Part shown: positions 1-64,000 of the stretch, one piece after another
Position numbering within the stretch: the stretch's first letter is position 1
How the letters are laid out: each line of letters starts with the position of its first letter
Source of the DNA: Amycolatopsis thailandensis
Lineage (GTDB): Bacteria; Actinomycetota; Actinomycetes; Mycobacteriales; Pseudonocardiaceae
Direction of reading: 5' to 3'
DNA length: 64,000 nucleotides
NCBI RefSeq assembly: GCF_002234405.1
Contig: NZ_NMQT01000073.1
Span: 124,001-188,000, forward strand
The notes under the pieces: model-generated
Database searches by the model: none
Seen by the model: the letters and a program-made list of their open reading frames with translations, nothing else
What the model was told of the DNA's origin: nothing
Translations under genes and position numbers: made by a program

Positions 1-228
1 AGAACTATATTCTCGTGCGGCGACCTTGAGTCGCTCTGGCGTTGCGTTGAGGTCGCAAAATCGACGGTTCTCTGCGCGTAGAAATGTAATTAATTTCTTG
101 AGTGCTGCTCCCTGGATTTCCCAGCTGAAGATAAACCAGGATTTGTACTCGATCAGCCCTTCCCGCTGAACCCAAATGCGGCGTACCTCTGGCGTTGTCT
201 CGGGTAAGCCATCAATCGAATGCGTCAT
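1..228 (-). CDS. hypothetical protein, 3' end beyond window
   Basis: Reading from the ATG at 228 toward position 1 gives 76 codons without a stop, so the gene continues past the left edge. The peptide starts MTHSIDGLPETTPEVRRIWV and has an aromatic middle (YKSWFIFSWE). I do not recognise the family. It lies 57 bp downstream of the PfkB-like gene on the same strand and shares its roughly 50 % GC, so the two are probably co-transcribed. The ribosome binding site before the ATG is weak. Confidence 0.55.
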   Translation of the reverse strand, partial: MTHSIDGLPETTPEVRRIWVQREGLIEYKSWFIFSWEIQGAALKKLITFLRAENRRFCDLNATPERLKVAAREYSS

Positions 229-285
229 TGTTACCAACTCTGTGCTAGATTTGATAGTCATTTGACAAATTCTTTCTGCTTGGTT

Positions 286-1299
286 CTAATGTTTCCATTG
301 CGACAGGATGAACTTGTACTCGCTTCCGGATATCTCGCTTCCAGACGGGTATCCTCCAGCGCGAATCGCTGGTCCGGAGTCGGTTTCCTTCAGTGGGCCA
401 TCGGGCGAGTAGATAATTGAATACTCGATACTGAGTGATCCGAATCTAATCACGACCCAATGTTGCTCTGCTAAGTGTGGCTTCAGGAGATTGTAAAGGC
501 GCTCGGCCTCCTGGTGGCTTTCGGTGGGATGGCAATTAGTGCCGAACATTTGAGCCAGTGTGCCCAGTTCCACGGTTACCAGGTTCGCTCCGAAGAGAAG
601 TCGAAGTACTTCATCTCTGTCGGCGTGGTCGATTATGTTATGGGGAACCACGTCTATGGCCAGCAGGCAACCTGCGCTTCGAGCAGCTTGTGCTACTAGA
701 TGTGCTGATGTGGACGAATCTGGAGAAGCCAGTAACAGGCAATCCATGGTCAGCATGTCGGATCCAAGGGCCGACGGAAGGTTTTCATGGATCCAGTCCG
801 GATCCATTGACAAGTATGGAGACCTTGGGCTGGCTACGGAAAAACGACTTTTCGAAGCAGGGGTTTCGGAATCGCAGAATAGAGCGATAGTTGTTCCATT
901 TGGGGTATCAACTTCTTGAAGAGTCGAACTGGTTGCTGCCTCGTTCACGGCCAGCCGAAGGTTGTCTGAATAGCTGTCCATGCCGAGAGCGGAGACTACG
1001 TGTCTCGAATTGAAGTAAGGAGCAAACGCTCGACACATCGATAGTGCTGTCCCGCCAGGGGTGATCGAAACTTCTCTGTAGGCCGTGTATTGAGAGCACG
1101 CGGGCCCGAAATCGTAACTGCCAAGTTGGACATTCACGTCGACCCGAAGGTCGCCAACGATGGTAATCGAGAACTTGGGCCCCGCTGACTTGCCCGCCAA
1201 GGTCGAGTCGGTCGGGGACTGCGACAAAGGGGTTGGGTCAGGTGACGCTGGGGTGTCATGCAGTCTCCATCTCATAGGCCGGTTGTCGACGTTGGGCAT
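286..1299 (-). CDS. PfkB/ribokinase-fold sugar kinase-like protein lacking the GAGD motif
   Basis: A 337-residue protein. About 40 polar residues precede a ribokinase-type N-terminus: the strand ITIVGDLRVDVNV (about residues 45-57), a GG motif in SITPGGTALSMCRAFA (about 78-93) and VVSALGMDSYSDN, the usual PfkB substrate-binding half. The family normally ends with a D-x-GAGD anion hole and catalytic Asp plus about 60 more residues. Here the chain stops after RAGGYPSGSEISGSEYKFIL with no GAGD, so catalysis is doubtful; it may be a decayed kinase or a binding protein. GC is about 50 %, unlike the neighbouring chromosome. It starts 7 bp after the stop of the upstream minus-strand gene. Fold call moderate, function unknown. 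Confidence 0.7.
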   Translation of the reverse strand: MPNVDNRPMRWRLHDTPASPDPTPLSQSPTDSTLAGKSAGPKFSITIVGDLRVDVNVQLGSYDFGPACSQYTAYREVSITPGGTALSMCRAFAPYFNSRHVVSALGMDSYSDNLRLAVNEAATSSTLQEVDTPNGTTIALFCDSETPASKSRFSVASPRSPYLSMDPDWIHENLPSALGSDMLTMDCLLLASPDSSTSAHLVAQAARSAGCLLAIDVVPHNIIDHADRDEVLRLLFGANLVTVELGTLAQMFGTNCHPTESHQEAERLYNLLKPHLAEQHWVVIRFGSLSIEYSIIYSPDGPLKETDSGPAIRAGGYPSGSEISGSEYKFILSQWKH

Positions 1300-1306
1300 T
1301 TACCTG

Positions 1307-1744
1307 TTATCCTTTGACGTGTTTTAGACCAGCTGCAAGCCTTTGTGATGTATCGTCAATAGTGACCTTATTTTGGTTGAGCAAGTTTGCTGACAGTGCT
1401 CCGAATTTGGTCTGGCTATTACCGGGTTTTTGAACGATATCGCTCTGGTTGGCAGGAATCAGTCCTGGCGAGAGTTCGGAGATCATCAGACTCGGATGCC
1501 TGATGATCATTTTTTCGTACCCCGCACCCTCGGTCCTTCCCGGTTTGAGGCCTGCTCGTTTCAACACTGTCACTGTGTGCCGTTCGTAGAACCATAGCGG
1601 ACCTGGTGTTGCCAGACGGACACGCAGGTCTGACAACTTCGCGACGTGGGTTCGAGTAGGTATCACGGAGAGTCCGTATTGGCGTGACCTGTCACCCGTT
1701 CGGTTTGCGTATTCGCGCGATATGCTAAACGGGTTGCACTGCAT
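1307..1744 (-). CDS. hypothetical protein, first gene of the low-GC run
   Basis: A 145-residue basic protein if started at the ATG at 1744 (MQCNPFSISREYANRTGDRS). An alternative ATG at 1846, with a GAGTGG-like element before it, would add 34 residues that also look coding, so the start is uncertain. The body contains GLSVIPTRTHVAKLSDLRVR and LWFYERHTVTVLKRAGLK; no family recognised. The stop is 7 bp before the PfkB-like start, which supports one transcript for both. Confidence 0.5.
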   Translation of the reverse strand: MQCNPFSISREYANRTGDRSRQYGLSVIPTRTHVAKLSDLRVRLATPGPLWFYERHTVTVLKRAGLKPGRTEGAGYEKMIIRHPSLMISELSPGLIPANQSDIVQKPGNSQTKFGALSANLLNQNKVTIDDTSQRLAAGLKHVKG

Positions 1745-2869
1745 GTAGTTGATTGGCGTTATCTCAAAGCGGCTCGGTTGGCGCTTCTCGGCGACTTGGC
1801 AAGGGTGTACCTGCGCTTGGGCGCCGCGTTGATCCGTCTGTGTCATACCACTCATCCAAATGGGTTGGTATCTCAACCGCCGCGGCAGGCAGCGGCCGCC
1901 CGACCGATTCCCCCGCATCGAAGTCCAGGACGGCAGCACGACCGTGTCCGCTGGACTGTGTCGCACACACCGAATTCCGTTGGCTCACCTGGCGAACCAT
2001 CTCCTTGGAGGAAACTGCCTGATGGCTCGAAGCGGCCAAGTCATCAGTGGAAACCAACTCCGCTCGGATGGGGACAACCGAGATCGGGCAGGCGGGCCGA
2101 GTGCGGCATGGGACCGATCCGGCTGTGGAGCGCCGCTGACGAACCCTGTCTTCTGAAGGTCCTACTGCTGGTCTCACTCGTTCTGGTAGCCGTCATGCCC
2201 GCCATATCGATCATGCGGTATGTCTGATTTCAGGTGCCGATTCGGTATTTTTCTCATCTGGGTTGTCGGCGTGAGTGTGGGGTCGACGGTGTTGTCGTTC
2301 GGGGTGCGGTCGGCGTTTCATGGGGGTGGTGTGGTTCGGGTCTGGCTGGACTCAAGGTGCGGGATCGTGTTTCTCGGGGGTCATTTTCGGGGGATGCCGC
2401 TGCTCGTACCTCTCGCCGGGGAAGCCAGGTGCTGTCCGTGCTGCGCGAGGGCCAGTTCCGAAGGAGACCGGAAACCTGGCTACGGCTGCTTTCTGGATGA
2501 GTCCTCACAAGTGGATCTGCCGCGATACCACTGGAGGACTATCTTCGAAATTTTTCGCGCTGCCGGCCGCCCGGCAGCCGTCGCGACATCGAGACGAGGT
2601 CGCTGTCATGGACCACGGCGGCGCGAGGGCGACGGTGCAGAAACCCAGTGCGCGGCACGCCGCCACCTCCTCCATGCCGACGAACTTGTCGACTGTCCCG
2701 AACGGCAAGCTCGCTCACGGCCAAGTCGTGTCGGGACCAGCCGGACATGGTCAGCAGCACCGGTGTAGCGCACGCACATCCGACCACTTTTTTGCTGTCC
2801 GCAGGGGGCTGAGCGCAACGTCGACGGGAGAAGCAGCCGCTGCCGCGGCACGAGACAACTATTGGATAG
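1745..2869. other. about 1.1 kb without a convincing gene
   Basis: Open frames occur on both strands, but none has a good ribosome binding site together with actinomycete codon bias. Plus-strand bases from about 2265 to 2410 are strongly G/T rich. A minus-strand frame (2177-1764) and a plus-strand frame ending in a hydrophobic stretch (1778-2227) were considered and not accepted. The segment probably carries the promoter of the minus-strand run, the promoter of the glycosyltransferase near its right end, and decayed sequence. Confidence 0.5.
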
Positions 2870-4009
2870 ATGGCTACTCTGATCAATGTGCGCATCCTCT
2901 TCTCAAGTGTTCCGCAGCACGGTCACCTGCTGCCGCTGCTCCCGCTCGCGCGGGCCTTCCGGGATCGTGGCCACAACGTGGCTGTGCTGACCGCGGCCGG
3001 AATGGCGCCGGTGCTCGCGCCGCAGGGTCTCGACCTGCTGGCCGCCGGTCCGTTGCCGGACGTGCTGTTCGCCGAGGTCGCGCGGCGTACCGGGGCCGAC
3101 CCGGCGATGAACCCCACGCCCGACTCGGTGGCCGAGTTCTTCGCGGGCACCCGTGTCGACCTGACCGCGGACGAGGCGCTCGCCGTCACCGCGGACTTCC
3201 GGCCGGACCTCGTCGTGTCCGAACTGTGCGACTACGTGGGGCCCCTGGTGGCGGCTTCGACGGACACGCCGGTCGCGACCCTGGCCTTCGGGCCGCCGCT
3301 GCCGCCGCCGTTCACCGACGCGATGGCCGCCATGGCTCGCTCGCGGCACGAGGAGCGTGGATTGCCGTGGCGGCCCGGCAAGTGGTTGCTGGACACGTGG
3401 CCCGCGTCGATGCGCGCCGAGGAATGGCGGCAGCCGGAGGGATGGCTGCCGTTGCGGCCCGAAGCGTTCCGGGAGCCGGGTGCCGAATCGGCGAAACTCG
3501 CTCCGTCGGAGCGGCCCCGGGTGCTGGTGACGTTCGGGACCTTCTTCAGCCAGCCCGACCAGCTCAGCCCGTTGCTGCGCTCACTGTCCACTTTGGACGT
3601 CGAGATCGTGGTGACGCTCGGGCTCGCCGCACGGCCCGAGGAGTTCGACGTCGACCCCTCGCGGATCACGTTCGTCGGCTTCACGCCGATGGACGACCTG
3701 CTCGACGGCGCCGACGTGGTGGTGACGCACGGAGGGGCGGGCACGACGTCCGCCGTCTTGTCGAAAGGTGTGCCGCTGGTCGTCCTGCCGCAGGGCGCCG
3801 ACCAGTTCTTCCAGGCCGAGCGGGTGGCCGCCGCCGGTGCGGGGATCGCCCTTCTTCCGCCGTCGCAGACGCCGGAGGCGACGGTGGCCGCGGTCCGCAC
3901 GGCGCTGGAGGACGTGGACGTCCGCGAGTCCGTGCGGATGATCGCCAAGGAGATCGCCGCCATGCCCGCCGCGCCCGACGTCGCCGCGACGCTGGAAGCG
4001 AAGCCATGA
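2870..4009 (+). CDS. GT1-family (MGT/UGT type) glycosyltransferase
   Basis: Family-1 GT-B glycosyltransferase, 379 residues, near the usual 380-420. The N-terminal domain has the acceptor-side HGH motif with His17 at the usual catalytic-base position; the C-terminal nucleotide-sugar domain has THGGAGTTSAVLSKGVPLV starting near His287, followed by LPQGADQF. Such enzymes transfer sugar from UDP- or dTDP-sugars to macrolides, flavonoids or other small molecules; the acceptor cannot be told from sequence. The stop overlaps the start of the TetR gene (ATGA), so the regulator may control this enzyme. A GTG at 2888 is an alternative start. Confidence 0.88.
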   Translation: MATLINVRILFSSVPQHGHLLPLLPLARAFRDRGHNVAVLTAAGMAPVLAPQGLDLLAAGPLPDVLFAEVARRTGADPAMNPTPDSVAEFFAGTRVDLTADEALAVTADFRPDLVVSELCDYVGPLVAASTDTPVATLAFGPPLPPPFTDAMAAMARSRHEERGLPWRPGKWLLDTWPASMRAEEWRQPEGWLPLRPEAFREPGAESAKLAPSERPRVLVTFGTFFSQPDQLSPLLRSLSTLDVEIVVTLGLAARPEEFDVDPSRITFVGFTPMDDLLDGADVVVTHGGAGTTSAVLSKGVPLVVLPQGADQFFQAERVAAAGAGIALLPPSQTPEATVAAVRTALEDVDVRESVRMIAKEIAAMPAAPDVAATLEAKP

Positions 4010-4611
4010 CCAGGCCGTACCACTCGCCGCGCCGCGTGCGGGAGGCCGCCGAGACCCGGCGGGACATCCTGCGCGCGGCCACGGACTTGTTCTCCGCCAA
4101 CGGGTACGCCCGGGTCACGGTCGCCGATATCGCCAAAAGGGCAGGCGTCGCGCCGCCGACGGTGTACGCGAGCGCGGGAAGCAAGTCCGAAATGCTGCAC
4201 CGCATCATCAGTGAGTCGGTCGAGCGGACCGACGCCGCCACCGTCGTCGAAGCCGTCGGGCGGACCGACAGCCTCGCGACGGCGTTGACGCTGGTGGCGA
4301 ACGGCACCCGGCTGGGCAACGAGAATTCCCAGCAGGTCATCGAGATCCTCTTCGCGGCGCTGCCGGTGCACGAGGACGGCGAGCAGCTCTGGCGGCAGAG
4401 TACGGCCCAGTACCGGCAGGCACTCACCGCCATCGCCGAAAGCTTGCGGGACAAGGGCTTCCTGACGGCGGAAGTCTCCTACACGACCGACGTGCTGTGG
4501 TTCTGCTTCGGTTTCAACGCGTGGCGGACCCTGGTCAGGGAGTGCGGCTGGAGCTGGGACGACAGCGAGCGGTGGCTGGCCAGGCAAGCCATCACGATTT
4601 TCGCCGGCTGA
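4006..4611 (+). CDS. TetR/AcrR family transcriptional regulator
   Basis: 201 residues, typical length. An N-terminal TetR helix-turn-helix spans about residues 15-62 (ETRRDILRAATDLFSANGY, then VTVADIAKRAGVAPPTVYA); an all-alpha ligand/dimer domain follows. The ATG overlaps the stop of the glycosyltransferase gene by four bases, so translation is coupled. It probably senses a toxic small molecule that the transferase modifies (inference). The frame is open far upstream of this ATG, but that part is a shadow of the transferase gene. It ends 7 bp before the convergent CHAT gene. Confidence 0.9.
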   Translation: MTRPYHSPRRVREAAETRRDILRAATDLFSANGYARVTVADIAKRAGVAPPTVYASAGSKSEMLHRIISESVERTDAATVVEAVGRTDSLATALTLVANGTRLGNENSQQVIEILFAALPVHEDGEQLWRQSTAQYRQALTAIAESLRDKGFLTAEVSYTTDVLWFCFGFNAWRTLVRECGWSWDDSERWLARQAITIFAG

Positions 4612-4618
4612 AGCACGG

Positions 4619-7600
4619 TCAGGGACCGTTGTGGATGAGCGAAGCCCACAGATCCGGCCGATCCGGGTGAGCGGCGCGCAGGTCCAGGGTGGCTTGCCGG
4701 ACGGCGTGGGCGGCGGAGTCGGCGGAAGGCTTTCCGTCCAGGTGCCGGTAGATCTCGCGCGCGGTGGTGGCCGCGATGTCGTCGGCGATCGGCCACAGGG
4801 TGGCGATGACGTGGCGGAAGCCCGCCAGCTGGAACGCCGACGCCAGGTGCAGCGACTCGTCGGCTTGAGCGATGCCCGGATTCGCGGTCGAGCAGGCGGA
4901 CAGGTAGGCGAGTTCGGCGTCGGCCAGCCGGAGACGGCTGATCTCGGACAGGGTCAGGACTTCGTCGTGGAGCTGGATTCCACTGCGGGAAGGGACGATC
5001 AGGTCGGCGTCCGCGTGACAGGCGAAATGGGCCCACGTCGCCGCGCTCAATTGGGCGAGGACGGCGTCGGCCGTGGCGTTCTCGTCGATCAGCAGCGGCA
5101 GGCCGGGGTGGGCGCTGTGAAGGTGTTCCGCTTCGCCGACGGTGGCCGGTAGCGGAGACGCGCCCGGCGCATCGCGGACGGCGACGGTCAGTTGCCTGCG
5201 TTCGGTCGACGGCGGACGGGATCGGGCGTGGGACAACGTGCGCAGGGTCGCCGTATAGGAGGAGACCACGGCGTCCAGCGCGCCCGGTTCGCCGGGACGC
5301 CCGGCGGCGTGCCACGGGAACAGGCCGAGCAGATCGGTCGGCATCCACCACACCCGTCGCGTGGCGGGTAAAGCGGTCAGGATCGGGGCGACGGCGACTT
5401 CCCACAGCCAGCCGAGTATTTCCGGGATGACCCGCCGCTGGTGCAGGACGGCGGCGAACCCGCTTCGCTGGTTGACGTCGATGAGGTGCTGGACCCGCTC
5501 GTGCAGTCCGGCGCCGCCGAGGCCGGGCAGGCGGACGAGGATCGGGTCGCCGGTGGCCGTGACGATGATCGCTTCGCCCTGGTGGAGGTTCGTGTTGACC
5601 AGGACCACCGCGCCATCGGCCGCCGCCGTCCGCAGTTCGGGGAACGCCGGTGTCGCGAGGGAATCGGTGCCGAGTTCGGCGACCAGCAGGATGCCCCGCC
5701 CTCGCTCGGCCGCCTCGACCGCACCCGCCGGATCGTCGAAGGCGCAGTGCGCGGCGATGCTTTCCCGCACCAGCCCCGTGTACTGGCCTATCCGGTATTC
5801 GCGGTCGCGCCAGTCCGCGCCCGACGGCGGCAGCGACGACAACAGCGCGGCGGCCGAGTCCAGCAGCGCCGCGGCCCGGCGGTGGTCACCGAGCACCGTC
5901 GCCACCCGGCCCGCCACGTGATACGAGCGCACCCGCTGCGTCGCCGAAGCCGTGGCGGCCGATTCCACGATCACGTCGATGAGGGGATCGAGACGGCCCT
6001 CGTCCACGGGACGGCCCGTGGTGTCGGCGAACTGGTGGTGCGCTTGGCCGAGGTTCGCGGACATCATGGCCAGTTCGGGGTGATCGGTCGGCAAGGACGC
6101 CAGCGCCTGCTCCTGGAACTCGATGCCGCGTCGCATGTCCGCCACGTCGGCGGAATGCCGGTACCGCAGTTGGTAGACGGTGTTGAGCTCGGACAGGCAC
6201 CGATGCCGGGTGGGGTGATCGGCGGGCAGCGTGTCCAGTGCCAGATGGGCGAGTTCGATCGCCCGGTTCAGGTTGGCGACGTCGCCGTGGTGGTTGTACT
6301 GGTCCCGGTACGCGGCGGACACCGTCCGGACGGTGACGATCCGCGTCGGGTCTTCGGCGGGAATGGCGGCCAGCGCCCGCTCACCCAGTTCGATGGCGTG
6401 CGCGCGGTCGGCGGACGCCTCGGTGTGCTCCGCCCGGCTCCGATAGGCGACGCAGAGATTGGACAGCGACGTGACGCGGGTCGGATGCCCCTCGGGCAGC
6501 AGCGCGAGTGCTTCCTCGTCGACGTCGATGGCCTGCTGGAGATCCGAGAGCAGGCCGGTGTGCCCGTAGAGTCGTTGCAGCGCGGGGCTGAGATTGCCCA
6601 GCGCGCTCGCGCGGTCCGGGGAACCGGCCGGACTCGCCGCCACCGCCAGCCTGCCGTAGTCGATCGCGCGCCGCAGCTGGGCCAGGTCCTGCGTCGCCTC
6701 GTACAGATAGCGACAGGCCAGGTTGAGCATGGACGCCGGCATACCGCGCCGCATGTCGCCGTCGGGCAGCGATGCCAGCGCGCGCTCACCCGACTTCACG
6801 GCACGGCGCAGATCGGCGACGTCGCCGAGCCGCTGGAATCGCTCGCGGTACAGCACGCACAGGTCGGTCAGCGGCTTGAACAGGCCCGGGTCCGCCGCGT
6901 CCGCCCGCTCCTCGAGGTCGATCGCGTGCCGCAGATCGGCGACCTCGCCCAGGCGCTCGTACCGGCGGAAGTGGATCGCGCCGACCCGGGCGAGACTGCT
7001 CGCGTGCTCCGGGTCCCCGGCGGGCGTCCGGGCCAAGACCCGCTCGGCGCAGTCGATCGCGGCGCTCAGGTCGCCGAGGTCGCCGGTCCTGATCGACCGC
7101 TCGCAATAGGTGTCGGCGAGATTGGACAGGCACGCCACGCCCTGGGGGTCGTCGGCGGGACACGAGGCCACCGCCGTCGTGGTCAGTTCGATCGAGCGGG
7201 TCAGATCCGGGATCGCGTCGGTCCGTCCGTAGCGGGCGCGATACGCCACTCCGAGATTCGACAGGATTCCCGCGAGTTCCTGGTGATCCGCGGGGAGGAA
7301 CCGGATCGCGCGTTCCCCGGTCTCGATGGCGTGCTCCAGATCGTCCACCTGGTGGGTGCGCCGGTAACGCCACTGATAGCCCACGATGAGCAGCGCGATC
7401 CGGCTGGCGGCGCGAGGGTCTTCGGTCCCGGCGACCGCCGCCGACAGCAGCATGATCCCGGCGTCCAAAAGCCGCGGCTCGGGATCACGTGACCCGGCGA
7501 GCAGCAGGTCGCGGCCGATCTCGGACTGGGAGTCCGCCTCGGCGGCCGGGCCGATGAGCGCCCGCACCGGCTCGGGCAGCGCGGCCGGCCGGTCCGCCAC

Positions 7601-7855
7601 CCGGGTGAGGAAAGTGAGAGACCTGGCCAATTCCGGGTATTTGCCGTCCGTGGTCAGCACGGAGCAACGGAAGAAATGCCACCAGCCGAGCACTTGGCAC
7701 GCGGCTGTCCCGAGATCGTCGCCGGACAGCGCTATCGGCGCCAAGGCGTCCGCGTCGGCCGTCGCCGCCGCCGTGAACAACTTTTCCGGCTCGCGCGAGC
7801 GTTGGAATTCGGCCAACCGTGCGGACAAACGATTCAACGCCTCATAATGTGCCAC
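4619..7855 (-). CDS. TPR-repeat CHAT-domain protein
   Basis: About 1078 residues from a GTG at 7855; the frame is open to 8167, but that part overlaps the divergent gene at 7901 and looks non-coding. The first two thirds are tandem tetratricopeptide repeats with a recurring pattern (HAIELGERALAAIPAEDPTR and variants). The C-terminus is a CHAT domain, a caspase-like cysteine protease fold, with the His-Cys dyad at His947 (HFACHAD) and Cys988 (LSACSTA). CHAT-TPR proteins act as effectors or adaptors in bacterial NTP-dependent conflict and signalling systems. The neighbouring divergent genes (Cys-motif protein, membrane protein) suggest a cassette. The exact start is uncertain. Confidence 0.88.
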   Translation of the reverse strand: MAHYEALNRLSARLAEFQRSREPEKLFTAAATADADALAPIALSGDDLGTAACQVLGWWHFFRCSVLTTDGKYPELARSLTFLTRVADRPAALPEPVRALIGPAAEADSQSEIGRDLLLAGSRDPEPRLLDAGIMLLSAAVAGTEDPRAASRIALLIVGYQWRYRRTHQVDDLEHAIETGERAIRFLPADHQELAGILSNLGVAYRARYGRTDAIPDLTRSIELTTTAVASCPADDPQGVACLSNLADTYCERSIRTGDLGDLSAAIDCAERVLARTPAGDPEHASSLARVGAIHFRRYERLGEVADLRHAIDLEERADAADPGLFKPLTDLCVLYRERFQRLGDVADLRRAVKSGERALASLPDGDMRRGMPASMLNLACRYLYEATQDLAQLRRAIDYGRLAVAASPAGSPDRASALGNLSPALQRLYGHTGLLSDLQQAIDVDEEALALLPEGHPTRVTSLSNLCVAYRSRAEHTEASADRAHAIELGERALAAIPAEDPTRIVTVRTVSAAYRDQYNHHGDVANLNRAIELAHLALDTLPADHPTRHRCLSELNTVYQLRYRHSADVADMRRGIEFQEQALASLPTDHPELAMMSANLGQAHHQFADTTGRPVDEGRLDPLIDVIVESAATASATQRVRSYHVAGRVATVLGDHRRAAALLDSAAALLSSLPPSGADWRDREYRIGQYTGLVRESIAAHCAFDDPAGAVEAAERGRGILLVAELGTDSLATPAFPELRTAAADGAVVLVNTNLHQGEAIIVTATGDPILVRLPGLGGAGLHERVQHLIDVNQRSGFAAVLHQRRVIPEILGWLWEVAVAPILTALPATRRVWWMPTDLLGLFPWHAAGRPGEPGALDAVVSSYTATLRTLSHARSRPPSTERRQLTVAVRDAPGASPLPATVGEAEHLHSAHPGLPLLIDENATADAVLAQLSAATWAHFACHADADLIVPSRSGIQLHDEVLTLSEISRLRLADAELAYLSACSTANPGIAQADESLHLASAFQLAGFRHVIATLWPIADDIAATTAREIYRHLDGKPSADSAAHAVRQATLDLRAAHPDRPDLWASLIHNGP

Positions 7856-7900
7856 CAGCCGATACCGTACCCAACACGGGAGAGAACGGGGTAGAACCGG

Positions 7901-8251
7901 ATGGACGACGCCGAACGGCAAGTGGTGGCACGGTTCTGCCTCGATCTGCCGAATCTGCGCGCCGAGGTCGCGCGGCTCGACGAAACGAAGCTCGCGCAAT
8001 TGACCCGGATAGAGCGGGCCGCGGCCGAAGGGCGCCCTATTTCCGGCCTGCTCAGCCGGTATTTCGGTATCGACCCGGCCACCGGAAACCGTTCGCTGCA
8101 CGGCGGACTGCCCGGCTCCGGCACCGGACGGGCCCACGAAGAACTGTTCGGCTGCCCGCAAGGCCATTGTTCGCGTGAGGAACGGCCGATTCCCGCCGGA
8201 CCGGTGCCCCGATGCGGGCTGACCGACTCGGCGATGAAGCGGCTTCGATGA
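7901..8251 (+). CDS. small protein with C-terminal CPxGHC motif
   Basis: 116 residues. The N-terminal half is helical (MDDAERQVVARFCLDLPNLR) and the C-terminus holds a Cys/His cluster, GCPQGHCSREERPIPAGPVP followed by RCGLTDS, which could bind zinc. Comparable short proteins often stand beside CHAT or other conflict-system genes in actinomycetes (from memory). It is divergent from the CHAT gene across about 45 bp and overlaps the next gene by ATGA, so it is co-translated with the membrane protein. No enzymatic motif seen. Confidence 0.75.
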   Translation: MDDAERQVVARFCLDLPNLRAEVARLDETKLAQLTRIERAAAEGRPISGLLSRYFGIDPATGNRSLHGGLPGSGTGRAHEELFGCPQGHCSREERPIPAGPVPRCGLTDSAMKRLR

Positions 8252-9141
8252 GCGACTTCTTCAAAGAACTGGCGAAAACCCTCGCGCAGCGGTGGGTCGG
8301 GCTGCTGTTGGTCCCCGGCGCGCTGTTCGTGGTGGGTGCGCTCGTCGGTGTCCGGCTCGGGCACGCGCACGCACTGGATCTTTCGATGGCGTCGCAGGCG
8401 TTCACGGCGGCGGCGACGTCCGTCGCGGGCCGGGCGGGCACCGTGCAGGCGGTCGTGTTGGTCGTGGCGCTGCTCGCGTCGGCCGGTGTCGGTCTGCTGG
8501 TCCAGGCCATGGCGGGGGTCACCCGTGGACTGTGGCTGGGGCAGTGGCCGGGAGCGATCCTGACGGCCCGGCGCGTCCGGAAATGGGAACAGCGCCTGCG
8601 GTACCGGCAGAAGCTGGAGGCGGCGGAACCGGCGGCGTCCCGGAGTGCCTCGGCGCAGGACAAGATCGATCGTGCCACCGCGCGGATGAACGCGGTCGCG
8701 ATGGCGCGGCCGGGGAGGCCGACCTGGATGGGCGACCGGATCCACGCCGTGGAGGCGATCGCGGCCGGACGCTATGGCCTGGATCTCCCGTTCGCGTGGC
8801 CCCGGCTGTGGCTCACCATGCCGGAGACCGCGCGGGCCGAGATCTCCGCCGCCAACGGGGCGTTCGCGGCGGCGGTCACGGTCGCCAGCTGGGCCTGGCC
8901 GACGCTGCTGCTCGGCGCGTTCTGGTGGCCCGCGATCGTGGTGGCGGTGGTGATCGGAACGACGGGCTGGGTCCGCGGCCGGGCCGCGATCACAGATCTG
9001 ACCGCGCTCGCCGAATCCGCGCTCGACCTCTACGGCTGCGCGCTGGCGACCGCTGTCGGTGTCGAGACCCAGCGGACCGCCGGGCCGATGGAGGTCGACG
9101 AGGGCGCGCAGGTGACCGCGATCTTCCGCAAGGGGCGATGA
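8248..9141 (+). CDS. multi-pass membrane protein of the CHAT cassette
   Basis: 297 residues starting at the ATG that overlaps the upstream stop. Hydrophobic segments near residues 17-35 (VGLLLVPGALFVVGALVG), 65-85, 200-218 and 222-240 predict about four membrane spans around a charged cytoplasmic loop (RRVRKWEQRLRYRQKLEAAE). No domain recognised. Position between the Cys-motif gene and the LuxR-type regulator, with four-base overlaps on both sides, points to one operon and possibly a membrane effector or anchor for the CHAT system (inference). Confidence 0.78.
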   Translation: MSDFFKELAKTLAQRWVGLLLVPGALFVVGALVGVRLGHAHALDLSMASQAFTAAATSVAGRAGTVQAVVLVVALLASAGVGLLVQAMAGVTRGLWLGQWPGAILTARRVRKWEQRLRYRQKLEAAEPAASRSASAQDKIDRATARMNAVAMARPGRPTWMGDRIHAVEAIAAGRYGLDLPFAWPRLWLTMPETARAEISAANGAFAAAVTVASWAWPTLLLGAFWWPAIVVAVVIGTTGWVRGRAAITDLTALAESALDLYGCALATAVGVETQRTAGPMEVDEGAQVTAIFRKGR

Positions 9142-11396
9142 AACGCGTGGCTGACGGTGGGCCCCTGACGAGTTACGTCGGCCGGGCGGAGGACGAGAAC
9201 GAGGTACGACGGCTGCTCGGCGTGGGACGACTGGTCACCTTGACCGGCGCCGGCGGTGCGGGCAAGACACGGCTGGCCGCCCAGGTCGCCAGTTCGCTCA
9301 CGCGGGCTTTCCCGGGCGGTGTGACGGTCGCCGGACTGGGTGAGCTGCGGGACGAACGTCTCGTCGCGCGCGCCGTCGCGGACAGCCTGGGCCTGCACGA
9401 CACGGCGGCGAGGACGGACCTGGAGGCCGTGGCGTCGTATCTGCGTCCTCGCCGTTCGCTGCTGGTGCTGGACAACTGCGAGCATCTCCTCACCGGCAGC
9501 GCGGAGCTGGTCACGACACTGTTGCGCGACTGTCCGGACCTCGTGCTCCTGGCCACCAGCCGCTGCTCCCTGGGGATCGCCGGTGAGCAGGTCTTCACGA
9601 TCCCGTCTCTGTCCTTGCCGTCCGAAGAGGCGAGGACACCGCGGGAGGCGCTCGCGTCCGGGGCGGTGCGGCTGTTCGCGGAGCGGGCGGGCAGCGTCCT
9701 GCCGTCGTTCGAGGTCACCGAAGACAACGTCGCGGACGTCGTCCGCCTCTGCCGACGGCTCGACGGACTGCCACTGGCGATCGAGCTCGCGGCGGCCCGG
9801 ATCCGCGTCCTGTCGCCTTCGCAGATCGCGGACCGGGTCGAGCGGAACTCGGCCGTGCTGGCCACCGGTCTCCGGCTGCCGGTCGAGCGGCACCGGACGC
9901 TGCGCGTCACCCTCGATTGGAGTCACTCCCTGTGCACCGCGACCGAGCGGACGGTCTGGGCACGCTGTTCGGTGTTCGCCGGGCAGTTCGACCTGTCCGC
10001 AGCCGAGGACGTCTGCGGCCTGTCCGAAGCGGCCGCGCTGGACGCGATCGACGGGCTGGTCGACAAATCGGTACTGATCCGTGTCGACGGCACGGACCGG
10101 GTCCACTACCGGATGCTCCGGCTCCTCCGTGAATACGGCGCACAACGGCTTTCCGACTCCGGTGACGAGCTCGCCGTGGCGAGGAAACACCGTGACCACT
10201 ACGCCCGGCTGGTCGAACAGGCTTCCGGCAGCTGGTTCGGACCCGGCCAGGACGAGGCGTACGAACGTCTGACGGCCGCGCACGCCGACCTCCGCGAAGC
10301 ACTGTCGTGGTCGCTCCGCACTCCTGAGGAAAGCCCGGTGGCGCTGGAGATGGTCGTCGGGGTGATCGAATACTGGCTGGCCCGCGGCGCGGCCTGGGAA
10401 GCGCGTGACTGGATCGACCGCGCGCTCGCCGCGATGCCGCCGGACTCGGCGGGCCGGGCCCGGGGTCTGGCGATCGCGTCCCTCTGCGCCGCGCTGCACG
10501 CGGATCTGCCGCGGGCCCGGGAGCGGTCGGCCGCCGCCGAGGCGATCGAGGACGACGACGCCGCGCCCTACGTCGCCCACGCGAGGGCGTTCGTGATGAT
10601 GCTGTCCACCGAGCCGAATTCACTGACCCACGCGGCGAAAGCCGTGCGGATCTTCGGCGAGCGGGGCGATGTTCGACGCCAGATGCATCCGATGTTCCTT
10701 CAGGGGGTCGCGCTGGCCTACCGAGGGGATCTTCCGGGGGCGCGGGCATTGCTGGGCTCGATGCGGTCGCTGTGCGAGGAGGCGGGGGAGTACCGGTATC
10801 GCTCTATGGCGCTGTTCGGATCCGGGGTCGCCGAAGTCGGTTTCGGCGGCGATCTCGACGAAGGCGAACGGTTCATCCGTGCCGCACTGGAGATCGACCT
10901 CCGCACGTCCGACGTGCTGTCCGCGGCGTACCGGGTCGACGGTCTCGCCTGGGTGGCCGCGCGGCGTGAGGACTGGGTCCGTGCCGCGGAACTGTTCGGA
11001 ACCGCCGCGACGCTCTGGGAGCGCTGCAATGCCGAACCCGACGTGGCCGTCTCGGCCACCCACCGGGCGTTTCACGAGGCCACCCGGAAAGCCTTGGGGG
11101 AGAAGAAGTTCGACGCCGCGTTCGCCGAAGGGCGGCGGCGGAATCCGCACGAGGTCCTGCACACTCGCCCGGTGGCGGCGCCTGACGGCGAACAGCGTGT
11201 CCTCCCGCCGCTGACCCAGCGCGAGACGGAGATCGCGCGGCTGGTGGCGGCGGGGCTGGGCAACCGGGAGATCGCGACGAGGCTGGTCATCGCCCGGCGG
11301 ACGGTGGAGACGCATCTCCAGCACATTTCGCACAAGCTCGACTTCACCAACCGGACGCAGCTGGCCGTCTGGGTCGCCGGGCAGGACCCGCTGTGA
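9138..11396 (+). CDS. STAND ATPase with LuxR-type DNA-binding domain
   Basis: 752 residues. An N-terminal P-loop, TLTGAGGAGKTRLAAQVA (GAGGAGKT at 37-44), and LLVLDNCEHL (Walker B) define an AAA/NB-ARC-like STAND domain; LDGLPLAIELAAARIR is the typical GLPL motif. A helical repeat region follows and the C-terminus (about 690-745) is a LuxR helix-turn-helix (LTQRETEIARLVAAGLGNRE). A large transcriptional regulator whose ATPase responds to a ligand. SD AAGGGG precedes the ATG, which overlaps the membrane-protein stop, so it may regulate this cassette. The stop codon lies inside the terminator stem that follows. Confidence 0.9.
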   Translation: MKRVADGGPLTSYVGRAEDENEVRRLLGVGRLVTLTGAGGAGKTRLAAQVASSLTRAFPGGVTVAGLGELRDERLVARAVADSLGLHDTAARTDLEAVASYLRPRRSLLVLDNCEHLLTGSAELVTTLLRDCPDLVLLATSRCSLGIAGEQVFTIPSLSLPSEEARTPREALASGAVRLFAERAGSVLPSFEVTEDNVADVVRLCRRLDGLPLAIELAAARIRVLSPSQIADRVERNSAVLATGLRLPVERHRTLRVTLDWSHSLCTATERTVWARCSVFAGQFDLSAAEDVCGLSEAAALDAIDGLVDKSVLIRVDGTDRVHYRMLRLLREYGAQRLSDSGDELAVARKHRDHYARLVEQASGSWFGPGQDEAYERLTAAHADLREALSWSLRTPEESPVALEMVVGVIEYWLARGAAWEARDWIDRALAAMPPDSAGRARGLAIASLCAALHADLPRARERSAAAEAIEDDDAAPYVAHARAFVMMLSTEPNSLTHAAKAVRIFGERGDVRRQMHPMFLQGVALAYRGDLPGARALLGSMRSLCEEAGEYRYRSMALFGSGVAEVGFGGDLDEGERFIRAALEIDLRTSDVLSAAYRVDGLAWVAARREDWVRAAELFGTAATLWERCNAEPDVAVSATHRAFHEATRKALGEKKFDAAFAEGRRRNPHEVLHTRPVAAPDGEQRVLPPLTQRETEIARLVAAGLGNREIATRLVIARRTVETHLQHISHKLDFTNRTQLAVWVAGQDPL

Positions 11397-11421
11397 CCTC
11401 CGAAACCCCGGAGGTCACAGC
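11390..11421. terminator. bidirectional hairpin between convergent genes
   Basis: A perfect 13-bp stem (GCTGTGACCTCCG pairing with CGGAGGTCACAGC) with a six-base loop. It includes the stop codon of the LuxR-type gene and sits 10 bp from the stop of the convergent cutinase gene. No T-run, as is usual for actinomycete terminators. Confidence 0.75.
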
Positions 11422-11431
11422 GGGCCGGTGT

Positions 11432-12304
11432 TCAGCCGATCGGGCAAGTTCCCTTGTAGACGGCGATCTTCGGGTCGTTCGCCGGTAACGGACAGAGGAA
11501 CTGGTCATACCTGGTGTCTTCGTCCACGAAGCGTTTCATCCACGAGATGCTGTACTTGGCGATCGTCACGTTCGGCTGAGTCGGGGCCATGTGGCCGACG
11601 CCGGCCAGGAGCACGTACGCCTTGTTCAACGACTCCGGAAGGCTTTGGTAGAACGGACGAGAATGCGTGCCGTCCGGCGCGATCAAATCGTTCTGGGCAC
11701 TGACGACGAAGGTGGGGACCTTCACGTCGGAGAACGTCGTGTTCGGATTCCAGCCGGTCAGCGGGATGGCCGCCTTCAACGCCGGTGCCTTCTGGGCCGC
11801 GATCAGGGAACCGCCGCCGCCCATCGAATGCCCCATGACGGCGAGCCGGTTCGGATCGACGCGGCTTTTGGCCCGGCTCTTGTCGGTGACGTACCGCAGT
11901 GCCGCGAGCAGTTGCTCGGACCGGTTGTCCGGGGTGTCCCAGGTGCTCTTCGTCGAGAAGGTGATGACGACGAAACCCTGGGAAGCCAGCCGCGGGCCGT
12001 ACCAGGCGATCGCCGCCTCCGATTCGAGGAAACCGGGCGCTATCGCGATCACGCCGAACGTACCCTGGGCGGTTTCGGTCGGGAAATGAATGGTCCCCGC
12101 GCCGAAACCCTGTCCCGCCGGGACCTTCTCGGTCTCGGTCCGGAACGGTCCGCGATCCGCCTCGATACTGGAATTCGTCGGTGCCGGGCCGCGGGCATAA
12201 GGACTCTCGTCGGCGACGGCGGCACTCGATGTCCCCGGTACCGCGACGAGAAGTGCTGTCACCGCACCGAGAACGCCGGCGACCCACTGTGGTCCACGCT
12301 TCAT
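11432..12304 (-). CDS. secreted cutinase / polyester hydrolase (PETase-like)
   Basis: 290 residues with a Sec signal peptide (MKRGPQWVAGVLGAVTALLV, cleavage after about SSA-AVA). The mature part follows the alpha/beta-hydrolase plan of actinomycete cutinases such as Thermobifida cutinase and LCC: SPYARGPAPT at the N-terminus, nucleophile elbow GHSMGGGGSL (Ser160), Asp206 (AQNDLIAP), His238 (GVGHMAP), the substrate-platform Trp185 (PLTGW), and Cys271/Cys287 for the C-terminal disulfide. The oxyanion-hole aromatic is Phe92 (APGF) where LCC has Tyr. Expected to hydrolyse cutin or polyester bonds outside the cell. Monocistronic, facing the LuxR-type gene. Confidence 0.92.
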   Translation of the reverse strand: MKRGPQWVAGVLGAVTALLVAVPGTSSAAVADESPYARGPAPTNSSIEADRGPFRTETEKVPAGQGFGAGTIHFPTETAQGTFGVIAIAPGFLESEAAIAWYGPRLASQGFVVITFSTKSTWDTPDNRSEQLLAALRYVTDKSRAKSRVDPNRLAVMGHSMGGGGSLIAAQKAPALKAAIPLTGWNPNTTFSDVKVPTFVVSAQNDLIAPDGTHSRPFYQSLPESLNKAYVLLAGVGHMAPTQPNVTIAKYSISWMKRFVDEDTRYDQFLCPLPANDPKIAVYKGTCPIG

Positions 12305-13528
12305 CGCGCATGTCCTCTCGGGAAAACCGTTCCTGGAGCGGAACGGATTCCCAGATATAGCGGAACGGCGAGAGGGTGCGCGTCGTGGAAACTACTGAGA
12401 AACGGGACGTTGTGCGGAACTGTCACGCGGAAAGCAATTCTTCGGAGCGAGGCTGTCGCTCCGGTGACAAAAGCCGGTCCTCGACGACCGGCTTCCGCCG
12501 TCTCCGTGAGTGGGCCACCGGGGTCCGGAGTGGCCCGCTTCAGAGCGTGCCCTCCGGCCCGGCCTGATCGCTAGCCGTTTCGCGCACGCGAATGGCCGGA
12601 AAACGAACTGTCGAGGGGTACGTCGCACGTTGGCGTGGCGGGCGGGTGGGCGGCTTTTCCTCATGTCGGGTCGCTGAGTGTGTCTCGAACGCCACGCTTG
12701 GGACGCTGAACGTCTCGGATGTGGCGCTCAGGACGTGCTGTCCTGGCATTCGGGTGCAGTACGTACGGGCAGGAGGTCGCGACACTCGAACCCCGGCGGG
12801 CACGAGAGCGGTCGAGCACGACACCCATGCCTTGCGGCCCAATAGAACCCGATGCCACGTAGCCCGAATTGATCTCGGGCGGATCTTGATCGTCGCTGGT
12901 GACGGTCGCCGCAGGGCACACGCTTGGTCACCCTGGGGCTGACGGGGGCCGACCAGGCTCCAGTCGTCCACTGTGGACATTCGTCGCTGACCGCATGTCT
13001 GATTTGCGAATAAATGGGTGATTTTATCAAGGGGTCGTGAGTGGTAATTCGGGTTAGAACGATCATTGTCACTCACGACCCGCTCGCACGACTACGCAAA
13101 GCGCCCAAATCGGGCGATGCGATCCCAGCTGGAGTCCCTTGTGGACAGTCGTTCCCGGATTCACTGCCGGCGGCTTGTCCAGCTTGATCGCTTAGATCGA
13201 CAGCCGCCGAAGGGCGCGTTCCAAGATCAACTTAAGCTACGTGGCATTGGGTTCCGACCCGAATCGCCACCCACGGCCACCTCGACCCGACGTTTTTGCC
13301 TTTCGGTTCACTGCCCGGCTACCGGTGTGACGTTCAAGGGCCCGGTGAGGTCGCCGCGCCCGCCGAGACCTGCTCGGCGCTTGCCGGGGTCGCGCGGCCG
13401 GATACCACGCCGCCCGCCGGAATACCTCCGGCGATCAGACGAAGAATTGGTAGACCCGCATTGTGCCGTCGCCGGAAAATGTCGGTGGCGGCGTCGAGAT
13501 GAGCGCATTGGTCGAAATGGAGCAATGC
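12305..13528. other. 1.2-kb intergenic region with repeats, no supported gene
   Basis: It separates the cutinase gene start from the convergent-side end of the dioxygenase gene. Overlapping short frames on both strands lack ribosome binding sites and codon bias. It contains the cutinase promoter near 12305-12400, an inverted repeat at 13032-13081, and a stretch (about 12660-12740) of the kind of short stress-free intergenic repeats scattered in Amycolatopsis genomes. No RNA gene recognised. Confidence 0.55.
13032..13081. repeat. inverted repeat, GGGTCGTGAGTG family
   Basis: Perfect 12-bp arms GGGTCGTGAGTG and CACTCACGACCC flank a 26-base loop containing TTCGGGTTAG. A partial copy (GGTCGTGAGTCGCGTTTCGG, then GTTAG) stands at about 22202-22226 in another intergenic region, so this is a dispersed chromosomal repeat rather than a gene-specific operator. 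Confidence 0.7.
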
Positions 13529-14068
13529 TCAGGAGCTATACGTCGGCGCGGTGCGTACCTGGTAATTGCGGCGCACGCTCGTACCCTTGCTGAGGTCGGC
13601 GCCGTAGACGTGCAAAGTGATGGCGACGGTGTCGCCGGCGTTGTGCACCTGGTGGATGTCGTCGGGCGGCGCCACGCCGCTGACCGAACCGGTGGGGCGT
13701 TGCCGCTGGGCTGTCCGGACCAGTCGATCGCCCTCGATGTCGAAGATGTTCTCCGTCTCGGTTCCTTGGAGCACAAGGAAAGTGCACCACACCAGGTGAT
13801 CGTGGATCTCCGTGCGCTGGCCGGGCCGCCAGACCAGGGCGGTGATCGAGAAGTCGGCTTCCGCGTGCAGCGTGTTGCGGGTGTACCCGGCCGCGGACCC
13901 TTCCCGCTCCGCCGCGGTGAGCAGCCGCGGTGTCGGCCGGAGTTCGGTGAGAACGGAAGCCACGGCCTGTGCGGTGACAAGCGGTTCGGACGTTCTCCCG
14001 GTGCACAGGCGAAGCCGTTTTATCAGCTCCGTGAGGCCGGGTCTCAGATTGGTGGAAGCGACGGTCAT
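13529..14068 (-). CDS. cysteine dioxygenase type I family protein
   Basis: 179 residues, cupin fold. Iron ligands His89 and His91 (EIHDHLVW) and His139 (DIHQVHN) fit the three-His site of cysteine and 3-mercaptopropionate dioxygenases. These oxidise a thiol to a sulfinate with O2 in the cytoplasm. Substrate (cysteine or a mercaptoacid) cannot be decided. It is divergent from a LysR gene across 94 bp, so the LysR protein is its probable regulator, with the operator in the shared spacer 14069-14162. Confidence 0.85.
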   Translation of the reverse strand: MTVASTNLRPGLTELIKRLRLCTGRTSEPLVTAQAVASVLTELRPTPRLLTAAEREGSAAGYTRNTLHAEADFSITALVWRPGQRTEIHDHLVWCTFLVLQGTETENIFDIEGDRLVRTAQRQRPTGSVSGVAPPDDIHQVHNAGDTVAITLHVYGADLSKGTSVRRNYQVRTAPTYSS

Positions 14069-14162
14069 CGGTGTTCTCCTTCCGGTCGCTTCCCATCGTG
14101 GTCCGGTGTTCGGGGGACGTCCAATGACGACGTTCTTTCGCTTTCATAGGTAGTCTTTATGT

Positions 14163-15032
14163 ATGCTGAATCTGGTCCAGCTCACGGTGCTGGCGGCTGT
14201 CGCCAGACACGGCTCGATGACCGCGGCGGCGAAGGAACTGCATTACACCCAACCGGCGGTGAGCCACCATCTCGCGAGGTTGGAAGCCGCCACCGGGGCG
14301 AAGCTGATCCAGCGGATCGGACGCGGCATCCGGCTCACCCCGGAAGGGAAGCTGCTCGCCGCCCGCGCGGCCGAGATCGTCGGCCGGGTCGAAGGCGCCG
14401 AGGCCGAATTGGCCGCACAGGTCGGATTACGCGCCGGGCGGGTCCGGCTGGCCGGGTTCCAGTCGATCCTGAGCACCATCGTTCCCGGGGCGGCCGCCGC
14501 GCTGGCCCGCGCCCATCCCGGGATCGAGCTGGGACTGGTCGACGAGCAGCCGGGCGAAGCGCTGCGCATGCTGCGGGAAGGGCGGATCGACGTCGCCTTG
14601 ATCTTCCGGTACGCCGACACGCCACGCGAGGAACACGGGCTCCGGCTGGTCCACCTGCTCGAAGACCCGATCTACCTGATCTCCAGCGAACCCGGGCAGA
14701 CCGTCGCCGACCACCGCGACTCCACCTGGATCGGCGGCTGCGGCCGGTGCCAGGACGAGCTCGTCACGATCTGCGGGCGCGCCGGGTTCGCGCCGCGTAT
14801 TTCCCTGGTGAGTGACGACATGGTCGTCATGCAGGCGCTGGTCGCCGCCCGGATGGGCGTCACCACGCTGCCCCGGCTGGCCCTGCGCGCGCACCGGCTG
14901 CCGGGTATCCACGCCACCGAACTGGCCGAGGATCCGCGTCAGATCTACGCCGTCACGTATGGCGATCCGCCGGATCCGCCCGCCGCCGCGGCGCTCATCC
15001 ACGCGCTTCAGGCCAGTATCCGGTCCTGCTGA
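14163..15032 (+). CDS. LysR family transcriptional regulator
   Basis: 289 residues. The winged helix-turn-helix covers about residues 2-60 ([20 protein letters not shown], then [12 protein letters not shown]), followed by the periplasmic-binding-like effector domain of LysR regulators ([10 protein letters not shown] onward). Divergent from the dioxygenase gene, the classical layout for a LysR activator and its target. Its 3' end overlaps the convergent amidase gene by 25 bp. Confidence 0.92.
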
Positions 15033-16324
15033 TTCGCCAGGGCCCGTTCGACGGAAGCCCCGATGGCCAGCAGTTTCCGGTCTTCGCCGAGGGCACCGTC
15101 GAGCGCCAGCCCGGCGGGGAGGCCGTTCCGGTCACGCCCCATCGGCACGGTCAGGCCGGGGAAGCCCGCGATGCTGCCGTTCTGGCAGTTGCGGATGAAG
15201 GTCGCGAACGTCGGGACCGAGCGCCCGCGGAGAACGAAGTTCTCGACGGCCGAGAACTCCTTGGCCGTGGCCGGTGTCGTGGGAAAGGCCAGCGCGTCGA
15301 TGCCGGTCTCGCGGAAGATCCTCGCGTAGGTGCCGCGCAAGGCCGAACGAGTGGCGAGGGCGGCCTCGTAGACGGCCGGATCGACGCCCGGTACGACCGA
15401 GCCGGTGAAGATCGCCTGGACGTCGGCGGCGGCGACCTCACGAACGAGCCGTTCGAACGAGACACCGGGCACGTACTCGCGCAGATACGCCCGGAGCCCG
15501 GTGCCTGCTTCGTGGATCACCAACGGCATGCCCTGATCGGCACTGAGTTCGGCGAGCACGGTGTCGTCGATCGGCACCATCGTGACGCCCTCGGCGCGCA
15601 GGCGGAACAGCGTGGACTCCCAGAGTTCTTCGACGTCGGTTTCCAGATCGCCGGTCAGGAAGCGCTGGGGCACGCCCAGCCGGACCGCCGACGACGGGAT
15701 CCCGTCCAGGGGTTCCGGCTGTTCCGCCGCGAGGACCGAGTCGAGGAGCGCGAGATCGGTGACCGTGCGGGCGATCGGTCCGGCCGTGTCCCGTGTGCTG
15801 CTCAGCGGTGTCATGCCGTCGGACGGGTAGCGGCCCGTGGTGGGCCGGAACCCGCACACCCCGTTGAGCGCGGCGGGGACGCGCACCGATCCCCCGGTGT
15901 CGGTGCCCAGGCCCGCCGGGACGATGCCCGCCGCGACGGCGACCGCCGTCCCGCCGCTGCTGCCTCCGGCGAAGTGGAACGGCGAGCAGGCGTTGCGGAC
16001 CGGCCCCACCGGTGTCGTGTCGCAGGTGATGCCGAACGCGAGTTCGTGCATGGTCGCCTTGCCGATGACGGTGACGCCCGCGTCGATCAGGCGCCGGACC
16101 ACGGTCGCGTGCTCGCGCGGGACGTGGTCCGCCAGCGCCGGGGTGCCCGCGGTGTTCGGCATGCCCGCGACGTGGATGTTGTCCTTGACGACCATCGGAA
16201 CGCCCGCCAGCGGGCCGGCGAGTCCCGGTATGCGGTCCTCCGGCGCGAGGTGGGCGATGGCGTGGAGATCGTGCACTTCTTCCGCTCTCGAGCGGGTTTC
16301 CGAGGCGCTCCAAGCTCTCTTCAC
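15008..16324 (-). CDS. amidase signature family hydrolase
   Basis: 438 residues. The Ser-cisSer-Lys triad is visible: Lys47 (PMVVKDNI), Ser123 ([13 protein letters not shown]) and nucleophile Ser146 ([12 protein letters not shown]). It resembles indoleacetamide-hydrolase or AtzF-like amidases; substrate unknown. The start is 100 bp from the first gene of the divergent zincophore-type operon, and the Zur-like box lies in that spacer, so zinc might affect both directions (inference). The 3' end overlaps the LysR gene. Confidence 0.9.
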
Positions 16325-16361
16325 GGCGCCAGCTTAGCGTGACAAGGGACACAGTTAGCGA

Positions 16362-16382
16362 TAAAGACAATCATTTTCATTA
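16362..16382 (+). promoter_or_regulatory. Zur-type zinc operator
   Basis: A 21-bp element whose right half is CATTTTCATTA and left half TAAAGACAAT. It matches the palindromic actinobacterial Zur consensus recalled from Mycobacterium and Streptomyces (inverted TAATGAAAAT halves) at 19 of 21 positions. It is A/T rich in G/C-rich surroundings and lies 42 bp before the ATG of the SbnB-like gene, where a bound repressor would block transcription when zinc is plentiful. Confidence 0.8.
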
Positions 16383-16424
16383 AGCTCCGGCCGGATCCCG
16401 TCCCCCCGGAAAGGTCGATCGTTC

Positions 16425-17408
16425 ATGAACCCCGGCCCCTCGTTGCACATCCTCACCCGCAAGGATCTGCACAGCCTCGAACTCACCCCGCAAGAGGCGA
16501 TCACCCTGGTCGAAGACGGCTACCTGGCCTACGCGTCCGGAGCGTCGCGCAACCCCGCGAAGCTGATGGTGCCGATGCCGGATCCCGCGCGGGACGCCGT
16601 CGCGTACTCGATGCTCGGCTACGACGGCTCCCTGGAACAGGCCGCGTTCAAGACGAGCTACCGGCAGGGCGGCACGTCGGCGGAGAAGTACTACACGACG
16701 ATCACGCTCTACGACGACACCACCGGGCTGCCGTTCGCGTTCATGGACTGCCACCGCGTCGGCGCCACCCGCACGCCCGCGAGCACCGCCCTGATCGCGC
16801 GCTCCTGCGCCCGGCCTGGTGCGCGTTCCGCGCTCATGGTCGGCACCGGCGCGCAGGGGATCAGGACGCTGCCGTACCTGCTCACGGCGTTGCCGGAGCT
16901 CGAACGGCTGCGGCTGTTCGGCACCCATCCCGACGGCCTGCGCGACAGCGTCGCCGCGCTGAAGGAGCGGTTCCCGGAGCGCGAGGTCGAACTCGTCGAC
17001 GACGTCGAGGCCGCCGCGCGCGAGTCCGACATCGTGGTCGCCGCCTCCGGCCGGGCCGCGCATCCGAAGATCCGGCTCGGCTGGCTGCCGCCGGGCGGGC
17101 TGCTGATCTCGGTCGCCAGCAAGGGAGTCCAGGAGGGCACGCTCGCCGAAGCCGACTACACCGTGGCCACCAGTGGTGCCCAGGTCGAGGTGACCGGCCG
17201 GCGGATGGCGGGGCCGGACGGTGTTTTCCGGATCGACGCCGAACTTCCGGAGATCCTCGCCGGCCGCCTGCCAGGCCGTCGTGGCGACGAAGACCGGGTG
17301 TTCGCCTTCAGCAGCGGCATGATCATCACCGACATCCCGGTGGCGCACGCGCTGGCCGCCCGCGCCATCGCGGCGGGCCGCGGCCGCGAGGTGGCGCTGT
17401 GGACCTGA
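16425..17408 (+). CDS. ornithine cyclodeaminase/mu-crystallin family dehydrogenase, SbnB-like
   Basis: 327 residues. Family features: KTSYRQGGTSAEKYYTTITL, a Rossmann motif ALMVGTGAQGIRTLPYL (about 137-153) and SDIVVAASG. SbnB of staphyloferrin B synthesis oxidatively cleaves N-(2-amino-2-carboxyethyl)-glutamate to 2,3-diaminopropionate; a relative working in the reductive direction with oxaloacetate could build the second N-C bond of EDDS (inference). First gene behind the Zur-like box; SD GGAAAGG nine bases before the ATG. It overlaps the next gene by 10 bp. Confidence 0.87.
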   Translation: MNPGPSLHILTRKDLHSLELTPQEAITLVEDGYLAYASGASRNPAKLMVPMPDPARDAVAYSMLGYDGSLEQAAFKTSYRQGGTSAEKYYTTITLYDDTTGLPFAFMDCHRVGATRTPASTALIARSCARPGARSALMVGTGAQGIRTLPYLLTALPELERLRLFGTHPDGLRDSVAALKERFPEREVELVDDVEAAARESDIVVAASGRAAHPKIRLGWLPPGGLLISVASKGVQEGTLAEADYTVATSGAQVEVTGRRMAGPDGVFRIDAELPEILAGRLPGRRGDEDRVFAFSSGMIITDIPVAHALAARAIAAGRGREVALWT

Positions 17409-18745
17409 TCGACACCCTGTCCCCGCCGCTGCCCGCGCTCGAACGCCCTTGGGCGCACCGGCTGCGCGACTCGGAGATCCTGTGGGAGATCGCCCGCGGT
17501 GTCGGCGGTGGCCCGTTCCACGTCATCCATCCGGCCACGTTCGCCGAGAACCTCGGGGGAATGGTCGCGGCACTCGCCGCCGAGCGCGTCGACGGCACCG
17601 TCTACTACGGGAAGAAGGCGAACAAGGCGGCGGCCTGGCTGCGGGAATGCGTCCGCCCCGGCGCGGGGGTCGACGTCGCGAGCGTGCCCGAACTGGTGCA
17701 CGCCCTCGGCAACGGGGTGCGCGGGGAGGCGATCGGGGTGACCGGCGCCGCCAAACCGGACGGCCTCCTCTGGCTCGCCTTGCGGCACCACTGCCTGATC
17801 GCGGTGGACGCGGCCGACGAACTGGAACGCGTCGCGCGCCTGGCCGCCGAACTCGGTGAGACGGCCGAAGTGCTGCTGCGGGTCCGGCCGCCGTCCGCGC
17901 CGGAAAGCCGGTTCGGCTTCGCTCCCGACGCCTTGACCGCGGCCGTGCGAAGGTGCGCCGAACCGGTCGTCCTGCGCGGCTTCTCGTTCCATCTGGACGG
18001 CTACGATCCCGTGCCACGGGCGGAACTAGCCGCCTCCCTGATCGACCTGTGCCACGACGCCCGCGCACTCGGGCATCCGGCGTCGAAGATCAGTATCGGC
18101 GGCGGCGTCGCGGTGTCCTATGTGGACGCCGAGGATTGGGCGCGGTTCGAGGCCGGCAGGCACGACGGCTGGTTCCACGCCGGCCGCAACCCGCCCCGGA
18201 CCTATCCGTACCACCAGGCGCCGGTGGGCGCGGCCATGGTCACCGCCGTCCTGCGGCACGAGATCTCCGGGAAACCGCTCGCGGACCGCCTGCGCGAGTC
18301 CGGGATCGAGCTGCTGCTGGAGCCGGGCCGTGCCCTCGTCGACGGCGCCGGGTTCTCGGTTTTCCCGGTGCTGGGCTGCAAAGCCGCCGATGACCACTTG
18401 ATCACCACGGTCGCGGGCCTGTCCATGAGCCTGTCCGAACAGTGGAAGGGAAGCGAGTTCCTGCCCGATCCGGTCCTCGTGCGCCAGGACGGTCCTGGCG
18501 GCACGCCGGTGCGCACCATCGTCGCGGGTTCGAGCTGCATGGAGTACGACGTGCTGACCTGGCGCGCGGTGGAACTGCCCGCGCGGCCGAGGACCGGCGA
18601 CCTGCTCGTGTACCCGAACACGGCCGGGTACCAGATGGACAAGAACGAGAGCGGCTTCCACCAGCTTCCGTTACCGCCGAAGGTGGTGGTCGACGGCGAC
18701 CGCCGGCACCTCGACACCGACTACCCGATCCAGGAGATCCGATGA
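17399..18745 (+). CDS. PLP-dependent decarboxylase (DAP/ornithine decarboxylase group IV fold, SbnH-like)
   Basis: 448 residues, alanine-racemase-type TIM barrel plus beta domain. The PLP lysine is Lys73 in VYYGKKANKAAAW; SFHLDGYD and ISIGGGVAVSY are barrel motifs; LLLEPGRALVDGAG and AGSSCMEYDVL match the Glu-Pro-Gly-Arg and active-site Cys regions. Members decarboxylate diaminopimelate, ornithine or, for SbnH, a citryl-diaminopropionate siderophore intermediate. Here it would remove the serine-derived carboxyl group late in the pathway (inference). GTG start inside the upstream gene; ATGA overlap with the next. Confidence 0.88.
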   Translation: MDLIDTLSPPLPALERPWAHRLRDSEILWEIARGVGGGPFHVIHPATFAENLGGMVAALAAERVDGTVYYGKKANKAAAWLRECVRPGAGVDVASVPELVHALGNGVRGEAIGVTGAAKPDGLLWLALRHHCLIAVDAADELERVARLAAELGETAEVLLRVRPPSAPESRFGFAPDALTAAVRRCAEPVVLRGFSFHLDGYDPVPRAELAASLIDLCHDARALGHPASKISIGGGVAVSYVDAEDWARFEAGRHDGWFHAGRNPPRTYPYHQAPVGAAMVTAVLRHEISGKPLADRLRESGIELLLEPGRALVDGAGFSVFPVLGCKAADDHLITTVAGLSMSLSEQWKGSEFLPDPVLVRQDGPGGTPVRTIVAGSSCMEYDVLTWRAVELPARPRTGDLLVYPNTAGYQMDKNESGFHQLPLPPKVVVDGDRRHLDTDYPIQEIR

Positions 18746-19791
18746 CGATCGTCCAGCGCGCGTCCGACCTGATCGGGAGCACGCCGCTGCTGGAGCTCGC
18801 GCGCACCGGTACCGGGACGCGGCTCCTGCTCAAACTCGACCATCTGAACCCGACCGGTTCGTGCAAGGTCCGCATGGCCAGGCGGATGATCGACGACGCC
18901 GAGCTCGACGGCAGGCTGCGGCCGGGCGGGCACATCGTCGAGCCCACCTCCGGCAACACCGGGAACGGGCTCGCGCTGATCGCGCTGGAACGCGGCTACC
19001 GGTTCACCGCCGTGGTCGATCACCACGCGGCCCGCGAGAAGCTCCGGATGCTGCGCGCGCTGGGCGCGGAACTGGTGTTCGTCGAGTGCCCTTCGGACGG
19101 CGGGGTGAGCTCGGTCCAGCGGCGGCGGGTCGCGGCCCGGATCGCGGCGGAAACCGGGGCCTACCACCCCGATCAGCACAACCATCCCGGCAACGGCGAG
19201 GGGTACACCGGGCTGGCACTGGAACTGGTGCGGCAGCTGGGTTCCGTCGACGTGCTCGTCGCGGCGATCGGCACCGGCGGATCCCTGTGCGGGACGGCCC
19301 GCGCCCTGCGCGCGGCGGGAGCGGGCACGCACGCGGTGGCCGTCGAACCCGTCGGTTCCATCATCTTCGGTGGCGCGCCGGGGATCTATCACCAGACCGG
19401 GGCGGGCAGTCCCGCCGGGTTCCCGATCGGCGACAACGTGGACCGGTCGGTGATCGGCGAAGCCCACCGCGTTTCCGACAGCGACGCCTTCGCCGGAGCC
19501 CGCGTCGTCGCCCGGCGGACCGGTGTGCTGGTCGGCGGCACCACCGGCGGCGCGATCCACGTCGCCCTGCGGCGGCTTTACGCGTACCCGGCCGGAAGTC
19601 TCGTCGTGGTGCTGTGCAACGACGCCGGGGAGAAATACCTCGACTCGGTCTACGACGACGAATGGTTGCGCGCCAGGGGTGTGCTCGACGAACTCGCCCA
19701 CCGCCGGATGGAGCGCTGGTTCACCACCTACGCCGAGTCGGTCCGGGTGGCGACTCGTGACCGGCAGGCCCGGGTGGCGGTGGCGGCGTGA
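18742..19791 (+). CDS. cysteine synthase family PLP enzyme, SbnA-like
   Basis: 349 residues, fold-type II PLP enzyme. PLP lysine Lys42 in LNPTGSCKVRMA, substrate/PLP loop EPTSGNTGNGLA, phosphate loop GTGGSLCGTARA. SbnA condenses O-phospho-L-serine with L-glutamate by beta-replacement; an aspartate-using relative would make the first half of the EDDS skeleton (inference from the operon). The protein carries a C-terminal extension (DDEWLRARGVLDELAHRRME) also seen in SbnA-type enzymes. Overlaps both neighbours by four bases. Confidence 0.88.
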   Translation: MTIVQRASDLIGSTPLLELARTGTGTRLLLKLDHLNPTGSCKVRMARRMIDDAELDGRLRPGGHIVEPTSGNTGNGLALIALERGYRFTAVVDHHAAREKLRMLRALGAELVFVECPSDGGVSSVQRRRVAARIAAETGAYHPDQHNHPGNGEGYTGLALELVRQLGSVDVLVAAIGTGGSLCGTARALRAAGAGTHAVAVEPVGSIIFGGAPGIYHQTGAGSPAGFPIGDNVDRSVIGEAHRVSDSDAFAGARVVARRTGVLVGGTTGGAIHVALRRLYAYPAGSLVVVLCNDAGEKYLDSVYDDEWLRARGVLDELAHRRMERWFTTYAESVRVATRDRQARVAVAA

Positions 19792-21170
19792 GCACGGTGG
19801 TCCGGACACGCGGCTACCGGGCGCTCGTCGCGCTGGCGGCGCCGATCGCGGGCATCCAGCTGGCGCAGGTGGCGCTCACCAGTGTCGACCTGGCCATGCT
19901 CGGCCTGCTCGGGGTGACCGCGGTGGCGGCGGGCGGACTGGCGATCCTGCTCTACAACCAGATCCGCACTATGTGCGTCGGCATGGTCACCGGCGTCGGG
20001 AACCTCGTGGCCGCGGCGGCCGGGGCGGGAGAACTCCGCACCGGTACGGACGGGCTCGACGAGCGCGCGCGGGAGGAGATCCGGTCGCTCCTGCGGTCGG
20101 CCCTGCTCGTCGCGACCCTGACCGCGGCGGTCGGCGCCGCCGTCCTTTGTGGACTCGCGGCCGCGTTGCCGTTGCTGGGCCAGCAGCCGGAGATCGTCTC
20201 GCTGGCCAGGGCGATGATGTTCGCGCTGGCGGGCGGGCTCTTCCCGATGGTGTGGCTGAACGTGGTGCGGCAGTTCGCCGTCGGGCTGCGCCGTCCGGGA
20301 TCCCTGCTCGCGGTGACCCTCGTGTCGATCGCGGTCAACGCCGCGCTCAACGGCGCTTTCATCTACGGCTGGGCGGGTCTGCCCGAACTCGGCGTCACCG
20401 GGATCGGCCTGGCGACGACGCTGGTCCAGTTCTTCACGCTCGCCGTGTTCGCCTCGGCCGTCCGCCGGGACCCGCTGCTGCGGCCCATGGTTTCGCTCGC
20501 GCTCTGGCGCGCGGATCCCGCGGTGGTCCGGCGCGTCGTCCGGCACGGGACGCCGATCTGTTTCACCTACGGCTCGGAGGCCGCGATCACCTCGATCGCG
20601 ACGATGCTGATGGGTGCTTTCGGCCCGGCGATGCTCGCCGCGTCGAACGTCGCGAATCAGCTCGCCTACATCGTCTACCAGGTCAACATCGGGCTTTCGC
20701 AAGGATCGTCCATTTTGGTCAGTCGTGAGGTTTCCCGCGGCGAACGGCGTCAGGCCCCGGTGATCGCCCGGCAGGCGTTCACGCTTTCCTGGTCTTTCAT
20801 GGCGGTGGTGAGCCTGGGATACCTGGTGGTGCCGGGGGCCCTGTTGTGGCCGTTCCTGCACGACGAGACCGACGCGGTGGTACTCGGCACCGCGTCGACG
20901 CTGTTGCTGTTCGCCGTCGCGCAGCAGTACAGCAAGGGAACCCAGAACATCCTCGTCGGCTTGCTGCGCGGGCTCGGCGACACCGTTTCCGGGCTTCGTT
21001 GCACGCTCGTCGGGTACTGGGCCGTCGGGGTGCCCGCGATGTTCTTGTGCGCCTACGTGTTCGCTTGGGGCGGTTGGGGTGTTTGGGCCGGTCTGTGCCT
21101 CGGTTTCGCGGCGACCGCCGTCCTGCTCGGGCGACGGTTCGCCGGTTCCGTGACCGGGGTGGCGCGGTAG
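19788..21170 (+). CDS. MATE family efflux transporter
   Basis: 460 residues with about 12 hydrophobic segments, beginning ALVALAAPIAGIQLAQVALT and VDLAMLGLLG, typical of MATE/DinF antiporters. Last gene of the operon, GTGA overlap with the SbnA-like gene; most likely exports the metal-chelating product. Its final 118 bp overlap the convergent TPR gene, which is unusually long for a convergent overlap but both frames look genuine. Confidence 0.9.
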   Translation: MSTVVRTRGYRALVALAAPIAGIQLAQVALTSVDLAMLGLLGVTAVAAGGLAILLYNQIRTMCVGMVTGVGNLVAAAAGAGELRTGTDGLDERAREEIRSLLRSALLVATLTAAVGAAVLCGLAAALPLLGQQPEIVSLARAMMFALAGGLFPMVWLNVVRQFAVGLRRPGSLLAVTLVSIAVNAALNGAFIYGWAGLPELGVTGIGLATTLVQFFTLAVFASAVRRDPLLRPMVSLALWRADPAVVRRVVRHGTPICFTYGSEAAITSIATMLMGAFGPAMLAASNVANQLAYIVYQVNIGLSQGSSILVSREVSRGERRQAPVIARQAFTLSWSFMAVVSLGYLVVPGALLWPFLHDETDAVVLGTASTLLLFAVAQQYSKGTQNILVGLLRGLGDTVSGLRCTLVGYWAVGVPAMFLCAYVFAWGGWGVWAGLCLGFAATAVLLGRRFAGSVTGVAR

Positions 21171-22108
21171 CCGTCGATCCGGTCGAGCAGGTCGCGTGAG
21201 CCGGGATCGGTCGCGCGCCGGCGCAGCAGCCTCGCCAGCGGGCCGAGCCGGTCCTTCGTCCGGGTGGATCCGAGGCCGCGGGCCAGGTCCACGGCCTCGG
21301 TCCCGGTGCGGACGGCTTCGTCGAAATCGCCTTGGAGCGCGTGGTTCTGCGCGAGCATGCTCAGGGTGAGGGCCAGGCTGCGGGACATTTCCGTGCCGTA
21401 GCCGCCGGTGGCGTCGCGAAGCCGGGCGATCGCCTCGTCGCTGTGCCGGGGGCTGACCGTCTGGGCCAATTCGGTCAGGACGGTACCGCGCATCGCGGCC
21501 ATGTCCGTGGTACCGAAGAAGGCTTCCCAGGGGCGCGCGGCCGCCCAGGTGTCCATTCCCTCGAATTGGCTTTCGGCCCGCGCGAGGCTCGCGAGAGCGG
21601 CACGTTCGTCGCCGGTCATGGCCAGCGCCCACGCCTCGTTGACCGTCAGGATCGCCTGCGCCCGCCGGGAACCGGACCGGTGCGCGGCCGCCTGCCCCCG
21701 GCGGAGGTGACTCAGCCCGCCTTCGACGTCGTCATGGTGCAGGGCGAGCCTGGCGAGGCGATAGCAGATGTTGGCCATGAGGTTGTCGTTCCCGGCCTCG
21801 GTGGCGAGATCGAGCGCGCGGTCGAACCGGATTCGCGCCGGTACCCGGCGGCCGATGTCGAATTCCGTCCAGCCGAGCAGATTGTGCAGATCGGCGAGCA
21901 CGGTCAACAGCCGTTCCCGGAGCGCGCCGGGGACCGCGCCCCAATGAAGCAGGAGGCTGACCGTTTTCACGACGTGGACCGCGTCGCGGCTGAAGGCGCC
22001 GCCTTGGCGGTAGTCCAGTGCTCGCAGGACGCCGACAGCGTTTTCGACGCACTCGACGTTGGCGGTCCCGACGAGATGCGGCGGCTCGCCGTTTCCGGTC
22101 TCCGTCAT
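21053..22108 (-). CDS. TPR-containing protein of the actinobacterial regulator type
   Basis: 351 residues from the ATG at 22108, preceded by GGTGGA; a GTG five codons upstream would bury that ribosome binding site. Helical repeats with TPR periodicity (RFDRALDLATEAGNDNLMAN, LARAESQFEGMDTW, FDEAVRTGTEAVDLARGLG). It resembles the C-terminal sensor half of actinomycete XRE-TPR regulators but has no recognisable helix-turn-helix. Regulatory role is a guess from that likeness. The C-terminal tail is Pro/Arg rich and overlaps the MATE gene. Confidence 0.7.
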   Translation of the reverse strand: MTETGNGEPPHLVGTANVECVENAVGVLRALDYRQGGAFSRDAVHVVKTVSLLLHWGAVPGALRERLLTVLADLHNLLGWTEFDIGRRVPARIRFDRALDLATEAGNDNLMANICYRLARLALHHDDVEGGLSHLRRGQAAAHRSGSRRAQAILTVNEAWALAMTGDERAALASLARAESQFEGMDTWAAARPWEAFFGTTDMAAMRGTVLTELAQTVSPRHSDEAIARLRDATGGYGTEMSRSLALTLSMLAQNHALQGDFDEAVRTGTEAVDLARGLGSTRTKDRLGPLARLLRRRATDPGSRDLLDRIDGYRATPVTEPANRRPSRTAVAAKPRHRPAQTPQPPQANT

Positions 22109-22284
22109 GAGTCCACCCCGCACGAGTCGTGCCCCTCACGAGGATTTACCCGGAATTGATTGTTTTCAAACGTTCGCGGGAGGGGCGGCGTCGGTACAGA
22201 TGGTCGTGAGTCGCGTTTCGGGTTAGCGCCGACCGTGTCTTAGGTGGCTGCTGGGTTCCGGCTGCCGCGGAGCGCGAGTCCGGT

Positions 22285-22335
22285 CCGTGAAGGCCTCCTT
22301 ACCTACCCTGAAGGTAGTGAAGGAGGCCTTCACGG
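22285..22335. repeat. long perfect hairpin, GTGAAGGCC family
   Basis: Perfect 16-bp arms CCGTGAAGGCCTCCTT and AAGGAGGCCTTCACGG with an inner CTACC/GGTAG stem in the loop. The same GTGAAGGCC...GGCCTTCAC theme recurs at 25142-25192, so it is a dispersed intergenic element. It lies between the divergent TPR gene and furA. Confidence 0.75.
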
Positions 22336-22367
22336 CGGACGGGAGCGGCGGTGACCGATCACCCTGA

Positions 22368-25112
<2,745 letters not shown>

Positions 25113-25141
25113 CGCCTTTCGCCCGCTGAATGCGTCTCCGC

Positions 25142-25192
25142 GCGTGAAGGCCCCCTTCCCTCGGCTCAGCCAAGGGAAGGGGCCTTCACGCG
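25142..25192. terminator. bidirectional hairpin between katG and the ANTAR gene
   Basis: About 19-bp stem (GCGTGAAGGCCCCCTTCCCT against AGGGAAGGGGCCTTCACGC, one bulged C) with a loop of about 11 bases. It lies 30 bp after the katG stop and just before the stop of the convergent ANTAR gene. Confidence 0.75.
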
Positions 25193-25194
25193 CT

Positions 25195-25977
25195 TCAGAG
25201 GGTGTCGAGTTCGGTGTGCCGGGTCGCGAGGGTGCGGGCGACTTCGGCGAGTTTGACGTTGAGGTCCTGAGAGGTGCGGCGAAGCAGGTCGAAGGCCTCG
25301 TCGGCGGTCAGGCCGCGCCGCTGCATGAGGATCCCCTTCGCCTGCCCGATGACGTCGCGGGATTCGACGGCCCGCCGGAGATGGTTCACCTCCAGCTCGG
25401 CCCGGTTCACGGCGCCGGTGCCCGCCAGGGCGAGTGAACCGTGGGTGGCCAGCAGCAGCGCGGTGTCCTGAGCCAGGGAGTCGAGAGCGCCGGTGCGGTG
25501 GCTGTAGATGTTCAGCGCCCCGGGCAACCTGGGAGGTTTCGCGTCGGGCACCAGCACGGTGGACAGGATCGAGTGGTAACCGTGCCGGACGGCGGCCTCG
25601 GAGAAGTCCGGCCACCTCTTCTCCGCCGTCAGGTCTTCACTGCGGATGTAACCGGGGCTTCCGCTGTCGGCGGCATCGACGCAAGGGCCGGTCCCGGCGC
25701 GGTATTGCACCTCGTCGAGCTCTAGCGCGACCTCACCGGTCGACACCGGGGTGTGGAAGGTCCCGTCCGGGGCACGGAGGGTGACCGACACCAGGTCCGC
25801 GCCCGGCACCACCCGGTACGCGGCGTCGATGACCTGTTCGAGGACCTGGGCCGGGGTCGAGGCGGCCAGCAGCAGGCGGGTGAGCTCGACGAACTGCTCG
25901 GACAGCGGGCCCGCTGACGCGTCACCGCCCACGCCGAATTCGGCCTTGTCACGCTGCCAGAGTGCTTCGTCCGCCAT
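25195..25977 (-). CDS. GAF and ANTAR domain protein
   Basis: 260 residues. A GAF sensor domain occupies about residues 30-175 (ELTRLLLAASTPAQVLEQVI, AGTGPCVDAADSG); an ANTAR RNA-binding domain follows at about 190-255 (RDVIGQAKGILMQRRGLTAD, EAFDLLRRTSQDLNVKL). ANTAR proteins bind paired hairpins in nascent mRNA and prevent termination. Target and GAF ligand unknown. This is the last chromosomal gene before the prophage. Confidence 0.92.
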   Translation of the reverse strand: MADEALWQRDKAEFGVGGDASAGPLSEQFVELTRLLLAASTPAQVLEQVIDAAYRVVPGADLVSVTLRAPDGTFHTPVSTGEVALELDEVQYRAGTGPCVDAADSGSPGYIRSEDLTAEKRWPDFSEAAVRHGYHSILSTVLVPDAKPPRLPGALNIYSHRTGALDSLAQDTALLLATHGSLALAGTGAVNRAELEVNHLRRAVESRDVIGQAKGILMQRRGLTADEAFDLLRRTSQDLNVKLAEVARTLATRHTELDTL

Positions 25978-26256
25978 CAGTGGCCCTCCTGTAGGGTGCC
26001 GTTTCCCTCATCGGTTACCCAGTGACACCCGCCGTCAATCGACGGTCGAACTAGTCCGATGTGGACGGTGGATCAGGGGTCGACCCGCTTGCGCAGCAGG
26101 CAGAACACGTTCCCCTCCGCAATACCCCACATGTGACATCTTTTCTCCAAGGTCCCTCCCGGGGCTCGAAAACCGTTGTGGGGCAAGGGTTAAGTGCCGT
26201 TGAAGAGATCCTAGCCTGCTGCTCGCCATGAGCTGAGCAGGCCGCTCCGTGCCCTG

Positions 26257-26463
26257 CTAGGCGCTGGCGGCGGGGTCGCCCGGCTCAGCCTGTCGTCGGC
26301 TGGTCTGCTCCTGGATGAGTGCGGCGCGGACGTAGGCGTCAACCTCCCAGTCGGGGACTGAGTGATCGGCCAGGACTTCGTAGGTGCCGTCAGTGCCAAA
26401 CCTGATCGCTATGGATCTCAGTCCGCCGAGGTCGACGCGCGTCAACGTGTACTCGTCCGTCAC
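26257..26463 (-). CDS. small hypothetical protein at the prophage left end
   Basis: 68 residues from a GTG at 26463 preceded by GGGAGGGG. The peptide (VTDEYTLTRVDLGGLRSIAI onward) is acidic with a TSRRQAEPGD tail; no family recognised. Upstream extension of the frame is Cys/Gly-rich and unlike coding sequence. Could belong to the prophage or to the host flank. Confidence 0.55.
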   Translation of the reverse strand: MTDEYTLTRVDLGGLRSIAIRFGTDGTYEVLADHSVPDWEVDAYVRAALIQEQTSRRQAEPGDPAASA

Positions 26464-26613
26464 AGGCCCACACCCCTCCCGCCCCATCGGAGGCCAGCGG
26501 TCGAAGGCTTCGCCGCAGCCCCTGTGGCATCCCCTGACCGGACGGTAACAATCGCCCGATCGTCCTACCACCTTGATACTTACGGGTGTTTACGGCCGGG
26601 GGTGTCTCGGCAA

Positions 26614-27066
26614 CTAAGCAGTTTCCGCAGGTAACGACGCATCTTTCGGCAGGACAACGCGGAGATTTGTCGCGTTTTCGAACGCATTGAGCACATCTTG
26701 CGGGGTTTCGTCATCTGGGGTGATGATCACCCAGCGTTCACCCGGTTGGCCCCCTACTTCCGGGTTCGTACCACCCGTATGGATGCGGGCATTCTTGACG
26801 TGAACGTCGACCACGTTGCGTTGTTGCAGGTTAAGGGACTCCAGGGCGGCAGCCGCCACCACGTCGGGCTCGACCTCCAACGCGGCGGCGACGCCCATGA
26901 TCGTCTTCGTGCGGGGGAAGTCCTGCATCGGCCGGTCCGGGTTGCCCAGGTGGAACAGGCCAGTCGGTACCGGGGCACCCTTCTGTCGCGCACGGTCCGC
27001 GAGTTCGCGCCAGGTAAGGCCGTCGCGATCTTTGATCATGTTGATCAGTTCGCAGAGATTCACCAC
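26614..27066 (-). CDS. putative phage repressor (helix-turn-helix)
   Basis: About 150 residues from the GTG at 27066, which follows AGGGGCG; the frame continues upstream to a GTG at 27174 but runs into the operator region. The N-terminus (LCELINMIKDRDGLTWRELA DRAR) looks like a helix-turn-helix, and the middle includes FPRTKTIMGVAAALEVEPDV, a typical XRE pattern. Divergent from another small HTH gene, the usual repressor/Cro arrangement of a lysogeny switch. C-terminal function unknown. Confidence 0.65.
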   Translation of the reverse strand: MVNLCELINMIKDRDGLTWRELADRARQKGAPVPTGLFHLGNPDRPMQDFPRTKTIMGVAAALEVEPDVVAAAALESLNLQQRNVVDVHVKNARIHTGGTNPEVGGQPGERWVIITPDDETPQDVLNAFENATNLRVVLPKDASLPAETA

Positions 27067-27082
27067 ACCGCCCCTAGGCCCC

Positions 27083-27162
27083 GACGTGGCCCACGTCGCA
27101 GGAATTAAAGCACGTTTAACTGACTGTAACCGTTGCGGCCGTGTTGAAACCAATTTAACGTG
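27083..27162. promoter_or_regulatory. immunity operator region with inverted half-sites
   Basis: Between the divergent HTH genes: a 15-bp palindrome GACGTGGCCCACGTC at 27083-27097, then CACGTTTAAC (27111-27120) and its inverted partner ATTTAACGTG (27153-27162, 8 of 10 matching). The stretch is A/T richer than its surroundings. Likely binding sites of the repressor or Cro-like protein; promoters not resolved. Confidence 0.5.
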
Positions 27163-27271
27163 GAGATCAGACACGGTCTTTACGGCCCTTGACCAGGGCC
27201 AATGACGCGGTCGGCGGATCTTGGGCCGCCGCGCGGATCACCCATGCTTGCTAACCCAACAGGAGTTCGTC

Positions 27272-27577
27272 GTGGCTACATACGTGCGAGCGTCAGACGC
27301 TAGCGCACTTCGGGAGCTTGTCGAAGCGACCGGTCGGCATGCGGACGTGGCGTTCCGTGCGGGCATCTCGCCGGTTCGGCTGAGCCAGGTGTTGAACGGG
27401 GCATCGCCGGTGATTCCGCTCCAGCAGGCGGCAAAGCTGGAAGACGTTCTCGGCGTGCCGCACGGCACCTTCTTCGTGGTCGACGACCCGGCCGCGAGCC
27501 CGGAGTTGATCGGCCCCTACCTCGCGCGTGGCGACGCCACGGACGAAGAGGACGACGGCGCGTCGGGTGCGGCATGA
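27272..27577 (+). CDS. Cro-like helix-turn-helix protein
   Basis: 101 residues from the GTG at 27272, six bases after AGGAG. HTH core DVAFRAGISPVRLSQVLNGA with the following helix QQAAKLEDVLGVPHGTFFVV, as in XRE regulators, then an acidic tail. First rightward gene of the prophage, so a Cro or early regulator. It overlaps the next gene by ATGA. Confidence 0.75.
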   Translation: MATYVRASDASALRELVEATGRHADVAFRAGISPVRLSQVLNGASPVIPLQQAAKLEDVLGVPHGTFFVVDDPAASPELIGPYLARGDATDEEDDGASGAA

Positions 27578-27762
27578 CCGGAAAGCCAGCTCGGCCGGTG
27601 CTCTCCGATGGCGACCTCGAACGGCTCGGCATCAGTCGCAGCCTCGCCGAGTACGTCGCCGACATCGCCGATGACCACGGCCCGTTCACTCCCGCGCAGC
27701 GGGACCAGCTGGCGGTCCTGCTGCGGCCGGACCCCACCAAGCGCCTGGCCCGTGGCGCATAG
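27574..27762 (+). CDS. small phage hypothetical protein
   Basis: 62 residues (MTGKPARPVLSDGDLERLGI onward), probably helical, start overlapping the HTH gene stop. It resembles short actinophage proteins of the form 'FTPAQRDQLAVLLRP' found near early regulators. No function known. Confidence 0.65.
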   Translation: MTGKPARPVLSDGDLERLGISRSLAEYVADIADDHGPFTPAQRDQLAVLLRPDPTKRLARGA

Positions 27763-27847
27763 CGGACCAGGCGGGAGCTGGCCGACGGGTAGCCCCCGAC
27801 ATCTCGTCGGCCAGCTCCCGATCTCTCTGACCGGATCGGAGCTACGG

Positions 27848-28024
27848 ATGACCACCCCCATCACGCAGCAGCACGACGACCAGGAAGGCAGGCACGTGCT
27901 TCACGAAGCGGACGAGTGCACCCGACGGGATGTGGTGTACCTGTACGGCGAGATCACCAACCTGGTCATGCCCGTACCCCGACGCGACGCGCCCGCACGG
28001 CACTGGAATGGGCAGGTCGCGTGA
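27848..28024 (+). CDS. small phage hypothetical protein
   Basis: 58 residues (MTTPITQQHDDQEGRHVLHE onward), ATG after GGAGCTACGG. The stop overlaps the next ATG. Unknown function; accepted for its place in a tight early-gene string. Confidence 0.5.
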   Translation: MTTPITQQHDDQEGRHVLHEADECTRRDVVYLYGEITNLVMPVPRRDAPARHWNGQVA

Positions 28025-28218
28025 TGGCCGCCCGCCTGCTTGCTCCCGCCCCAACCGGCCGCCACGCCCGGCTGAGCACGCTCGACCGCTGGCGAACCGC
28101 GCTCCGCCGGTCGGCGATGACCGCCCGAGCGCTGCCGCGGGCCATCGTCGGTGTCGTCGCCGCTATGGCGTGCCTGGGTTTCGCCCTCGGCTTCACGATC
28201 GCCGGGGTTGTCCTGTGA
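28024..28218 (+). CDS. small single-span membrane protein
   Basis: 64 residues. A basic N-terminus (RLSTLDRWRTALRRS) precedes one hydrophobic helix, IVGVVAAMACLGFALGFTIA. TGATG junction with the upstream gene and GTGA overlap with the next. Possibly an early membrane protein; function unknown. Confidence 0.6.
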   Translation: MAARLLAPAPTGRHARLSTLDRWRTALRRSAMTARALPRAIVGVVAAMACLGFALGFTIAGVVL

Positions 28219-28478
28219 ACGACGAGACCGAGACGGAGAAGACCGTGACCGAGACCGCCCAGGACAACGCCGAGACGACCGAGCTGCCGAACCCGGTGAC
28301 CGACGAAGTCGTTCTCCCGCTGACTGTTCAGTGGCAGAAGCGCGATCCCGACACTCCGGTGTTCAACGAGACGATGGACGAGCTGGCCGACCAGCTTCCC
28401 TCCTTCGACACCACCGGCGGCTCGCCGGCTGACGCACCCGCCTCCGACGACGACCGCGACGGCGGTGAGCAGGACTGA
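28215..28478 (+). CDS. acidic phage hypothetical protein
   Basis: 87 residues from a GTG overlapping the upstream stop. Very rich in Asp, Glu and Thr, with a central VVLPLTVQWQKRDPDTPVFN stretch. No family recognised. Confidence 0.6.
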   Translation: MNDETETEKTVTETAQDNAETTELPNPVTDEVVLPLTVQWQKRDPDTPVFNETMDELADQLPSFDTTGGSPADAPASDDDRDGGEQD

Positions 28479-28499
28479 CGGCGACCCGACGAAGGAACC

Positions 28500-28702
28500 A
28501 TGACTGCCCCGGCGGTTGCGGGCGGCAGGTCAAGCCCGAGTTCTACGCCTGCCGGACGTGCTGGCTACGGCTTCCGCAGTCGCTCCGCGAGGCGATCACG
28601 ACCGCGAACAAGCGGAAGACGACCGCGCACTCCGTCGCCATGTACGACGCGCACGAGTGGTTCCGCGCCCATCCGCTGACCGTTCAAGTCGGTGATCAGT
28701 GA
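28500..28702 (+). pseudogene. zinc-ribbon-like small protein with displaced start
   Basis: The coding frame reads CPGGCGRQVKPEFYACRTCW then LRLPQSLREAITTANKRKTT, a treble-Cys small actinophage protein, and ends at 28702. It has no ATG, GTG or TTG start: upstream only CTG (28475) before a stop. An ATG at 28500 sits one base out of frame (ATGAC-TGCCCC). One extra base would give M-T-C-P-G-G-C, the expected beginning, so a one-base deletion or a sequencing error is likely. Confidence 0.6.
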
Positions 28703-29083
28703 TTGCCCCGCGCGTTCTACCACTTCACCTGCGAACACCGGGCACGTTCGATCCAGCGAAGCCGTGAGCTGCGCCCGAACCGGCACCCGCTGCTCGGGCA
28801 CTGGCTGGTCTGGCTGACAGACCTGCCGCAGCCCGACCGCTGGGGGCTGGGCCTCACGTCCAACTGGCTCACCTGCGACCGCACGGCTGTGCGGGTGTCG
28901 GTCCAGCCAACGGACGACATCGTTCGCTGGACGGCCTGGGCGCTGTGGCACAAGGTTCCGCCGGTCATGCTCGACGTTCTCCACGAGGACGCCCGGCCTG
29001 AGCACTGGTGGGTCGCTACGGTTCCGCTCCAGGTCAGCGACATTGCCGCGGCTACCTCCCGCGGTCTGCGGAGGACGTCGTGA
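28703..29083 (+). CDS. phage hypothetical protein, possible ADP-ribosyltransferase-like fold
   Basis: 126 residues from a TTG directly after the upstream stop. The sequence FYHFTCEHRARSIQRSRELR with LVWLTDLPQPDRWGLGLTSN and a central CDRTAVRVSV recalls compact ART-like toxins or modifying enzymes (H-x-T, then a loop with LT and a strand), but I cannot confirm catalytic residues. GTGA overlap with the exonuclease gene. Confidence 0.6.
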   Translation: MPRAFYHFTCEHRARSIQRSRELRPNRHPLLGHWLVWLTDLPQPDRWGLGLTSNWLTCDRTAVRVSVQPTDDIVRWTAWALWHKVPPVMLDVLHEDARPEHWWVATVPLQVSDIAAATSRGLRRTS

Positions 29084-30078
29084 CGGCCGGGAAGCTGGAC
29101 GTCCCGGTCGTGCTTCCGGCCGGAGCGAGCCAGGACGACTGGGAGTTCGCGCGCACCTTCGGCCTTGGCGGCTCCGACGTTGCCGCTGCGGCCGGGCTGA
29201 ACCCGTGGAAGACGCCGTTCCAGCTCTGGTTGGAGAAGACCCGGCGGGTCGAAGCCGAGTTCGACGAGGTCGCCACCGAGCGCATGTACTGGGGCCACGT
29301 GCTCGAACCGGTGCTGCTGCGCGAATGGGACAACCGGCACCCCGAGTACGTGCTGACCGGGGGCGAGGGCGTCTACGGCAACCGCGACCACACGTGGATG
29401 CTCGGCAACGTCGACGGGCTGGCGTGGGAGTACTCGGGCGAGCTGGCCGGGATCGTCGAGGCGAAGACCGGCGGACATCGAGCCGTCGCCGAATGGGCCG
29501 AGGACGACGTTCCGGTCCACTACGTCTGCCAGGTCCAGTGGTACATGCACCTGCTCGGCGCACCCCGGACCTTCGTCGTCGCGCTGCTCGACACGAACAC
29601 CTACCTCGAACGGATCATCGACCGCGACGACGAGCTGATCGCCGACCTCGTGGACGCCGCGACCGAGTTCTGGGACCACGTGCAGCGGGACGAACCGCCC
29701 CCGGCTGACGCCTCCGAGATCACCCGCCGAGCGCTGGCGCGCTGGCCTGCGGTGCCAGGCGAGACAGTCGAGCTGGACCCGTTGTGGCACAAGCATCTTG
29801 CGCGCCGCCACGAGCTGAGCGAACAGATCAAAGCGCTGGAGTCCGAGCGCACCGGCATCGACAACCGGTTGCGCGCGGAGATGGGCCAGGCCGAGGAAGC
29901 CCGGCTCGACGGGGAGAAGGTCGCGACTCATCGGGCTCCGGCGAAGCCTTCGCGGTCCGTCGACCACGAGGCGTTCGCCGTCGAGCGCCCGGACCTGTAC
30001 GCGCTCTACGTCACCGAGCGGCCAGCGGGCCGACGCCTGACCTACGCCACCACCACAGCCAGGAGGGATCAGCAGTAA
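29080..30078 (+). CDS. YqaJ-family viral recombinase (RecB-like exonuclease)
   Basis: 332 residues. The nuclease core is visible: GLGGSDVAAAAGLNPWKTPF, Glu76 (HVLEPVLL), Asp112 (GNVDGLAW) and the E-x-K pair Glu127/Lys129 (VEAKTG), then QVQWYMHLLGAPR. The C-terminal part is coiled-coil-like. YqaJ enzymes resect double-stranded ends to load a single-strand annealing protein, here the RecT encoded next. The stop TAA overlaps the GTA at which the recT frame appears to begin. Confidence 0.92.
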   Translation: MTAGKLDVPVVLPAGASQDDWEFARTFGLGGSDVAAAAGLNPWKTPFQLWLEKTRRVEAEFDEVATERMYWGHVLEPVLLREWDNRHPEYVLTGGEGVYGNRDHTWMLGNVDGLAWEYSGELAGIVEAKTGGHRAVAEWAEDDVPVHYVCQVQWYMHLLGAPRTFVVALLDTNTYLERIIDRDDELIADLVDAATEFWDHVQRDEPPPADASEITRRALARWPAVPGETVELDPLWHKHLARRHELSEQIKALESERTGIDNRLRAEMGQAEEARLDGEKVATHRAPAKPSRSVDHEAFAVERPDLYALYVTERPAGRRLTYATTTARRDQQ

Positions 30079-30911
30079 GCAACTCGAACACCAAGGCCGC
30101 GCTCGCGCAGCGGAAGTCCAGCTCGGCGTCGTCCGGCGGCGGCGACTTGCGCACGCTCATCGAACGGCAGAAGCCGGAGATCGCCCGCGCTTTGCACGGC
30201 ACCGCGTTGAATCCCGAGCGGTTCACGCGGGTCGCGTTGACCGTGATCAAGCAGAACAACGACCTGATGCGGTGTCGCCCCGAATCGCTCCTCGGTGCGC
30301 TCATGACCTCCGCGCAGCTCGGGCTCGAACCCGGCCCGCTGGGCGAGGCGTACTTGGTTCCGTACGGGGACCAGGTGACGTTCATCCCCGGCTACCGGGG
30401 CTTGATCAAGCTCGCGTGGAACAGCGGCCAGCTCCGCAACATCTCCGCCCGGGTCGTCCACGAGGCCGACGAGTTCGAGTACTCGTACGGGCTGCATCCC
30501 GACCTGGTGCACCGGCCCGCGCGAGGAGACCGCGGTGGCATCACTGATGTCTACGCCGCCGCCACCCTCGTTGACGGCGGGGCCGAGTTCGAGGTGCTCG
30601 ACGTCGGCAGCGTCGAAGCGATCCGAGGTCGCTCCCGCGCGGGCAAGAAGGGGCCGTGGGTCACCGACTGGGAGGCGATGGCCCGCAAGACAGCCGTTCG
30701 CCAGCTCGCGAAATGGCTGCCGATGGCCACGGTCATGAACCGCGCGATCGCGGCCGAGGGCACGGTCCGCACCGATCTCGACGCCGAGGCCCTGGACGAC
30801 GTCGCCTCCGATTTCGACGGGGAGGTGATCGACGCCGAGCCCGCCGAGGACACCAGCGAACCGCAGCCGTCCGCCGACGAGATCCCGCCCGAGGAGCCCG
30901 CCACCCCATGA
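30075..30911 (+). CDS. recT: RecT-family single-strand annealing protein
   Basis: 278 residues if read from the GTA at 30075. The body is standard RecT: IERQKPEIARALHGTALNPE, PESLLGALMTSAQLGLEPGP, GEAYLVPYG, FIPGYRGLIKLAWNSGQL, and the C-terminal acidic tail. It anneals complementary strands after resection by the YqaJ nuclease. The expected start V-S-N-S-N lacks GTG: the codon is GTA, nine bases after AGGAGG, and the next in-frame TTG is about 25 codons inside without a binding site. See the findings on the twin GTA junctions. Confidence 0.88.
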   Translation, partial: VSNSNTKAALAQRKSSSASSGGGDLRTLIERQKPEIARALHGTALNPERFTRVALTVIKQNNDLMRCRPESLLGALMTSAQLGLEPGPLGEAYLVPYGDQVTFIPGYRGLIKLAWNSGQLRNISARVVHEADEFEYSYGLHPDLVHRPARGDRGGITDVYAAATLVDGGAEFEVLDVGSVEAIRGRSRAGKKGPWVTDWEAMARKTAVRQLAKWLPMATVMNRAIAAEGTVRTDLDAEALDDVASDFDGEVIDAEPAEDTSEPQPSADEIPPEEPATP

Positions 30912-31042
30912 GACGAGCCACCGACACCGTCCGGCTGATCACGACCATCTTGCTTTGCATCAGCGCAGGAATCAGCCTCGCCCAGAACATCCGGCAGCTC
31001 ATCCGCGAGGAAACCGCTGCTGCCAAGGAGGAACGAGCATGA
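30908..31042 (+). CDS. small single-span membrane protein
   Basis: 44 residues (MRRATDTVRLITTILLCISA onward) with one hydrophobic helix and a charged C-terminus; ATGA overlap with recT and with the next gene. Function unknown. Confidence 0.6.
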   Translation: MRRATDTVRLITTILLCISAGISLAQNIRQLIREETAAAKEERA

Positions 31043-31374
31043 CCGAAGCCGCCACCAAGGCCACGACGGAGCGCGCCGAGCCGCGCGACTTCGCGGCCTT
31101 CCTGATGGAGCACCGGCGCGGGAAGACCCACCAGGAGCTGTCCGAGGCGCTGCGCGACCTCGTGCTGTCCGTGGAGGAGACCCGCAAGGCCGGGAAGATC
31201 ACGTACACCCTCACGATCCGACCGCAGGAGCGCACGCCCGGGGCCGTCATGGTCGCCGATCAGATCAAGTGCAGCCTGCCGGAGCACGACCGCTCCGAGT
31301 CGATCTTCTTCGCCACCGACGCTGGCGAACTCGTCCGCAACGACCCGCGCCAGACCGCGCTGTTCTCGGAGTAG
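31039..31374 (+). CDS. phage hypothetical protein downstream of recT
   Basis: 111 residues. FAAFLMEHRRGKTHQELSEA and GKITYTLTIRPQ, then DQIKCSLPE: this pattern is common in actinophage genes between RecT and YfdQ-like genes. Possibly an accessory to recombination or replication; no catalytic motif. AGGAGGAACGAGC precedes the ATG. Confidence 0.7.
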   Translation: MTEAATKATTERAEPRDFAAFLMEHRRGKTHQELSEALRDLVLSVEETRKAGKITYTLTIRPQERTPGAVMVADQIKCSLPEHDRSESIFFATDAGELVRNDPRQTALFSE

Positions 31375-31382
31375 GAGCACCC

Positions 31383-32243
31383 GTGCCCGACGACACCACC
31401 GATCAGACCGCCGCCGTGGTCGCCGACCTCCAGCGCCGTGCCGACGAGGCCACGCCGCCGCAGCCGTTCGACCTGACACCGGAGAAGTCCGTGGTCGTGC
31501 GGACGCTGCGCAACGACGAGCGGATCGACACCACCGACCTCGAACGCATGCTGGACCAGCCCCGCAGGCCGCGCGGGACCGCGCTGCTCACCGAGCCGAG
31601 CGACTTCGCCGCCTACGTCAACCGGCTGCACTCGGCCTCGACCACGGTGTGGGCCGACCAGGACCACTCGCAGGTGACCGCCACCTTCAACGACCACTCC
31701 AACGGCTACACGGCCGGATGGCGTGACCACGAAGCCGTCCTCAAGCTCAAGCGGGACGAGGACTGGAAGGCGTGGATTCGGCGGGACAACTCGCTGATGT
31801 CGCAGGAGGACTTCGCCGAGCACCTGGAGGACCGGGCGCACACGATCGTCAACCCGGACACCGCGACGATGCTCGAAATCGCGCTGACCTTCCAGACCCG
31901 GCGGAACGCCTCGTTCTCCCGAGGCTCCCGGCTGGACTCCGGCGACGTGCAGCTCTCGTGGAGCGAGGAGACCAAGGCCAAGGCCGGGGCGAGTGGCCGG
32001 CTGGAGGTCCCCGCGGAATTCACGATCGCGGTCGCCCCGTTCGTTGGCCTCCCCGCGACCGAGGTCACCGCCCGGCTGCGCTGGCGTATCCGCGAAGGCC
32101 AGCTCGGTATCGGGTACCGGCTCGACCGACCGGATCTCGTCGAGCGCCAGGCGTTCGCCGACGTCCGGCAGATGCTGGCGGGCGCGCTCGAAGCACCCGT
32201 GCTGCTCGGGTCCGCGCCCGTGCTGCACCACCTCGAACACTGA
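31383..32243 (+). CDS. YfdQ family protein (DUF2303)
   Basis: 286 residues from a GTG at 31383. Family pattern seen in TLRNDERIDTTDLERMLDQP, SDFAAYVNRL, VTATFNDHSNG, GWRDHEAVLKLKRDEDWKAW and a C-terminal beta-rich portion (LRWRIREGQLGIGYRLDRPD). Found next to RecT/exonuclease genes in many temperate phages; molecular role not established. Confidence 0.85.
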   Translation: MPDDTTDQTAAVVADLQRRADEATPPQPFDLTPEKSVVVRTLRNDERIDTTDLERMLDQPRRPRGTALLTEPSDFAAYVNRLHSASTTVWADQDHSQVTATFNDHSNGYTAGWRDHEAVLKLKRDEDWKAWIRRDNSLMSQEDFAEHLEDRAHTIVNPDTATMLEIALTFQTRRNASFSRGSRLDSGDVQLSWSEETKAKAGASGRLEVPAEFTIAVAPFVGLPATEVTARLRWRIREGQLGIGYRLDRPDLVERQAFADVRQMLAGALEAPVLLGSAPVLHHLEH

Positions 32244-32270
32244 CCGACCACCGACGGGGAAAGGCTCTCA

Positions 32271-33149
32271 GTGCCCCGTATCCGCACGATCAAGCCGAGC
32301 TTCTTCCGGTCCGAGGACGTGTCGGCGCTGCCATTTCGCGCGCGCCTGACATGGATCGGCCTGTGGACGCATTGCGACGACGCAGGCCGCACCAAGGACA
32401 ACGCCCGGCTGATCAAGGGTGACATCTGGCCACTGGACGACGTGTCCTTGGCCGACATCGAGGAAGACCTGGAGACGCTGGCCGCCCACGAGCGCATTGT
32501 GCGCTACCGCGTGGGCGGTCGGCGGTACCTGGAGATCGTCAACTGGAGCGATCACCAGAGCATCCAGAAGCCCACGCCGTCGAAGATCCCGCCCGCGTCG
32601 GAAGGCACTCCGCTACCTGTCCCGTCCCCCGACAGTAGGGCTACCGGGGCTTCACCGGAGAAATCCCCAGGTTCTCCACAATCCGCAGGTAGCGAGGCTC
32701 CACCGTCGCTACAGCAGGACTCCGGTAGCCCTACCACGGGGAAAGGAAGGGAAAGGAAAGGAAGGGAAGGGGGTGCGCGCGCACGCGGGAGCGCGCGCGA
32801 GGCACCGCCCGACGCCGACCAACGCCCACCCGACCGGTGCATCGACCACGAGCACGACCCCGACCCGCCGCCGTGCGGCGTCTGCGCCCGAGCCCGCGAA
32901 GCGGCCCAGCGATGGGACCAGCAAGCCACCTCACGCGGCGCAGCCCGCCGCACCGAGCAACAGCGAGCGCGCGCGGCCGACCGCGAACGCGCAATCGCCA
33001 ACTGCGACCTGTGCGACGCCAACGGCTACGTCGGAACCCGGCTCTGCCACCACGACCCCGAGGCCGCGGAACGCGCCGCACGCGGCATGGAACTCGTCCG
33101 TGCCGCACTCAAGACCAGCACCACGACAGCCAGGAGTGATCAGCAGTAG
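32271..33149 (+). CDS. phage replication-initiation-like protein
   Basis: 292 residues from a GTG. The N-terminal domain (MPRIRTIKPSFFRSEDVSAL, LTWIGLWTHCDDAGRTKDNA, YLEIVNWSDHQ) is the winged-helix type common to phage replisome organisers. A Pro/Ser/Arg-rich linker leads to a Cys/His C-terminus (CDLCDANGYVG) that may bind zinc. Its last residues TTTAR-S-DQQ and stop TAG form a junction almost identical to the one ending the YqaJ gene. Confidence 0.78.
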   Translation: MPRIRTIKPSFFRSEDVSALPFRARLTWIGLWTHCDDAGRTKDNARLIKGDIWPLDDVSLADIEEDLETLAAHERIVRYRVGGRRYLEIVNWSDHQSIQKPTPSKIPPASEGTPLPVPSPDSRATGASPEKSPGSPQSAGSEAPPSLQQDSGSPTTGKGRERKGREGGARARGSAREAPPDADQRPPDRCIDHEHDPDPPPCGVCARAREAAQRWDQQATSRGAARRTEQQRARAADRERAIANCDLCDANGYVGTRLCHHDPEAAERAARGMELVRAALKTSTTTARSDQQ

Positions 33150-33655
33150 CCAGGGCCACCACGACCCGCACCCGGGCCGAGATCGGCCGAGCCAACCGGG
33201 ACAAGGGCATCCGCGCCGAGCGCGACGTCGGCCGATACCTCCGTGTCCACGGCTGGCCGGCTGCCGAGCGCAAGGCCGACAACGGCTGGCGCAGCGCCGA
33301 CCGGACGAGCGCCGACCTCGGCGACATCCGAGGCACCGACCGGCTGGTCTGGCAGGTCAAGGCACGCGGCAACCTCTCCACGCTCGACATCGCGAACATC
33401 ATCCGCGAGACGAACGACCAGGCCGTCTCCGCCGGGGCCGACTTCGGCATCGTGGTTCAGCGCCGCGACGGCAAGAGCGACCCGGGCACCTGGTGGGCGT
33501 GGCTGCCCGCCGGAGACCTCGCCGCGCTCATCGAGTTCGCCCGCGATCCCGACGCTGTCCAGGTTCCGAACGCTCGGCTCGCCGTGCCCGTGCGCCTGGA
33601 GCTGGCCGACCTGCTGCCCCTGCTGCACGCGGCAGGCTACGGGGAGGCCGAGTGA
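33146..33655 (+). CDS. Holliday-junction-resolvase/VRR-like nuclease read from GTA
   Basis: 169 residues if started at the GTA at 33146. Core: RDKGIRAERDVGRYLRVHGW, ADLGDIRGTDRLVWQVKARG, a restriction-endonuclease-like fold with Asp in GDI and a Q-x-K pair where relatives have E-x-K. An in-frame TGA stands nine bases before the GTA, and the first ATG/GTG/TTG lies about 100 codons inside, after the catalytic core. So a full-length protein needs a non-standard start. AGGAG is spaced ten bases from the GTA. Confidence 0.8.
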   Translation, partial: VARATTTRTRAEIGRANRDKGIRAERDVGRYLRVHGWPAAERKADNGWRSADRTSADLGDIRGTDRLVWQVKARGNLSTLDIANIIRETNDQAVSAGADFGIVVQRRDGKSDPGTWWAWLPAGDLAALIEFARDPDAVQVPNARLAVPVRLELADLLPLLHAAGYGEAE

Positions 33656-33756
33656 TGCACCGCCCGCCGCAGCCATCCTGGCCGGAAGCCGCGTTCATCG
33701 CGCTCTGCCTGCTCTGCCTCGTAGCCATCGCCGTCCTGTGGGCGGTGATGGTGTGA
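33655..33756 (+). CDS. 33-residue membrane peptide
   Basis: ATG in a TGATG junction with the nuclease gene; one hydrophobic helix (AAFIALCLLCLVAIAVLWAV). Overlaps the next GTG. Function unknown. Confidence 0.5.
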   Translation: MHRPPQPSWPEAAFIALCLLCLVAIAVLWAVMV

Positions 33757-33926
33757 GCGCACCGAACAGCCTCCCGCGCGCCGGTGCCGTCGGCTTCACG
33801 CTGCTGGTCGCGGCCGTGGTGGTGAGCGTCTGGACGTCCGACTGGAAGTGGCTGCTGATCGGCGTCGCCGGGCTGATCACCGCCGCCGTCTGGTCCGCCG
33901 CCGAAGGCGGGAACCGTCATGAGTGA
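33753..33926 (+). CDS. 57-residue two-span membrane protein
   Basis: GTG in a GTGTGA junction with the preceding peptide. Two hydrophobic segments, AVGFTLLVAAVVVSVW and LLIGVAGLITAAVWSA, separated by TSDWK. Function unknown; overlaps the next gene by 8 bp. Confidence 0.55.
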   Translation: MSAPNSLPRAGAVGFTLLVAAVVVSVWTSDWKWLLIGVAGLITAAVWSAAEGGNRHE

Positions 33927-34740
33927 GCGGAGCTGCGTCACCGGGTGCGGCAGGCCGACGACCGACATGCTGTGCCCCGGCTGCCTCGCCGAGCTGACCG
34001 CCGCGCTGAGGGAACTGATCAGCGACGGCAGCGGCGGGCACGGCCTCCTCGCCGAGCTGGGCATCACGCTCTCCCGGCAGCACACGATGACGCTCGGGAC
34101 CGGCGTCGGCGGCCATGCCGCCGAGCGGCCGATGCCGTTTCACGAAGCGGCCAGCGAAGTCGGCTGGGTGCTGGCGAACACCATCTCGACCTGGGCACGC
34201 GAGGTGCACGAGTGCAATCCGCACCTGCTCCCGCCTGCCGGGTCCACCGCAGGCGCGGTCGCTTGGATGGTCGGCCTGCCCGGACTGCTCGCACTGCACC
34301 CGGCGGCCGACGAGCTGCACGACGAGATCACTCACGTCGTCGCTCGGGTCCGCCGGGTCGTCGACCGCCCGCCGGACCGGATCTACGCCGGACCATGCGA
34401 TGCGCAGGTCGAAGACGGGAGGTGTCCCGATCACCTCTACGCCCGCCCCGGTCAGCGCCGGGTGCAGTGCGGCAGTTGCGGCACCGAACACGACGTCGAC
34501 GAGCGCCGGAACTGGATGATCAGCTACGCCGCCGACCTCCGCGTCACCGCGACCGTGGCGCTCGGCTGGGCTCGGCTCCTGCTGGACAAGACCATCCCGC
34601 GCGGAACCTGGGACTCCTGGGTGAGCCGGGGCAGGATCGTGCCGCACGGCACCGACGGCCGGGGCCGACCGGTCTTCCGCTTCGGAGACGTCCGCGACCT
34701 CGCGCTGGCGCACGTGAGTAAGCCACGCCACGTCGCATGA
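33919..34740 (+). CDS. phage protein with N-terminal zinc motif and C-terminal HTH
   Basis: 273 residues. N-terminal Cys cluster (SCVTGCGRPT, DMLCPGCLAEL), a helical middle, a second Cys pair (CGSCGTEHDVDERR) and a C-terminal helix-turn-helix with recognition segment IPRGTWDSWVSRGRIVPHGT. Widespread in actinophages between replication and structural blocks; may be a transcription factor for later genes (inference). Last gene of the rightward early block. Confidence 0.75.
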   Translation: MSERSCVTGCGRPTTDMLCPGCLAELTAALRELISDGSGGHGLLAELGITLSRQHTMTLGTGVGGHAAERPMPFHEAASEVGWVLANTISTWAREVHECNPHLLPPAGSTAGAVAWMVGLPGLLALHPAADELHDEITHVVARVRRVVDRPPDRIYAGPCDAQVEDGRCPDHLYARPGQRRVQCGSCGTEHDVDERRNWMISYAADLRVTATVALGWARLLLDKTIPRGTWDSWVSRGRIVPHGTDGRGRPVFRFGDVRDLALAHVSKPRHVA

Positions 34741-34798
34741 ACTTGCCAACGCCCTGACCTGCGTGCAAGATCGGTGTCATCAACGTCCGGCAGTGTGG

Positions 34799-35179
34799 CT
34801 ACAGCCCCCGGACAACCTCCCCGTAGGTCCCGTTCAACAGGCTCTCCAGCCTCCCGAGCAGGATCGGAACCTCGCCATATCGGATCTCCAGGTGAGCCCC
34901 GTAGGTGATCACCGGCACGTGCACGTTCGCGCGACCCGATTCGAGCGTGATCGCGCACGGGCCGACTGGACGACGAGCGTCCTCCTGGTACGCCTTCGTG
35001 GACATGACCAGCTTCAACGCAGCGACGAGACCAGGCAGCGACTCCTCGGGGCAGGAGAAGCCGGTTGTCGGGGACGTGCTCAGATCGCCGGTCTCGCCTC
35101 GATGCAGGTAGAAGCTCTCGCGCCGAGTCTCGACCTGCCAGGCACCCGCCTCCGGCGGCATCTCGTGGATGAACCCCAT
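34799..35179 (-). CDS. phage hypothetical protein
   Basis: 126 residues; MGFIHEMPPEAGAWQVETRR at the start, LPGLVAALKLVMSTKAYQED in the middle, no recognised family. TGATG junction with the upstream minus-strand gene; terminal gene of the leftward accessory block, 58 bp from the convergent HTH gene. Confidence 0.6.
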   Translation of the reverse strand: MGFIHEMPPEAGAWQVETRRESFYLHRGETGDLSTSPTTGFSCPEESLPGLVAALKLVMSTKAYQEDARRPVGPCAITLESGRANVHVPVITYGAHLEIRYGEVPILLGRLESLLNGTYGEVVRGL

Positions 35180-35358
35180 CAGCTGACCACTTCGTCGCTG
35201 AACAGGCTGCCTCCCGTAGCGACCGTGTGCCGGACGTCCTTGGCGAACGCGCGGACTTGTTCCGCGAGGTCGTCGCCTCCGAGGTCCCTGATCGCCCTGG
35301 CGCTGGCGTCAATCTGGTCCACGAGGCACAAGGCGAGGTACTTCTCGTTCTCGGTCAT
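35179..35358 (-). CDS. phage hypothetical protein
   Basis: 59 residues (MTENEKYLALCLVDQIDASA onward), helical. The ATG at 35358 shares its base with the stop of the excisionase-like gene. Unknown function. Confidence 0.55.
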   Translation of the reverse strand: MTENEKYLALCLVDQIDASARAIRDLGGDDLAEQVRAFAKDVRHTVATGGSLFSDEVVS

Positions 35359-35759
35359 CAGTTCACCGCCTCGGCGTCCACGGTCTTGACCGCGAGAGTC
35401 TTGCCCTGGTTGTCCACCAGCTCGACCCGGTACGGCTCGCCGGCTGCGACGCCGATGTCCTCGGGGCGTACGCGCTCCGGCATCTCGTAGTCCGGCGGCA
35501 CCGCCTTGCGGGCGTGCTCCACCCACCTGTCGGCCGCTCGGTCGAACACGCCGATCACCAGAAGCGTCGGGAAGCCGAACCGCTCACCTGCCGCGTACCG
35601 GCGAACGGTGTCCTCGGCCAGCACCAGCGTGGTCCCCGCGTAGGCGGCAGGGAGCTTGCCTTCCTTGATAAGCGTGTTCACGTACTGGCGCGAGCACCCC
35701 AATGCTTCGGCTGCCTCCGTAGTGGAGACCAGCCGAGGGATCAGCGGGTCACGTACCAT
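35358..35759 (-). CDS. MerR/excisionase-type helix-turn-helix protein
   Basis: 133 residues from the ATG at 35759 (GGGAGA eight bases upstream). HTH_17 pattern: LVSTTEAAEALGCSRQYVNT LIKEGKLPAAYAG, then VRRYAAGERFGF. The C-terminal part (RVELVDNQGKTLAVKTVDAE) is not part of the HTH. Could be an excisionase or a DNA-binding regulator; the repeated GAGTCAGCAAGGCA leader element stands 13 bp before its start. Confidence 0.75.
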   Translation of the reverse strand: MVRDPLIPRLVSTTEAAEALGCSRQYVNTLIKEGKLPAAYAGTTLVLAEDTVRRYAAGERFGFPTLLVIGVFDRAADRWVEHARKAVPPDYEMPERVRPEDIGVAAGEPYRVELVDNQGKTLAVKTVDAEAVN

Positions 35760-35772
35760 CCGGGTGTCTCCC

Positions 35773-35786
35773 TGCCTTGCTGACTC
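35773..35786 (-). promoter_or_regulatory. GAGTCAGCAAGGCA leader element, copy A
   Basis: Exact 14-mer on the minus strand, followed directly by GGGAGA (ribosome binding site) and the excisionase-like start. Identical copies precede two other prophage genes (38080-38093 and 38188-38201). Function unknown: operator, transcription-start element or RNA element. Confidence 0.6.
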
Positions 35787-35804
35787 TTTGCAGGAAGACA
35801 CGAT

Positions 35805-35831
35805 AGCCCCGGCCGCCTCGCGACCGGGGCT
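35805..35831 (-). terminator. hairpin between two minus-strand units
   Basis: AGCCCCGG and CCGGGGCT form an 8-bp perfect stem with an 11-base loop, 32 bp after the stop of the ParB-like gene and before the next leader element. Likely ends the 38056-35863 transcript. Confidence 0.55.
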
Positions 35832-35862
35832 GTCGCTTGTCACGGTGTGTTCGCCTCCTCGA

Positions 35863-36270
35863 TCAGAGCGGGATGCGGATGGCCTCTTCGGCGGCCGGAT
35901 TCAGCAGGTACGCGGGCAAGGTCTCCCGCCCTTCGGAGAGCGCCCGGTAGATCCGGTGCCATCCGTCGATGACCATCCAGCCGAATTCTTCGCCGGACGG
36001 ACTGCTCAGCGGCGCGAGGATGATCGGCTTGCTGAGATCGGTCTTCGTCATCGCGTACTCGATGTCCACCCGGACCTCGATCAGCTTCAACCGGCCCTCC
36101 GGCGCGGGCTTGAGCGGTAGGAACTGCTCCATGCCGGTGATCAGCACGTGCTCGTGGAAGGTCGCCACCGAGTCGTGGACCTCCAGCAGCTCGTGCGCGC
36201 GTTTGATGCACCACCGCCAGGCGGCGAAGTGGAACACCTGGCAGCCGTTGTGTGTCGGCGAGTGCTTCAC
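35863..36270 (-). CDS. ParB/sulfiredoxin-fold-like protein
   Basis: 135 residues. The stretch VDIEYAMTKTDLSKPIILAP, then FGWMVIDGWHRIYRAL and LPAYLL matches the pattern 'parameters, then (V/I)-IDG-x-HR' of ParB/Srx-like domains, which in phages are nucleases or nucleotide-binding proteins. Cys-rich start. ATGA-type overlap with the upstream gene. Confidence 0.6.
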   Translation of the reverse strand: MKHSPTHNGCQVFHFAAWRWCIKRAHELLEVHDSVATFHEHVLITGMEQFLPLKPAPEGRLKLIEVRVDIEYAMTKTDLSKPIILAPLSSPSGEEFGWMVIDGWHRIYRALSEGRETLPAYLLNPAAEEAIRIPL

Positions 36271-36530
36271 GGCAGATCACCCCAGCCGAACATCTCGCGG
36301 GTCGCCTGGTCGAGCACGAAGGGCATCGGCTTGCCCTCGTGCATGTGGATGAGCGTCGGCTCACCCCAGCAACCCTCGGCCCAGCGGAAGTAGCTGCCGT
36401 GCCAGACCATGCCGGGGGCCGCCGGATGCGTCGGCTCCCGGACATCGGTCACGTGGAAGTAGTTGCTGGTGAACCCGAGCTGGACGATGTCGCCCTGGTT
36501 TACCGAGATGATCGCGAGCGTCTTATCCAT
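36267..36530 (-). CDS. phage hypothetical protein
   Basis: 87 residues (MDKTLAIISVNQGDIVQLGF onward) rich in Trp/His/Gly, probably beta. Overlaps both neighbours in the leftward block. No family recognised. Confidence 0.55.
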   Translation of the reverse strand: MDKTLAIISVNQGDIVQLGFTSNYFHVTDVREPTHPAAPGMVWHGSYFRWAEGCWGEPTLIHMHEGKPMPFVLDQATREMFGWGDLP

Positions 36531-36984
36531 CGGTGCCCGCCTTCTCGTCCAGCCGACGCAGCGGTCCGCAGATGTTCTCGCGCAGCGCCTCGTACAACCC
36601 GGTAGTGATGACCACCATCGCCACGTTCACCGGGACTCGGTGAACGTCCGCCGTCTTCCGTACCGCGCGCTTGACCAGCCTCTCCCAACGACCGGTCTCG
36701 ATCAGAATCGCGCACATCCCGCACGCCGCCCAGTCACCTCGACTGTGGTGAGTGGACGCATGCGGAACCCGGAAGTCGTTGGCGGGCAACACCGCGACCG
36801 GGTTGTCGGCGAGGCAGAAGTCGCATTGCCCACGCCAGCCATCCGGTGCTTCGACCGGTGCCGGATCGTGGTCGGCATTGACGTGGGCCGGATGGACGTA
36901 CCCAACGCCGGACTCGTCGGTGAGCGTGTCCAGCGCTCGGCTGCACATTGCGCAGATGATGGACTTCGCCTTCGGCTTACTCAT
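36523..36984 (-). CDS. phage protein with several CxxC motifs
   Basis: 153 residues from the ATG at 36984. Zinc-type pairs ICAMCSRAL, CDFCLADNP and ACGMCAILIETG with interspersed His (YVHPAHVNADHD). Binding of metal is likely; function unknown. Overlaps the neighbours by 8 bp on each side. Confidence 0.6.
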   Translation of the reverse strand: MSKPKAKSIICAMCSRALDTLTDESGVGYVHPAHVNADHDPAPVEAPDGWRGQCDFCLADNPVAVLPANDFRVPHASTHHSRGDWAACGMCAILIETGRWERLVKRAVRKTADVHRVPVNVAMVVITTGLYEALRENICGPLRRLDEKAGTDG

Positions 36985-37393
36985 CGTCGTGGCCACCCAG
37001 ATCCAGCAGCTCACGCAGCGAGGCGAAACCCTCGCCGTCGTCGATGCGCTCGGCCGCCCGCGGCTTGAAGTATGCGCACACGTAGAGGTAGCCGTAGCTT
37101 CGCCGGGGGTTCGCTTTGATGGCGGCGCGGTCGTCGTCGAACAGCGTGATCTCGCGGTCGCTGCCCACGAAGATCTCGCCCTCCTCGAACATGGCGGTCG
37201 CCTTGGCCATCCACGCGTCACCGCAGTGGTCCCGCAGGTACCCGGTCAGGGTGTGGTGGTCGCCGAAGCCGGACTCGCGGTCCGGCGGAACGTCGATCCC
37301 GAAACCGTCGCCGACGATCGCCCGGCAGCCCCACGCGGTGGTGACCCCGGACGGAAGTCCTTTGTTGTAGCCAAACCTGAGCTTGCCGCTCAT
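36977..37393 (-). CDS. phage hypothetical protein
   Basis: 138 residues (MSGKLRFGYNKGLPSGVTTA onward) with GWGCRAIVGDGFG-like glycine-rich start and IFVGSDREITLFDDDRAAIK; no known domain. Part of the leftward overlapping gene string. Confidence 0.55.
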   Translation of the reverse strand: MSGKLRFGYNKGLPSGVTTAWGCRAIVGDGFGIDVPPDRESGFGDHHTLTGYLRDHCGDAWMAKATAMFEEGEIFVGSDREITLFDDDRAAIKANPRRSYGYLYVCAYFKPRAAERIDDGEGFASLRELLDLGGHDDE

Positions 37394-37578
37394 CGAGCAT
37401 CATCCTTTTCGTTGACCACGGCGGCGAACGCCGTGGCGAGTGCTTTGAGGACGGCTTCCGCTTCGCTCCACTGCTCAGCAGTGCCCGCGTACTGGAGGAA
37501 GCCGCCAGGGAAGACCCGGACCAGATGGGTACGGCCGTCCGGGAAGACGACCGTCCCATCGATCCGCACGGGCTTCAC
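37390..37578 (-). CDS. phage hypothetical protein
   Basis: 62 residues from a GTG at 37578 that overlaps the stop of the upstream gene (GTGA). VKPVRIDGTVVFPDGRTHLV suggests a small beta-domain followed by a helix. Unknown. Confidence 0.5.
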   Translation of the reverse strand: MKPVRIDGTVVFPDGRTHLVRVFPGGFLQYAGTAEQWSEAEAVLKALATAFAAVVNEKDDAR

Positions 37579-37766
37579 GCCGCCGCCCGCGGGAGGTGCA
37601 GGGTCGCGGTTCCGTCGCGGCGCTGGACGTTCACCGTCCCGCGACACACGGAGCACTTGCCGGACACTCGGCCGTCGAACTTTTTGCCGAGGTGCGACAG
37701 CGACCGGAGGTCGGTGGCTCGTTTGTACGAGCCACCGCAGCGGTTTTCCTTGGTGATCCGAGCCAT
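37575..37766 (-). CDS. small zinc-ribbon-like protein
   Basis: 63 residues, ATG at 37766. A Cys at position 10 and the pair KCSVCRGTV with a basic body (YKRATDLRSLSHLGKKFDGR) suggest a nucleic-acid-binding zinc ribbon. GTGA overlap with the next gene. Confidence 0.55.
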   Translation of the reverse strand: MARITKENRCGGSYKRATDLRSLSHLGKKFDGRVSGKCSVCRGTVNVQRRDGTATLHLPRAAA

Positions 37767-37771
37767 TCCGG

Positions 37772-38056
37772 TCACCGACCGCCCCTCAGAACGATTTCCT
37801 CCTGGCGGATGTAGGAGTCCTCGGTGAGCACGCAGGCGGCGATGCCGATGTAGTACTCCCGGCGGGCGTCGGTGAGCTTGGCCCAAGCGATCACGCCGCC
37901 CCTTCCGTCGTGGCAGTCGGTGCCGCCGTAGTAGGCCGCTTTCCCTACCCGTTCCGCCTCTTCCGGTGAGAGCTGTTCGACCGTCCGGGGTTCCGCCCGG
38001 GGTGGCCGGGGAGGTTCGTGGTTCGGCCGGATGTTCCGGCCTCTCCGGAGCTTCAC
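37772..38056 (-). CDS. phage hypothetical protein, first gene of the leftward block
   Basis: 94 residues from a GTG at 38056 that follows GGGAGACAGGCA. A longer reading from a GTG at 38095 would swallow the GAGTCAGCAAGGCA element and the ribosome binding site, so the inner start is preferred. AWAKLTDARREYYIGIAACV is the most conserved-looking part. Unknown function. Confidence 0.55.
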   Translation of the reverse strand: MKLRRGRNIRPNHEPPRPPRAEPRTVEQLSPEEAERVGKAAYYGGTDCHDGRGGVIAWAKLTDARREYYIGIAACVLTEDSYIRQEEIVLRGGR

Positions 38057-38079
38057 TGCCTGTCTCCCTTGCTGTGTGG

Positions 38080-38093
38080 TGCCTTGCTGACTC
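38080..38093 (-). promoter_or_regulatory. GAGTCAGCAAGGCA leader element, copy B
   Basis: Exact copy of the 14-mer on the minus strand, 23 bp before the GTG of the leftward operon, again followed by GGGAGA. Confidence 0.6.
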
Positions 38094-38112
38094 ACCGATC
38101 ATCAGCATCGGT

Positions 38113-38168
38113 GTTTACCTGAAGCAAGCTACTGTGTCTTGAATCACAGTAAGTTGCTTGAAGTAAAC
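38113..38168. promoter_or_regulatory. large inverted repeat in the divergent control region
   Basis: Two 24-bp arms (38113-38136 and 38145-38168) match at 20 positions when one is inverted; they begin GTTTAC, share AAGCAA and end TACTGTG, around an 8-base centre TCTTGAAT. It lies between the leftward accessory operon and the rightward DUF932 gene, flanked on both sides by GAGTCAGCAAGGCA elements. A symmetric operator or a bidirectional promoter is likely. Confidence 0.65.
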
Positions 38169-38187
38169 TCTGGTGTGCATGCTTGTG

Positions 38188-38201
38188 GAGTCAGCAAGGC
38201 A
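38188..38201 (+). promoter_or_regulatory. GAGTCAGCAAGGCA leader element, copy C
   Basis: Exact 14-mer on the plus strand, 26 bp before the GTG of the DUF932 gene and followed by AGGGAGA. Confidence 0.6.
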
Positions 38202-38227
38202 GCCACAACACACCAGGGAGATTCCAA

Positions 38228-39358
38228 GTGGCACATGAGCTTGAACTGTTCGCCGATGGCAGCACCGCTTTCGCTGCCGCCCGTGAGCCGGGCTGGCACC
38301 GGCTCGGCACCGTGGCCCCCGGTCCCATGACCGCACAGGAAGTGCTGGATCTGGCCCAGTTGTCCAACTGGAACATTCGGAAGTCGCTCGGTCTCACCGC
38401 CGTGGTGCCGGGTGAGAAGTGCCAGGAGTGCAACCGAAAGATCGGTGCCAAGCACACCCAGAAGTGCCCCGTTCCGCAGGAGCCGGACCGTGGTTCTGAT
38501 GATCTGGTGGTGTCCGAAGAGGACACCGCACAGCTTCTGCCCGTGGATGGATGGGTGAGCACCTACCGGACCACTCCGGTCACCGGGGAGCTTCAGAATC
38601 TCGGCATCGTGTCCGGTGAGTACCCGATCATTCAGCCGGAAGAGTTCGCCGAGTTCATGCAGACCATTGTGGACACTTCCGGTGCTGTGTTCGACACCGG
38701 AGGTTCGCTCCGCAATGGTCGGGACATCTTCCTCACCATGCAGCTTCCGCAGGCCGTGACCATCGGTGGTGTCGATGAGATCGGCCTGTTCATGGCCGGT
38801 TTCAACAACTACTCCGGACAGGGGAAGCTCAAGGTGGTCACCACCCCGGTCCGGGTGGTCTGTGCCAACACCGAAAGGGCTGCACTCCGCAACTTCCGCA
38901 GTGAGTACACCTTTCGGCACAGCAAGGGGCTACAGGGCCGGATCGCCGAAGCCCGTGAAGCCCTCAAGATCAATTTTGAGTGGACAGAGGTCTTCAAGGC
39001 CGAAGCCGAAAGCATGATCAACACCAAGATGTCGGCCGACACCTTCGGTGACCTGATCAAGGCCGTGTGGCCGGAAAAGTTCTCGAAGCCCTTGGATGAC
39101 TGGAAAAAGCCCGAGCATGACCATTGGGACTCGCTCAATGGCCTGTTCAAGAATGCCGACACCCAGGAGAACATCCGGGGGACCGTGTGGGCCGGGTACA
39201 ACTCGATCACTGAGTACCTGGACTGGGAAATTCCGGTCCCCGGTGTCGGCACCGATGCCGCCGAACTGGCCAGGGCTGACCGTGCTTTCCTCGGTCAGTA
39301 CAACAAGCTCAAGCACCTGGCCTTTTCCAAGTCGCTCGACATCGTGGCCGCCAAGTGA
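38228..39358 (+). CDS. DUF932 phage/plasmid-like protein
   Basis: 376 residues from the GTG at 38228 (VAHELELFADGSTAFAAARE). Typical of the TIGR03299/DUF932 family: WHRLGTVAPGPMTAQEVLDL, then TYRTTPVTGELQNLGIVSGE, NNYSGQGKLKVVTTPVRVVC ANT. Roles suggested for the family include DNA metabolism, unproven. Codon use has visibly more A/T-ending codons than neighbours, so it may be a later acquisition. A CEC...HTQKC insert near residue 70-90 looks like a zinc loop. Confidence 0.85.
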   Translation: MAHELELFADGSTAFAAAREPGWHRLGTVAPGPMTAQEVLDLAQLSNWNIRKSLGLTAVVPGEKCQECNRKIGAKHTQKCPVPQEPDRGSDDLVVSEEDTAQLLPVDGWVSTYRTTPVTGELQNLGIVSGEYPIIQPEEFAEFMQTIVDTSGAVFDTGGSLRNGRDIFLTMQLPQAVTIGGVDEIGLFMAGFNNYSGQGKLKVVTTPVRVVCANTERAALRNFRSEYTFRHSKGLQGRIAEAREALKINFEWTEVFKAEAESMINTKMSADTFGDLIKAVWPEKFSKPLDDWKKPEHDHWDSLNGLFKNADTQENIRGTVWAGYNSITEYLDWEIPVPGVGTDAAELARADRAFLGQYNKLKHLAFSKSLDIVAAK

Positions 39359-39433
39359 CCCACCGTGCCGCTCAGTGCCCCTCTGCCGAACAGGTAGGGG
39401 GGCACTGCCCTATCCCGGGTTTCCCTGCCGCTG

Positions 39434-39510
39434 GTGTATTTCCGGCCGCTGAGAGCCCCGTGCAGGTGTGTATTTCGGTCCCCCTGGTGTCCCTGCCCCT
39501 GGTGTATTTC
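39434..39510 (+). repeat. three GTGTATTTC repeats at 34-bp spacing
   Basis: GTGTATTTC occurs at 39434-39442, 39468-39476 and 39502-39510, exactly 34 bp apart; copies 1 and 3 share the longer CTGGTGTATTTCCG. They fill the non-coding gap (39359-39542) between the DUF932 and HNH genes. Iteron-like, function unknown. Confidence 0.55.
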
Positions 39511-39542
39511 CGTTGCCCTGTAGGGCAGGCAGGGGGCAAGGC

Positions 39543-39941
39543 ATGCCGTACCGTGCCCCCGCACCGTGCACCGTGCCCGGTTGTGGTGAGCCTGCCCCAG
39601 GTGGGGGCCGCTGTGCTGAGCATGCACAGCAGGCAGCAGCCCGCCGCAGGCTCGACCCTGCACAGCAGGGGTACCGCACAGCAGGGCACCGGGCATTCCG
39701 GGCCGCAGTGCTCGACCGTGACCCCGTGTGCCGATGCACCGATGCCGGGTGCACCGGGCATCCGGGCCGCCCGTGTGTGCAACCGTCCACAGTGGCCGAT
39801 CACTGGCCGGTCACTCGTCGGGCACTCGTCCGGCAAGGGCTCGACCCGGACCGGCCGGAGCATGGCCGGGGACTCTGCCAGCCGTGCCACAACCGATACA
39901 CCGCCCGGGACCCCGTCACCCGTGGAGGAGGGACCCGGTGA
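39543..39941 (+). CDS. HNH endonuclease
   Basis: 132 residues from the ATG at 39543. Zinc-binding Cys residues (CTVPGCGEPAPGGGRCAEHA), a VADHWPVTRRALVRQGLDPD segment carrying the HNH His, and the closing GLCQPCHNRYTARDP. Such phage HNH enzymes usually lie close to cos and the terminase and assist packaging. Here the terminase starts 1.5 kb later, separated by a PP-loop gene and its partner. Confidence 0.85.
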   Translation: MPYRAPAPCTVPGCGEPAPGGGRCAEHAQQAAARRRLDPAQQGYRTAGHRAFRAAVLDRDPVCRCTDAGCTGHPGRPCVQPSTVADHWPVTRRALVRQGLDPDRPEHGRGLCQPCHNRYTARDPVTRGGGTR

Positions 39942-40161
39942 ACCGGGCCGCGCCGACGAGGCCGCCGACCGACCGCCGGTCCGGAAAGTGCCGGCAGTTC
40001 CCGCCCGCGCCGGAACGGACTCGGCCGCAGCCCGCGCTCGCCGCGGGACCCAGGGGGGCACCCCTCCCCACCCCCGGCAAGGCCGATCGTCAGCCAGGCC
40101 CGTCCGTGTCCCGACAAATTTCCGACACCGCTCCGGCACGTCGGCCGGGAGGTGGTAGCCG
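39942..40161 (+). other. very GC-rich spacer, possible decayed ORF
   Basis: A frame from a GTG at 39938 (overlapping the HNH stop) runs to 40168 and would encode 76 Pro/Arg-rich residues of no recognisable kind. The C-rich run near 40050-40075 is the sort of sequence seen around packaging sites, but nothing identifies a cos site. I do not call a gene. Confidence 0.35.
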
Positions 40162-40899
40162 GTGGTGATCAACCCGAATGCCGATCAGACCGCCCCGGTG
40201 CTTATCGACGGGGTCACGCCGTCGGCCGAGATCCGGGAGGAGCTGGCCCGCAAGGGCATTCCGGTCCTGCTGGCGTTCAGCCGGGGGAAGGACTCGCTCG
40301 CCGCTTGGCTCGCCCTCCGGGATGCGGACGTGGAGGTCCGGCCGTTTCACCTGTACCTCGTGCCGGGTCTTGAGTTCGTGGACGAGTCGCTGGTGGACTA
40401 CGAGAAGTTCTTCGGAACGACGATCCCGCAGCTTCCGCACCCGAGCCTCTTCCGGTGGCTGAACAACCTCACGTTCCAGGTCCCCGAACGGCGGCTGATC
40501 ATCGAAGCCGCTCAGCTTCCCGAGCCGGACTACGTCGACATCTCACGGGTGCTGTGCAGCGAGTACTACGACCTCGACCCGGAGGTCACCTTCACCGCCG
40601 ACGGCATCCGTGCCGCGGATTCCCCAAACCGCCGCACGGCGTTGAAGGGACACGGCCCCGTTCGGGAGCACGTGATGAAGGTGAGCCCGGTGTGGGACTG
40701 GCGTATCCGGCACGTCCGCGCCGCGCTCGCCGACCACCGATGTCCGCTGCCGGTCGACTACGAACTGTTCAACCGAACCTTCGACGGCCTGGATCTCCGC
40801 TTCCTGGCCCCGATCAAGGAGCGCTTCCCCCGGGACTACGAGCGCATCTTGGAGTGGTTCCCGCTGGCGGACTTGGAGCTGTTCCGTGCCGGACTCTAA
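40162..40899 (+). CDS. PAPS-reductase-like PP-loop protein
   Basis: 245 residues from the GTG at 40162 (GGGAGGTGG upstream). PP-loop variant VLLAFSRGKDSLAAWLAL with Ser40-Arg-Gly-Lys-Asp-Ser45; further VRPFHLYLVPGLEFVDESLV and a Cys in RVLCSEYYDLD. Related to phosphoadenosine-phosphosulfate reductases and DndC-type ATP pyrophosphatases. In phages such proteins are suspected of DNA or nucleotide sulfur chemistry. Overlaps the next gene by 14 bp. Confidence 0.82.
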   Translation: MVINPNADQTAPVLIDGVTPSAEIREELARKGIPVLLAFSRGKDSLAAWLALRDADVEVRPFHLYLVPGLEFVDESLVDYEKFFGTTIPQLPHPSLFRWLNNLTFQVPERRLIIEAAQLPEPDYVDISRVLCSEYYDLDPEVTFTADGIRAADSPNRRTALKGHGPVREHVMKVSPVWDWRIRHVRAALADHRCPLPVDYELFNRTFDGLDLRFLAPIKERFPRDYERILEWFPLADLELFRAGL

Positions 40900-41269
40900 C
40901 GACGACGTGATGGCCCAGCTCGCCGGTTCGGCCGCCCCGATGGGCGGGTCGAACGACGACCTGTTGGCCCAGCTCAACGCGGAGCCGGAGCCGGACCCGC
41001 TGGCCGATGTCGAGTACACCGGAGACGTACCGGAGGACTCCCGTAGGGAGCTGACAGCCCTACAGCAAGGGTTCCGGGACCGCGCGAAGCGCGAGGCCGA
41101 ACGATTCCGCCTGGCAACCGACTCCGAGTACTGGTTGGCGATCTGCTTCAAGTCCCGCGAGGACAAGGAGAAGTTCCTCCGGAACGCGAAGCTGCTGCAC
41201 GTCGGCGACAAGTACATGGACGGCTACGCCGTGGCCCGCCTGCTCGGCGTGCCAATGGACGACGAGTAA
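40886..41269 (+). CDS. partner protein of the PP-loop gene
   Basis: 127 residues, GTG start inside the preceding gene. Two imperfect N-terminal repeats (NDDVMAQLAGS, NDDLLAQLNAE), an acidic linker, then a C-terminal domain DSEYWLAICFKSREDKEKFL with VGDKYMDGYAVARLLG. The same pair occurs in other actinophages (from memory). Function unknown. Confidence 0.7.
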   Translation: MPDSNDDVMAQLAGSAAPMGGSNDDLLAQLNAEPEPDPLADVEYTGDVPEDSRRELTALQQGFRDRAKREAERFRLATDSEYWLAICFKSREDKEKFLRNAKLLHVGDKYMDGYAVARLLGVPMDDE

Positions 41270-41287
41270 GGGAGAGGAGGAGACACC

Positions 41288-41395
41288 ATGCGTCGGACGC
41301 TCACCCGCGTCAGCGGGGCGATGATCCGGGGTGCCGCGCGTCGGCTCGGCATCCGGTCGCCGGGTGCTGCCGGTGGCCGCAGCTCCGGTACCTGA
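41288..41395 (+). CDS. 35-residue basic peptide
   Basis: ATG at 41288 after a strong GGAGAGGAGGAGACACC. Sequence MRRTLTRVSGAMIRGAARRL, ending GGRSSGT; a cationic amphipathic helix is likely. It is followed 12 bp later by an 18-bp perfect terminator stem. Too short for family assignment; the strong ribosome binding site argues that it is translated. Confidence 0.5.
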   Translation: MRRTLTRVSGAMIRGAARRLGIRSPGAAGGRSSGT

Positions 41396-41407
41396 TCCCC
41401 TCGAACC

Positions 41408-41455
41408 ACGACGAAGCCCCCGACCCCCTTCCCCCTCGGTCGGGGGCTTCGTCGT
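41408..41455 (+). terminator. strong hairpin before the structural module
   Basis: Perfect 18-bp arms (ACGACGAAGCCCCCGACC and GGTCGGGGGCTTCGTCGT) with a 12-base C-rich loop. It separates early/accessory genes from the terminase and structural operon. No T-run. Confidence 0.75.
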
Positions 41456-41482
41456 GCCCATCACCCGTGAAGGAGGTCGAAC

Positions 41483-41941
41483 GTGGGAGCACGCGGTGCG
41501 AAGCCGAAGCCGACAGCGCTCAAGGTGCTGCACGGCGACCGCCCTGACCGGATCAACCACGCCGAGCCGATCCCGCCCGAGGGCGAGGTCCAGCCGCCCG
41601 CCGAACTCTCCGACGACGCCCGCGCGGTCTGGGACCGGCTCGCGCCGGGCCTCATCACCGTCGGCGTCCTGACGAGCTGGGACATCGACGCCTTCGTCAT
41701 CGTCTGCGAAGCCCTCGCGCGCTACCGGCAGGCGACCAAGCTCGTCAACGGCTCCGCGCTGCTGGTGCAGGGGCCGAACGGCTTCGTGAAGAACCCCGCG
41801 CTGGTCGTTCAGCGTGAGGCCGAGACGACGTTCGCGCAGTACGGCGCGAGGTTCGGACTCACCCCGTCCGACCGCACGCAGTTGAAGGTTGACGCTCCGG
41901 GTGCCGCCAAGGGGCCGAGCGCCGAGCGCCTCCTCTCGTAA
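41483..41941 (+). CDS. P27-family phage terminase small subunit
   Basis: 152 residues, GTG after GAAGGAGG. Pattern ARGAKPKPTALKVLHGDRPD, then PPAELSDDARAVWDRLAPGL and KNPALVVQREAETTFAQYGA RFGLTPSDR is typical of P27 terminase small subunits, which bind phage DNA and activate the large subunit. Overlaps the large-subunit frame by 53 bp. Confidence 0.92.
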   Translation: MGARGAKPKPTALKVLHGDRPDRINHAEPIPPEGEVQPPAELSDDARAVWDRLAPGLITVGVLTSWDIDAFVIVCEALARYRQATKLVNGSALLVQGPNGFVKNPALVVQREAETTFAQYGARFGLTPSDRTQLKVDAPGAAKGPSAERLLS

Positions 41942-43592
41942 GCCTCGGCTGCCGGAGTGCGGGTTCACCCTCGACGGGCGGACCTGCCGCAAACGCGGCG
42001 ATCACTTCTGCCGACCGCGTGCCGCGCATGCGGTCGCGTTCTGCTCCGAGCTGTGTGTCCACACGAAGGACAAGTGGGCTCGCCGGCCGTTCGAACTCGC
42101 GTCGTGGCAGCGCAAGGACATCATCGAGCCGCTGTTCGGCGAGGTCACGTGGGACCCCGAATGGGAGTCCTACGTTCGCCGGTACCAGATCGGCTGGATC
42201 GAGCTGGCGCGCAAGAACGGCAAGAGCGAGCTGCTGGCGTTCATCGCGCTCTACCTCCTCGTCGGTGACGGCGTGGAGGGCGCGGAGATCTACGGCTGCG
42301 CGATGGACCGGGGCCAGGCCGCGAAAGTGTTCGATGTCGCGGCGCGCATGGTGAAGCTGTCGCCGGTCTTGTCCGCCCGCCTGGTCGTGAAGGACCACAT
42401 CAAGCGGATCATCGACGAACGCACCGGCAGCTACTACGAAGTGGTCGCGGCCGACGCAGCCGGGAACCTCGGTCACAACCCGCACGGCGTGGTCTTCGAC
42501 GAGGTGCTGACCCAGCGGGACGCCCGGCTGTGGGACGCGATGCGGACCGGTATGGGCACCCGCGCGCAGCCCATGATGATCGCCGCCACCACGGCCGGTG
42601 ACGACCCGGCCAGCTTCGCCCGCTCCGAGCACGACGAGTGCGTTCGCATCCAGGATGACCCGGACCGCGCCCGGCACCGGTTCGCGTACGTCCGCAACGT
42701 TCCCGAAGACGCCGACCCGTGGGACGAGAAGAACTGGGCGCTGGCGAATCCCGCGCTCGGCGACTTCCTCTCGATCCGGTCGCTACGCCAGGAAGCGGCC
42801 GAGGCCAGGAACGATCCGTCCAAAGAGAATTCGTTCCGGCAGTACCGGCTCAACCAATGGGTGCAGCAGGCGCACAGGTGGATGCCGATGCACTTGTACC
42901 GGCAGTGCGCGGGCACCGTTGCCCCGGCACCGGACTGGCTGCGCGCCGAGCTGGCCGGACGCCGGGCCTACGGCGGACTCGACCTCGCGGCCAAGCTCGA
43001 CATGACCGCGTGGTCGCTGCTCATCCCAGACGGCCTGGACGGCGTTCCGTCGATGCTCTGGCGGTTCTGGCTGCCCGAGGCCGCGGTGCGGTTCCTCGAC
43101 GGCCGGACGAACGGCCGGGTCTCCCAATGGGCTGACGGCGGCTGGATCACCGTCACGCCCGGCGACGTCATCGACTACGACGTGATCTACGCCGACATCG
43201 CCGAGGACTGCCGGACCTTCAAGGTCATGGCGGCCGGATACGACGAGTGGTCCGGCGAGCCGGTCCGGCAGGAGATCCAGAAGAAGACCCGGATCGACCT
43301 CGCGCCGATCCCGCAGACCTACCGGGGGCTCACGTTCGGCATGACCGAGCTGATGGCGCTCACCAAGTCCCGGAACTGGACGCACCACGCCAACCCGGTC
43401 GCCGAGTGGTGCTTCGACGCCGTGGAGGTCCGCCACCCGGCCGGGGACGCCGACCAGCTCCGACCGGACAAGCCCGACCGCCAGGCCGTCGGCAAGCGCA
43501 TCGACGCCGTGCCGACGGCTGCGATGGCGATCACGCGCTGGCGCGAGCTGGCGCAGAAGCATGCCCGGTCGGGCCGGATGGTCATTCGGTGA
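41889..43592 (+). CDS. phage terminase large subunit
   Basis: 567 residues from a TTG at 41889; a GTG at 41901 is an alternative. ATPase motif LARKNGKSELL (Arg108-Ser113), Walker B PHGVVFDEV (Asp204, Glu205), C-terminal nuclease region with GGLDLAAKLDMTAW and AAGYDEWSG. It cuts and pumps DNA into the prohead. A Cys-rich N-terminal insert (CRKRGDHFCRPR, FCSELCV) before the ATPase is distinctive. Its 3' end overlaps the convergent moron by 11 bp. Confidence 0.93.
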   Translation: MTLRVPPRGRAPSASSRKPRLPECGFTLDGRTCRKRGDHFCRPRAAHAVAFCSELCVHTKDKWARRPFELASWQRKDIIEPLFGEVTWDPEWESYVRRYQIGWIELARKNGKSELLAFIALYLLVGDGVEGAEIYGCAMDRGQAAKVFDVAARMVKLSPVLSARLVVKDHIKRIIDERTGSYYEVVAADAAGNLGHNPHGVVFDEVLTQRDARLWDAMRTGMGTRAQPMMIAATTAGDDPASFARSEHDECVRIQDDPDRARHRFAYVRNVPEDADPWDEKNWALANPALGDFLSIRSLRQEAAEARNDPSKENSFRQYRLNQWVQQAHRWMPMHLYRQCAGTVAPAPDWLRAELAGRRAYGGLDLAAKLDMTAWSLLIPDGLDGVPSMLWRFWLPEAAVRFLDGRTNGRVSQWADGGWITVTPGDVIDYDVIYADIAEDCRTFKVMAAGYDEWSGEPVRQEIQKKTRIDLAPIPQTYRGLTFGMTELMALTKSRNWTHHANPVAEWCFDAVEVRHPAGDADQLRPDKPDRQAVGKRIDAVPTAAMAITRWRELAQKHARSGRMVIR

Positions 43593-44040
43593 TCGGCGGC
43601 TCACCGGCTTCGTCCAGGGACTCGTCGGTGCCCTTCTTCGCGAGCGCGAGCACCGTGTTCGCGACCTCGGGTGTCATCTTGAAGCGGTAGGTGTCGCCGA
43701 CCTGGTCGCGCTCGAACGGCACCTGCCCGCCAAGGCGTTTCTGCGCAGCGCCGAGCATGCCTGCTCCCTTCCGGCGGTCGATGCTGATCATGTCGCAGAG
43801 GTGCTTCCAGTCCACCCAATCACCTTGCGCCACAAGGGATTCATGGGCCAGCGCCTTGAGGAACGCGCGCCAGTGCTCGTTGACACCGCTGTTGTAGGCG
43901 TTCGCGACGGCTTCTGGGGCGGTCGGGTCACCAGCTTCCTTGGCGGTAGCTTGTGATGCGTAGTTCGCTGCATGCTTCGCCATCGCGGGAATGCTCCAAT
44001 CTGGGACTGTAGCGGTGAAAGTCACCCAGTTCGTTGTCAT
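43582..44040 (-). CDS. moron: hypothetical protein on the opposite strand
   Basis: 152 residues (MTTNWVTFTATVPDWSIPAM onward), inserted head-on between terminase and portal. VNEHWRAFLKALAHESLVAQ and HLCDMISIDRRKGAGMLGAA look helical; no family recognised. Opposite-strand insertion with its own control region (phased ATACCT repeats upstream) is typical of lysogenic-conversion morons. Confidence 0.7.
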   Translation of the reverse strand: MTTNWVTFTATVPDWSIPAMAKHAANYASQATAKEAGDPTAPEAVANAYNSGVNEHWRAFLKALAHESLVAQGDWVDWKHLCDMISIDRRKGAGMLGAAQKRLGGQVPFERDQVGDTYRFKMTPEVANTVLALAKKGTDESLDEAGEPPITE

Positions 44041-44068
44041 GTCGACTCCTCATCAGCCGCCGGTCTAG

Positions 44069-44096
44069 ATACCTCTAAGGTACCTTGAAGATACCT
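44069..44096. promoter_or_regulatory. phased ATACCT repeats between moron and portal
   Basis: ATACCT (44069), GTACCT (44080) and ATACCT (44091) begin exactly 11 bp apart, the middle one inside the palindrome AAGGTACCTT. One helical turn spacing suggests cooperative binding of a regulator on one DNA face. The region separates the divergent moron and portal starts. Confidence 0.6.
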
Positions 44097-44115
44097 TGCG
44101 AGCAAGGGGGTGCCT

Positions 44116-45561
44116 GTGGCGACTGGCGACGTGCCCTCCGCGATCGACATGCAGTGGATCAACCGGCTGACGCTCGCGCACAACTACGAGCTGCCCGAGC
44201 TGCGCAGGTTGCTCGACTACTACGAGGGACGCCAGAAGCTCTCGTACATGCACCCCGAGCTGGAAGCCACGCTCGATGAGCGGGTTCGGCAGGTGGTAAT
44301 CAACTGGCCGCGTCTGGTCGTCGACGCGCTGGAGGAACGGATCGACCTCAACGGTTTCCGCCTCGGCGGAAAGCCGGACGTCGACCGCGAATTGGACCAC
44401 GTCGCGCAGTACAACGACCTGGACGCGGGATACCAGCAGGCGCACGTGACCGCGATGGTCATGAAGCGGGCGTACGCGATCGTCGGCACGAATCCGCGGC
44501 GCGCGGACGCGAAGTACCCGCTGGTGACAATCGAGTCGCCGCTTGAGGTCCACGTCGAGCTGGACCCGGCCACGCGCCGGGTGATCGCGGCGATCAAGCG
44601 TTGGCACGACGTCGCGCCGGACGGCGCGCTGCGCTGGTACGTGACCTTGTACCGGCCGGACTACACCGTGACCTTCGTGGCCGCGCCGGAGGCCGGTGGC
44701 TACGTCGAGGTGTCCCGCGATGACCACCTGCTCGGCGAGGTCCTGGTGGTCCCGATCGTGAACCGGCCGCAGCTGTGGGCTCCGCTGGGCACGAGCGAGC
44801 TGGCCGACGTGATCCCGCTGTCGGACGCGGCCTGCAAGGTCGCCACCGACATGATGATCAGCGGCGAGTTCCACGCGATGCCCCGGCGCTGGGCGCTCGG
44901 CTTCGACGAGGACGACTTCACCGACAAGGACGGGAAGAAGGTCTCCGTCTGGCAGACCATCGCGGGCAAGATCTGGTCGACGTCGAAGACGAAGAAGGAC
45001 GACGGGGTGGAGGTCGGCCAGTTCAACGAGGCCGACCTGACGAACTTCCACAACACGCTCCGCGCCTTGGCGACGATGGTGTCCACCGTCTCCGGGCTCA
45101 GCCTGCACAACCTCGGCTACTCCAGCGATAACCCGGCCTCCGCCGACGGCATCCGCGCGGCCGAGGCCCGGCACGTGAAGCGTGCCGAGCGGCGGATCAA
45201 GGGCTTCGAGACCGCGTGGGAGCGGATCATGCGCCTGGTCATGCTGGTGCGCGACGGCTCGGTGCCGGACGACGCGCGCTGGATGGAGACTTCCTGGGCG
45301 GACTGCGCGACGCCGACGTTCGCGCAGAAGTCCGACGCGGTGGTCAAGCTCTACCAGGCCGACAAGCTGGTGCCGCGCAGGATGGCTCGCCGGACCCTCG
45401 GATACAGCCCGACTCAGATCGCCGACATGGAGCGTGAGGACCGCGAGGACGTCACTCGCACGCTCTACGACCCGGCGACCGAGTTCGGCATGAAGCCGTC
45501 CACCGACGATCCGCCGGCGAGCGTCCGCGCTCCGGAGCCCGTCGGCGCGGGACGGGCGTAA
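44116..45561 (+). CDS. phage portal protein, SPP1 gp6-like
   Basis: 481 residues. The GTG at 44116 is five bases after AAGGGGG; a GTG at 44110 would overlap that site. WINRLTLAHNYELPELRRLL DYYEGRQ, then VINWPRLVVDALEERIDLNG and SGLSLHNLGYSSDNPASADG IRAAE are typical of the SPP1-type portal family. Forms the dodecameric DNA channel. Confidence 0.92.
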   Translation: MATGDVPSAIDMQWINRLTLAHNYELPELRRLLDYYEGRQKLSYMHPELEATLDERVRQVVINWPRLVVDALEERIDLNGFRLGGKPDVDRELDHVAQYNDLDAGYQQAHVTAMVMKRAYAIVGTNPRRADAKYPLVTIESPLEVHVELDPATRRVIAAIKRWHDVAPDGALRWYVTLYRPDYTVTFVAAPEAGGYVEVSRDDHLLGEVLVVPIVNRPQLWAPLGTSELADVIPLSDAACKVATDMMISGEFHAMPRRWALGFDEDDFTDKDGKKVSVWQTIAGKIWSTSKTKKDDGVEVGQFNEADLTNFHNTLRALATMVSTVSGLSLHNLGYSSDNPASADGIRAAEARHVKRAERRIKGFETAWERIMRLVMLVRDGSVPDDARWMETSWADCATPTFAQKSDAVVKLYQADKLVPRRMARRTLGYSPTQIADMEREDREDVTRTLYDPATEFGMKPSTDDPPASVRAPEPVGAGRA

Positions 45562-45564
45562 CCG

Positions 45565-46545
45565 GTGACGGTCGCGCTCGCGCCCCGGGCCGGGCTCGAA
45601 CACCTCGACGCCACCCAGGTCGTCGTCCGTCGACAGGTCGACCAGGTCCAGCGGGCCTGGCGGGGCCTGGACCCCGGCGGTCTCCGCGCGAGCTTCACCG
45701 CGTTGGTCGGGCCGGTCATGCTCGCCGCGATCGCCGCAGGACAGGTCGAAGCCGCCGCGTTGGCGACGCCGTACGTGAACGCTGTCCTGGCCGACGAGCC
45801 ACCCGACGCGGTTCCGCCGTCGATCTCGGCCAGCGCCTTCGCCGGATTCACTTCGGCGGGGCTACCGCTCTCGTCCCTGGCAGACCTCCTGATCGTGCGG
45901 CTGCTGACCGAGATCGGAGCGGGCATGTCCACCACGGACGCGATGCTCGCCGGACTACGCCGCGCCCTGACCTACACGGCCACGGAGATCACCGACGCCG
46001 GACGCACCGCGACGCACGTCCGGCTCATCGCCGACACACGCGCGGCCGGGTATGAGCGCGTCGTGAAACTGCCCGCCTGCGACCGCTGCATCATCCTGGC
46101 CGGTCGGCTCTACCGTTACTCGCAAGGCTTCCGGCGTCACCCTCGATGCGATTGCACGATGATGCCGGTAACCCGCCAGCAATGGCGGGAGTCCAATATG
46201 GACAACCATCCCCGTGCCCTCTTCGACGCGATGAGCGAACACGAACAGAACGTGCGCTTCGGCGCGGGCAACGCTGCCGCGATCCGAGCCGGTGCCGATC
46301 TCTCACAGGTCGTCAACGCCCGGCGCGGTGCCCTGCCCGTTGCCGGGCGTTGGACCACCACACAGGGCACCAGCTCCCGGGGCCTGGCCGGAACGCGGGT
46401 GGGCGAGCTGCGCAAGCAGCCCGGCCGCCGCTACCGGATGTCCCAGGCGTCCCGCCCCACCGCCGGACAGGTCATCAACGACTTCTCCGGAGGCACCCGC
46501 GAGGAGCTGACCGCAGCACTCCGCCGCTACGGCTACCTGCTGTGA
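45565..46545 (+). CDS. MuF-like minor capsid protein
   Basis: 326 residues from a GTG. The diagnostic part is VVKLPACDRCIILAGRLYRY, followed by RRHPRCDCTMMPV, the Cys/His motif of MuF/VG15-type head proteins. The C-terminus (RPTAGQVINDFSGGTREELT) is not identified as a toxin or enzyme. Position after the portal is canonical. Confidence 0.85.
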   Translation: MTVALAPRAGLEHLDATQVVVRRQVDQVQRAWRGLDPGGLRASFTALVGPVMLAAIAAGQVEAAALATPYVNAVLADEPPDAVPPSISASAFAGFTSAGLPLSSLADLLIVRLLTEIGAGMSTTDAMLAGLRRALTYTATEITDAGRTATHVRLIADTRAAGYERVVKLPACDRCIILAGRLYRYSQGFRRHPRCDCTMMPVTRQQWRESNMDNHPRALFDAMSEHEQNVRFGAGNAAAIRAGADLSQVVNARRGALPVAGRWTTTQGTSSRGLAGTRVGELRKQPGRRYRMSQASRPTAGQVINDFSGGTREELTAALRRYGYLL

Positions 46546-46635
46546 CTCTCGCGCCGCACGGCGCTCACCACCCCACAACACCGGGCAGGCGCACGCCGAC
46601 GCCCGGCGATCCCGCACGGGAGGAACACCACAGCC

Positions 46636-47277
46636 ATGTCCGACACCACCGACGCGCCCGCGGAAAGCGGGAACACCGACACCAGCACGCAGCAGACCGA
46701 GCCCGAGCAGCAGCCGGCCACCTCCTCGCACGGGCAGAAACCCGAGCAGGACGAGGAGAAGGACTTCCGCAAGCTCTACGAGCAGGCGGTTACCCAGTCC
46801 CGCAAGTGGGAGTCCCGCGCTCGCGAGAACCGCGACAAGGCGAAGAAGTGGGACGAGGCCGAGGAAGCCAACCGCAGCGAGGCCGAGAAGTCCGCCGCAC
46901 GCGCCGAGGCGGCCGAAGCTCGCGCCAAGGCGGCGATCACCGCCGCGATCAACGCGGAGATCCGCGCCGCCGCCCACGGCTGGGCCACCCCCGCCGACGC
47001 CCCGCGCTACCTGGATGAGAAGGACCGTTACGTCACCGACGACGGCGAGATCGACACCAAGGCGATCTCCGAGGACGTGGCCGCGGTGCTCAAGGAACGC
47101 CCGCACCTCGCAGCGGCCGAAGGCGGCCGTCGGGGACCGAACCCCGATCCAGGGCAAGGCCACCGGGGCGGCGTCTCGGTCGCGGACCAGATCCGCGAAG
47201 CCGAGGGCAAGGGCGACCATCGGGAAGCGCTGCGGTTGAAGACCCAGCAGTTGCTCGACCGCAAGAGCGGTCGATGA
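46636..47277 (+). CDS. capsid scaffolding protein
   Basis: 213 residues. A disordered, Thr/Glu/Gln-rich N-terminus, a long charged coiled coil (YEQAVTQSRKWESRARENRD and following EEANRSEAEKSAARAEAAEA), and a basic tail, all typical of scaffold proteins directly before the major capsid gene. Confidence 0.82.
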   Translation: MSDTTDAPAESGNTDTSTQQTEPEQQPATSSHGQKPEQDEEKDFRKLYEQAVTQSRKWESRARENRDKAKKWDEAEEANRSEAEKSAARAEAAEARAKAAITAAINAEIRAAAHGWATPADAPRYLDEKDRYVTDDGEIDTKAISEDVAAVLKERPHLAAAEGGRRGPNPDPGQGHRGGVSVADQIREAEGKGDHREALRLKTQQLLDRKSGR

Positions 47278-47345
47278 GGTGCTGAGCCGGTGCCGAGCGT
47301 CGCAAACCGCTCAGGAGTGATCACTGAATTCCCGGTATCGCTGGA

Positions 47346-48317
47346 ATGCTCGATACGTTCAACAGCCCGAATTTCGTCGGGGAACTGTTCGGCGTCACGC
47401 CGACCGACACCCCACTGCTGTCCTCGATCGGCGGCCTGACCGGCGGCCAGTCGACGGACAGCACGATCTTCACCTGGCAGTCCTACGACCTGCGGGACCC
47501 GGACGCCAACCGGCAGCGCCTCGAAGGCGCTGACGCTCCGGCACCCGAGGCCCGCAAGCGGCAGAACGCCTTCAACGTGGTGGAGATCCACCAGGAGGCC
47601 CTGTCCATCAGCTACACCCGCGAAGCGGCGAACGGACAGTTCGCGGGCACCGGGTCGGCCGTGCCGACGTCGGCAGGTGTCACCGGCACCAACCCCGTCG
47701 GCGACGAGCTGGCGTGGCAGACCCAGCGGCACCTTGAGCAGATCGCCCGCGACATCGAGGTCAGCTTCATCAGCGGCACGTTCGCGCAGCCGACGGACAA
47801 CACCGCGCCCCGCAAGACGCGCGGCCTGCTCCAGGCGATCCAGACCAACGTGATCACCCACGCCACCCCGACCGCCCTCACCGAGGACGTCGTGGTCGAT
47901 CTCCTCCAGGAGACGTGGGAGAACGGTGGCATCTCGGTCTCGGAGACGGCGACGCTGGTCTGCGGCGCGCACCAGAAGCGCATGCTCACCAAGGCGTTCA
48001 TCACCGACAAGGGCTACCGCGAGCAGACCCGCAACGTCGGCGGCGTCCAGCTCCAGACGATCGAGACGGATTTCGGGCGGCTCAACATCATGTTGAACCG
48101 GTACATGCCCACCGACACGGTGGTGGTCGCGAGCCTGGACGAGCTGGCCCCGGTCTTCCTGCGCATCCCCGGCCGCGGCTTCCTGTTCACGGAACCGCTG
48201 GCGAAGACCGGCTCCAGCGACAAGTACCAGATCTACGGCGAGGTCGGCCTGCGCTACGGCAACGAACGCAACCACGGCAAGATCACCGGGCTCTCCACCA
48301 CCTCGGAAGGGGCGTGA
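47346..48317 (+). CDS. major capsid protein, 5' end in another frame
   Basis: 323 residues from the ATG at 47346: MLDTFNSPNFVGELFGVTPT, TPLLSSIGGLTGGQS, FNVVEIHQEALSISYTREAA, SETATLVCGAHQKRMLTKAF, as in SU10/DUF5309-type capsid proteins. The ATG lacks a ribosome binding site. A GTG at 47290, eight bases after GAGGTG, starts VPSVANRSGVITEFPVS in a different frame that would join if one base were added near 47340 (FPVS-AG-MLDTF). So the annotated ATG is probably internal and the gene carries a one-base deletion or sequencing error. Confidence 0.85.
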   Translation: MLDTFNSPNFVGELFGVTPTDTPLLSSIGGLTGGQSTDSTIFTWQSYDLRDPDANRQRLEGADAPAPEARKRQNAFNVVEIHQEALSISYTREAANGQFAGTGSAVPTSAGVTGTNPVGDELAWQTQRHLEQIARDIEVSFISGTFAQPTDNTAPRKTRGLLQAIQTNVITHATPTALTEDVVVDLLQETWENGGISVSETATLVCGAHQKRMLTKAFITDKGYREQTRNVGGVQLQTIETDFGRLNIMLNRYMPTDTVVVASLDELAPVFLRIPGRGFLFTEPLAKTGSSDKYQIYGEVGLRYGNERNHGKITGLSTTSEGA

Positions 48318-48322
48318 TCCGC

Positions 48323-48433
48323 ATGGGAGGCCAGCCGAGCAAGGGCACTCCGAAGGACAAGCGGATCTCCGGGCGCGGTCAGAAGCCCGGCCCGAAGAAG
48401 GGCAGCCACAACAAGAAAGGGGGTGGGTCGTGA
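48323..48433 (+). CDS. 36-residue Lys/Gly-rich peptide
   Basis: MGGQPSKGTPKDKRISGRGQ then KPGPKKGSHNKKGGGS; very basic and disordered. A GTG at 48314 overlapping the capsid stop is an alternative start. GTGA overlap with the next gene. Might bind DNA or decorate the head; unknown. Confidence 0.5.
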   Translation: MGGQPSKGTPKDKRISGRGQKPGPKKGSHNKKGGGS

Positions 48434-48639
48434 AGTTCGTCAGCGAGCAGAACCCCGGGCTGGTCGTGCGCGACCTCGGCGTGCGGTTCGTCGACGGCGA
48501 AGCCGAGGTGGACGGTAAGACCGCTGCCGAGCTGCGCAAGCTCCCGCCCGAACTCGGCGTCCGCGAGGCGGGCAAGTCCGACACCGACGAGTCGGCCGCC
48601 GGTACCGGCGCAAAGCCCCGACGGGCGCGGCCGGAGTAG
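48430..48639 (+). CDS. phage hypothetical protein in the head-tail region
   Basis: 69 residues from a GTG (VKFVSEQNPGLVVRDLGVRF, then VDGEAEVD). A short beta N-terminus resembling small capsid-associated proteins, with a disordered C-terminus. Function unknown. Confidence 0.65.
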   Translation: MKFVSEQNPGLVVRDLGVRFVDGEAEVDGKTAAELRKLPPELGVREAGKSDTDESAAGTGAKPRRARPE

Positions 48640-48642
48640 CCG

Positions 48643-49002
48643 GTGGTCGAGCTGTTCACGGCCGCGACGCTCGCCGCGCTGTCCGGCCGCCCGGTCTCCG
48701 ACGAGACCGCCGCCGTCATCCACACCTGGGTGCTGGCGGAGATCACGGGTGAGATCGGCGAACTGCCGGACCCGGTGCCCCCGGGCGTCGCGGCCGTGGC
48801 GCTGGAGCTGGGCAAGGCCGCCGTTCCCGCTCCCGGCGGAGCGGCGTCGACGACCATCGGCCCGTACTCGGCCACCTACGCCAACGGCGGTCCCGGCGGC
48901 ACCCTCGGCCGGGACGCCCGGATGAGGCTCCGCCGAGCGGTCGGCCGCAACAGGGCGTTCACCATCGAGACCACTGCTACGTCCACTGTGGACTCCGTGT
49001 GA
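48643..49002 (+). CDS. head-tail connector-like protein
   Basis: 119 residues, GTG start. ELFTAATLAALSGRPVSDET AAVIHTWVLAEITGEIG resembles gp6-type adaptor subunits that attach to the portal. Assigned mainly from position before the stopper gene. GTGA overlap with the next gene. Confidence 0.65.
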   Translation: MVELFTAATLAALSGRPVSDETAAVIHTWVLAEITGEIGELPDPVPPGVAAVALELGKAAVPAPGGAASTTIGPYSATYANGGPGGTLGRDARMRLRRAVGRNRAFTIETTATSTVDSV

Positions 49003-49331
49003 CACCGGAAGGGTTATTCGGCCAACGGTTGTCGGTGTCCCGGCCCGCAGGCACCAACCGCTACGGCGACCCGCTGCCTGCGACCGAGCACACCGTGGAC
49101 GACTGCGTGCTGGCACCGGGCGGCTCGTCGGAGATCACCGATCGGGCAGACCAGGTCACCGCACGGATGACCGTCTACGCCGGACTCACCGCTGACTTCG
49201 AAGCGGTCGACCGCGTGACGCTGCCCGACGGCACACGGTGGCAGGTCGCTGGTGCGCCGCAGCGCTACCGGAGCCCATTCGTCCCGGATTCCGGAGTGTG
49301 CGTGATCAACCTGGAAAGGGTGACTGGCTGA
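48999..49331 (+). CDS. head closure (stopper) protein-like
   Basis: 110 residues. RLSVSRPAGTNRYGDPLPAT, DCVLAPGGSSEITDRADQV and LPDGTRWQVAGAPQRYRSPF fit the small beta-barrel head-tail adaptors of siphoviruses. TGATG junction with the next gene. Confidence 0.7.
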   Translation: MTPEGLFGQRLSVSRPAGTNRYGDPLPATEHTVDDCVLAPGGSSEITDRADQVTARMTVYAGLTADFEAVDRVTLPDGTRWQVAGAPQRYRSPFVPDSGVCVINLERVTG

Positions 49332-49648
49332 TGGCCGACGTCGAGTTCGTGCCCGACCACAAGGGGTTGGCCGCGTTGCTGCGAGGCCCCGAGGTACACG
49401 ACCTGATCATGGACCGGGCGCGCGGCGGGGCCGAATTCGCGCAGCGGATCGCTCCGCGTCAGACCGGCGAGTACGCCGCCGGAATTCGCGCGGAAGACGG
49501 CGGCCTCGGAGGTCGCCGCCACGATCGACCGGTCGGGCTGATCGTGGCGACCGCGCCGCACTCGGCAGCCGTGGAGTGGGGCAACGACCACCAGACCCAT
49601 CCTCACCACGTGCTCGGCCGGACGCTCGACATCGTGGAGGCGGGCTGA
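49331..49648 (+). CDS. neck/tail-completion protein (HK97 gp10-like)
   Basis: 105 residues. AEFAQRIAPRQTGEYAAGIR, VATAPHSAAVEWGNDHQTHP and HVLGRTLDIVE match the pattern of HK97-gp10-type proteins (RTG...G...Y...VEFG...HPHF...). Helps join head and tail. Confidence 0.72.
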   Translation: MADVEFVPDHKGLAALLRGPEVHDLIMDRARGGAEFAQRIAPRQTGEYAAGIRAEDGGLGGRRHDRPVGLIVATAPHSAAVEWGNDHQTHPHHVLGRTLDIVEAG

Positions 49649-49649
49649 G

Positions 49650-50036
49650 GTGGGCATGGTCCTGCCGCCGTTTCCCGACGCGGAAACGGTGGTCCTGGCC
49701 CTGCTCGAACCGGTCGCGCCGACAGTCACCGCCACCCCGGCCGACCTCACGCCGCCGCTGATCCGCGTGCAACGCGTCGGTGGCTCCGACGACCGGATCA
49801 CCGACCACCCGCGCATGGAGATCGCCTGCTACGGCAGCGATCGCGCGGACGCCTGGCAGCTCGCCGAGCAGTGCCGACAGCTGATCCTCGGCAGCATCCG
49901 GACACGGGTGGCCGGCGTGCTCATCGACTCCGCGCGCACGGACAACCCGCCCACGCAGGTGCCGTACGCGACGACCGAGGACGTCCGGCGCGTCCTGGGC
50001 TATTACCGCTTGTCCTGGCGTCGAGGCAGGTCATGA
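49650..50036 (+). CDS. tail terminator-like protein
   Basis: 128 residues, GTG start. FPDAETVVLALLEPVAPTVT, TPPLIRVQRVGGSDDRITDH PRMEIACYG and the closing VRRVLGYYRLSWRR are typical of siphoviral tail terminators. Its last bases overlap the convergent moron by 6 bp. Confidence 0.75.
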   Translation: MGMVLPPFPDAETVVLALLEPVAPTVTATPADLTPPLIRVQRVGGSDDRITDHPRMEIACYGSDRADAWQLAEQCRQLILGSIRTRVAGVLIDSARTDNPPTQVPYATTEDVRRVLGYYRLSWRRGRS

Positions 50037-50597
50037 ATCCTTACGGAGCTTTTCGTCGAAAGACGCCACAGCGTCGAGAGTTGCCTGCACCGATAGCTTT
50101 TCCGCGCGGACTGTTGAACCGTCGCCAAGGTGCGCGACGGCCGTAAACCACCCAGCACCGTCAATCTTGCCGCGCGTGAGAATGTTCAGGGCCTCGAAGG
50201 CGGTGATCTTGAAGTGGCGAGTCGAAGCAGGCTCCAGCTTCAAGGGAAACGCGTTCTCCTTATCGAGAAAAGGTATTGACGAACCCTGCGGGCCTACCTC
50301 GATTGAAGCTGTGTTGACCTCGATCGGCGATCGTCCAGTGTTCCGAAGTTCGACAAATAGCAGAATGCGCTTTGTTGTGCGGGTATCGGCCTCGGACATC
50401 CTGTTCGTGACGTTGGAGAACATCGGGGGGAACGCGCCGGTCAACTCCTCCACCGGAGCAACGAAGGTGCCGCTGGAAATCCTGATCTTCACCTGCGGTC
50501 CGGTTCGCCTGAACGAGTGGACGTTCCAGAGTAGGGAACCAGCGGATACCGCAAGGGACAGCGCCGAAACTCCCAACGCCCACCAAGCCACGTTCAC
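50031..50597 (-). CDS. moron: membrane-anchored hypothetical protein
   Basis: 188 residues from the GTG at 50597, preceded by AGAGGGA. An N-terminal transmembrane helix (VAWWALGVSALSLAVSAGSL) is followed by a beta-rich domain (VKIRISSGTFVAPVEELTGA, RILLFVELRNTGRSPIEVNT) and a helical tail. GC is lower than the surrounding structural genes. Opposite-strand insertion between tail terminator and major tail genes suggests a lysogenic-conversion or superinfection-exclusion gene (inference). Confidence 0.75.
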   Translation of the reverse strand: MNVAWWALGVSALSLAVSAGSLLWNVHSFRRTGPQVKIRISSGTFVAPVEELTGAFPPMFSNVTNRMSEADTRTTKRILLFVELRNTGRSPIEVNTASIEVGPQGSSIPFLDKENAFPLKLEPASTRHFKITAFEALNILTRGKIDGAGWFTAVAHLGDGSTVRAEKLSVQATLDAVASFDEKLRKDS

Positions 50598-50626
50598 GTC
50601 AATCCCTCTCGTCGAAGACGACGAGC

Positions 50627-51355
50627 ATGTTATCCGCTCGACCGCACAGGGAGGCTGAGTACAAGCTGACCGCACCGACAACGACCACCTACGAGGCTTT
50701 GAAGAAGAAGCAGAGCGATCTGATCCGCAAGGCGCTCGAAGGCAGCATCTTCATCGCTGACGACACCGCGGACCTGCCCACCGCGCTCACGTCCGGCGAC
50801 GCCGCCAACCTGCTCGCGCTGCCGCCCGGCTACGACGACATCGGCTGGGTCGACAAGGGCGACGGCGCGACCTGGAGCCGATCCGTCGACACCTCCGACG
50901 TGAACTCCTGGGGCGCGGTCGAGCCGACCCGCACCGACATCACGTCGCAGACCGACGGCCTCAAGTTCACGGCTCAGGAGACCAAGCGCCGCACGCTGGA
51001 GCTGTACGAGGGCGTGAACCTTGCGGGCGTGACCCCGGACGCGACGAGCGGCGAAGTGCATTTCGACCGTCCCGCCCGTCCGGCGACGCGCTACTTCCGC
51101 GCCTTCGGCCTGTTCGTCGACGGCGTCGGCCCGGACACGATCTACGTCGCCAAGCTCGCGCCGAAGGCGTCCGTCACCGACACGGGCGACCAGAAGTGGT
51201 CCGACGGCGACGACCCCGTGGGCTACGAAGTCACGCTCACCGCCAAGTACGACGAAGAGGCGGGCACCGCGATGCGCTTCTTCTTCGGCGGCCCTGGCTG
51301 GAAGGCGCTTCTGGAGGAGATGGGCTTCGCCACGACTCCTCCGGCGGGCGGCTGA
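50627..51355 (+). CDS. major tail protein
   Basis: 242 residues from the ATG at 50627. TTYEALKKKQSDLIRKALEG, LPPGYDDIGWVDKGDGATWS, WGAVEPTRTDITSQTDGLKF and a closing FFGGPGWKALLEEMGF identify an actinophage major tail tube protein. The ribosome binding site AGGGAGG (50648-50654) lies inside this reading and points to a CTG at 50666 (L-TAPTTTTYEAL) as the true start; no ATG/GTG/TTG follows that site. Confidence 0.87.
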   Translation: MLSARPHREAEYKLTAPTTTTYEALKKKQSDLIRKALEGSIFIADDTADLPTALTSGDAANLLALPPGYDDIGWVDKGDGATWSRSVDTSDVNSWGAVEPTRTDITSQTDGLKFTAQETKRRTLELYEGVNLAGVTPDATSGEVHFDRPARPATRYFRAFGLFVDGVGPDTIYVAKLAPKASVTDTGDQKWSDGDDPVGYEVTLTAKYDEEAGTAMRFFFGGPGWKALLEEMGFATTPPAGG

Positions 51356-51465
51356 GCGCACAAACGTGGCGCGGCGCTCACGGTTGGGGTGGCCGTGGCG
51401 TCGCGCCACCCCCCTTCGCACCCCGAATCCGACCGCCCCGGCCGATTCCCGACAGGAGATCCACG

Positions 51466-51657
51466 ATGACGACCCTGCGCGCGCCCGACGGCCGCGAGTA
51501 CCGCACGGAGAACGAGCACGAGGTGAAGAACCTGACGCTCGGCCACGGCTATGCCGTCGTCCGCGACGAGACCGAACAGCCCAAGCCCGCCACTCCGCGC
51601 GCCCGGCGCACACCGCAGCCGGCCACCCCCGAGCACGCCGACACCACCGACGCCTGA
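51466..51657 (+). CDS. small phage protein after major tail gene
   Basis: 63 residues, ATG after AGGAGATCCACG. TLRAPDGREYRTENEHEVKN LTLGHGYAVV is followed by a Pro/Thr-rich disordered tail. Common between major tail and chaperone genes in actinophages; function unknown. Confidence 0.65.
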   Translation: MTTLRAPDGREYRTENEHEVKNLTLGHGYAVVRDETEQPKPATPRARRTPQPATPEHADTTDA

Positions 51658-51679
51658 CCGTTGTAGGAGAGACCACCCC

Positions 51680-51985
51680 CTGAGCAAGAAGTACAAGTTC
51701 AACCGCTACGTCCGCGAGGCGAAGGCCGACCCCTTCGTCCTGGAACTCGACGACGACCAGGAACTCAGCATCCCGGCACCCGACGGGGACACCGTGCTGG
51801 AGATCGAAGAGTCGCGCAGCTCCCGCCGCACGCTGGAACTGCTGACCGGCGACTACTTCGATCAGGTCTTCGACCTCGTGCGGCACCAGCCCGCCAGCGT
51901 GCTCAACGGACTGGTCGGCGACATGGTCGACCACTTCGGCCTGTCGGCGGCACCGCCGGGGGGTACACGCGCCTCGTCGCGCTGA
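51680..51985 (+). CDS. tail assembly chaperone, CTG start
   Basis: 101 residues from a CTG at 51680, eight bases after AGGAGAG; no ATG, GTG or TTG occurs in frame before residue 40. SKKYKFNRYVREAKADPFVL ELDDDQELSIPAP and FDQVFDLVRHQPASVLNGLV match the gpG-type chaperone of siphoviruses. A slippery GGGGGGT near the end allows a -1 shift to make the long form. It helps tape measure folding and tail assembly. Confidence 0.82.
   Translation: MSKKYKFNRYVREAKADPFVLELDDDQELSIPAPDGDTVLEIEESRSSRRTLELLTGDYFDQVFDLVRHQPASVLNGLVGDMVDHFGLSAAPPGGTRASSR
51958..51964 (+). other. -1 ribosomal frameshift slippery heptamer
   Basis: G GGG GGT in the frame of the chaperone gene. After a -1 slip the reading continues ...P-G-G-Y-T-R-L-V-A-L-I-E-E-Y, a natural fusion to the downstream frame ending at 52431. 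The site is where gpG/gpGT frameshifts are expected. Confidence 0.8.
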
Positions 51986-52431
51986 TCGAGGAGTACGGCG
52001 AGGCGATCGAGTACGACCTTCAACACGAACTCGGACTCGACCTGCTGGCGTTCTTCCGCGCCGAGCGGCCCTGGACGCAGCTCCTCCGGCTCGTCGAGCG
52101 ACTGCCCGACCACAGCCACTACAAGGTCGCGATCCACGACGACGACGAGCTGGCCCGCCGCCAGCGCGACGCCGAGCTGGCCGACGGGAAGAAACGACCG
52201 GCCCGGCCGCGCACGGTGGACGCGCACTCCTGGACCCCCGAGCGTGCCGCGCTGACCGATGTCGCCGACATCCTGCTGACCATCCGGTCATCGCTGGAGG
52301 CGCAGCGCACGGGCAAGAGCCAGAAGGCCACGCCGATGCCTCGGCCCCGTCTGGCCCGGGATCGCCTGGAGATCGCCGACAGCCACCAGCGCCACCGTGA
52401 CCGCGTTCGTCTGATGCTCGGCAGGGGGTGA
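51961..52431 (+). CDS. tail assembly chaperone, -1 frameshift extension
   Basis: 156 residues in the -1 frame after the slippery site, giving a fused product of about 250 residues. YTRLVALIEEYGEAIEYDLQ, then LGLDLLAFFRAERPWTQLLR LVERLP is the classic gpT-like extension. It has no start of its own. The short and long forms together guide tail tube polymerisation on the tape measure. Confidence 0.82.
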   Translation, partial: GYTRLVALIEEYGEAIEYDLQHELGLDLLAFFRAERPWTQLLRLVERLPDHSHYKVAIHDDDELARRQRDAELADGKKRPARPRTVDAHSWTPERAALTDVADILLTIRSSLEAQRTGKSQKATPMPRPRLARDRLEIADSHQRHRDRVRLMLGRG

Positions 52432-52437
52432 CCCTGC

Positions 52438-55400
52438 TTGGCGTACTCGGCCGGTGCCGCCTATGTCCAGCTGCTGCCGACGCTGCGCGGGTTCGGCAGC
52501 TCGGCTGCGTCGCAGATCAACTCCCAGCTCGCCAACGTCGGCGGCCCGGCCGGTCAACGTGTCGGCCGGGACCTCGGCGAGGGAGCAGACACCGGGCTTT
52601 CCGCCACCCTGACCCGCCTGCGCGGGAGGTTCGAGGAGGTGAGCCGCTCCGGCTCGGACTCCATGTCCCGGCTGGCGCGCGGCACCGCTCCCGTGCTCGA
52701 CCAGCTCGCCAAGGTGAGCCCCGTCCTCGGCCGCGTGCGGGACGGCTTCCAGTCCGGGCAGGTCGCCGCGTCGGCGTTCTCCGGCGCGGCGGGCACTGTC
52801 GGCGGACATCTCCGGACGATCACGGACGCGACCGGACGCGTGGGTGCGGGCTTCGGCTCGATGGCCACGCTCAGCGAGTCCGCGCTGAGCCGGACCGGCT
52901 CAGCGATCAACCGCGGCCTGCTCGCACCCGTCCGGGGCGCGAGCACGATCCTCGCGGGCTACGGCCTCACGGCCGGGACCGTGTTCACCGGAGCTGGCGT
53001 CGCCGCGGTGGCGATGGGCGTGAAGTTCGCGGCCAGCCAGGAGCAGGCCGAGATGGCGTTCACGACCATGCTCGGCAGCGCGCAGAAGGCGCAGGCATTC
53101 GTCGCGCAGCTCCAGGACTTCGCGGCGAAGACGCCGTTCGACCTGCCGAGCGTCACGACCGGAGCGCAGCGGCTGATGGCCTTCGGGTTCGCGGCCAAGG
53201 ACGTGCTGCCGACCCTGACCGCGATCGGCGACGCCGTAGCGGGGATGGGCGGTTCTGCCGAGCAGATCAACCAAGTCGTGCTCGCCGTCGGCCAGATGTC
53301 GGCCAAGGGCAAGGTCCAGGGCGACGAGATCTTGCAGCTCACCGAGGCCGGTATCCCTGCCCTGCGCATCCTGGCCAACCAGTTCGGGGTCACGACGGCC
53401 GCGATGCAGGACATGATCTCCAAGGGGCTCGTCAGCAGCGCCGACGCGATCCCGAAGCTGATGTCCGGCATCGAGCAGGGCACGCGCGGCGCGGCCGGGG
53501 AGACTCAGGCGTTCGCCGGGATGATGGCCAACCAGGCCACGACCCTCAACGGCATCTGGTCGAACTTCACCGACAACCTCAACAAGGCGCTCGGCCAGCT
53601 CGTCACGCCAGCGCTGCCCGCGATCAAGAGCGGCCTCGCCGTCCTGTCCGACGGCCTGGGCGCGCTGCCCGCGCTCATCGCGCGGTTCCAGGAAGCGGCC
53701 CGCCCCGTGGGAGCGGTCGCCGGAGCGGCCTTCCGCGACCTCGGCGCGTTCATCACCGGCTCTGTCGTCCCGGCGCTGCGCAACCTGTGGACAGCGGTCC
53801 AGCCGGTCGCGGTCATCGTCGGCGGAGCCCTGCTGGCTGCGCTCCGCGCCACCGGACAGCTGCTGCGGGAGGTCGTCGGCCCGGCGCTCGTCGTGGTCAG
53901 CGGTTGGCTGCGTCCGCTGATGCCGGTCATCGTCGGCATCGCAGCGGCCTTCCTCGCCTGGTACGCCGTGGCCGCCGCGGTCAGTGCGGTGACCAAGGCC
54001 GTCGAGCTGGTGCGCGGGGCCATCCTCGCCGTCCGGATCGCCTGGACGTTGCTGAGCCTCGCCTTCACCGCCTCGCCGATCGGCTTGATCATCGCCCTGG
54101 TCGCGGGCCTGGTCGCCGGGATCATCTACGCCTGGAACAACTTCGAGGGCTTCCGCAACGTCGTGCTGACGGTCTGGGAGGCGATCCAGACCGCCGCGCT
54201 GTGGGCTTGGAACAACGCGCTCAAGCCCGCGTTCGACGGGATCGTCACGGCCGCGCAGGCGGTCGGCTCGGCGGCCGTGTGGCTCTGGCAGAACGCGATC
54301 GTCCCTGCCTTCAACGCGATCGTCTCGGCCGTGCAGGCGGTCGGTGCCGCCGCGAACTGGTTGTGGCAGAACGTCTTCTCGCCGGTCTTCAATTTCATCA
54401 GCGTCGTGGTCCAGCACGTCGCCGCGATCCTCTTCACCGTCCTCATCGGACCGGCGATCCTCCTGTTCCGCGCGCTCGCGGCAGCCGTGATGTGGCTGTG
54501 GACCAACGCCGTGCAGCCGGTCTTCACCTTCATCGGCCAGATCATCGCCTGGGCCTGGAACACGATCATCAAGCCCTACCTCGACGCCTGGGTCTGGGTG
54601 CTGACCCAGGTCGGAAACGGCTTTGTCTGGCTGTGGAACAACGCGATCAAGCCCGCCTGGGACGGCCTGGTCGCCGGGATCTCGTGGGCCTGGACCAACC
54701 TGCTCAAGCCGACCTTCGACGGCTTCGTCTGGGTCATCGGCCAGATCGGCGACTTCTTCGTGTGGCTGTGGAACGTCGCCGTCCGCCCGGCCTGGGACGG
54801 CCTGGTCGCTGGTGTCTCGTGGGCGTGGGCGAACGTGCTCCGGCCTGCCCTCGACGGCCTCGGCATCGCCGTTCGAGCGGTCGGCGACTTCTTCGGCTGG
54901 CTCTGGAATTCCGCGGTGAAGCCTGCGTGGAACGCGCTGACCGGAGCGCTGCAATGGGCCTGGGACAACGTGATCCGCCCGGTGTTCGACTTCTTCAAGG
55001 GCGCGGTCGACAAGATCGGCGACGCCTTCAAGTCCATGAAGGACATCGTCAAGGGCGTCTTCGACTCCGTCGTGGAGTTCGTGAAGAAGCCCATCCAGGT
55101 CGTCATCGACGTGGTGTGGAACAACGGCCTCCGCCAGGTCTACAACACGGCGGCCGACCTGCTGCCCGGAGTCGAGCCGCTGCCGGAGCTGCGGTTGGCC
55201 GGCGGGGGCGTGGTCCCCGGTTACGCACCCGGGCGCGACGTCGTGCCTGCCGTGCTCTCGCCCGGCGAAGCCGTTCTCGTCCCCGAGCTGGTGCGCGCGA
55301 TCGGTGCTAGAAACATCCTCGCGGCCAACGCGAAGGCCATGCAGGGCCGGGCGTTCGCCCGAGGTGGCATCGTCGCGCGCTTCGCCGACGGCGGGATCGT

Positions 55401-57357
55401 CGGCGCGGCACCCGACCCGAGCGCGACCATCACACCGTCGGCGACGTCGTTGACCGCCGACCAGGCGGCGATGGAAGCCACCGACGCCGCAGCCGCAGCG
55501 CTCGCGGCCACGCTGGACACCGTCCTCGCTCCGGCGCTCGCCGCCGTCGAGCTGCACATCGGGACTCTGCTGGTGCAGGCGAACGCCGGGCTCACCGTCA
55601 GCACGAACAAGCTGCGCGACGACCAGGCGGCGGCCTGGACGGCTGTCGCGGCCACGGTCGCCACGGCCGGTAACGCGATTGCTGCCCGGAACAACACGCT
55701 GCACGGTCAGCTCAACGCTTCCTGGGCGGCCATCGCGGCGTCCGTGTGGGCTTCGGTCAACAATCAGGGCAGCGCGTTCGGGTCTCTCCAAAGTGGACTT
55801 ACCTCGGTGCGCGGAGCGGTCTCGCTCACCGCCGGGTGGGTGCACGATCGTTTCCTGGAGATGCAGGGCCACGCCGCCAACCCTGTGCGCTGGATCTTGC
55901 AGTGGCCCTTCAACGCCGGGCTCGTGGCAGCCTGGAACCGGCTGAACGCGGATTTCGCGCTGAATAAGGCGATCGGGCCAGTGCCCCTGGCGTTCGCGCT
56001 CGGCGGCTCAGTTCCCGGCGCGGGAACCGGCGACACCGTGCCCGCGATGCTCACGCCCGGGGAGTACGTCCTACCGGTCGACGTCGTGGACCGCTGGGGC
56101 CTCGACAACATCCGGTCCGCTCACCTGGCCGCCCTGCGCGATGACTTCCCCGGCCTTGAGGGCATGTTCGGACCGGATCTCCGGTTGGCGCAGCGAGTCC
56201 GCGGCTACGCCGACGGCGGCCTGGTCGCCGACACGGGGTCGCAGGTCAACGCCGCCGTGCTCCGAGCGCAGCAGTTCGCCCGCCAGTTCCACGGCCGCAC
56301 GTACAAGTGGGCCGGGATCGGCCCCGACGGGTTCGACTGCTCGGGCTTCATGAGCGCCATCACCAACGTGCTGCGCGGCGAGTCCCCGCACAAGCGCCGG
56401 TTCACGACGGCATCCTTCGCCGCTGGACCGGTCGACGGATTCGTGCGCGGACTGTCCTCGGCGTTCGCCATCGGCGTCAAGCAGGGCAACCCGGGGCACA
56501 TGGCGGGCACCCTCGGTGGGGTCAACGTCGAGTCCGGTGGACCGAAGAACCAGACCAGCTACGGTCCGCCGGCTGCCGGAGCCGACAGCCCGCAGTTCAC
56601 GGCGCAGTTCTCCCTGCCGGTTGTCGGCGGGCGGTTCGTTCCCGGAGGAGGCGGCGGCGTCGACGTCGGCCAGCTCGTGAACGACACGTTCGCGAACACC
56701 TACCGGCTCATCGGCGACATCGGCCGGACTTTCCCCGGCAACCTCATGGGCGCGCAGGGGTCGGGCATTGCCACGCAGGCCGCAGACCGGGTGAAGCAGT
56801 TCGCGGTGGACAAGATCGCGGCCCTCTACGCCACCACCTCGGCGTCGGCCGGGTCCCCAGAAGTCGTCGCGGCGGTCCGCGCGGTCGCCGCCCGCTTCGG
56901 CTGGGGCACCGGCCCGCAGTGGGACGCGCTGAACTGGATCATCGGTCGGGAGTCCGGCTGGAACCCGGCAGCGGCCAACCCGCGCAGCAGCGCGCGCGGC
57001 CTGTTCCAGAAGATGACCTCGGTACACGGTCCGTTGGAAGCGACTCCGGCCGGGCAGGCGGAGTGGGGCTTGAACTACATCCGCTCGCGGTACGTCGACC
57101 CCGTCGGAGCACAGCGGTTCTGGCAGCAGCACGGCTGGTACGACGAGGGCGGCTGGCTCCCGCCGGGAATGTCCACTGTGTACAACGGCACCGGGAAGCC
57201 GGAGGCCGTGTTCACGGCCGAGCAGTTCGACGCCATCAGCCGCGCTGTGGACCGGCCGGACCAGCCTCACATCACGGTGTACGCCCGCACCGACGCCGAC
57301 CCGGAGCACATCGCGCACTCGGTGGACCGCCACCTCGCCCTCGGAGCCCGGCTGTAG
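52438..57357 (+). CDS. tape measure protein with NlpC/P60-like and lytic transglycosylase domains
   Basis: 1639 residues from a TTG (GGGGG nine bases upstream). The N-terminal part is the tape-measure domain (about 170-400, SAQKAQAFVAQLQDFAAKTP); hydrophobic helices follow near 500-560; residues about 560-855 hold roughly a dozen Trp-rich repeats (WLWNNAIKPAWDGLVAGISW and similar). C-terminal cell-wall enzymes: NlpC/P60-like with Cys1301 (FDCSG) and His1354 (GHMAG), then an SLT-type lysozyme fold with Glu1505 (IIGRESGW). Sets tail length and helps DNA cross the cell wall. Confidence 0.93.
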   Translation: MAYSAGAAYVQLLPTLRGFGSSAASQINSQLANVGGPAGQRVGRDLGEGADTGLSATLTRLRGRFEEVSRSGSDSMSRLARGTAPVLDQLAKVSPVLGRVRDGFQSGQVAASAFSGAAGTVGGHLRTITDATGRVGAGFGSMATLSESALSRTGSAINRGLLAPVRGASTILAGYGLTAGTVFTGAGVAAVAMGVKFAASQEQAEMAFTTMLGSAQKAQAFVAQLQDFAAKTPFDLPSVTTGAQRLMAFGFAAKDVLPTLTAIGDAVAGMGGSAEQINQVVLAVGQMSAKGKVQGDEILQLTEAGIPALRILANQFGVTTAAMQDMISKGLVSSADAIPKLMSGIEQGTRGAAGETQAFAGMMANQATTLNGIWSNFTDNLNKALGQLVTPALPAIKSGLAVLSDGLGALPALIARFQEAARPVGAVAGAAFRDLGAFITGSVVPALRNLWTAVQPVAVIVGGALLAALRATGQLLREVVGPALVVVSGWLRPLMPVIVGIAAAFLAWYAVAAAVSAVTKAVELVRGAILAVRIAWTLLSLAFTASPIGLIIALVAGLVAGIIYAWNNFEGFRNVVLTVWEAIQTAALWAWNNALKPAFDGIVTAAQAVGSAAVWLWQNAIVPAFNAIVSAVQAVGAAANWLWQNVFSPVFNFISVVVQHVAAILFTVLIGPAILLFRALAAAVMWLWTNAVQPVFTFIGQIIAWAWNTIIKPYLDAWVWVLTQVGNGFVWLWNNAIKPAWDGLVAGISWAWTNLLKPTFDGFVWVIGQIGDFFVWLWNVAVRPAWDGLVAGVSWAWANVLRPALDGLGIAVRAVGDFFGWLWNSAVKPAWNALTGALQWAWDNVIRPVFDFFKGAVDKIGDAFKSMKDIVKGVFDSVVEFVKKPIQVVIDVVWNNGLRQVYNTAADLLPGVEPLPELRLAGGGVVPGYAPGRDVVPAVLSPGEAVLVPELVRAIGARNILAANAKAMQGRAFARGGIVARFADGGIVGAAPDPSATITPSATSLTADQAAMEATDAAAAALAATLDTVLAPALAAVELHIGTLLVQANAGLTVSTNKLRDDQAAAWTAVAATVATAGNAIAARNNTLHGQLNASWAAIAASVWASVNNQGSAFGSLQSGLTSVRGAVSLTAGWVHDRFLEMQGHAANPVRWILQWPFNAGLVAAWNRLNADFALNKAIGPVPLAFALGGSVPGAGTGDTVPAMLTPGEYVLPVDVVDRWGLDNIRSAHLAALRDDFPGLEGMFGPDLRLAQRVRGYADGGLVADTGSQVNAAVLRAQQFARQFHGRTYKWAGIGPDGFDCSGFMSAITNVLRGESPHKRRFTTASFAAGPVDGFVRGLSSAFAIGVKQGNPGHMAGTLGGVNVESGGPKNQTSYGPPAAGADSPQFTAQFSLPVVGGRFVPGGGGGVDVGQLVNDTFANTYRLIGDIGRTFPGNLMGAQGSGIATQAADRVKQFAVDKIAALYATTSASAGSPEVVAAVRAVAARFGWGTGPQWDALNWIIGRESGWNPAAANPRSSARGLFQKMTSVHGPLEATPAGQAEWGLNYIRSRYVDPVGAQRFWQQHGWYDEGGWLPPGMSTVYNGTGKPEAVFTAEQFDAISRAVDRPDQPHITVYARTDADPEHIAHSVDRHLALGARL

Positions 57358-57366
57358 GAGGTGGCG

Positions 57367-58314
57367 ATGCCTCAAGGTGCCCACGTCTGGACACTCGACT
57401 GGCTCACGATGCACCCGGACGGCGACGTGCGCGACTCAGCGGGCGTGCAGTGGATTCTCACGCAGGAGAAGGGGTTCTGGGGAACACCGGGGACGAACGC
57501 GGAGTTCTCCTCCCGCCTCGCACGCCACGGCGCGTACCGCTCGCCCGGCTGGAAGAAGCAGCGCACGATCAGCTTGACTGGCCGGGCGTACGCGGACGAC
57601 TACGCCGTCCTGCGGCAGGCCGAGGCGAACGTCCTCGGCCTGCTGTCGGACCCACGTGCACCAGCCGCCCTGACCTGCTTCTCGGAGCTGGGCGCGCTCA
57701 CCTGTGACGTGTTCCTGGACGACGAGATCCTGTGCACGCCACTGAAAGTCGTCAGCGAGCCCGGCTTCGAGTTCAGCCTCCAGGTCGTCGCGCCGGACCC
57801 GGCGAAGTACTCGGTCGAACGGCAGACGATGACCGCGAGCCTGCCGCGCGATTCGGGCGACGGCCTGGATTTCAGTCAGGTGGTGCAGCCCGACGCCAAC
57901 CAAGGGCTCTACTTCGGGATCGGTGCCGACGACGACGGGCTGAGCTTCGGCACGTCGAACGCCTCGGGCTTCATGCGGCTGACCAATCGCGGGTCCGCGC
58001 CGACGACACCGGTCTACACCCTCTACGGTCCGCTGACGAACCCGATCCTCACCGCTGAGACCGCGACGATGCGCTACAACGGCACGCTCGGGGCCGGGGA
58101 ATTCGTCGTGATCGATCCCAACGCCCCCAGCGTGCTGCTCGGCGGCACGGCGGTGCGCCGCCAGTTACTCAACCCCGCGCAGTTCAACGGCTTCGCGATC
58201 CCGCCGGCCAGCCGAACCGGCGGTCCCGGCGTGCTGTCGGTCGGCCTCACGCACAGCGGCGCGGCGACGGACGCCGGGTACGTCACCGCGGTCTTCCGCT
58301 CCGCGTGGTTCTGA
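57367..58314 (+). CDS. distal tail protein (Dit-like)
   Basis: 315 residues from the ATG at 57367, five bases after AGGAGG; a GTG at 57361 would overlap that site. GVQWILTQEKGFWGTPGTNA, RHGAYRSPGWKKQRTISLTG RAYA and a C-terminal carbohydrate-binding-like beta domain (TPVYTLYGPLTNPILTAETA) are typical of siphoviral distal tail proteins. Confidence 0.85.
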   Translation: MPQGAHVWTLDWLTMHPDGDVRDSAGVQWILTQEKGFWGTPGTNAEFSSRLARHGAYRSPGWKKQRTISLTGRAYADDYAVLRQAEANVLGLLSDPRAPAALTCFSELGALTCDVFLDDEILCTPLKVVSEPGFEFSLQVVAPDPAKYSVERQTMTASLPRDSGDGLDFSQVVQPDANQGLYFGIGADDDGLSFGTSNASGFMRLTNRGSAPTTPVYTLYGPLTNPILTAETATMRYNGTLGAGEFVVIDPNAPSVLLGGTAVRRQLLNPAQFNGFAIPPASRTGGPGVLSVGLTHSGAATDAGYVTAVFRSAWF

Positions 58315-58347
58315 CCTCCATTCCCATCCCACGAAAGGGGATCACTC

Positions 58348-58683
58348 ATGGGTGTGTACAGCGACGAGCCTGATCCGCCGGTCTACTACCAGGCGGTCGA
58401 GGCAACCGACTGCGTGCGGTACACCGACGTGAGCCAGGCGAAGTGGTTCCAGGACAGGATCAATTACGCGTTCGGCGGGCAGTCGAGCACCAACGTGCGG
58501 ATGGCCGACGACGGCACCACGATCCGGTGGTTCGGGTACTACTGGCTGCGGCTCGGTGATTGGCTGTACAAGGGCAACACCGCGATCACCGACGAGGTAC
58601 TTCGCGCGTCGGGCCTGCGGCCGATCCTGACCACCTGGCCGGAAGATCCGCCGCCGCAGCCCGAGCCGGAACCGGAGGCGTAG
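58348..58683 (+). CDS. minor tail-region protein
   Basis: 111 residues (MGVYSDEPDPPVYYQAVEAT onward), ATG after GAAAGGGG. WFGYYWLRLGDWLYKGNTAI TDEV is Trp/Tyr rich; C-terminus Pro/Glu repeats. Place in the baseplate gene order is the only clue. Confidence 0.65.
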   Translation: MGVYSDEPDPPVYYQAVEATDCVRYTDVSQAKWFQDRINYAFGGQSSTNVRMADDGTTIRWFGYYWLRLGDWLYKGNTAITDEVLRASGLRPILTTWPEDPPPQPEPEPEA

Positions 58684-58686
58684 CCG

Positions 58687-59886
58687 GTGGTCTCCCTCGG
58701 AGCCTCGGCAGCCTCGGCCGTCGACCCCTGGGCCGTCCAGTCCCGTATCGGGCTCACTGATGCGCGCCTGGCGCTCGATTCCGTGCTGATGCCGCGCCCG
58801 AACCTGAGCTTCATCGACTACCGCAGTGGGGTCATGGCCAGCGGTGACACCGGCGGTGTCGGCGGCAGCTCGCACATGGCGATGCGGGTCAAGCCCGCCA
58901 GCTCGGGCCTCGCGGTCACGGTCGAGATGGGCAACGCGGTGATCAACACCCCGTCGATGGGCGCGTACATGTGCGCCTTGGACTCGGTGAAGACTCTGAA
59001 CCTCGCGGCGGCCAGCTCGACGACGAACCGGATCGACTTGGTGATCGCCAGGGTCTACGACGACCTCAACCCGGCCATCGCGTCGGCCTCGGGCGTCCGG
59101 AAGTTCGTCGTCGAGGTGTGGCAGGGCGACCCGGCCACGGGCACGCCGTCGGTGCCGACACCGACACCGACGTCCGGGTGGACACCGCTGGCCGCCGTCA
59201 CCGTCTCCAAGGGCGTGACCGCGCTTGCCACGGCCGACATCAAGGACATGCGCGGTCCCGGACTCGTCGCGCGCGGCGGTCTCCGCGCGCTCTACGGCGA
59301 GGACGCGAAGCCCACCTCCACGGCGTTCAAGGAGATCGGCGCGTACCCGGGCGAGCAAAGGTGGGTGCAGGCCCCGGGTTTCCAGCACCAGGCGTGGTAC
59401 GGCGCGGGCTCCGACGCGTCGAACAGCGGCTGGCGCGGCGTTTTCAACTGCATCAGGTACTACGCCGCCGCGCCTCCCGGCGAGTTCAGCTTCGTCTCCG
59501 GTTTCGGCGTCGCCCGGGAGATCTGCCGGGTGAACATCGCCGATCCGGGCGTGCCCTACTTCGTGTACCCGACCGGTCGCGCCGCGATCACATTGTCCGC
59601 CCAGTCGGCGGCGGATCTCCGGATGAACGTCGGCTCGCTCACCGGCACCGACATCAACTGGACCCGATTCGACACCTACGGGGCCAATGTGGACAAACTG
59701 CAAGTACCCAACGTGGCCCCGATGCACTACGGGCCGATGACCGGTGCGCAGAGCATCGTCCTGAGCTGCGGCATGCGGGACAGCGCGTCGCAGTACTCCG
59801 GCTTCGGGTACCGAGGGAACGACGCGGGAGCCAACGTGCTCTCAGTGCTGGTCATGCCGTCGACCGTGCAGCCGCCGCCGGTCTGA
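58687..59886 (+). CDS. minor tail protein, baseplate/fibre type
   Basis: 399 residues, GTG start. N-terminal LTDARLALDSVLMPRPNLSF with GVVAS-like SGDTGG motif, a beta-rich NRIDLVIARVYDDLNPAIAS segment typical of minor tail/receptor-binding upper domains, and a Gly/Tyr-rich C-terminal part that may contact the host. TGATG junction with the next gene. Confidence 0.78.
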   Translation: MVSLGASAASAVDPWAVQSRIGLTDARLALDSVLMPRPNLSFIDYRSGVMASGDTGGVGGSSHMAMRVKPASSGLAVTVEMGNAVINTPSMGAYMCALDSVKTLNLAAASSTTNRIDLVIARVYDDLNPAIASASGVRKFVVEVWQGDPATGTPSVPTPTPTSGWTPLAAVTVSKGVTALATADIKDMRGPGLVARGGLRALYGEDAKPTSTAFKEIGAYPGEQRWVQAPGFQHQAWYGAGSDASNSGWRGVFNCIRYYAAAPPGEFSFVSGFGVAREICRVNIADPGVPYFVYPTGRAAITLSAQSAADLRMNVGSLTGTDINWTRFDTYGANVDKLQVPNVAPMHYGPMTGAQSIVLSCGMRDSASQYSGFGYRGNDAGANVLSVLVMPSTVQPPPV

Positions 59887-61025
59887 TGAGCACCGAGTGG
59901 CGGGTCATGGTCGCGGAGACGACGACCGGCCTGCTGCTCGCCGACGTCACGCCCCGGGATCTCCCGTCGTTCTCCCGCAAGCTCACCGACCGGGGGCAGT
60001 GGACCGTCAACGTCATCCCCGACGACGCCGCGAACGCGAGCCTGGACTTCCACTCCCTCACCGACGCGGGCCGGTTCACCTGGATCGTCATGTGCGGCTC
60101 GATCGTCGCCCAGGCCGGGCCGACGTTCACGCACTCGTTCGACGAGAACTCACGGACGCTCTCGGTCTCCGGCACCGGGATAGCCGGCCTGTTCGACCGG
60201 CGGGTCTTACGGAACTCGGTCCCGTACACGTCGATCGTCAACCCGTCCGAGGACCTCACGATCTCCAACCGGAGCCTCCGGGGCATCGCCCGCGAGATCG
60301 TGGCGTCCAACCTGGCGCAGACCGGATACGGGCTCCCGATCGACCTTCCCGCCCCGGAAACCGGCACGAACACCCGGACCTACTACGGCTACGACCTGGC
60401 GATGGTCTGGGATCGGCTCGACGACCTGTCGAAGGTGATCGGCGGTCCCGAGATCGACTTCTGGCCGTACCTCGTTCCGGGGGAGAACAAGCTGCGCTGG
60501 CAGATGCTCATCGGCACACCGCTGCTCGGCGACCAGCAGTCCGCGGCCGTCTGGGATTACGGCGGCGCGCTGTCGGCGATCGACGTGGACGTGAACGGCA
60601 GCGCGTCACCGTGCACCCGCGTCTGGGTCAAGGGCTCGGGCACCGAGCGGGGCCTGCTCACCGGCTACGCGGAGAACGGGTCCCTCGTCGGCCTCGGCTT
60701 CCCGCCGACCGACTACGTGGACGGCGACCACACGTCGGTCACCGAGGCCAGCACGCTCAAGGGCTACGCGGACGCGGACCTCGCGCAGTTCAACGCTCCC
60801 ACCGAGACGTGGAAGTGCTCGATCCGTATCGACGGCGCGACCGGCAGCGGCTTCGAGGTCTCGCCCGCCCTCGGCAACTGGGGGCTCGGCGACGCTCCGA
60901 CCTTCGGGGTCAGCGGTCACCCGTGGATTCCCGACGGCCAGTACCGGCGACGCATCCTGGCGTTCAACAGCAAGGACGAAGCATCGGTGTCCCTTGAGCT
61001 GCAACCCACTCCGGCGGCGCTCTGA
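59886..61025 (+). CDS. minor tail protein (Gp37-like)
   Basis: 379 residues. STEWRVMVAETTTGLLLADV TPRDLPSFSRKLTDRGQWTV, TFTHSFDENSRTLSVSGTGI AGLFDRR and IDFWPYLVPGENKLRWQMLI match ReqiPepy6 Gp37-like tail proteins, the tail-associated baseplate hub of actinophages. TGATG junction both ends. Confidence 0.85.
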   Translation: MSTEWRVMVAETTTGLLLADVTPRDLPSFSRKLTDRGQWTVNVIPDDAANASLDFHSLTDAGRFTWIVMCGSIVAQAGPTFTHSFDENSRTLSVSGTGIAGLFDRRVLRNSVPYTSIVNPSEDLTISNRSLRGIAREIVASNLAQTGYGLPIDLPAPETGTNTRTYYGYDLAMVWDRLDDLSKVIGGPEIDFWPYLVPGENKLRWQMLIGTPLLGDQQSAAVWDYGGALSAIDVDVNGSASPCTRVWVKGSGTERGLLTGYAENGSLVGLGFPPTDYVDGDHTSVTEASTLKGYADADLAQFNAPTETWKCSIRIDGATGSGFEVSPALGNWGLGDAPTFGVSGHPWIPDGQYRRRILAFNSKDEASVSLELQPTPAAL

Positions 61026-61561
61026 TGCCGCAGCCCCCGGGCTCGGGCACGCTCGCGGACCAGATCCGCGCGCTGGCCAACCGCCTCGACGAGCTGGCGC
61101 GCGCGAAGCCGAATCTCCCGGCCTGCGTGGTGCGGCTGACCGGAGATGCGAACCTCGCGGCCGGGGCCGACACCTTCGCACAGCTCGGCTGGAGCGCGAC
61201 GCACGACCCGCTCGCCCAGTTCGTCACCGGCGCGGCCGGGGTGCCTGCCTATATCCAGATCGCGCGGGCCGGTTACTACCGCGTCCACTTCCACAGCGCG
61301 GTGACCGGAGCGAACGCGGTTGCCGCCGCGAAGGTCTCCACCAGCGGCTCGAACGTCGGCAACTCCATCGCCACGGACGCCGCGCCGATCGTCCAGGCGG
61401 GATCGGACGGTGCGGTGCTCGACGCGCTGCGGTCACGGATCTACCTGAACTCCGGCGACAAGCTCTACTGGTCGAACTGGTGCAACGCCGCCGCCACAGT
61501 GAAGGGGTCGCTGTTCGGCGTGCCCACCGAGATCTCCGTGCAGTACGTGAGCGCCCAGTGA
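61025..61561 (+). CDS. minor tail / fibre tip protein
   Basis: 178 residues. A short helical N-terminus (LADQIRALANRLDELARAKP) precedes a jelly-roll-like C1q domain: YIQIARAGYYRVHFHSAVTG, LDALRSRIYLNSGDKLYWSN and the closing STEISVQYV-type strand (TEISVQYVSAQ). A trimeric fibre tip is likely. Confidence 0.72.
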   Translation: MPQPPGSGTLADQIRALANRLDELARAKPNLPACVVRLTGDANLAAGADTFAQLGWSATHDPLAQFVTGAAGVPAYIQIARAGYYRVHFHSAVTGANAVAAAKVSTSGSNVGNSIATDAAPIVQAGSDGAVLDALRSRIYLNSGDKLYWSNWCNAAATVKGSLFGVPTEISVQYVSAQ

Positions 61562-61579
61562 ACGAGAAGGGGTGTTGAG

Positions 61580-61840
61580 GTGCTGCCACGCCCGCTGGTG
61601 ACGGCGCTGACCATCCTGATCTCGGTTGCCTGGACCGGAAACGTCGTCGTCGGCTTCATCTACCCCGACCGGCATGACCCGACCATCAACGCCATCTTCG
61701 CGATCGTCGTGGGCGCGGTGTACGCCCTGGGACACCGGAACACGGCGAAGTTCAAGGAAGCTCGCCGCAGGCTCGCCGACATGATCGCCGGAGACGAGAA
61801 GGAAGAAACCCCCGACGAGCAGGACAGCCCCGATGAGTGA
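61580..61840 (+). CDS. two-span membrane protein, holin candidate
   Basis: 86 residues, GTG after GAAGGGGTGTTGAG. Spans VTALTILISVAWTGNVVVGF and INAIFAIVVGAVYALG, then a charged tail. Small size and place before the endolysin suggest a holin or antiholin. Overlaps the next gene by 8 bp. Confidence 0.7.
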   Translation: MLPRPLVTALTILISVAWTGNVVVGFIYPDRHDPTINAIFAIVVGAVYALGHRNTAKFKEARRRLADMIAGDEKEETPDEQDSPDE

Positions 61841-62351
61841 GCTGTGGAACTACGTCTTCGAGTCGGCCGGTTGGGCAGTGCTCGGGTTCCTCGGCGGGTT
61901 CCTCGTCGGCCGCGCCGCCCGGGACGTTCATCGGGTCGCGACCGCCATCACCTCGGAGGAGCCCGTGCCCGACGACCAGACATCACCGCGGCCTCGTTGG
62001 CGCGTCCCGACAGGACAGTTCGTGCTCGGCGTCGTCGTCGTGCTGCTCGGCATCATCACCGTGGCGCAGGGCATCGTCACGAACTCGACGACACGCCGGA
62101 TCACCGAGTGCCAGGCCGCCTACAGCAACGGGTTCGCTGACGCACTCGATGCTCGCGCCTCGGCGACGGCCGACGCGCAAACGGCGCTCGACGAGCTGAT
62201 GAAGGCGATCAGCGGATACCTCGCCAGCCCTCCGGTCCCGCCCGACAAGGTCCGCGCCGCCATCGGCGACTACCTCGACTCACGCGAACGTGCCGACGCC
62301 GAGCGCCAGCAGCATCCGTACCCGCCGCCGCCACGAGACCTGTGCAAGTGA
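61833..62351 (+). CDS. phage membrane protein of the lysis region
   Basis: 172 residues with spans AGWAVLGFLGGFLVGRAA and FVLGVVVVLLGIITVAQGIV and a C-terminal helical extracytoplasmic or cytoplasmic domain (FADALDARASATADAQTALD). Similar proteins occur in actinophage lysis cassettes; role unknown. Confidence 0.7.
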   Translation: MSELWNYVFESAGWAVLGFLGGFLVGRAARDVHRVATAITSEEPVPDDQTSPRPRWRVPTGQFVLGVVVVLLGIITVAQGIVTNSTTRRITECQAAYSNGFADALDARASATADAQTALDELMKAISGYLASPPVPPDKVRAAIGDYLDSRERADAERQQHPYPPPPRDLCK

Positions 62352-62362
62352 AGGAGGAATCG

Positions 62363-62509
62363 ATGATCGAACCGGGTTCGCCCACCGACGAACCGCCGGC
62401 CGCCACCGCTGGCGAGGAGTCCCACGAGGACATCACCGAGTTCGTCGGCCAGGAAGCCAACGCGCCGGAGGACTCCGGCCGAGCAGCAGACAAGGACGGT
62501 GACGCCTGA
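62363..62509 (+). CDS. 48-residue acidic protein
   Basis: ATG at 62363 after AAGGAGGAATCG, a strong site. MIEPGSPTDEPPAATAGEES then HEDITEFVGQEANAPEDSGR; disordered. Its stop directly abuts the TTG start of the endolysin. Function unknown. Confidence 0.6.
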   Translation: MIEPGSPTDEPPAATAGEESHEDITEFVGQEANAPEDSGRAADKDGDA

Positions 62510-63169
62510 TTGGCGTGGCGTCTCGCCAGCGCACTCGCAGATCTGCGTACGGAAGTGAACACCCGCTGGCCGAAGCGGGACAAGACGAGCGACGGCACGA
62601 TCGGCGACGCGGCCCACGCGAGCCGGTCCAGTGATCACAACCCGTGGGTCAAGGACGCGGCCGGAGTCGGCGTGGTCCGTGCGATCGACATCGACGTGGA
62701 CGGCATCGACGCGGCATGGCTGGCCGAGCACCTGCGCCAGCGCGGCCGGAACGGCGACCGTCGGCTGACCGACGGCGGGTACGTCATCCTGAACCGCCGG
62801 ATCACCAACGCCGACTTCTCCGGCTGGCACGCGTACACCGGCAGCAATCCCCACACCAGCCACGTACACGTCTCGTTCTCCCGCAGCCGCTACGACGACC
62901 GAGGTACCTGGGGGATCGTCGGTGGAGGCGGTAGCACCCCACCGCCGTCGACCGGCCGCTCGACCCTGCGCCAGGGTTCGACCGGACAGGCCGTGAAGGA
63001 CCTCCAGGCGTTCCTCAACCGCGCGTACCCGGCCTACTCGAAGCTCGTCGTGGACGGGGCCTTCGGCCCGAAGACCACGGCCGTGGTGAAGGAGTTCCAG
63101 CGCCGCTCCGGGATCGCGAGCGACGGCATCGTGGGGCCGCAGACCTGGACGAAGCTCGGGTTCCGGTGA
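62510..63169 (+). CDS. endolysin: M15-type peptidase with peptidoglycan-binding domain
   Basis: 219 residues from a TTG right after the upstream stop. Catalytic part about 1-130: SSDHNPW (His43), RAIDIDVDG (Asp60), HTSHVHVSFS (His118, His120), the zinc and catalytic pattern of D,D-carboxypeptidase-like M15 enzymes. A Gly/Pro linker leads to a PG_binding_1 domain (about 150-217, LRQGSTGQAVKDLQAFLNRA). Cuts host peptidoglycan for release. GTGA overlap with the holin gene. Confidence 0.9.
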   Translation: MAWRLASALADLRTEVNTRWPKRDKTSDGTIGDAAHASRSSDHNPWVKDAAGVGVVRAIDIDVDGIDAAWLAEHLRQRGRNGDRRLTDGGYVILNRRITNADFSGWHAYTGSNPHTSHVHVSFSRSRYDDRGTWGIVGGGGSTPPPSTGRSTLRQGSTGQAVKDLQAFLNRAYPAYSKLVVDGAFGPKTTAVVKEFQRRSGIASDGIVGPQTWTKLGFR

Positions 63170-63486
63170 TGCCCGTGGACGACTACAGGACTCGACCGCG
63201 ACCGATCCTCGACGCAATCCGTGGCGGGGCATGGAAGACGGTGCTCGGTACCCTGATCGCCGCAGCGGTCTCGTTCGGACTGCTGAACGCTGAACAGGCG
63301 ACGTTGCTCGACAACATCGTTGCTGCGCTGGCCACGCTGATCACACTGGTGACGTCCTTCGTGGCACAGCTCCACGTTCTCGGACGAGCGGAACCTCGGG
63401 TCACTCCGGTATCAGATCCGCGCGACAACGCTGGCGCACCACTGTTCCCGACGACCTCCGGACCGCCTGAGCCGCCGCTGACCTGA
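63166..63486 (+). CDS. holin
   Basis: 106 residues; GTG overlapping the endolysin stop, with an ATG as second codon. Two spans, VLGTLIAAAVSFGLL and IVAALATLITLVTSFVAQLH, and a polar Pro-rich tail, as in actinophage holins that directly follow the endolysin. Permeabilises the membrane so that the endolysin reaches the wall. Confidence 0.8.
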   Translation: MMPVDDYRTRPRPILDAIRGGAWKTVLGTLIAAAVSFGLLNAEQATLLDNIVAALATLITLVTSFVAQLHVLGRAEPRVTPVSDPRDNAGAPLFPTTSGPPEPPLT

Positions 63487-63534
63487 CCGCCGTTGCTACA
63501 GTTCCAGTGCGGCGATCACCCGCAGGGGAACAAG

Positions 63535-63574
63535 AGCCCCCGTCTGTCCCGAGTGGACAGGCGGGGGCTTTTTT
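63535..63574 (+). terminator. rho-independent terminator of the late operon
   Basis: AGCCCCCG...TGTCC pairs with GGACA...CGGGGGCT around CGAGT, followed by a run of six T, the only classical T-run terminator in the window. It closes the long rightward structural-lysis transcript and faces the convergent recombinase-like gene. Confidence 0.88.
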
Positions 63575-63579
63575 CTTGT

Positions 63580-63927
63580 TCAGCAAGCCTTCTGACTCGC
63601 GTAGACCTCGGTCGGCTCCGGGCACGTCTCGAAGTTCGGCATGGCTTCCTTCATCACGACGACCAGGACACCGCGTCGCTGGAACAGCTTGGCTGCCTCA
63701 CGGACGTGGGATGGAGACGGGCCGAACGCTTCCGGCTTCGCGACGCGGACCTCATCACCAGGTCGGACACGATCCAACAAGCGGTCCAGACCCGGCGGCC
63801 GGTGCGGTCCCTGCCAGATGTCCGCCACGACCTCCGAGCAGCCGAGGAAGCGCATCCACCAGCTCAGCATGTCGGCAGTACCCGCGATCGCCTGGGGGTT
63901 CACACGCAGGTAGCCGAAGACGGTCAC
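63580..63927 (-). CDS. serine-recombinase-like protein without the catalytic serine
   Basis: 115 residues from a GTG. VFGYLRVNPQAIAGTADMLS corresponds to the resolvase N-terminus Y-x-R-V-S; the serine position is Asn12 or shifted. RPPGLDRLLDRVRPGDEVRV AKPEAFGPSPSHV matches the 'R-P-x-L-x-x-L-L-x-x-x-x-x-G-D-x-L-x-V-x-x-x-D-R-L-x-R' region, with RL-DR lost. The C-terminal DNA-binding domain is absent. Probably inactive as a recombinase; could be a regulator or control factor. GTGA overlap with the gene upstream. Confidence 0.7.
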   Translation of the reverse strand: MTVFGYLRVNPQAIAGTADMLSWWMRFLGCSEVVADIWQGPHRPPGLDRLLDRVRPGDEVRVAKPEAFGPSPSHVREAAKLFQRRGVLVVVMKEAMPNFETCPEPTEVYASQKAC

Positions 63928-64000
63928 GCCAACCCCACGGCGGCCGGGCCGACCGGCAACCCCTTCTCGCGGCGGTATGCCTCGTACTCCGTGTAGACCT
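63924..64000 (-). CDS. partial CDS, C-terminus only
   Basis: The last 25 codons of a minus-strand gene that starts beyond the right edge: VYTEYEAYRREKGLPVGPAA VGLA. Its stop overlaps the GTG of the recombinase-like gene, so the two form an operon. Too short to identify. Confidence 0.5.
   Translation of the reverse strand, partial: VYTEYEAYRREKGLPVGPAAVGLA

Follow-up and report, generated by a model that had tools for sequence, protein, structure and literature searches.

A Four-Gene Operon Behind a Zur-Like Box

The window, a 64,000-nucleotide stretch of the Amycolatopsis thailandensis genome (contig NZ_NMQT01000073.1), holds four genes between positions 16425 and 21170, each overlapping the next, with a Zur-like box 42 nt ahead of the first ATG:

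16362..16382, + strand: Zur-like box, the 21-mer TAAAGACAATCATTTTCATTA, with a 15-nt core at 16365-16379
16425..17408, + strand: SbnB-like dehydrogenase of the OCD family (ornithine cyclodeaminase/mu-crystallin), 327 aa; Pfam OCD_Mu_crystall, best NCBIfam model SbnB
17399..18745, + strand: PLP decarboxylase, 448 aa; GTG start, 10-nt overlap with the dehydrogenase gene, Pfam Orn_Arg_deC_N
18742..19791, + strand: SbnA-like PLP synthase, 349 aa; 4-nt overlap with the decarboxylase gene, Pfam PALP
19788..21170, + strand: predicted MATE-family exporter, 460 aa; GTG start, 4-nt overlap with the SbnA-like gene, Pfam MatE

Gene starts were set by overlap with the preceding gene and by orthologues; the ATG of the SbnA-like gene sits within a longer ORF called from 18442. 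The coordinates, Pfam families and best NCBIfam models bear out an earlier note made from the sequence alone, which had described an SbnB-like dehydrogenase, a PLP decarboxylase, an SbnA-like synthase and a MATE protein encoded by four overlapping genes 42 bp behind a Zur-like box. An OCD-family query against the window's genome returned a single match, the dehydrogenase itself.

The synthase and dehydrogenase families, along with a PLP decarboxylase that is presumably SbnH-like, recall sbnA/sbnB/sbnH of staphyloferrin B biosynthesis. The window differs from that system in its Zur-like box, in a decarboxylase whose best NCBIfam model is LysA (under cut-off), and in synthase and dehydrogenase matches that fall below the cut-offs of their best models (SbnA, 227.2 bits against 349.95; SbnB, 98.7 bits against 326.9). 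Staphyloferrin B, already held unlikely in the earlier note, was rejected as the product on these two scores. No NIS synthetase was found among the 10 window proteins scanned with Pfam, and the four genes include no counterpart of CntL, the nicotianamine-synthase-like enzyme of opine-like zincophore (cnt) clusters.

Orthology to the Probable aes Locus of Amycolatopsis japonica

By sequence comparison, the window locus is a syntenic ortholog of a locus in A. japonica, a known [S,S]-EDDS producer. Protein identities over the four genes, in unchanged order, are 96, 92, 95 and 91%, the neighboring genes match, and an identical box stands at an identical distance; the second contig (92,539 bp) of the A. 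japonica genome used (G020) agrees with NZ_CP008954.1 at 100% identity across a 20-kb comparison. We take this locus (L034) to be the published aes operon, for which Spohn et al. in 2016 reportedly described [S,S]-EDDS. The likeness extends to gene content and order, identity, box, distance and neighbors, and no difference in layout was seen. The earlier note had proposed a resemblance to EDDS biosynthesis and had named low identity to the aes proteins as one part of the evidence against it; the identities found uphold the resemblance. We regard the window operon as a likely further example of the known aes type, and its strain as one more likely EDDS producer.

The operon is thus, very probably, an aes operon for making and exporting [S,S]-EDDS, with zinc-loaded Zur as its repressor at the box. 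We infer the substrates, step order, product and Zur repression as follows. The SbnA-like enzyme would join O-phosphoserine and L-aspartate to give N-(2-amino-2-carboxyethyl)aspartate, from which the decarboxylase would strip the serine-derived carboxylate, leaving ethylenediamine-monosuccinate. The SbnB-like enzyme, working in the reductive direction, would then couple the free amine with oxaloacetate, adding the second succinyl arm to form EDDS, which the MATE protein would carry out of the cell, and zinc-loaded Zur would bind the box and repress the operon. Decarboxylation is placed ahead of the last coupling, since PLP decarboxylases require a primary amine and the doubly coupled intermediate has none. 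SerK-like genes, which occur in at least 8 of 15 proteobacterial clusters (a call for which one representative was tested), support the proposed O-phosphoserine route.

The Zur-Like Box and Its Genomic Partners

The 15-nt core matches TGAAAATCATTTTCA at 13 of 15 positions and differs from TGANAATNATTNTCA by one mismatch (motif strings and thresholds were our choice, with the Zur, Fur and IdeR consensuses taken as background). With at most one mismatch allowed, the 9.35-Mb genome contains 2 sites and the reversed-pattern control yields 0; with up to two mismatches the counts are 20 and 7, and 11 of the 18 further two-mismatch sites fall within predicted ORFs. At the level of sequence, a match beyond chance is confirmed. 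Another of the two-mismatch sites (L073) sits between two divergent genes.

The only other box in the genome with at most one mismatch lies between aztA and aztB, genes of a zinc importer, and AztA, AztB and AztC all exceed their model cut-offs. This location backs the earlier prediction of zinc control through Zur, and the operon is probably switched off by zinc. The A. japonica genome has the same two box sequences. All nine relatives with the same layout (L031-L039) carry the box, which was not found ahead of the genes in L044 and L047-L050. The candidate for Zur itself is a Fur-family gene of 139 aa that overlaps an ArsR/SmtB-type gene, an arrangement that we take to mark Zur; the NCBIfam Zur model scores it at 37.8 bits against a cut-off of 167, and Fur models outscore the Zur model, likewise under cut-off. 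Zur and EDDS in A. japonica are described in the available excerpts of papers that cite the 2016 Spohn study (PMC13379591, PMC9252823, PMC4993170).

Iron and Zinc Branches of the Family

The 63 loci fetched were chosen by their dehydrogenase, and 58 keep all four genes in order, a count that is therefore uninformative on loci without the dehydrogenase. Judged by predicted boxes and importer genes, the family has two branches, one for iron and one for zinc, which differ in both regulator box and importer type. Iron-branch loci have an IdeR-like box and a FecCD-type importer. Zinc-branch loci have a Zur-like box, and often a five-gene importer of NikA/CntA-like type lies between it and the operon. 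Of the 16 loci with the NikA/CntA-like importer, 15 have a Zur-like box, versus 0 of 8 with the FecCD type. Neither box was found in 11 of the 55 loci tested. One of these is A. coloradensis (L089), where a box stands some 0.7 kb upstream, beyond the scanned stretch; reversed-motif controls gave Zur-like hits in 1/55 and IdeR-like hits in 0/55. The 55-locus test excluded short or partial contigs (L099, L147, L148), near-duplicates (L121, L123), proteobacterial loci and loci that repeat a named one of their genus, and L098, which carries both boxes, was excluded from the label count. For the tree, built without L141 (OCD gene split across two frames), L144 was relabelled by hand, its Zur-like site lying beyond the scanned stretch.

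For L034-L038, L140 and L145 the importer type was assigned by hand. Elsewhere the rule depends on recognition of a binding-protein cluster, and certain loci scored as having none may carry an importer; L098 and L128 each have an ORF of the FecCD cluster, and L132 has a divergent family-5 binding protein. Kribbella, Gordonia and Nocardia all have the importer at the same place in the operon, and among actinobacterial zinc-branch loci it is present in 16 and absent from 23, with at least 8 changes on the tree. Five Gram-negative loci (L103, L105, L117, L118, L141) also have proteobacterial Zur-type motifs close to importer genes or to the head of the operon; nothing is drawn from these motifs because they come without a shuffled control.

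The binding protein of the relatives' importer matches NikZ and AppA by sequence, and these two are the nearest folds reported for EppA. As described in the excerpts available, EppA is a NikA/DppA/OppA-like protein that binds aminopolycarboxylates; it works in EDTA degradation and reportedly takes up the chelator in metal-free form (PMC7312458). EppA is not named among the best 60 of 79 matches to the relatives' binding protein. Opine-like zincophore clusters are described, in the portion available, with Opp-type or FecCD-type importers (PMC7438024).

The available part of one report describes related four-gene operons, also called AesA-D, as annotated for EDHA, a different aminopolycarboxylate, and as iron-responsive (PMC10702961). 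That shared gene set, together with SbnA and SbnB matches under cut-off, would fit another product of this class than EDDS, either EDHA-like or derived from diaminopropionate. We consider this improbable given the full synteny and high identity with A. japonica and given that the window falls within the Zur-box branch, whereas EDHA, a hydroxyarginine conjugate, is described as iron-responsive; a search by sequence for such iron control at the window operon, where the Zur-like box is present, found a best IdeR-like match of 11/19. Boxes of the Fur family resemble one another, and a PerR/FurA-like gene of that family lies at 22426-22854, 1.3 kb downstream of the operon, so a peroxide- or iron-sensing protein might read the box and make the operon answer to iron or peroxide. 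This appears less probable still, since the genome's one other strong box sits between aztA and aztB, the IdeR-like match is poor, and IdeR-like boxes accompany the other branch; control by the nearby Fur-like gene was rejected on the position of the azt box. The next ORF after that gene is katG-like (named by eye).

Probable Loss of the Importer

Two stretches around the box bear on the history of the operon:

16319..16393, + strand: homologue of the box-and-promoter region just ahead of the importer binding-protein gene in L040, an importer-bearing relative (local score 93)
16395..16424, + strand: possible remnant of a deleted importer ATPase gene (its 3' tail), holding the likely ribosome-binding site

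The first scores 93 against a maximum of 34 in 1000 shuffles, and its match in L040 ends on the first base of the binding-protein gene's start codon. The second, taken in the window alone, is not significant (score 37 against a maximum of 40 in 1000 shuffles). Close relatives hold remains of both importer ends behind the box, and in L033, L038 and L039 the ATPase-gene tail is clear and the gene itself gone. Broken pieces of the binding-protein gene remain in A. coloradensis, and three Nocardia loci retain its start in the same reading frame as the block's end. The leaders of L102, L104 and L106 are open up to a TGA that overlaps the next ATG, which amounts to about two observations because L102 and L106 are near-identical; no scar was found in L115, and only the left end in L133.

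A search of the window's genome for the NikA/CntA-like binding protein found no close homologue. The best relative has 31% identity over 287 aa, on which relocation of the importer within this genome was rejected; four carriers, not counting the genome that supplied the query, have the protein at 85-98%. Measured against a complete zincophore system, this genome lacks an importer of the relatives' type both within the operon and outside it, though one of another kind may be present. Seven Nocardia genomes without the importer give partial best matches (E 1e-19 to 8e-23), and three carriers, including the query's own genome, give E 0. Loss is not claimed for Saccharothrix (L100) and Actinosynnema (L092) because relatives of 44% (on another contig) and 37%, respectively, are present.

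The relatives strongly suggest that the window operon descends from a nine-gene operon including the five-gene importer, which, by these sequence remains, the window clade probably lost by deletion. The scattered presence of the importer on the tree and the non-significant right-hand remnant of the window would also fit a history in which the importer was never here, the importer-bearing relatives acquired it and the window layout is older. That history is unlikely, however, in view of the ATPase-gene tails left without the gene, the broken A. coloradensis pieces, the in-frame Nocardia starts and the shared place of the importer in Kribbella, Gordonia and Nocardia. The loss is visible through the relatives and not from the window alone.

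Implications for Zinc Acquisition

Taking loss as the preferred history, we hypothesize, with about even confidence for and against, that the A. japonica-type EDDS operon, which stands as the known case of zinc regulation in this chelator class, is an importer-less remnant of a nine-gene Zur operon in which a Zn-EDDS importer stood ahead of biosynthesis. The importer would have been excised repeatedly, in the window clade, in A. coloradensis and in at least two Nocardia lineages, with synthesis and export kept, and the Zur box too where remains are seen. Selection may have favored secretion of EDDS without a cognate receptor, with zinc returning through the Azt importer or EDDS withholding zinc from others. 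A zincophore producer with a broken importer is described for Yersinia pestis in the part available of PMC7438024.

The available passages of the literature searched, the original Spohn EDDS and EDHA papers aside, give neither a candidate Zn-EDDS importer nor a split into iron and zinc branches. What appears new here is a candidate Zn-EDDS uptake system, predicted from the relatives, and the division of one chelator core between iron and zinc branches. If true, importer loss in A. japonica-type strains would bear on whether EDDS acts as a private zinc shuttle or as a shared or hostile chelator.

A Probable EDDS Operon in the Window

The four overlapping genes and the Zur-like box that the earlier note had described were recovered at the same positions by ORF, sequence and Pfam analysis:

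16362-16382: Zur-like box, 42 nt before the first gene
16425-17408: SbnB-like dehydrogenase, overlapping the decarboxylase gene
17399-18745: PLP decarboxylase, overlapping the synthase gene
18742-19791: SbnA-like synthase, overlapping the MATE gene
19788-21170: MATE exporter, the last gene of the four

The proposed likeness to the EDDS operon was borne out by comparison with the corresponding locus of the EDDS producer A. japonica, where identities over the four genes are 96, 92, 95 and 91%. Amidase, LysR, TPR and Fur neighbours are common to both loci, and the A. japonica box, 45 bp upstream of the first gene, has a core identical to that in the window. The A. japonica locus comes from genome G020, whose species is fixed by a second contig of 92,539 bp with 100% identity, over 20 kb of alignment, to the plasmid NZ_CP008954.1 of A. 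japonica. Published work places EDDS of A. japonica under Zur control (PMC9252823, PMC4993170) and describes the discovery of its genes via Zur boxes (PMC4993170, PMC13379591). Judged by sequence, the window operon is thus a predicted EDDS operon of known kind. Among 80 genus genomes, an SbnB-like protein occurs at 89% identity or more in 17 (the window's included), at 64-65% in three and at 40-41% in four, and the order dehydrogenase-decarboxylase-synthase-MATE is kept in 19 of 25 loci taken from the genus.

Allowing one mismatch at most, the pattern TGANAATNATTNTCA occurs at two sites in the 9.35-Mb genome of the window, and the reversed-pattern control at none. The first is the operon's box. 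The second lies between divergent permease and ATPase genes, which pass the NCBIfam models AztB (368.7, cut-off 280) and AztA (246.5, cut-off 220), and on the side of the permease a gene for a binding protein passes AztC (379, cut-off 350). Because this second strong box stands between aztB- and aztA-type genes, the genome itself ties the predicted motif to zinc. The A. japonica genome also holds two strong boxes (control 0), both identical in sequence to this pair. Elsewhere in the window (22426-25112), a PerR/FurA-like gene is followed by an ORF resembling katG by eye; another PerR-like gene is located at C415 (L156).

Predicted Chemistry

The best NCBIfam models are SbnA for the synthase and SbnB for the dehydrogenase, both below cut-off, so that these enzymes are read as SbnA and SbnB relatives that may have a separate function. 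A further match of the SbnB-like protein, well short of the cut-off, is to the model of the iminosuccinate reductase BhcD, an enzyme whose name implies action on a C4 imine. At least 8 of 15 proteobacterial loci carry a small SerK-like gene in the cluster (one representative, L103, was searched: PDB 5x0b, E 4e-7; NCBIfam SerK, E 3.6e-12, below cut-off), upstream of the dehydrogenase gene in most such loci but after the importer genes in L119. Their likeness to the gene for free serine kinase would fit O-phosphoserine as the substrate. PLP-dependent decarboxylation requires a primary amine, and decarboxylation would therefore precede attachment of the second succinyl arm. We infer both EDDS as the product and this order of steps.

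Spread and Rearranged Relatives

One pass through the genome collection with the dehydrogenase alignment gave 63 loci. The complete ordered set of four genes is present in 58; the other five are L094 (synthase not in place), L136 (without MATE) and the short or partial contigs L099, L147 and L148. Earlier work reports aes-type clusters of Nocardia brasiliensis, Corynebacterium and Streptomyces as EDHA clusters (PMC10702961) and a rule for aminopolycarboxylic acid metallophores in antiSMASH 7 (PMC10320115), so the spread as such is not new.

Several loci depart from the usual layout. In Amycolatopsis anabasis (L094, 8531-9889) the SbnA-like gene is gone from its usual position, and another PALP-family gene (34% identity) lies upstream of the SbnB-like gene. 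An Agrobacterium vitis Ti plasmid contig (L136) carries the aes-type dehydrogenase, decarboxylase and synthase with a SerK-like gene and without MATE, then a TIM-barrel gene and a family-5 ABC importer. A TonB-dependent receptor gene adjoins the aes-type genes on their upstream side in a Bradyrhizobium locus (L114, 7372-9726). Four loci (L051-L054, in genomes G007, G061, G059 and G034; about 8150-9550 in L053) hold a rearranged related operon with an SbnB-like gene at 40-41% identity, in the order decarboxylase, SbnB-like, class I/II aminotransferase, SbnA-like and ABC transporter genes, one of which begins histidine-rich (families checked in L051). Zur-like matches of 12-13/15 lie nearby in L051 and L053; a Zur-like motif scan found none nearby in L054. 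This operon is possibly another zinc chelator system.

Zinc and Iron Branches

Importer types were derived from neighbour clusters, with Pfam on representatives. One type (L095) comprises five genes ahead of the dehydrogenase gene, for a family-5 binding protein, two permeases and two ATPases; the binding protein of L040, a locus from an importer-bearing relative, matches NikA, YntA, AppA and other nickel/peptide binding proteins in the PDB, and its matches to the NikA and CntA models fall below cut-off. A Peripla_BP_2 and FecCD set makes up the other type. Boxes were scored in 55 actinobacterial loci as Zur-like (12/15 or better) or IdeR-like (14/19 or better). Zur-like boxes accompany 15 of 16 five-gene importers versus none of eight FecCD importers, and IdeR-like boxes one of 16 versus all eight (Fisher p = 1.2e-5, relatedness ignored). 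By the rule used, 30 loci have neither importer (16 with a Zur-like box, 4 with an IdeR-like one, one of these with both), one (Corynebacterium) has both importers, and 11 of the 55 have neither box. Shuffled regions gave a Zur-like box in 0.5-0.9% of trials and an IdeR-like score of at least 14 in 5 of 1100; reversed motifs gave 1/55 and 0/55, respectively.

On a midpoint-rooted FastTree tree of three enzymes (67 tips), 43 labelled tips require one change of box type, whereas 500 label shuffles need at least seven changes; L098, with both boxes and inside the Zur-box group, was left unlabelled, and L144 was relabelled by hand. The Zur-box tips share an ancestral node, with local support 1.0, that subtends 51 tips, and not one of these carries the IdeR label alone. 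Consistent with the iron branch, one paper reports an aminopolycarboxylate cluster with MATE and predicted iron control in Nocardia mangyaensis (PMC10920908). Streptomyces sp. HNM0575 (L132) has a 19/19 match to one IdeR-like motif 319 bp upstream of the first aes-type gene, adjoining a divergent family-5 binding-protein gene.

Probable Loss of the Importer

In L040 the binding-protein gene begins directly behind the box, and the last ATPase gene extends into the dehydrogenase gene; L040 and L042 share the amidase and TPR neighbours with the window. Three relatives (L033, L038, L039) retain the box and about 14 nt matching the binding-protein gene start, followed by a match to the ATPase-gene tail (left end 89-100, right end 84-110; shuffled maximum 40), and broken binding-protein gene fragments remain in A. 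coloradensis. In Nocardia ninae, N. tenerifensis and N. suismassiliense, a leader of 43-44 aa directly before the SbnB-like gene joins the binding-protein start and signal peptide in frame to the end of the importer block (right-hand match about 30 nt, scores 45-65 against shuffled maxima of 37-49). Its terminal TGA overlaps the dehydrogenase ATG, so that translational coupling may have been retained after deletion. Copy 2 in N. transvalensis retains roughly 170 bp from the start of the binding-protein gene, and alignment gave no clear right-end match to the importer block.

The window's left end matches an importer-bearing locus up to the start codon (score 93, shuffled 34), and the nearest relative of the importer binding protein in its genome has 31% identity over 287 aa. 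Given these observations and the remains in relatives, the window layout is best read as the product of a deletion that would have removed the importer. That the importer was never present in this operon is unlikely, although two findings speak somewhat in its favour: the window's right end is not significant alone against the ATPase-gene tail (37 versus shuffled 40), and the match at the left goes no further than the start codon. Across actinobacterial zinc-branch loci the five-gene importer is present in 16 and absent from 23, with at least eight changes on the tree; these scattered absences may be frequent loss events. Remains were seen only in the window clade, A. coloradensis and two Nocardia lineages, and binding-protein searches of seven importer-less Nocardia genomes gave partial distant relatives only.

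A literature search that did not cover two key Spohn papers found no published description of an importer in EDDS clusters. Yersinia pestis, noted as a zincophore producer whose importer is broken, offers a precedent (PMC7438024). If the importer has been deleted from the window operon, zinc would be recovered either by extracellular hand-over to the Azt importer or through an unrelated importer, or else EDDS would serve to withhold zinc from others.
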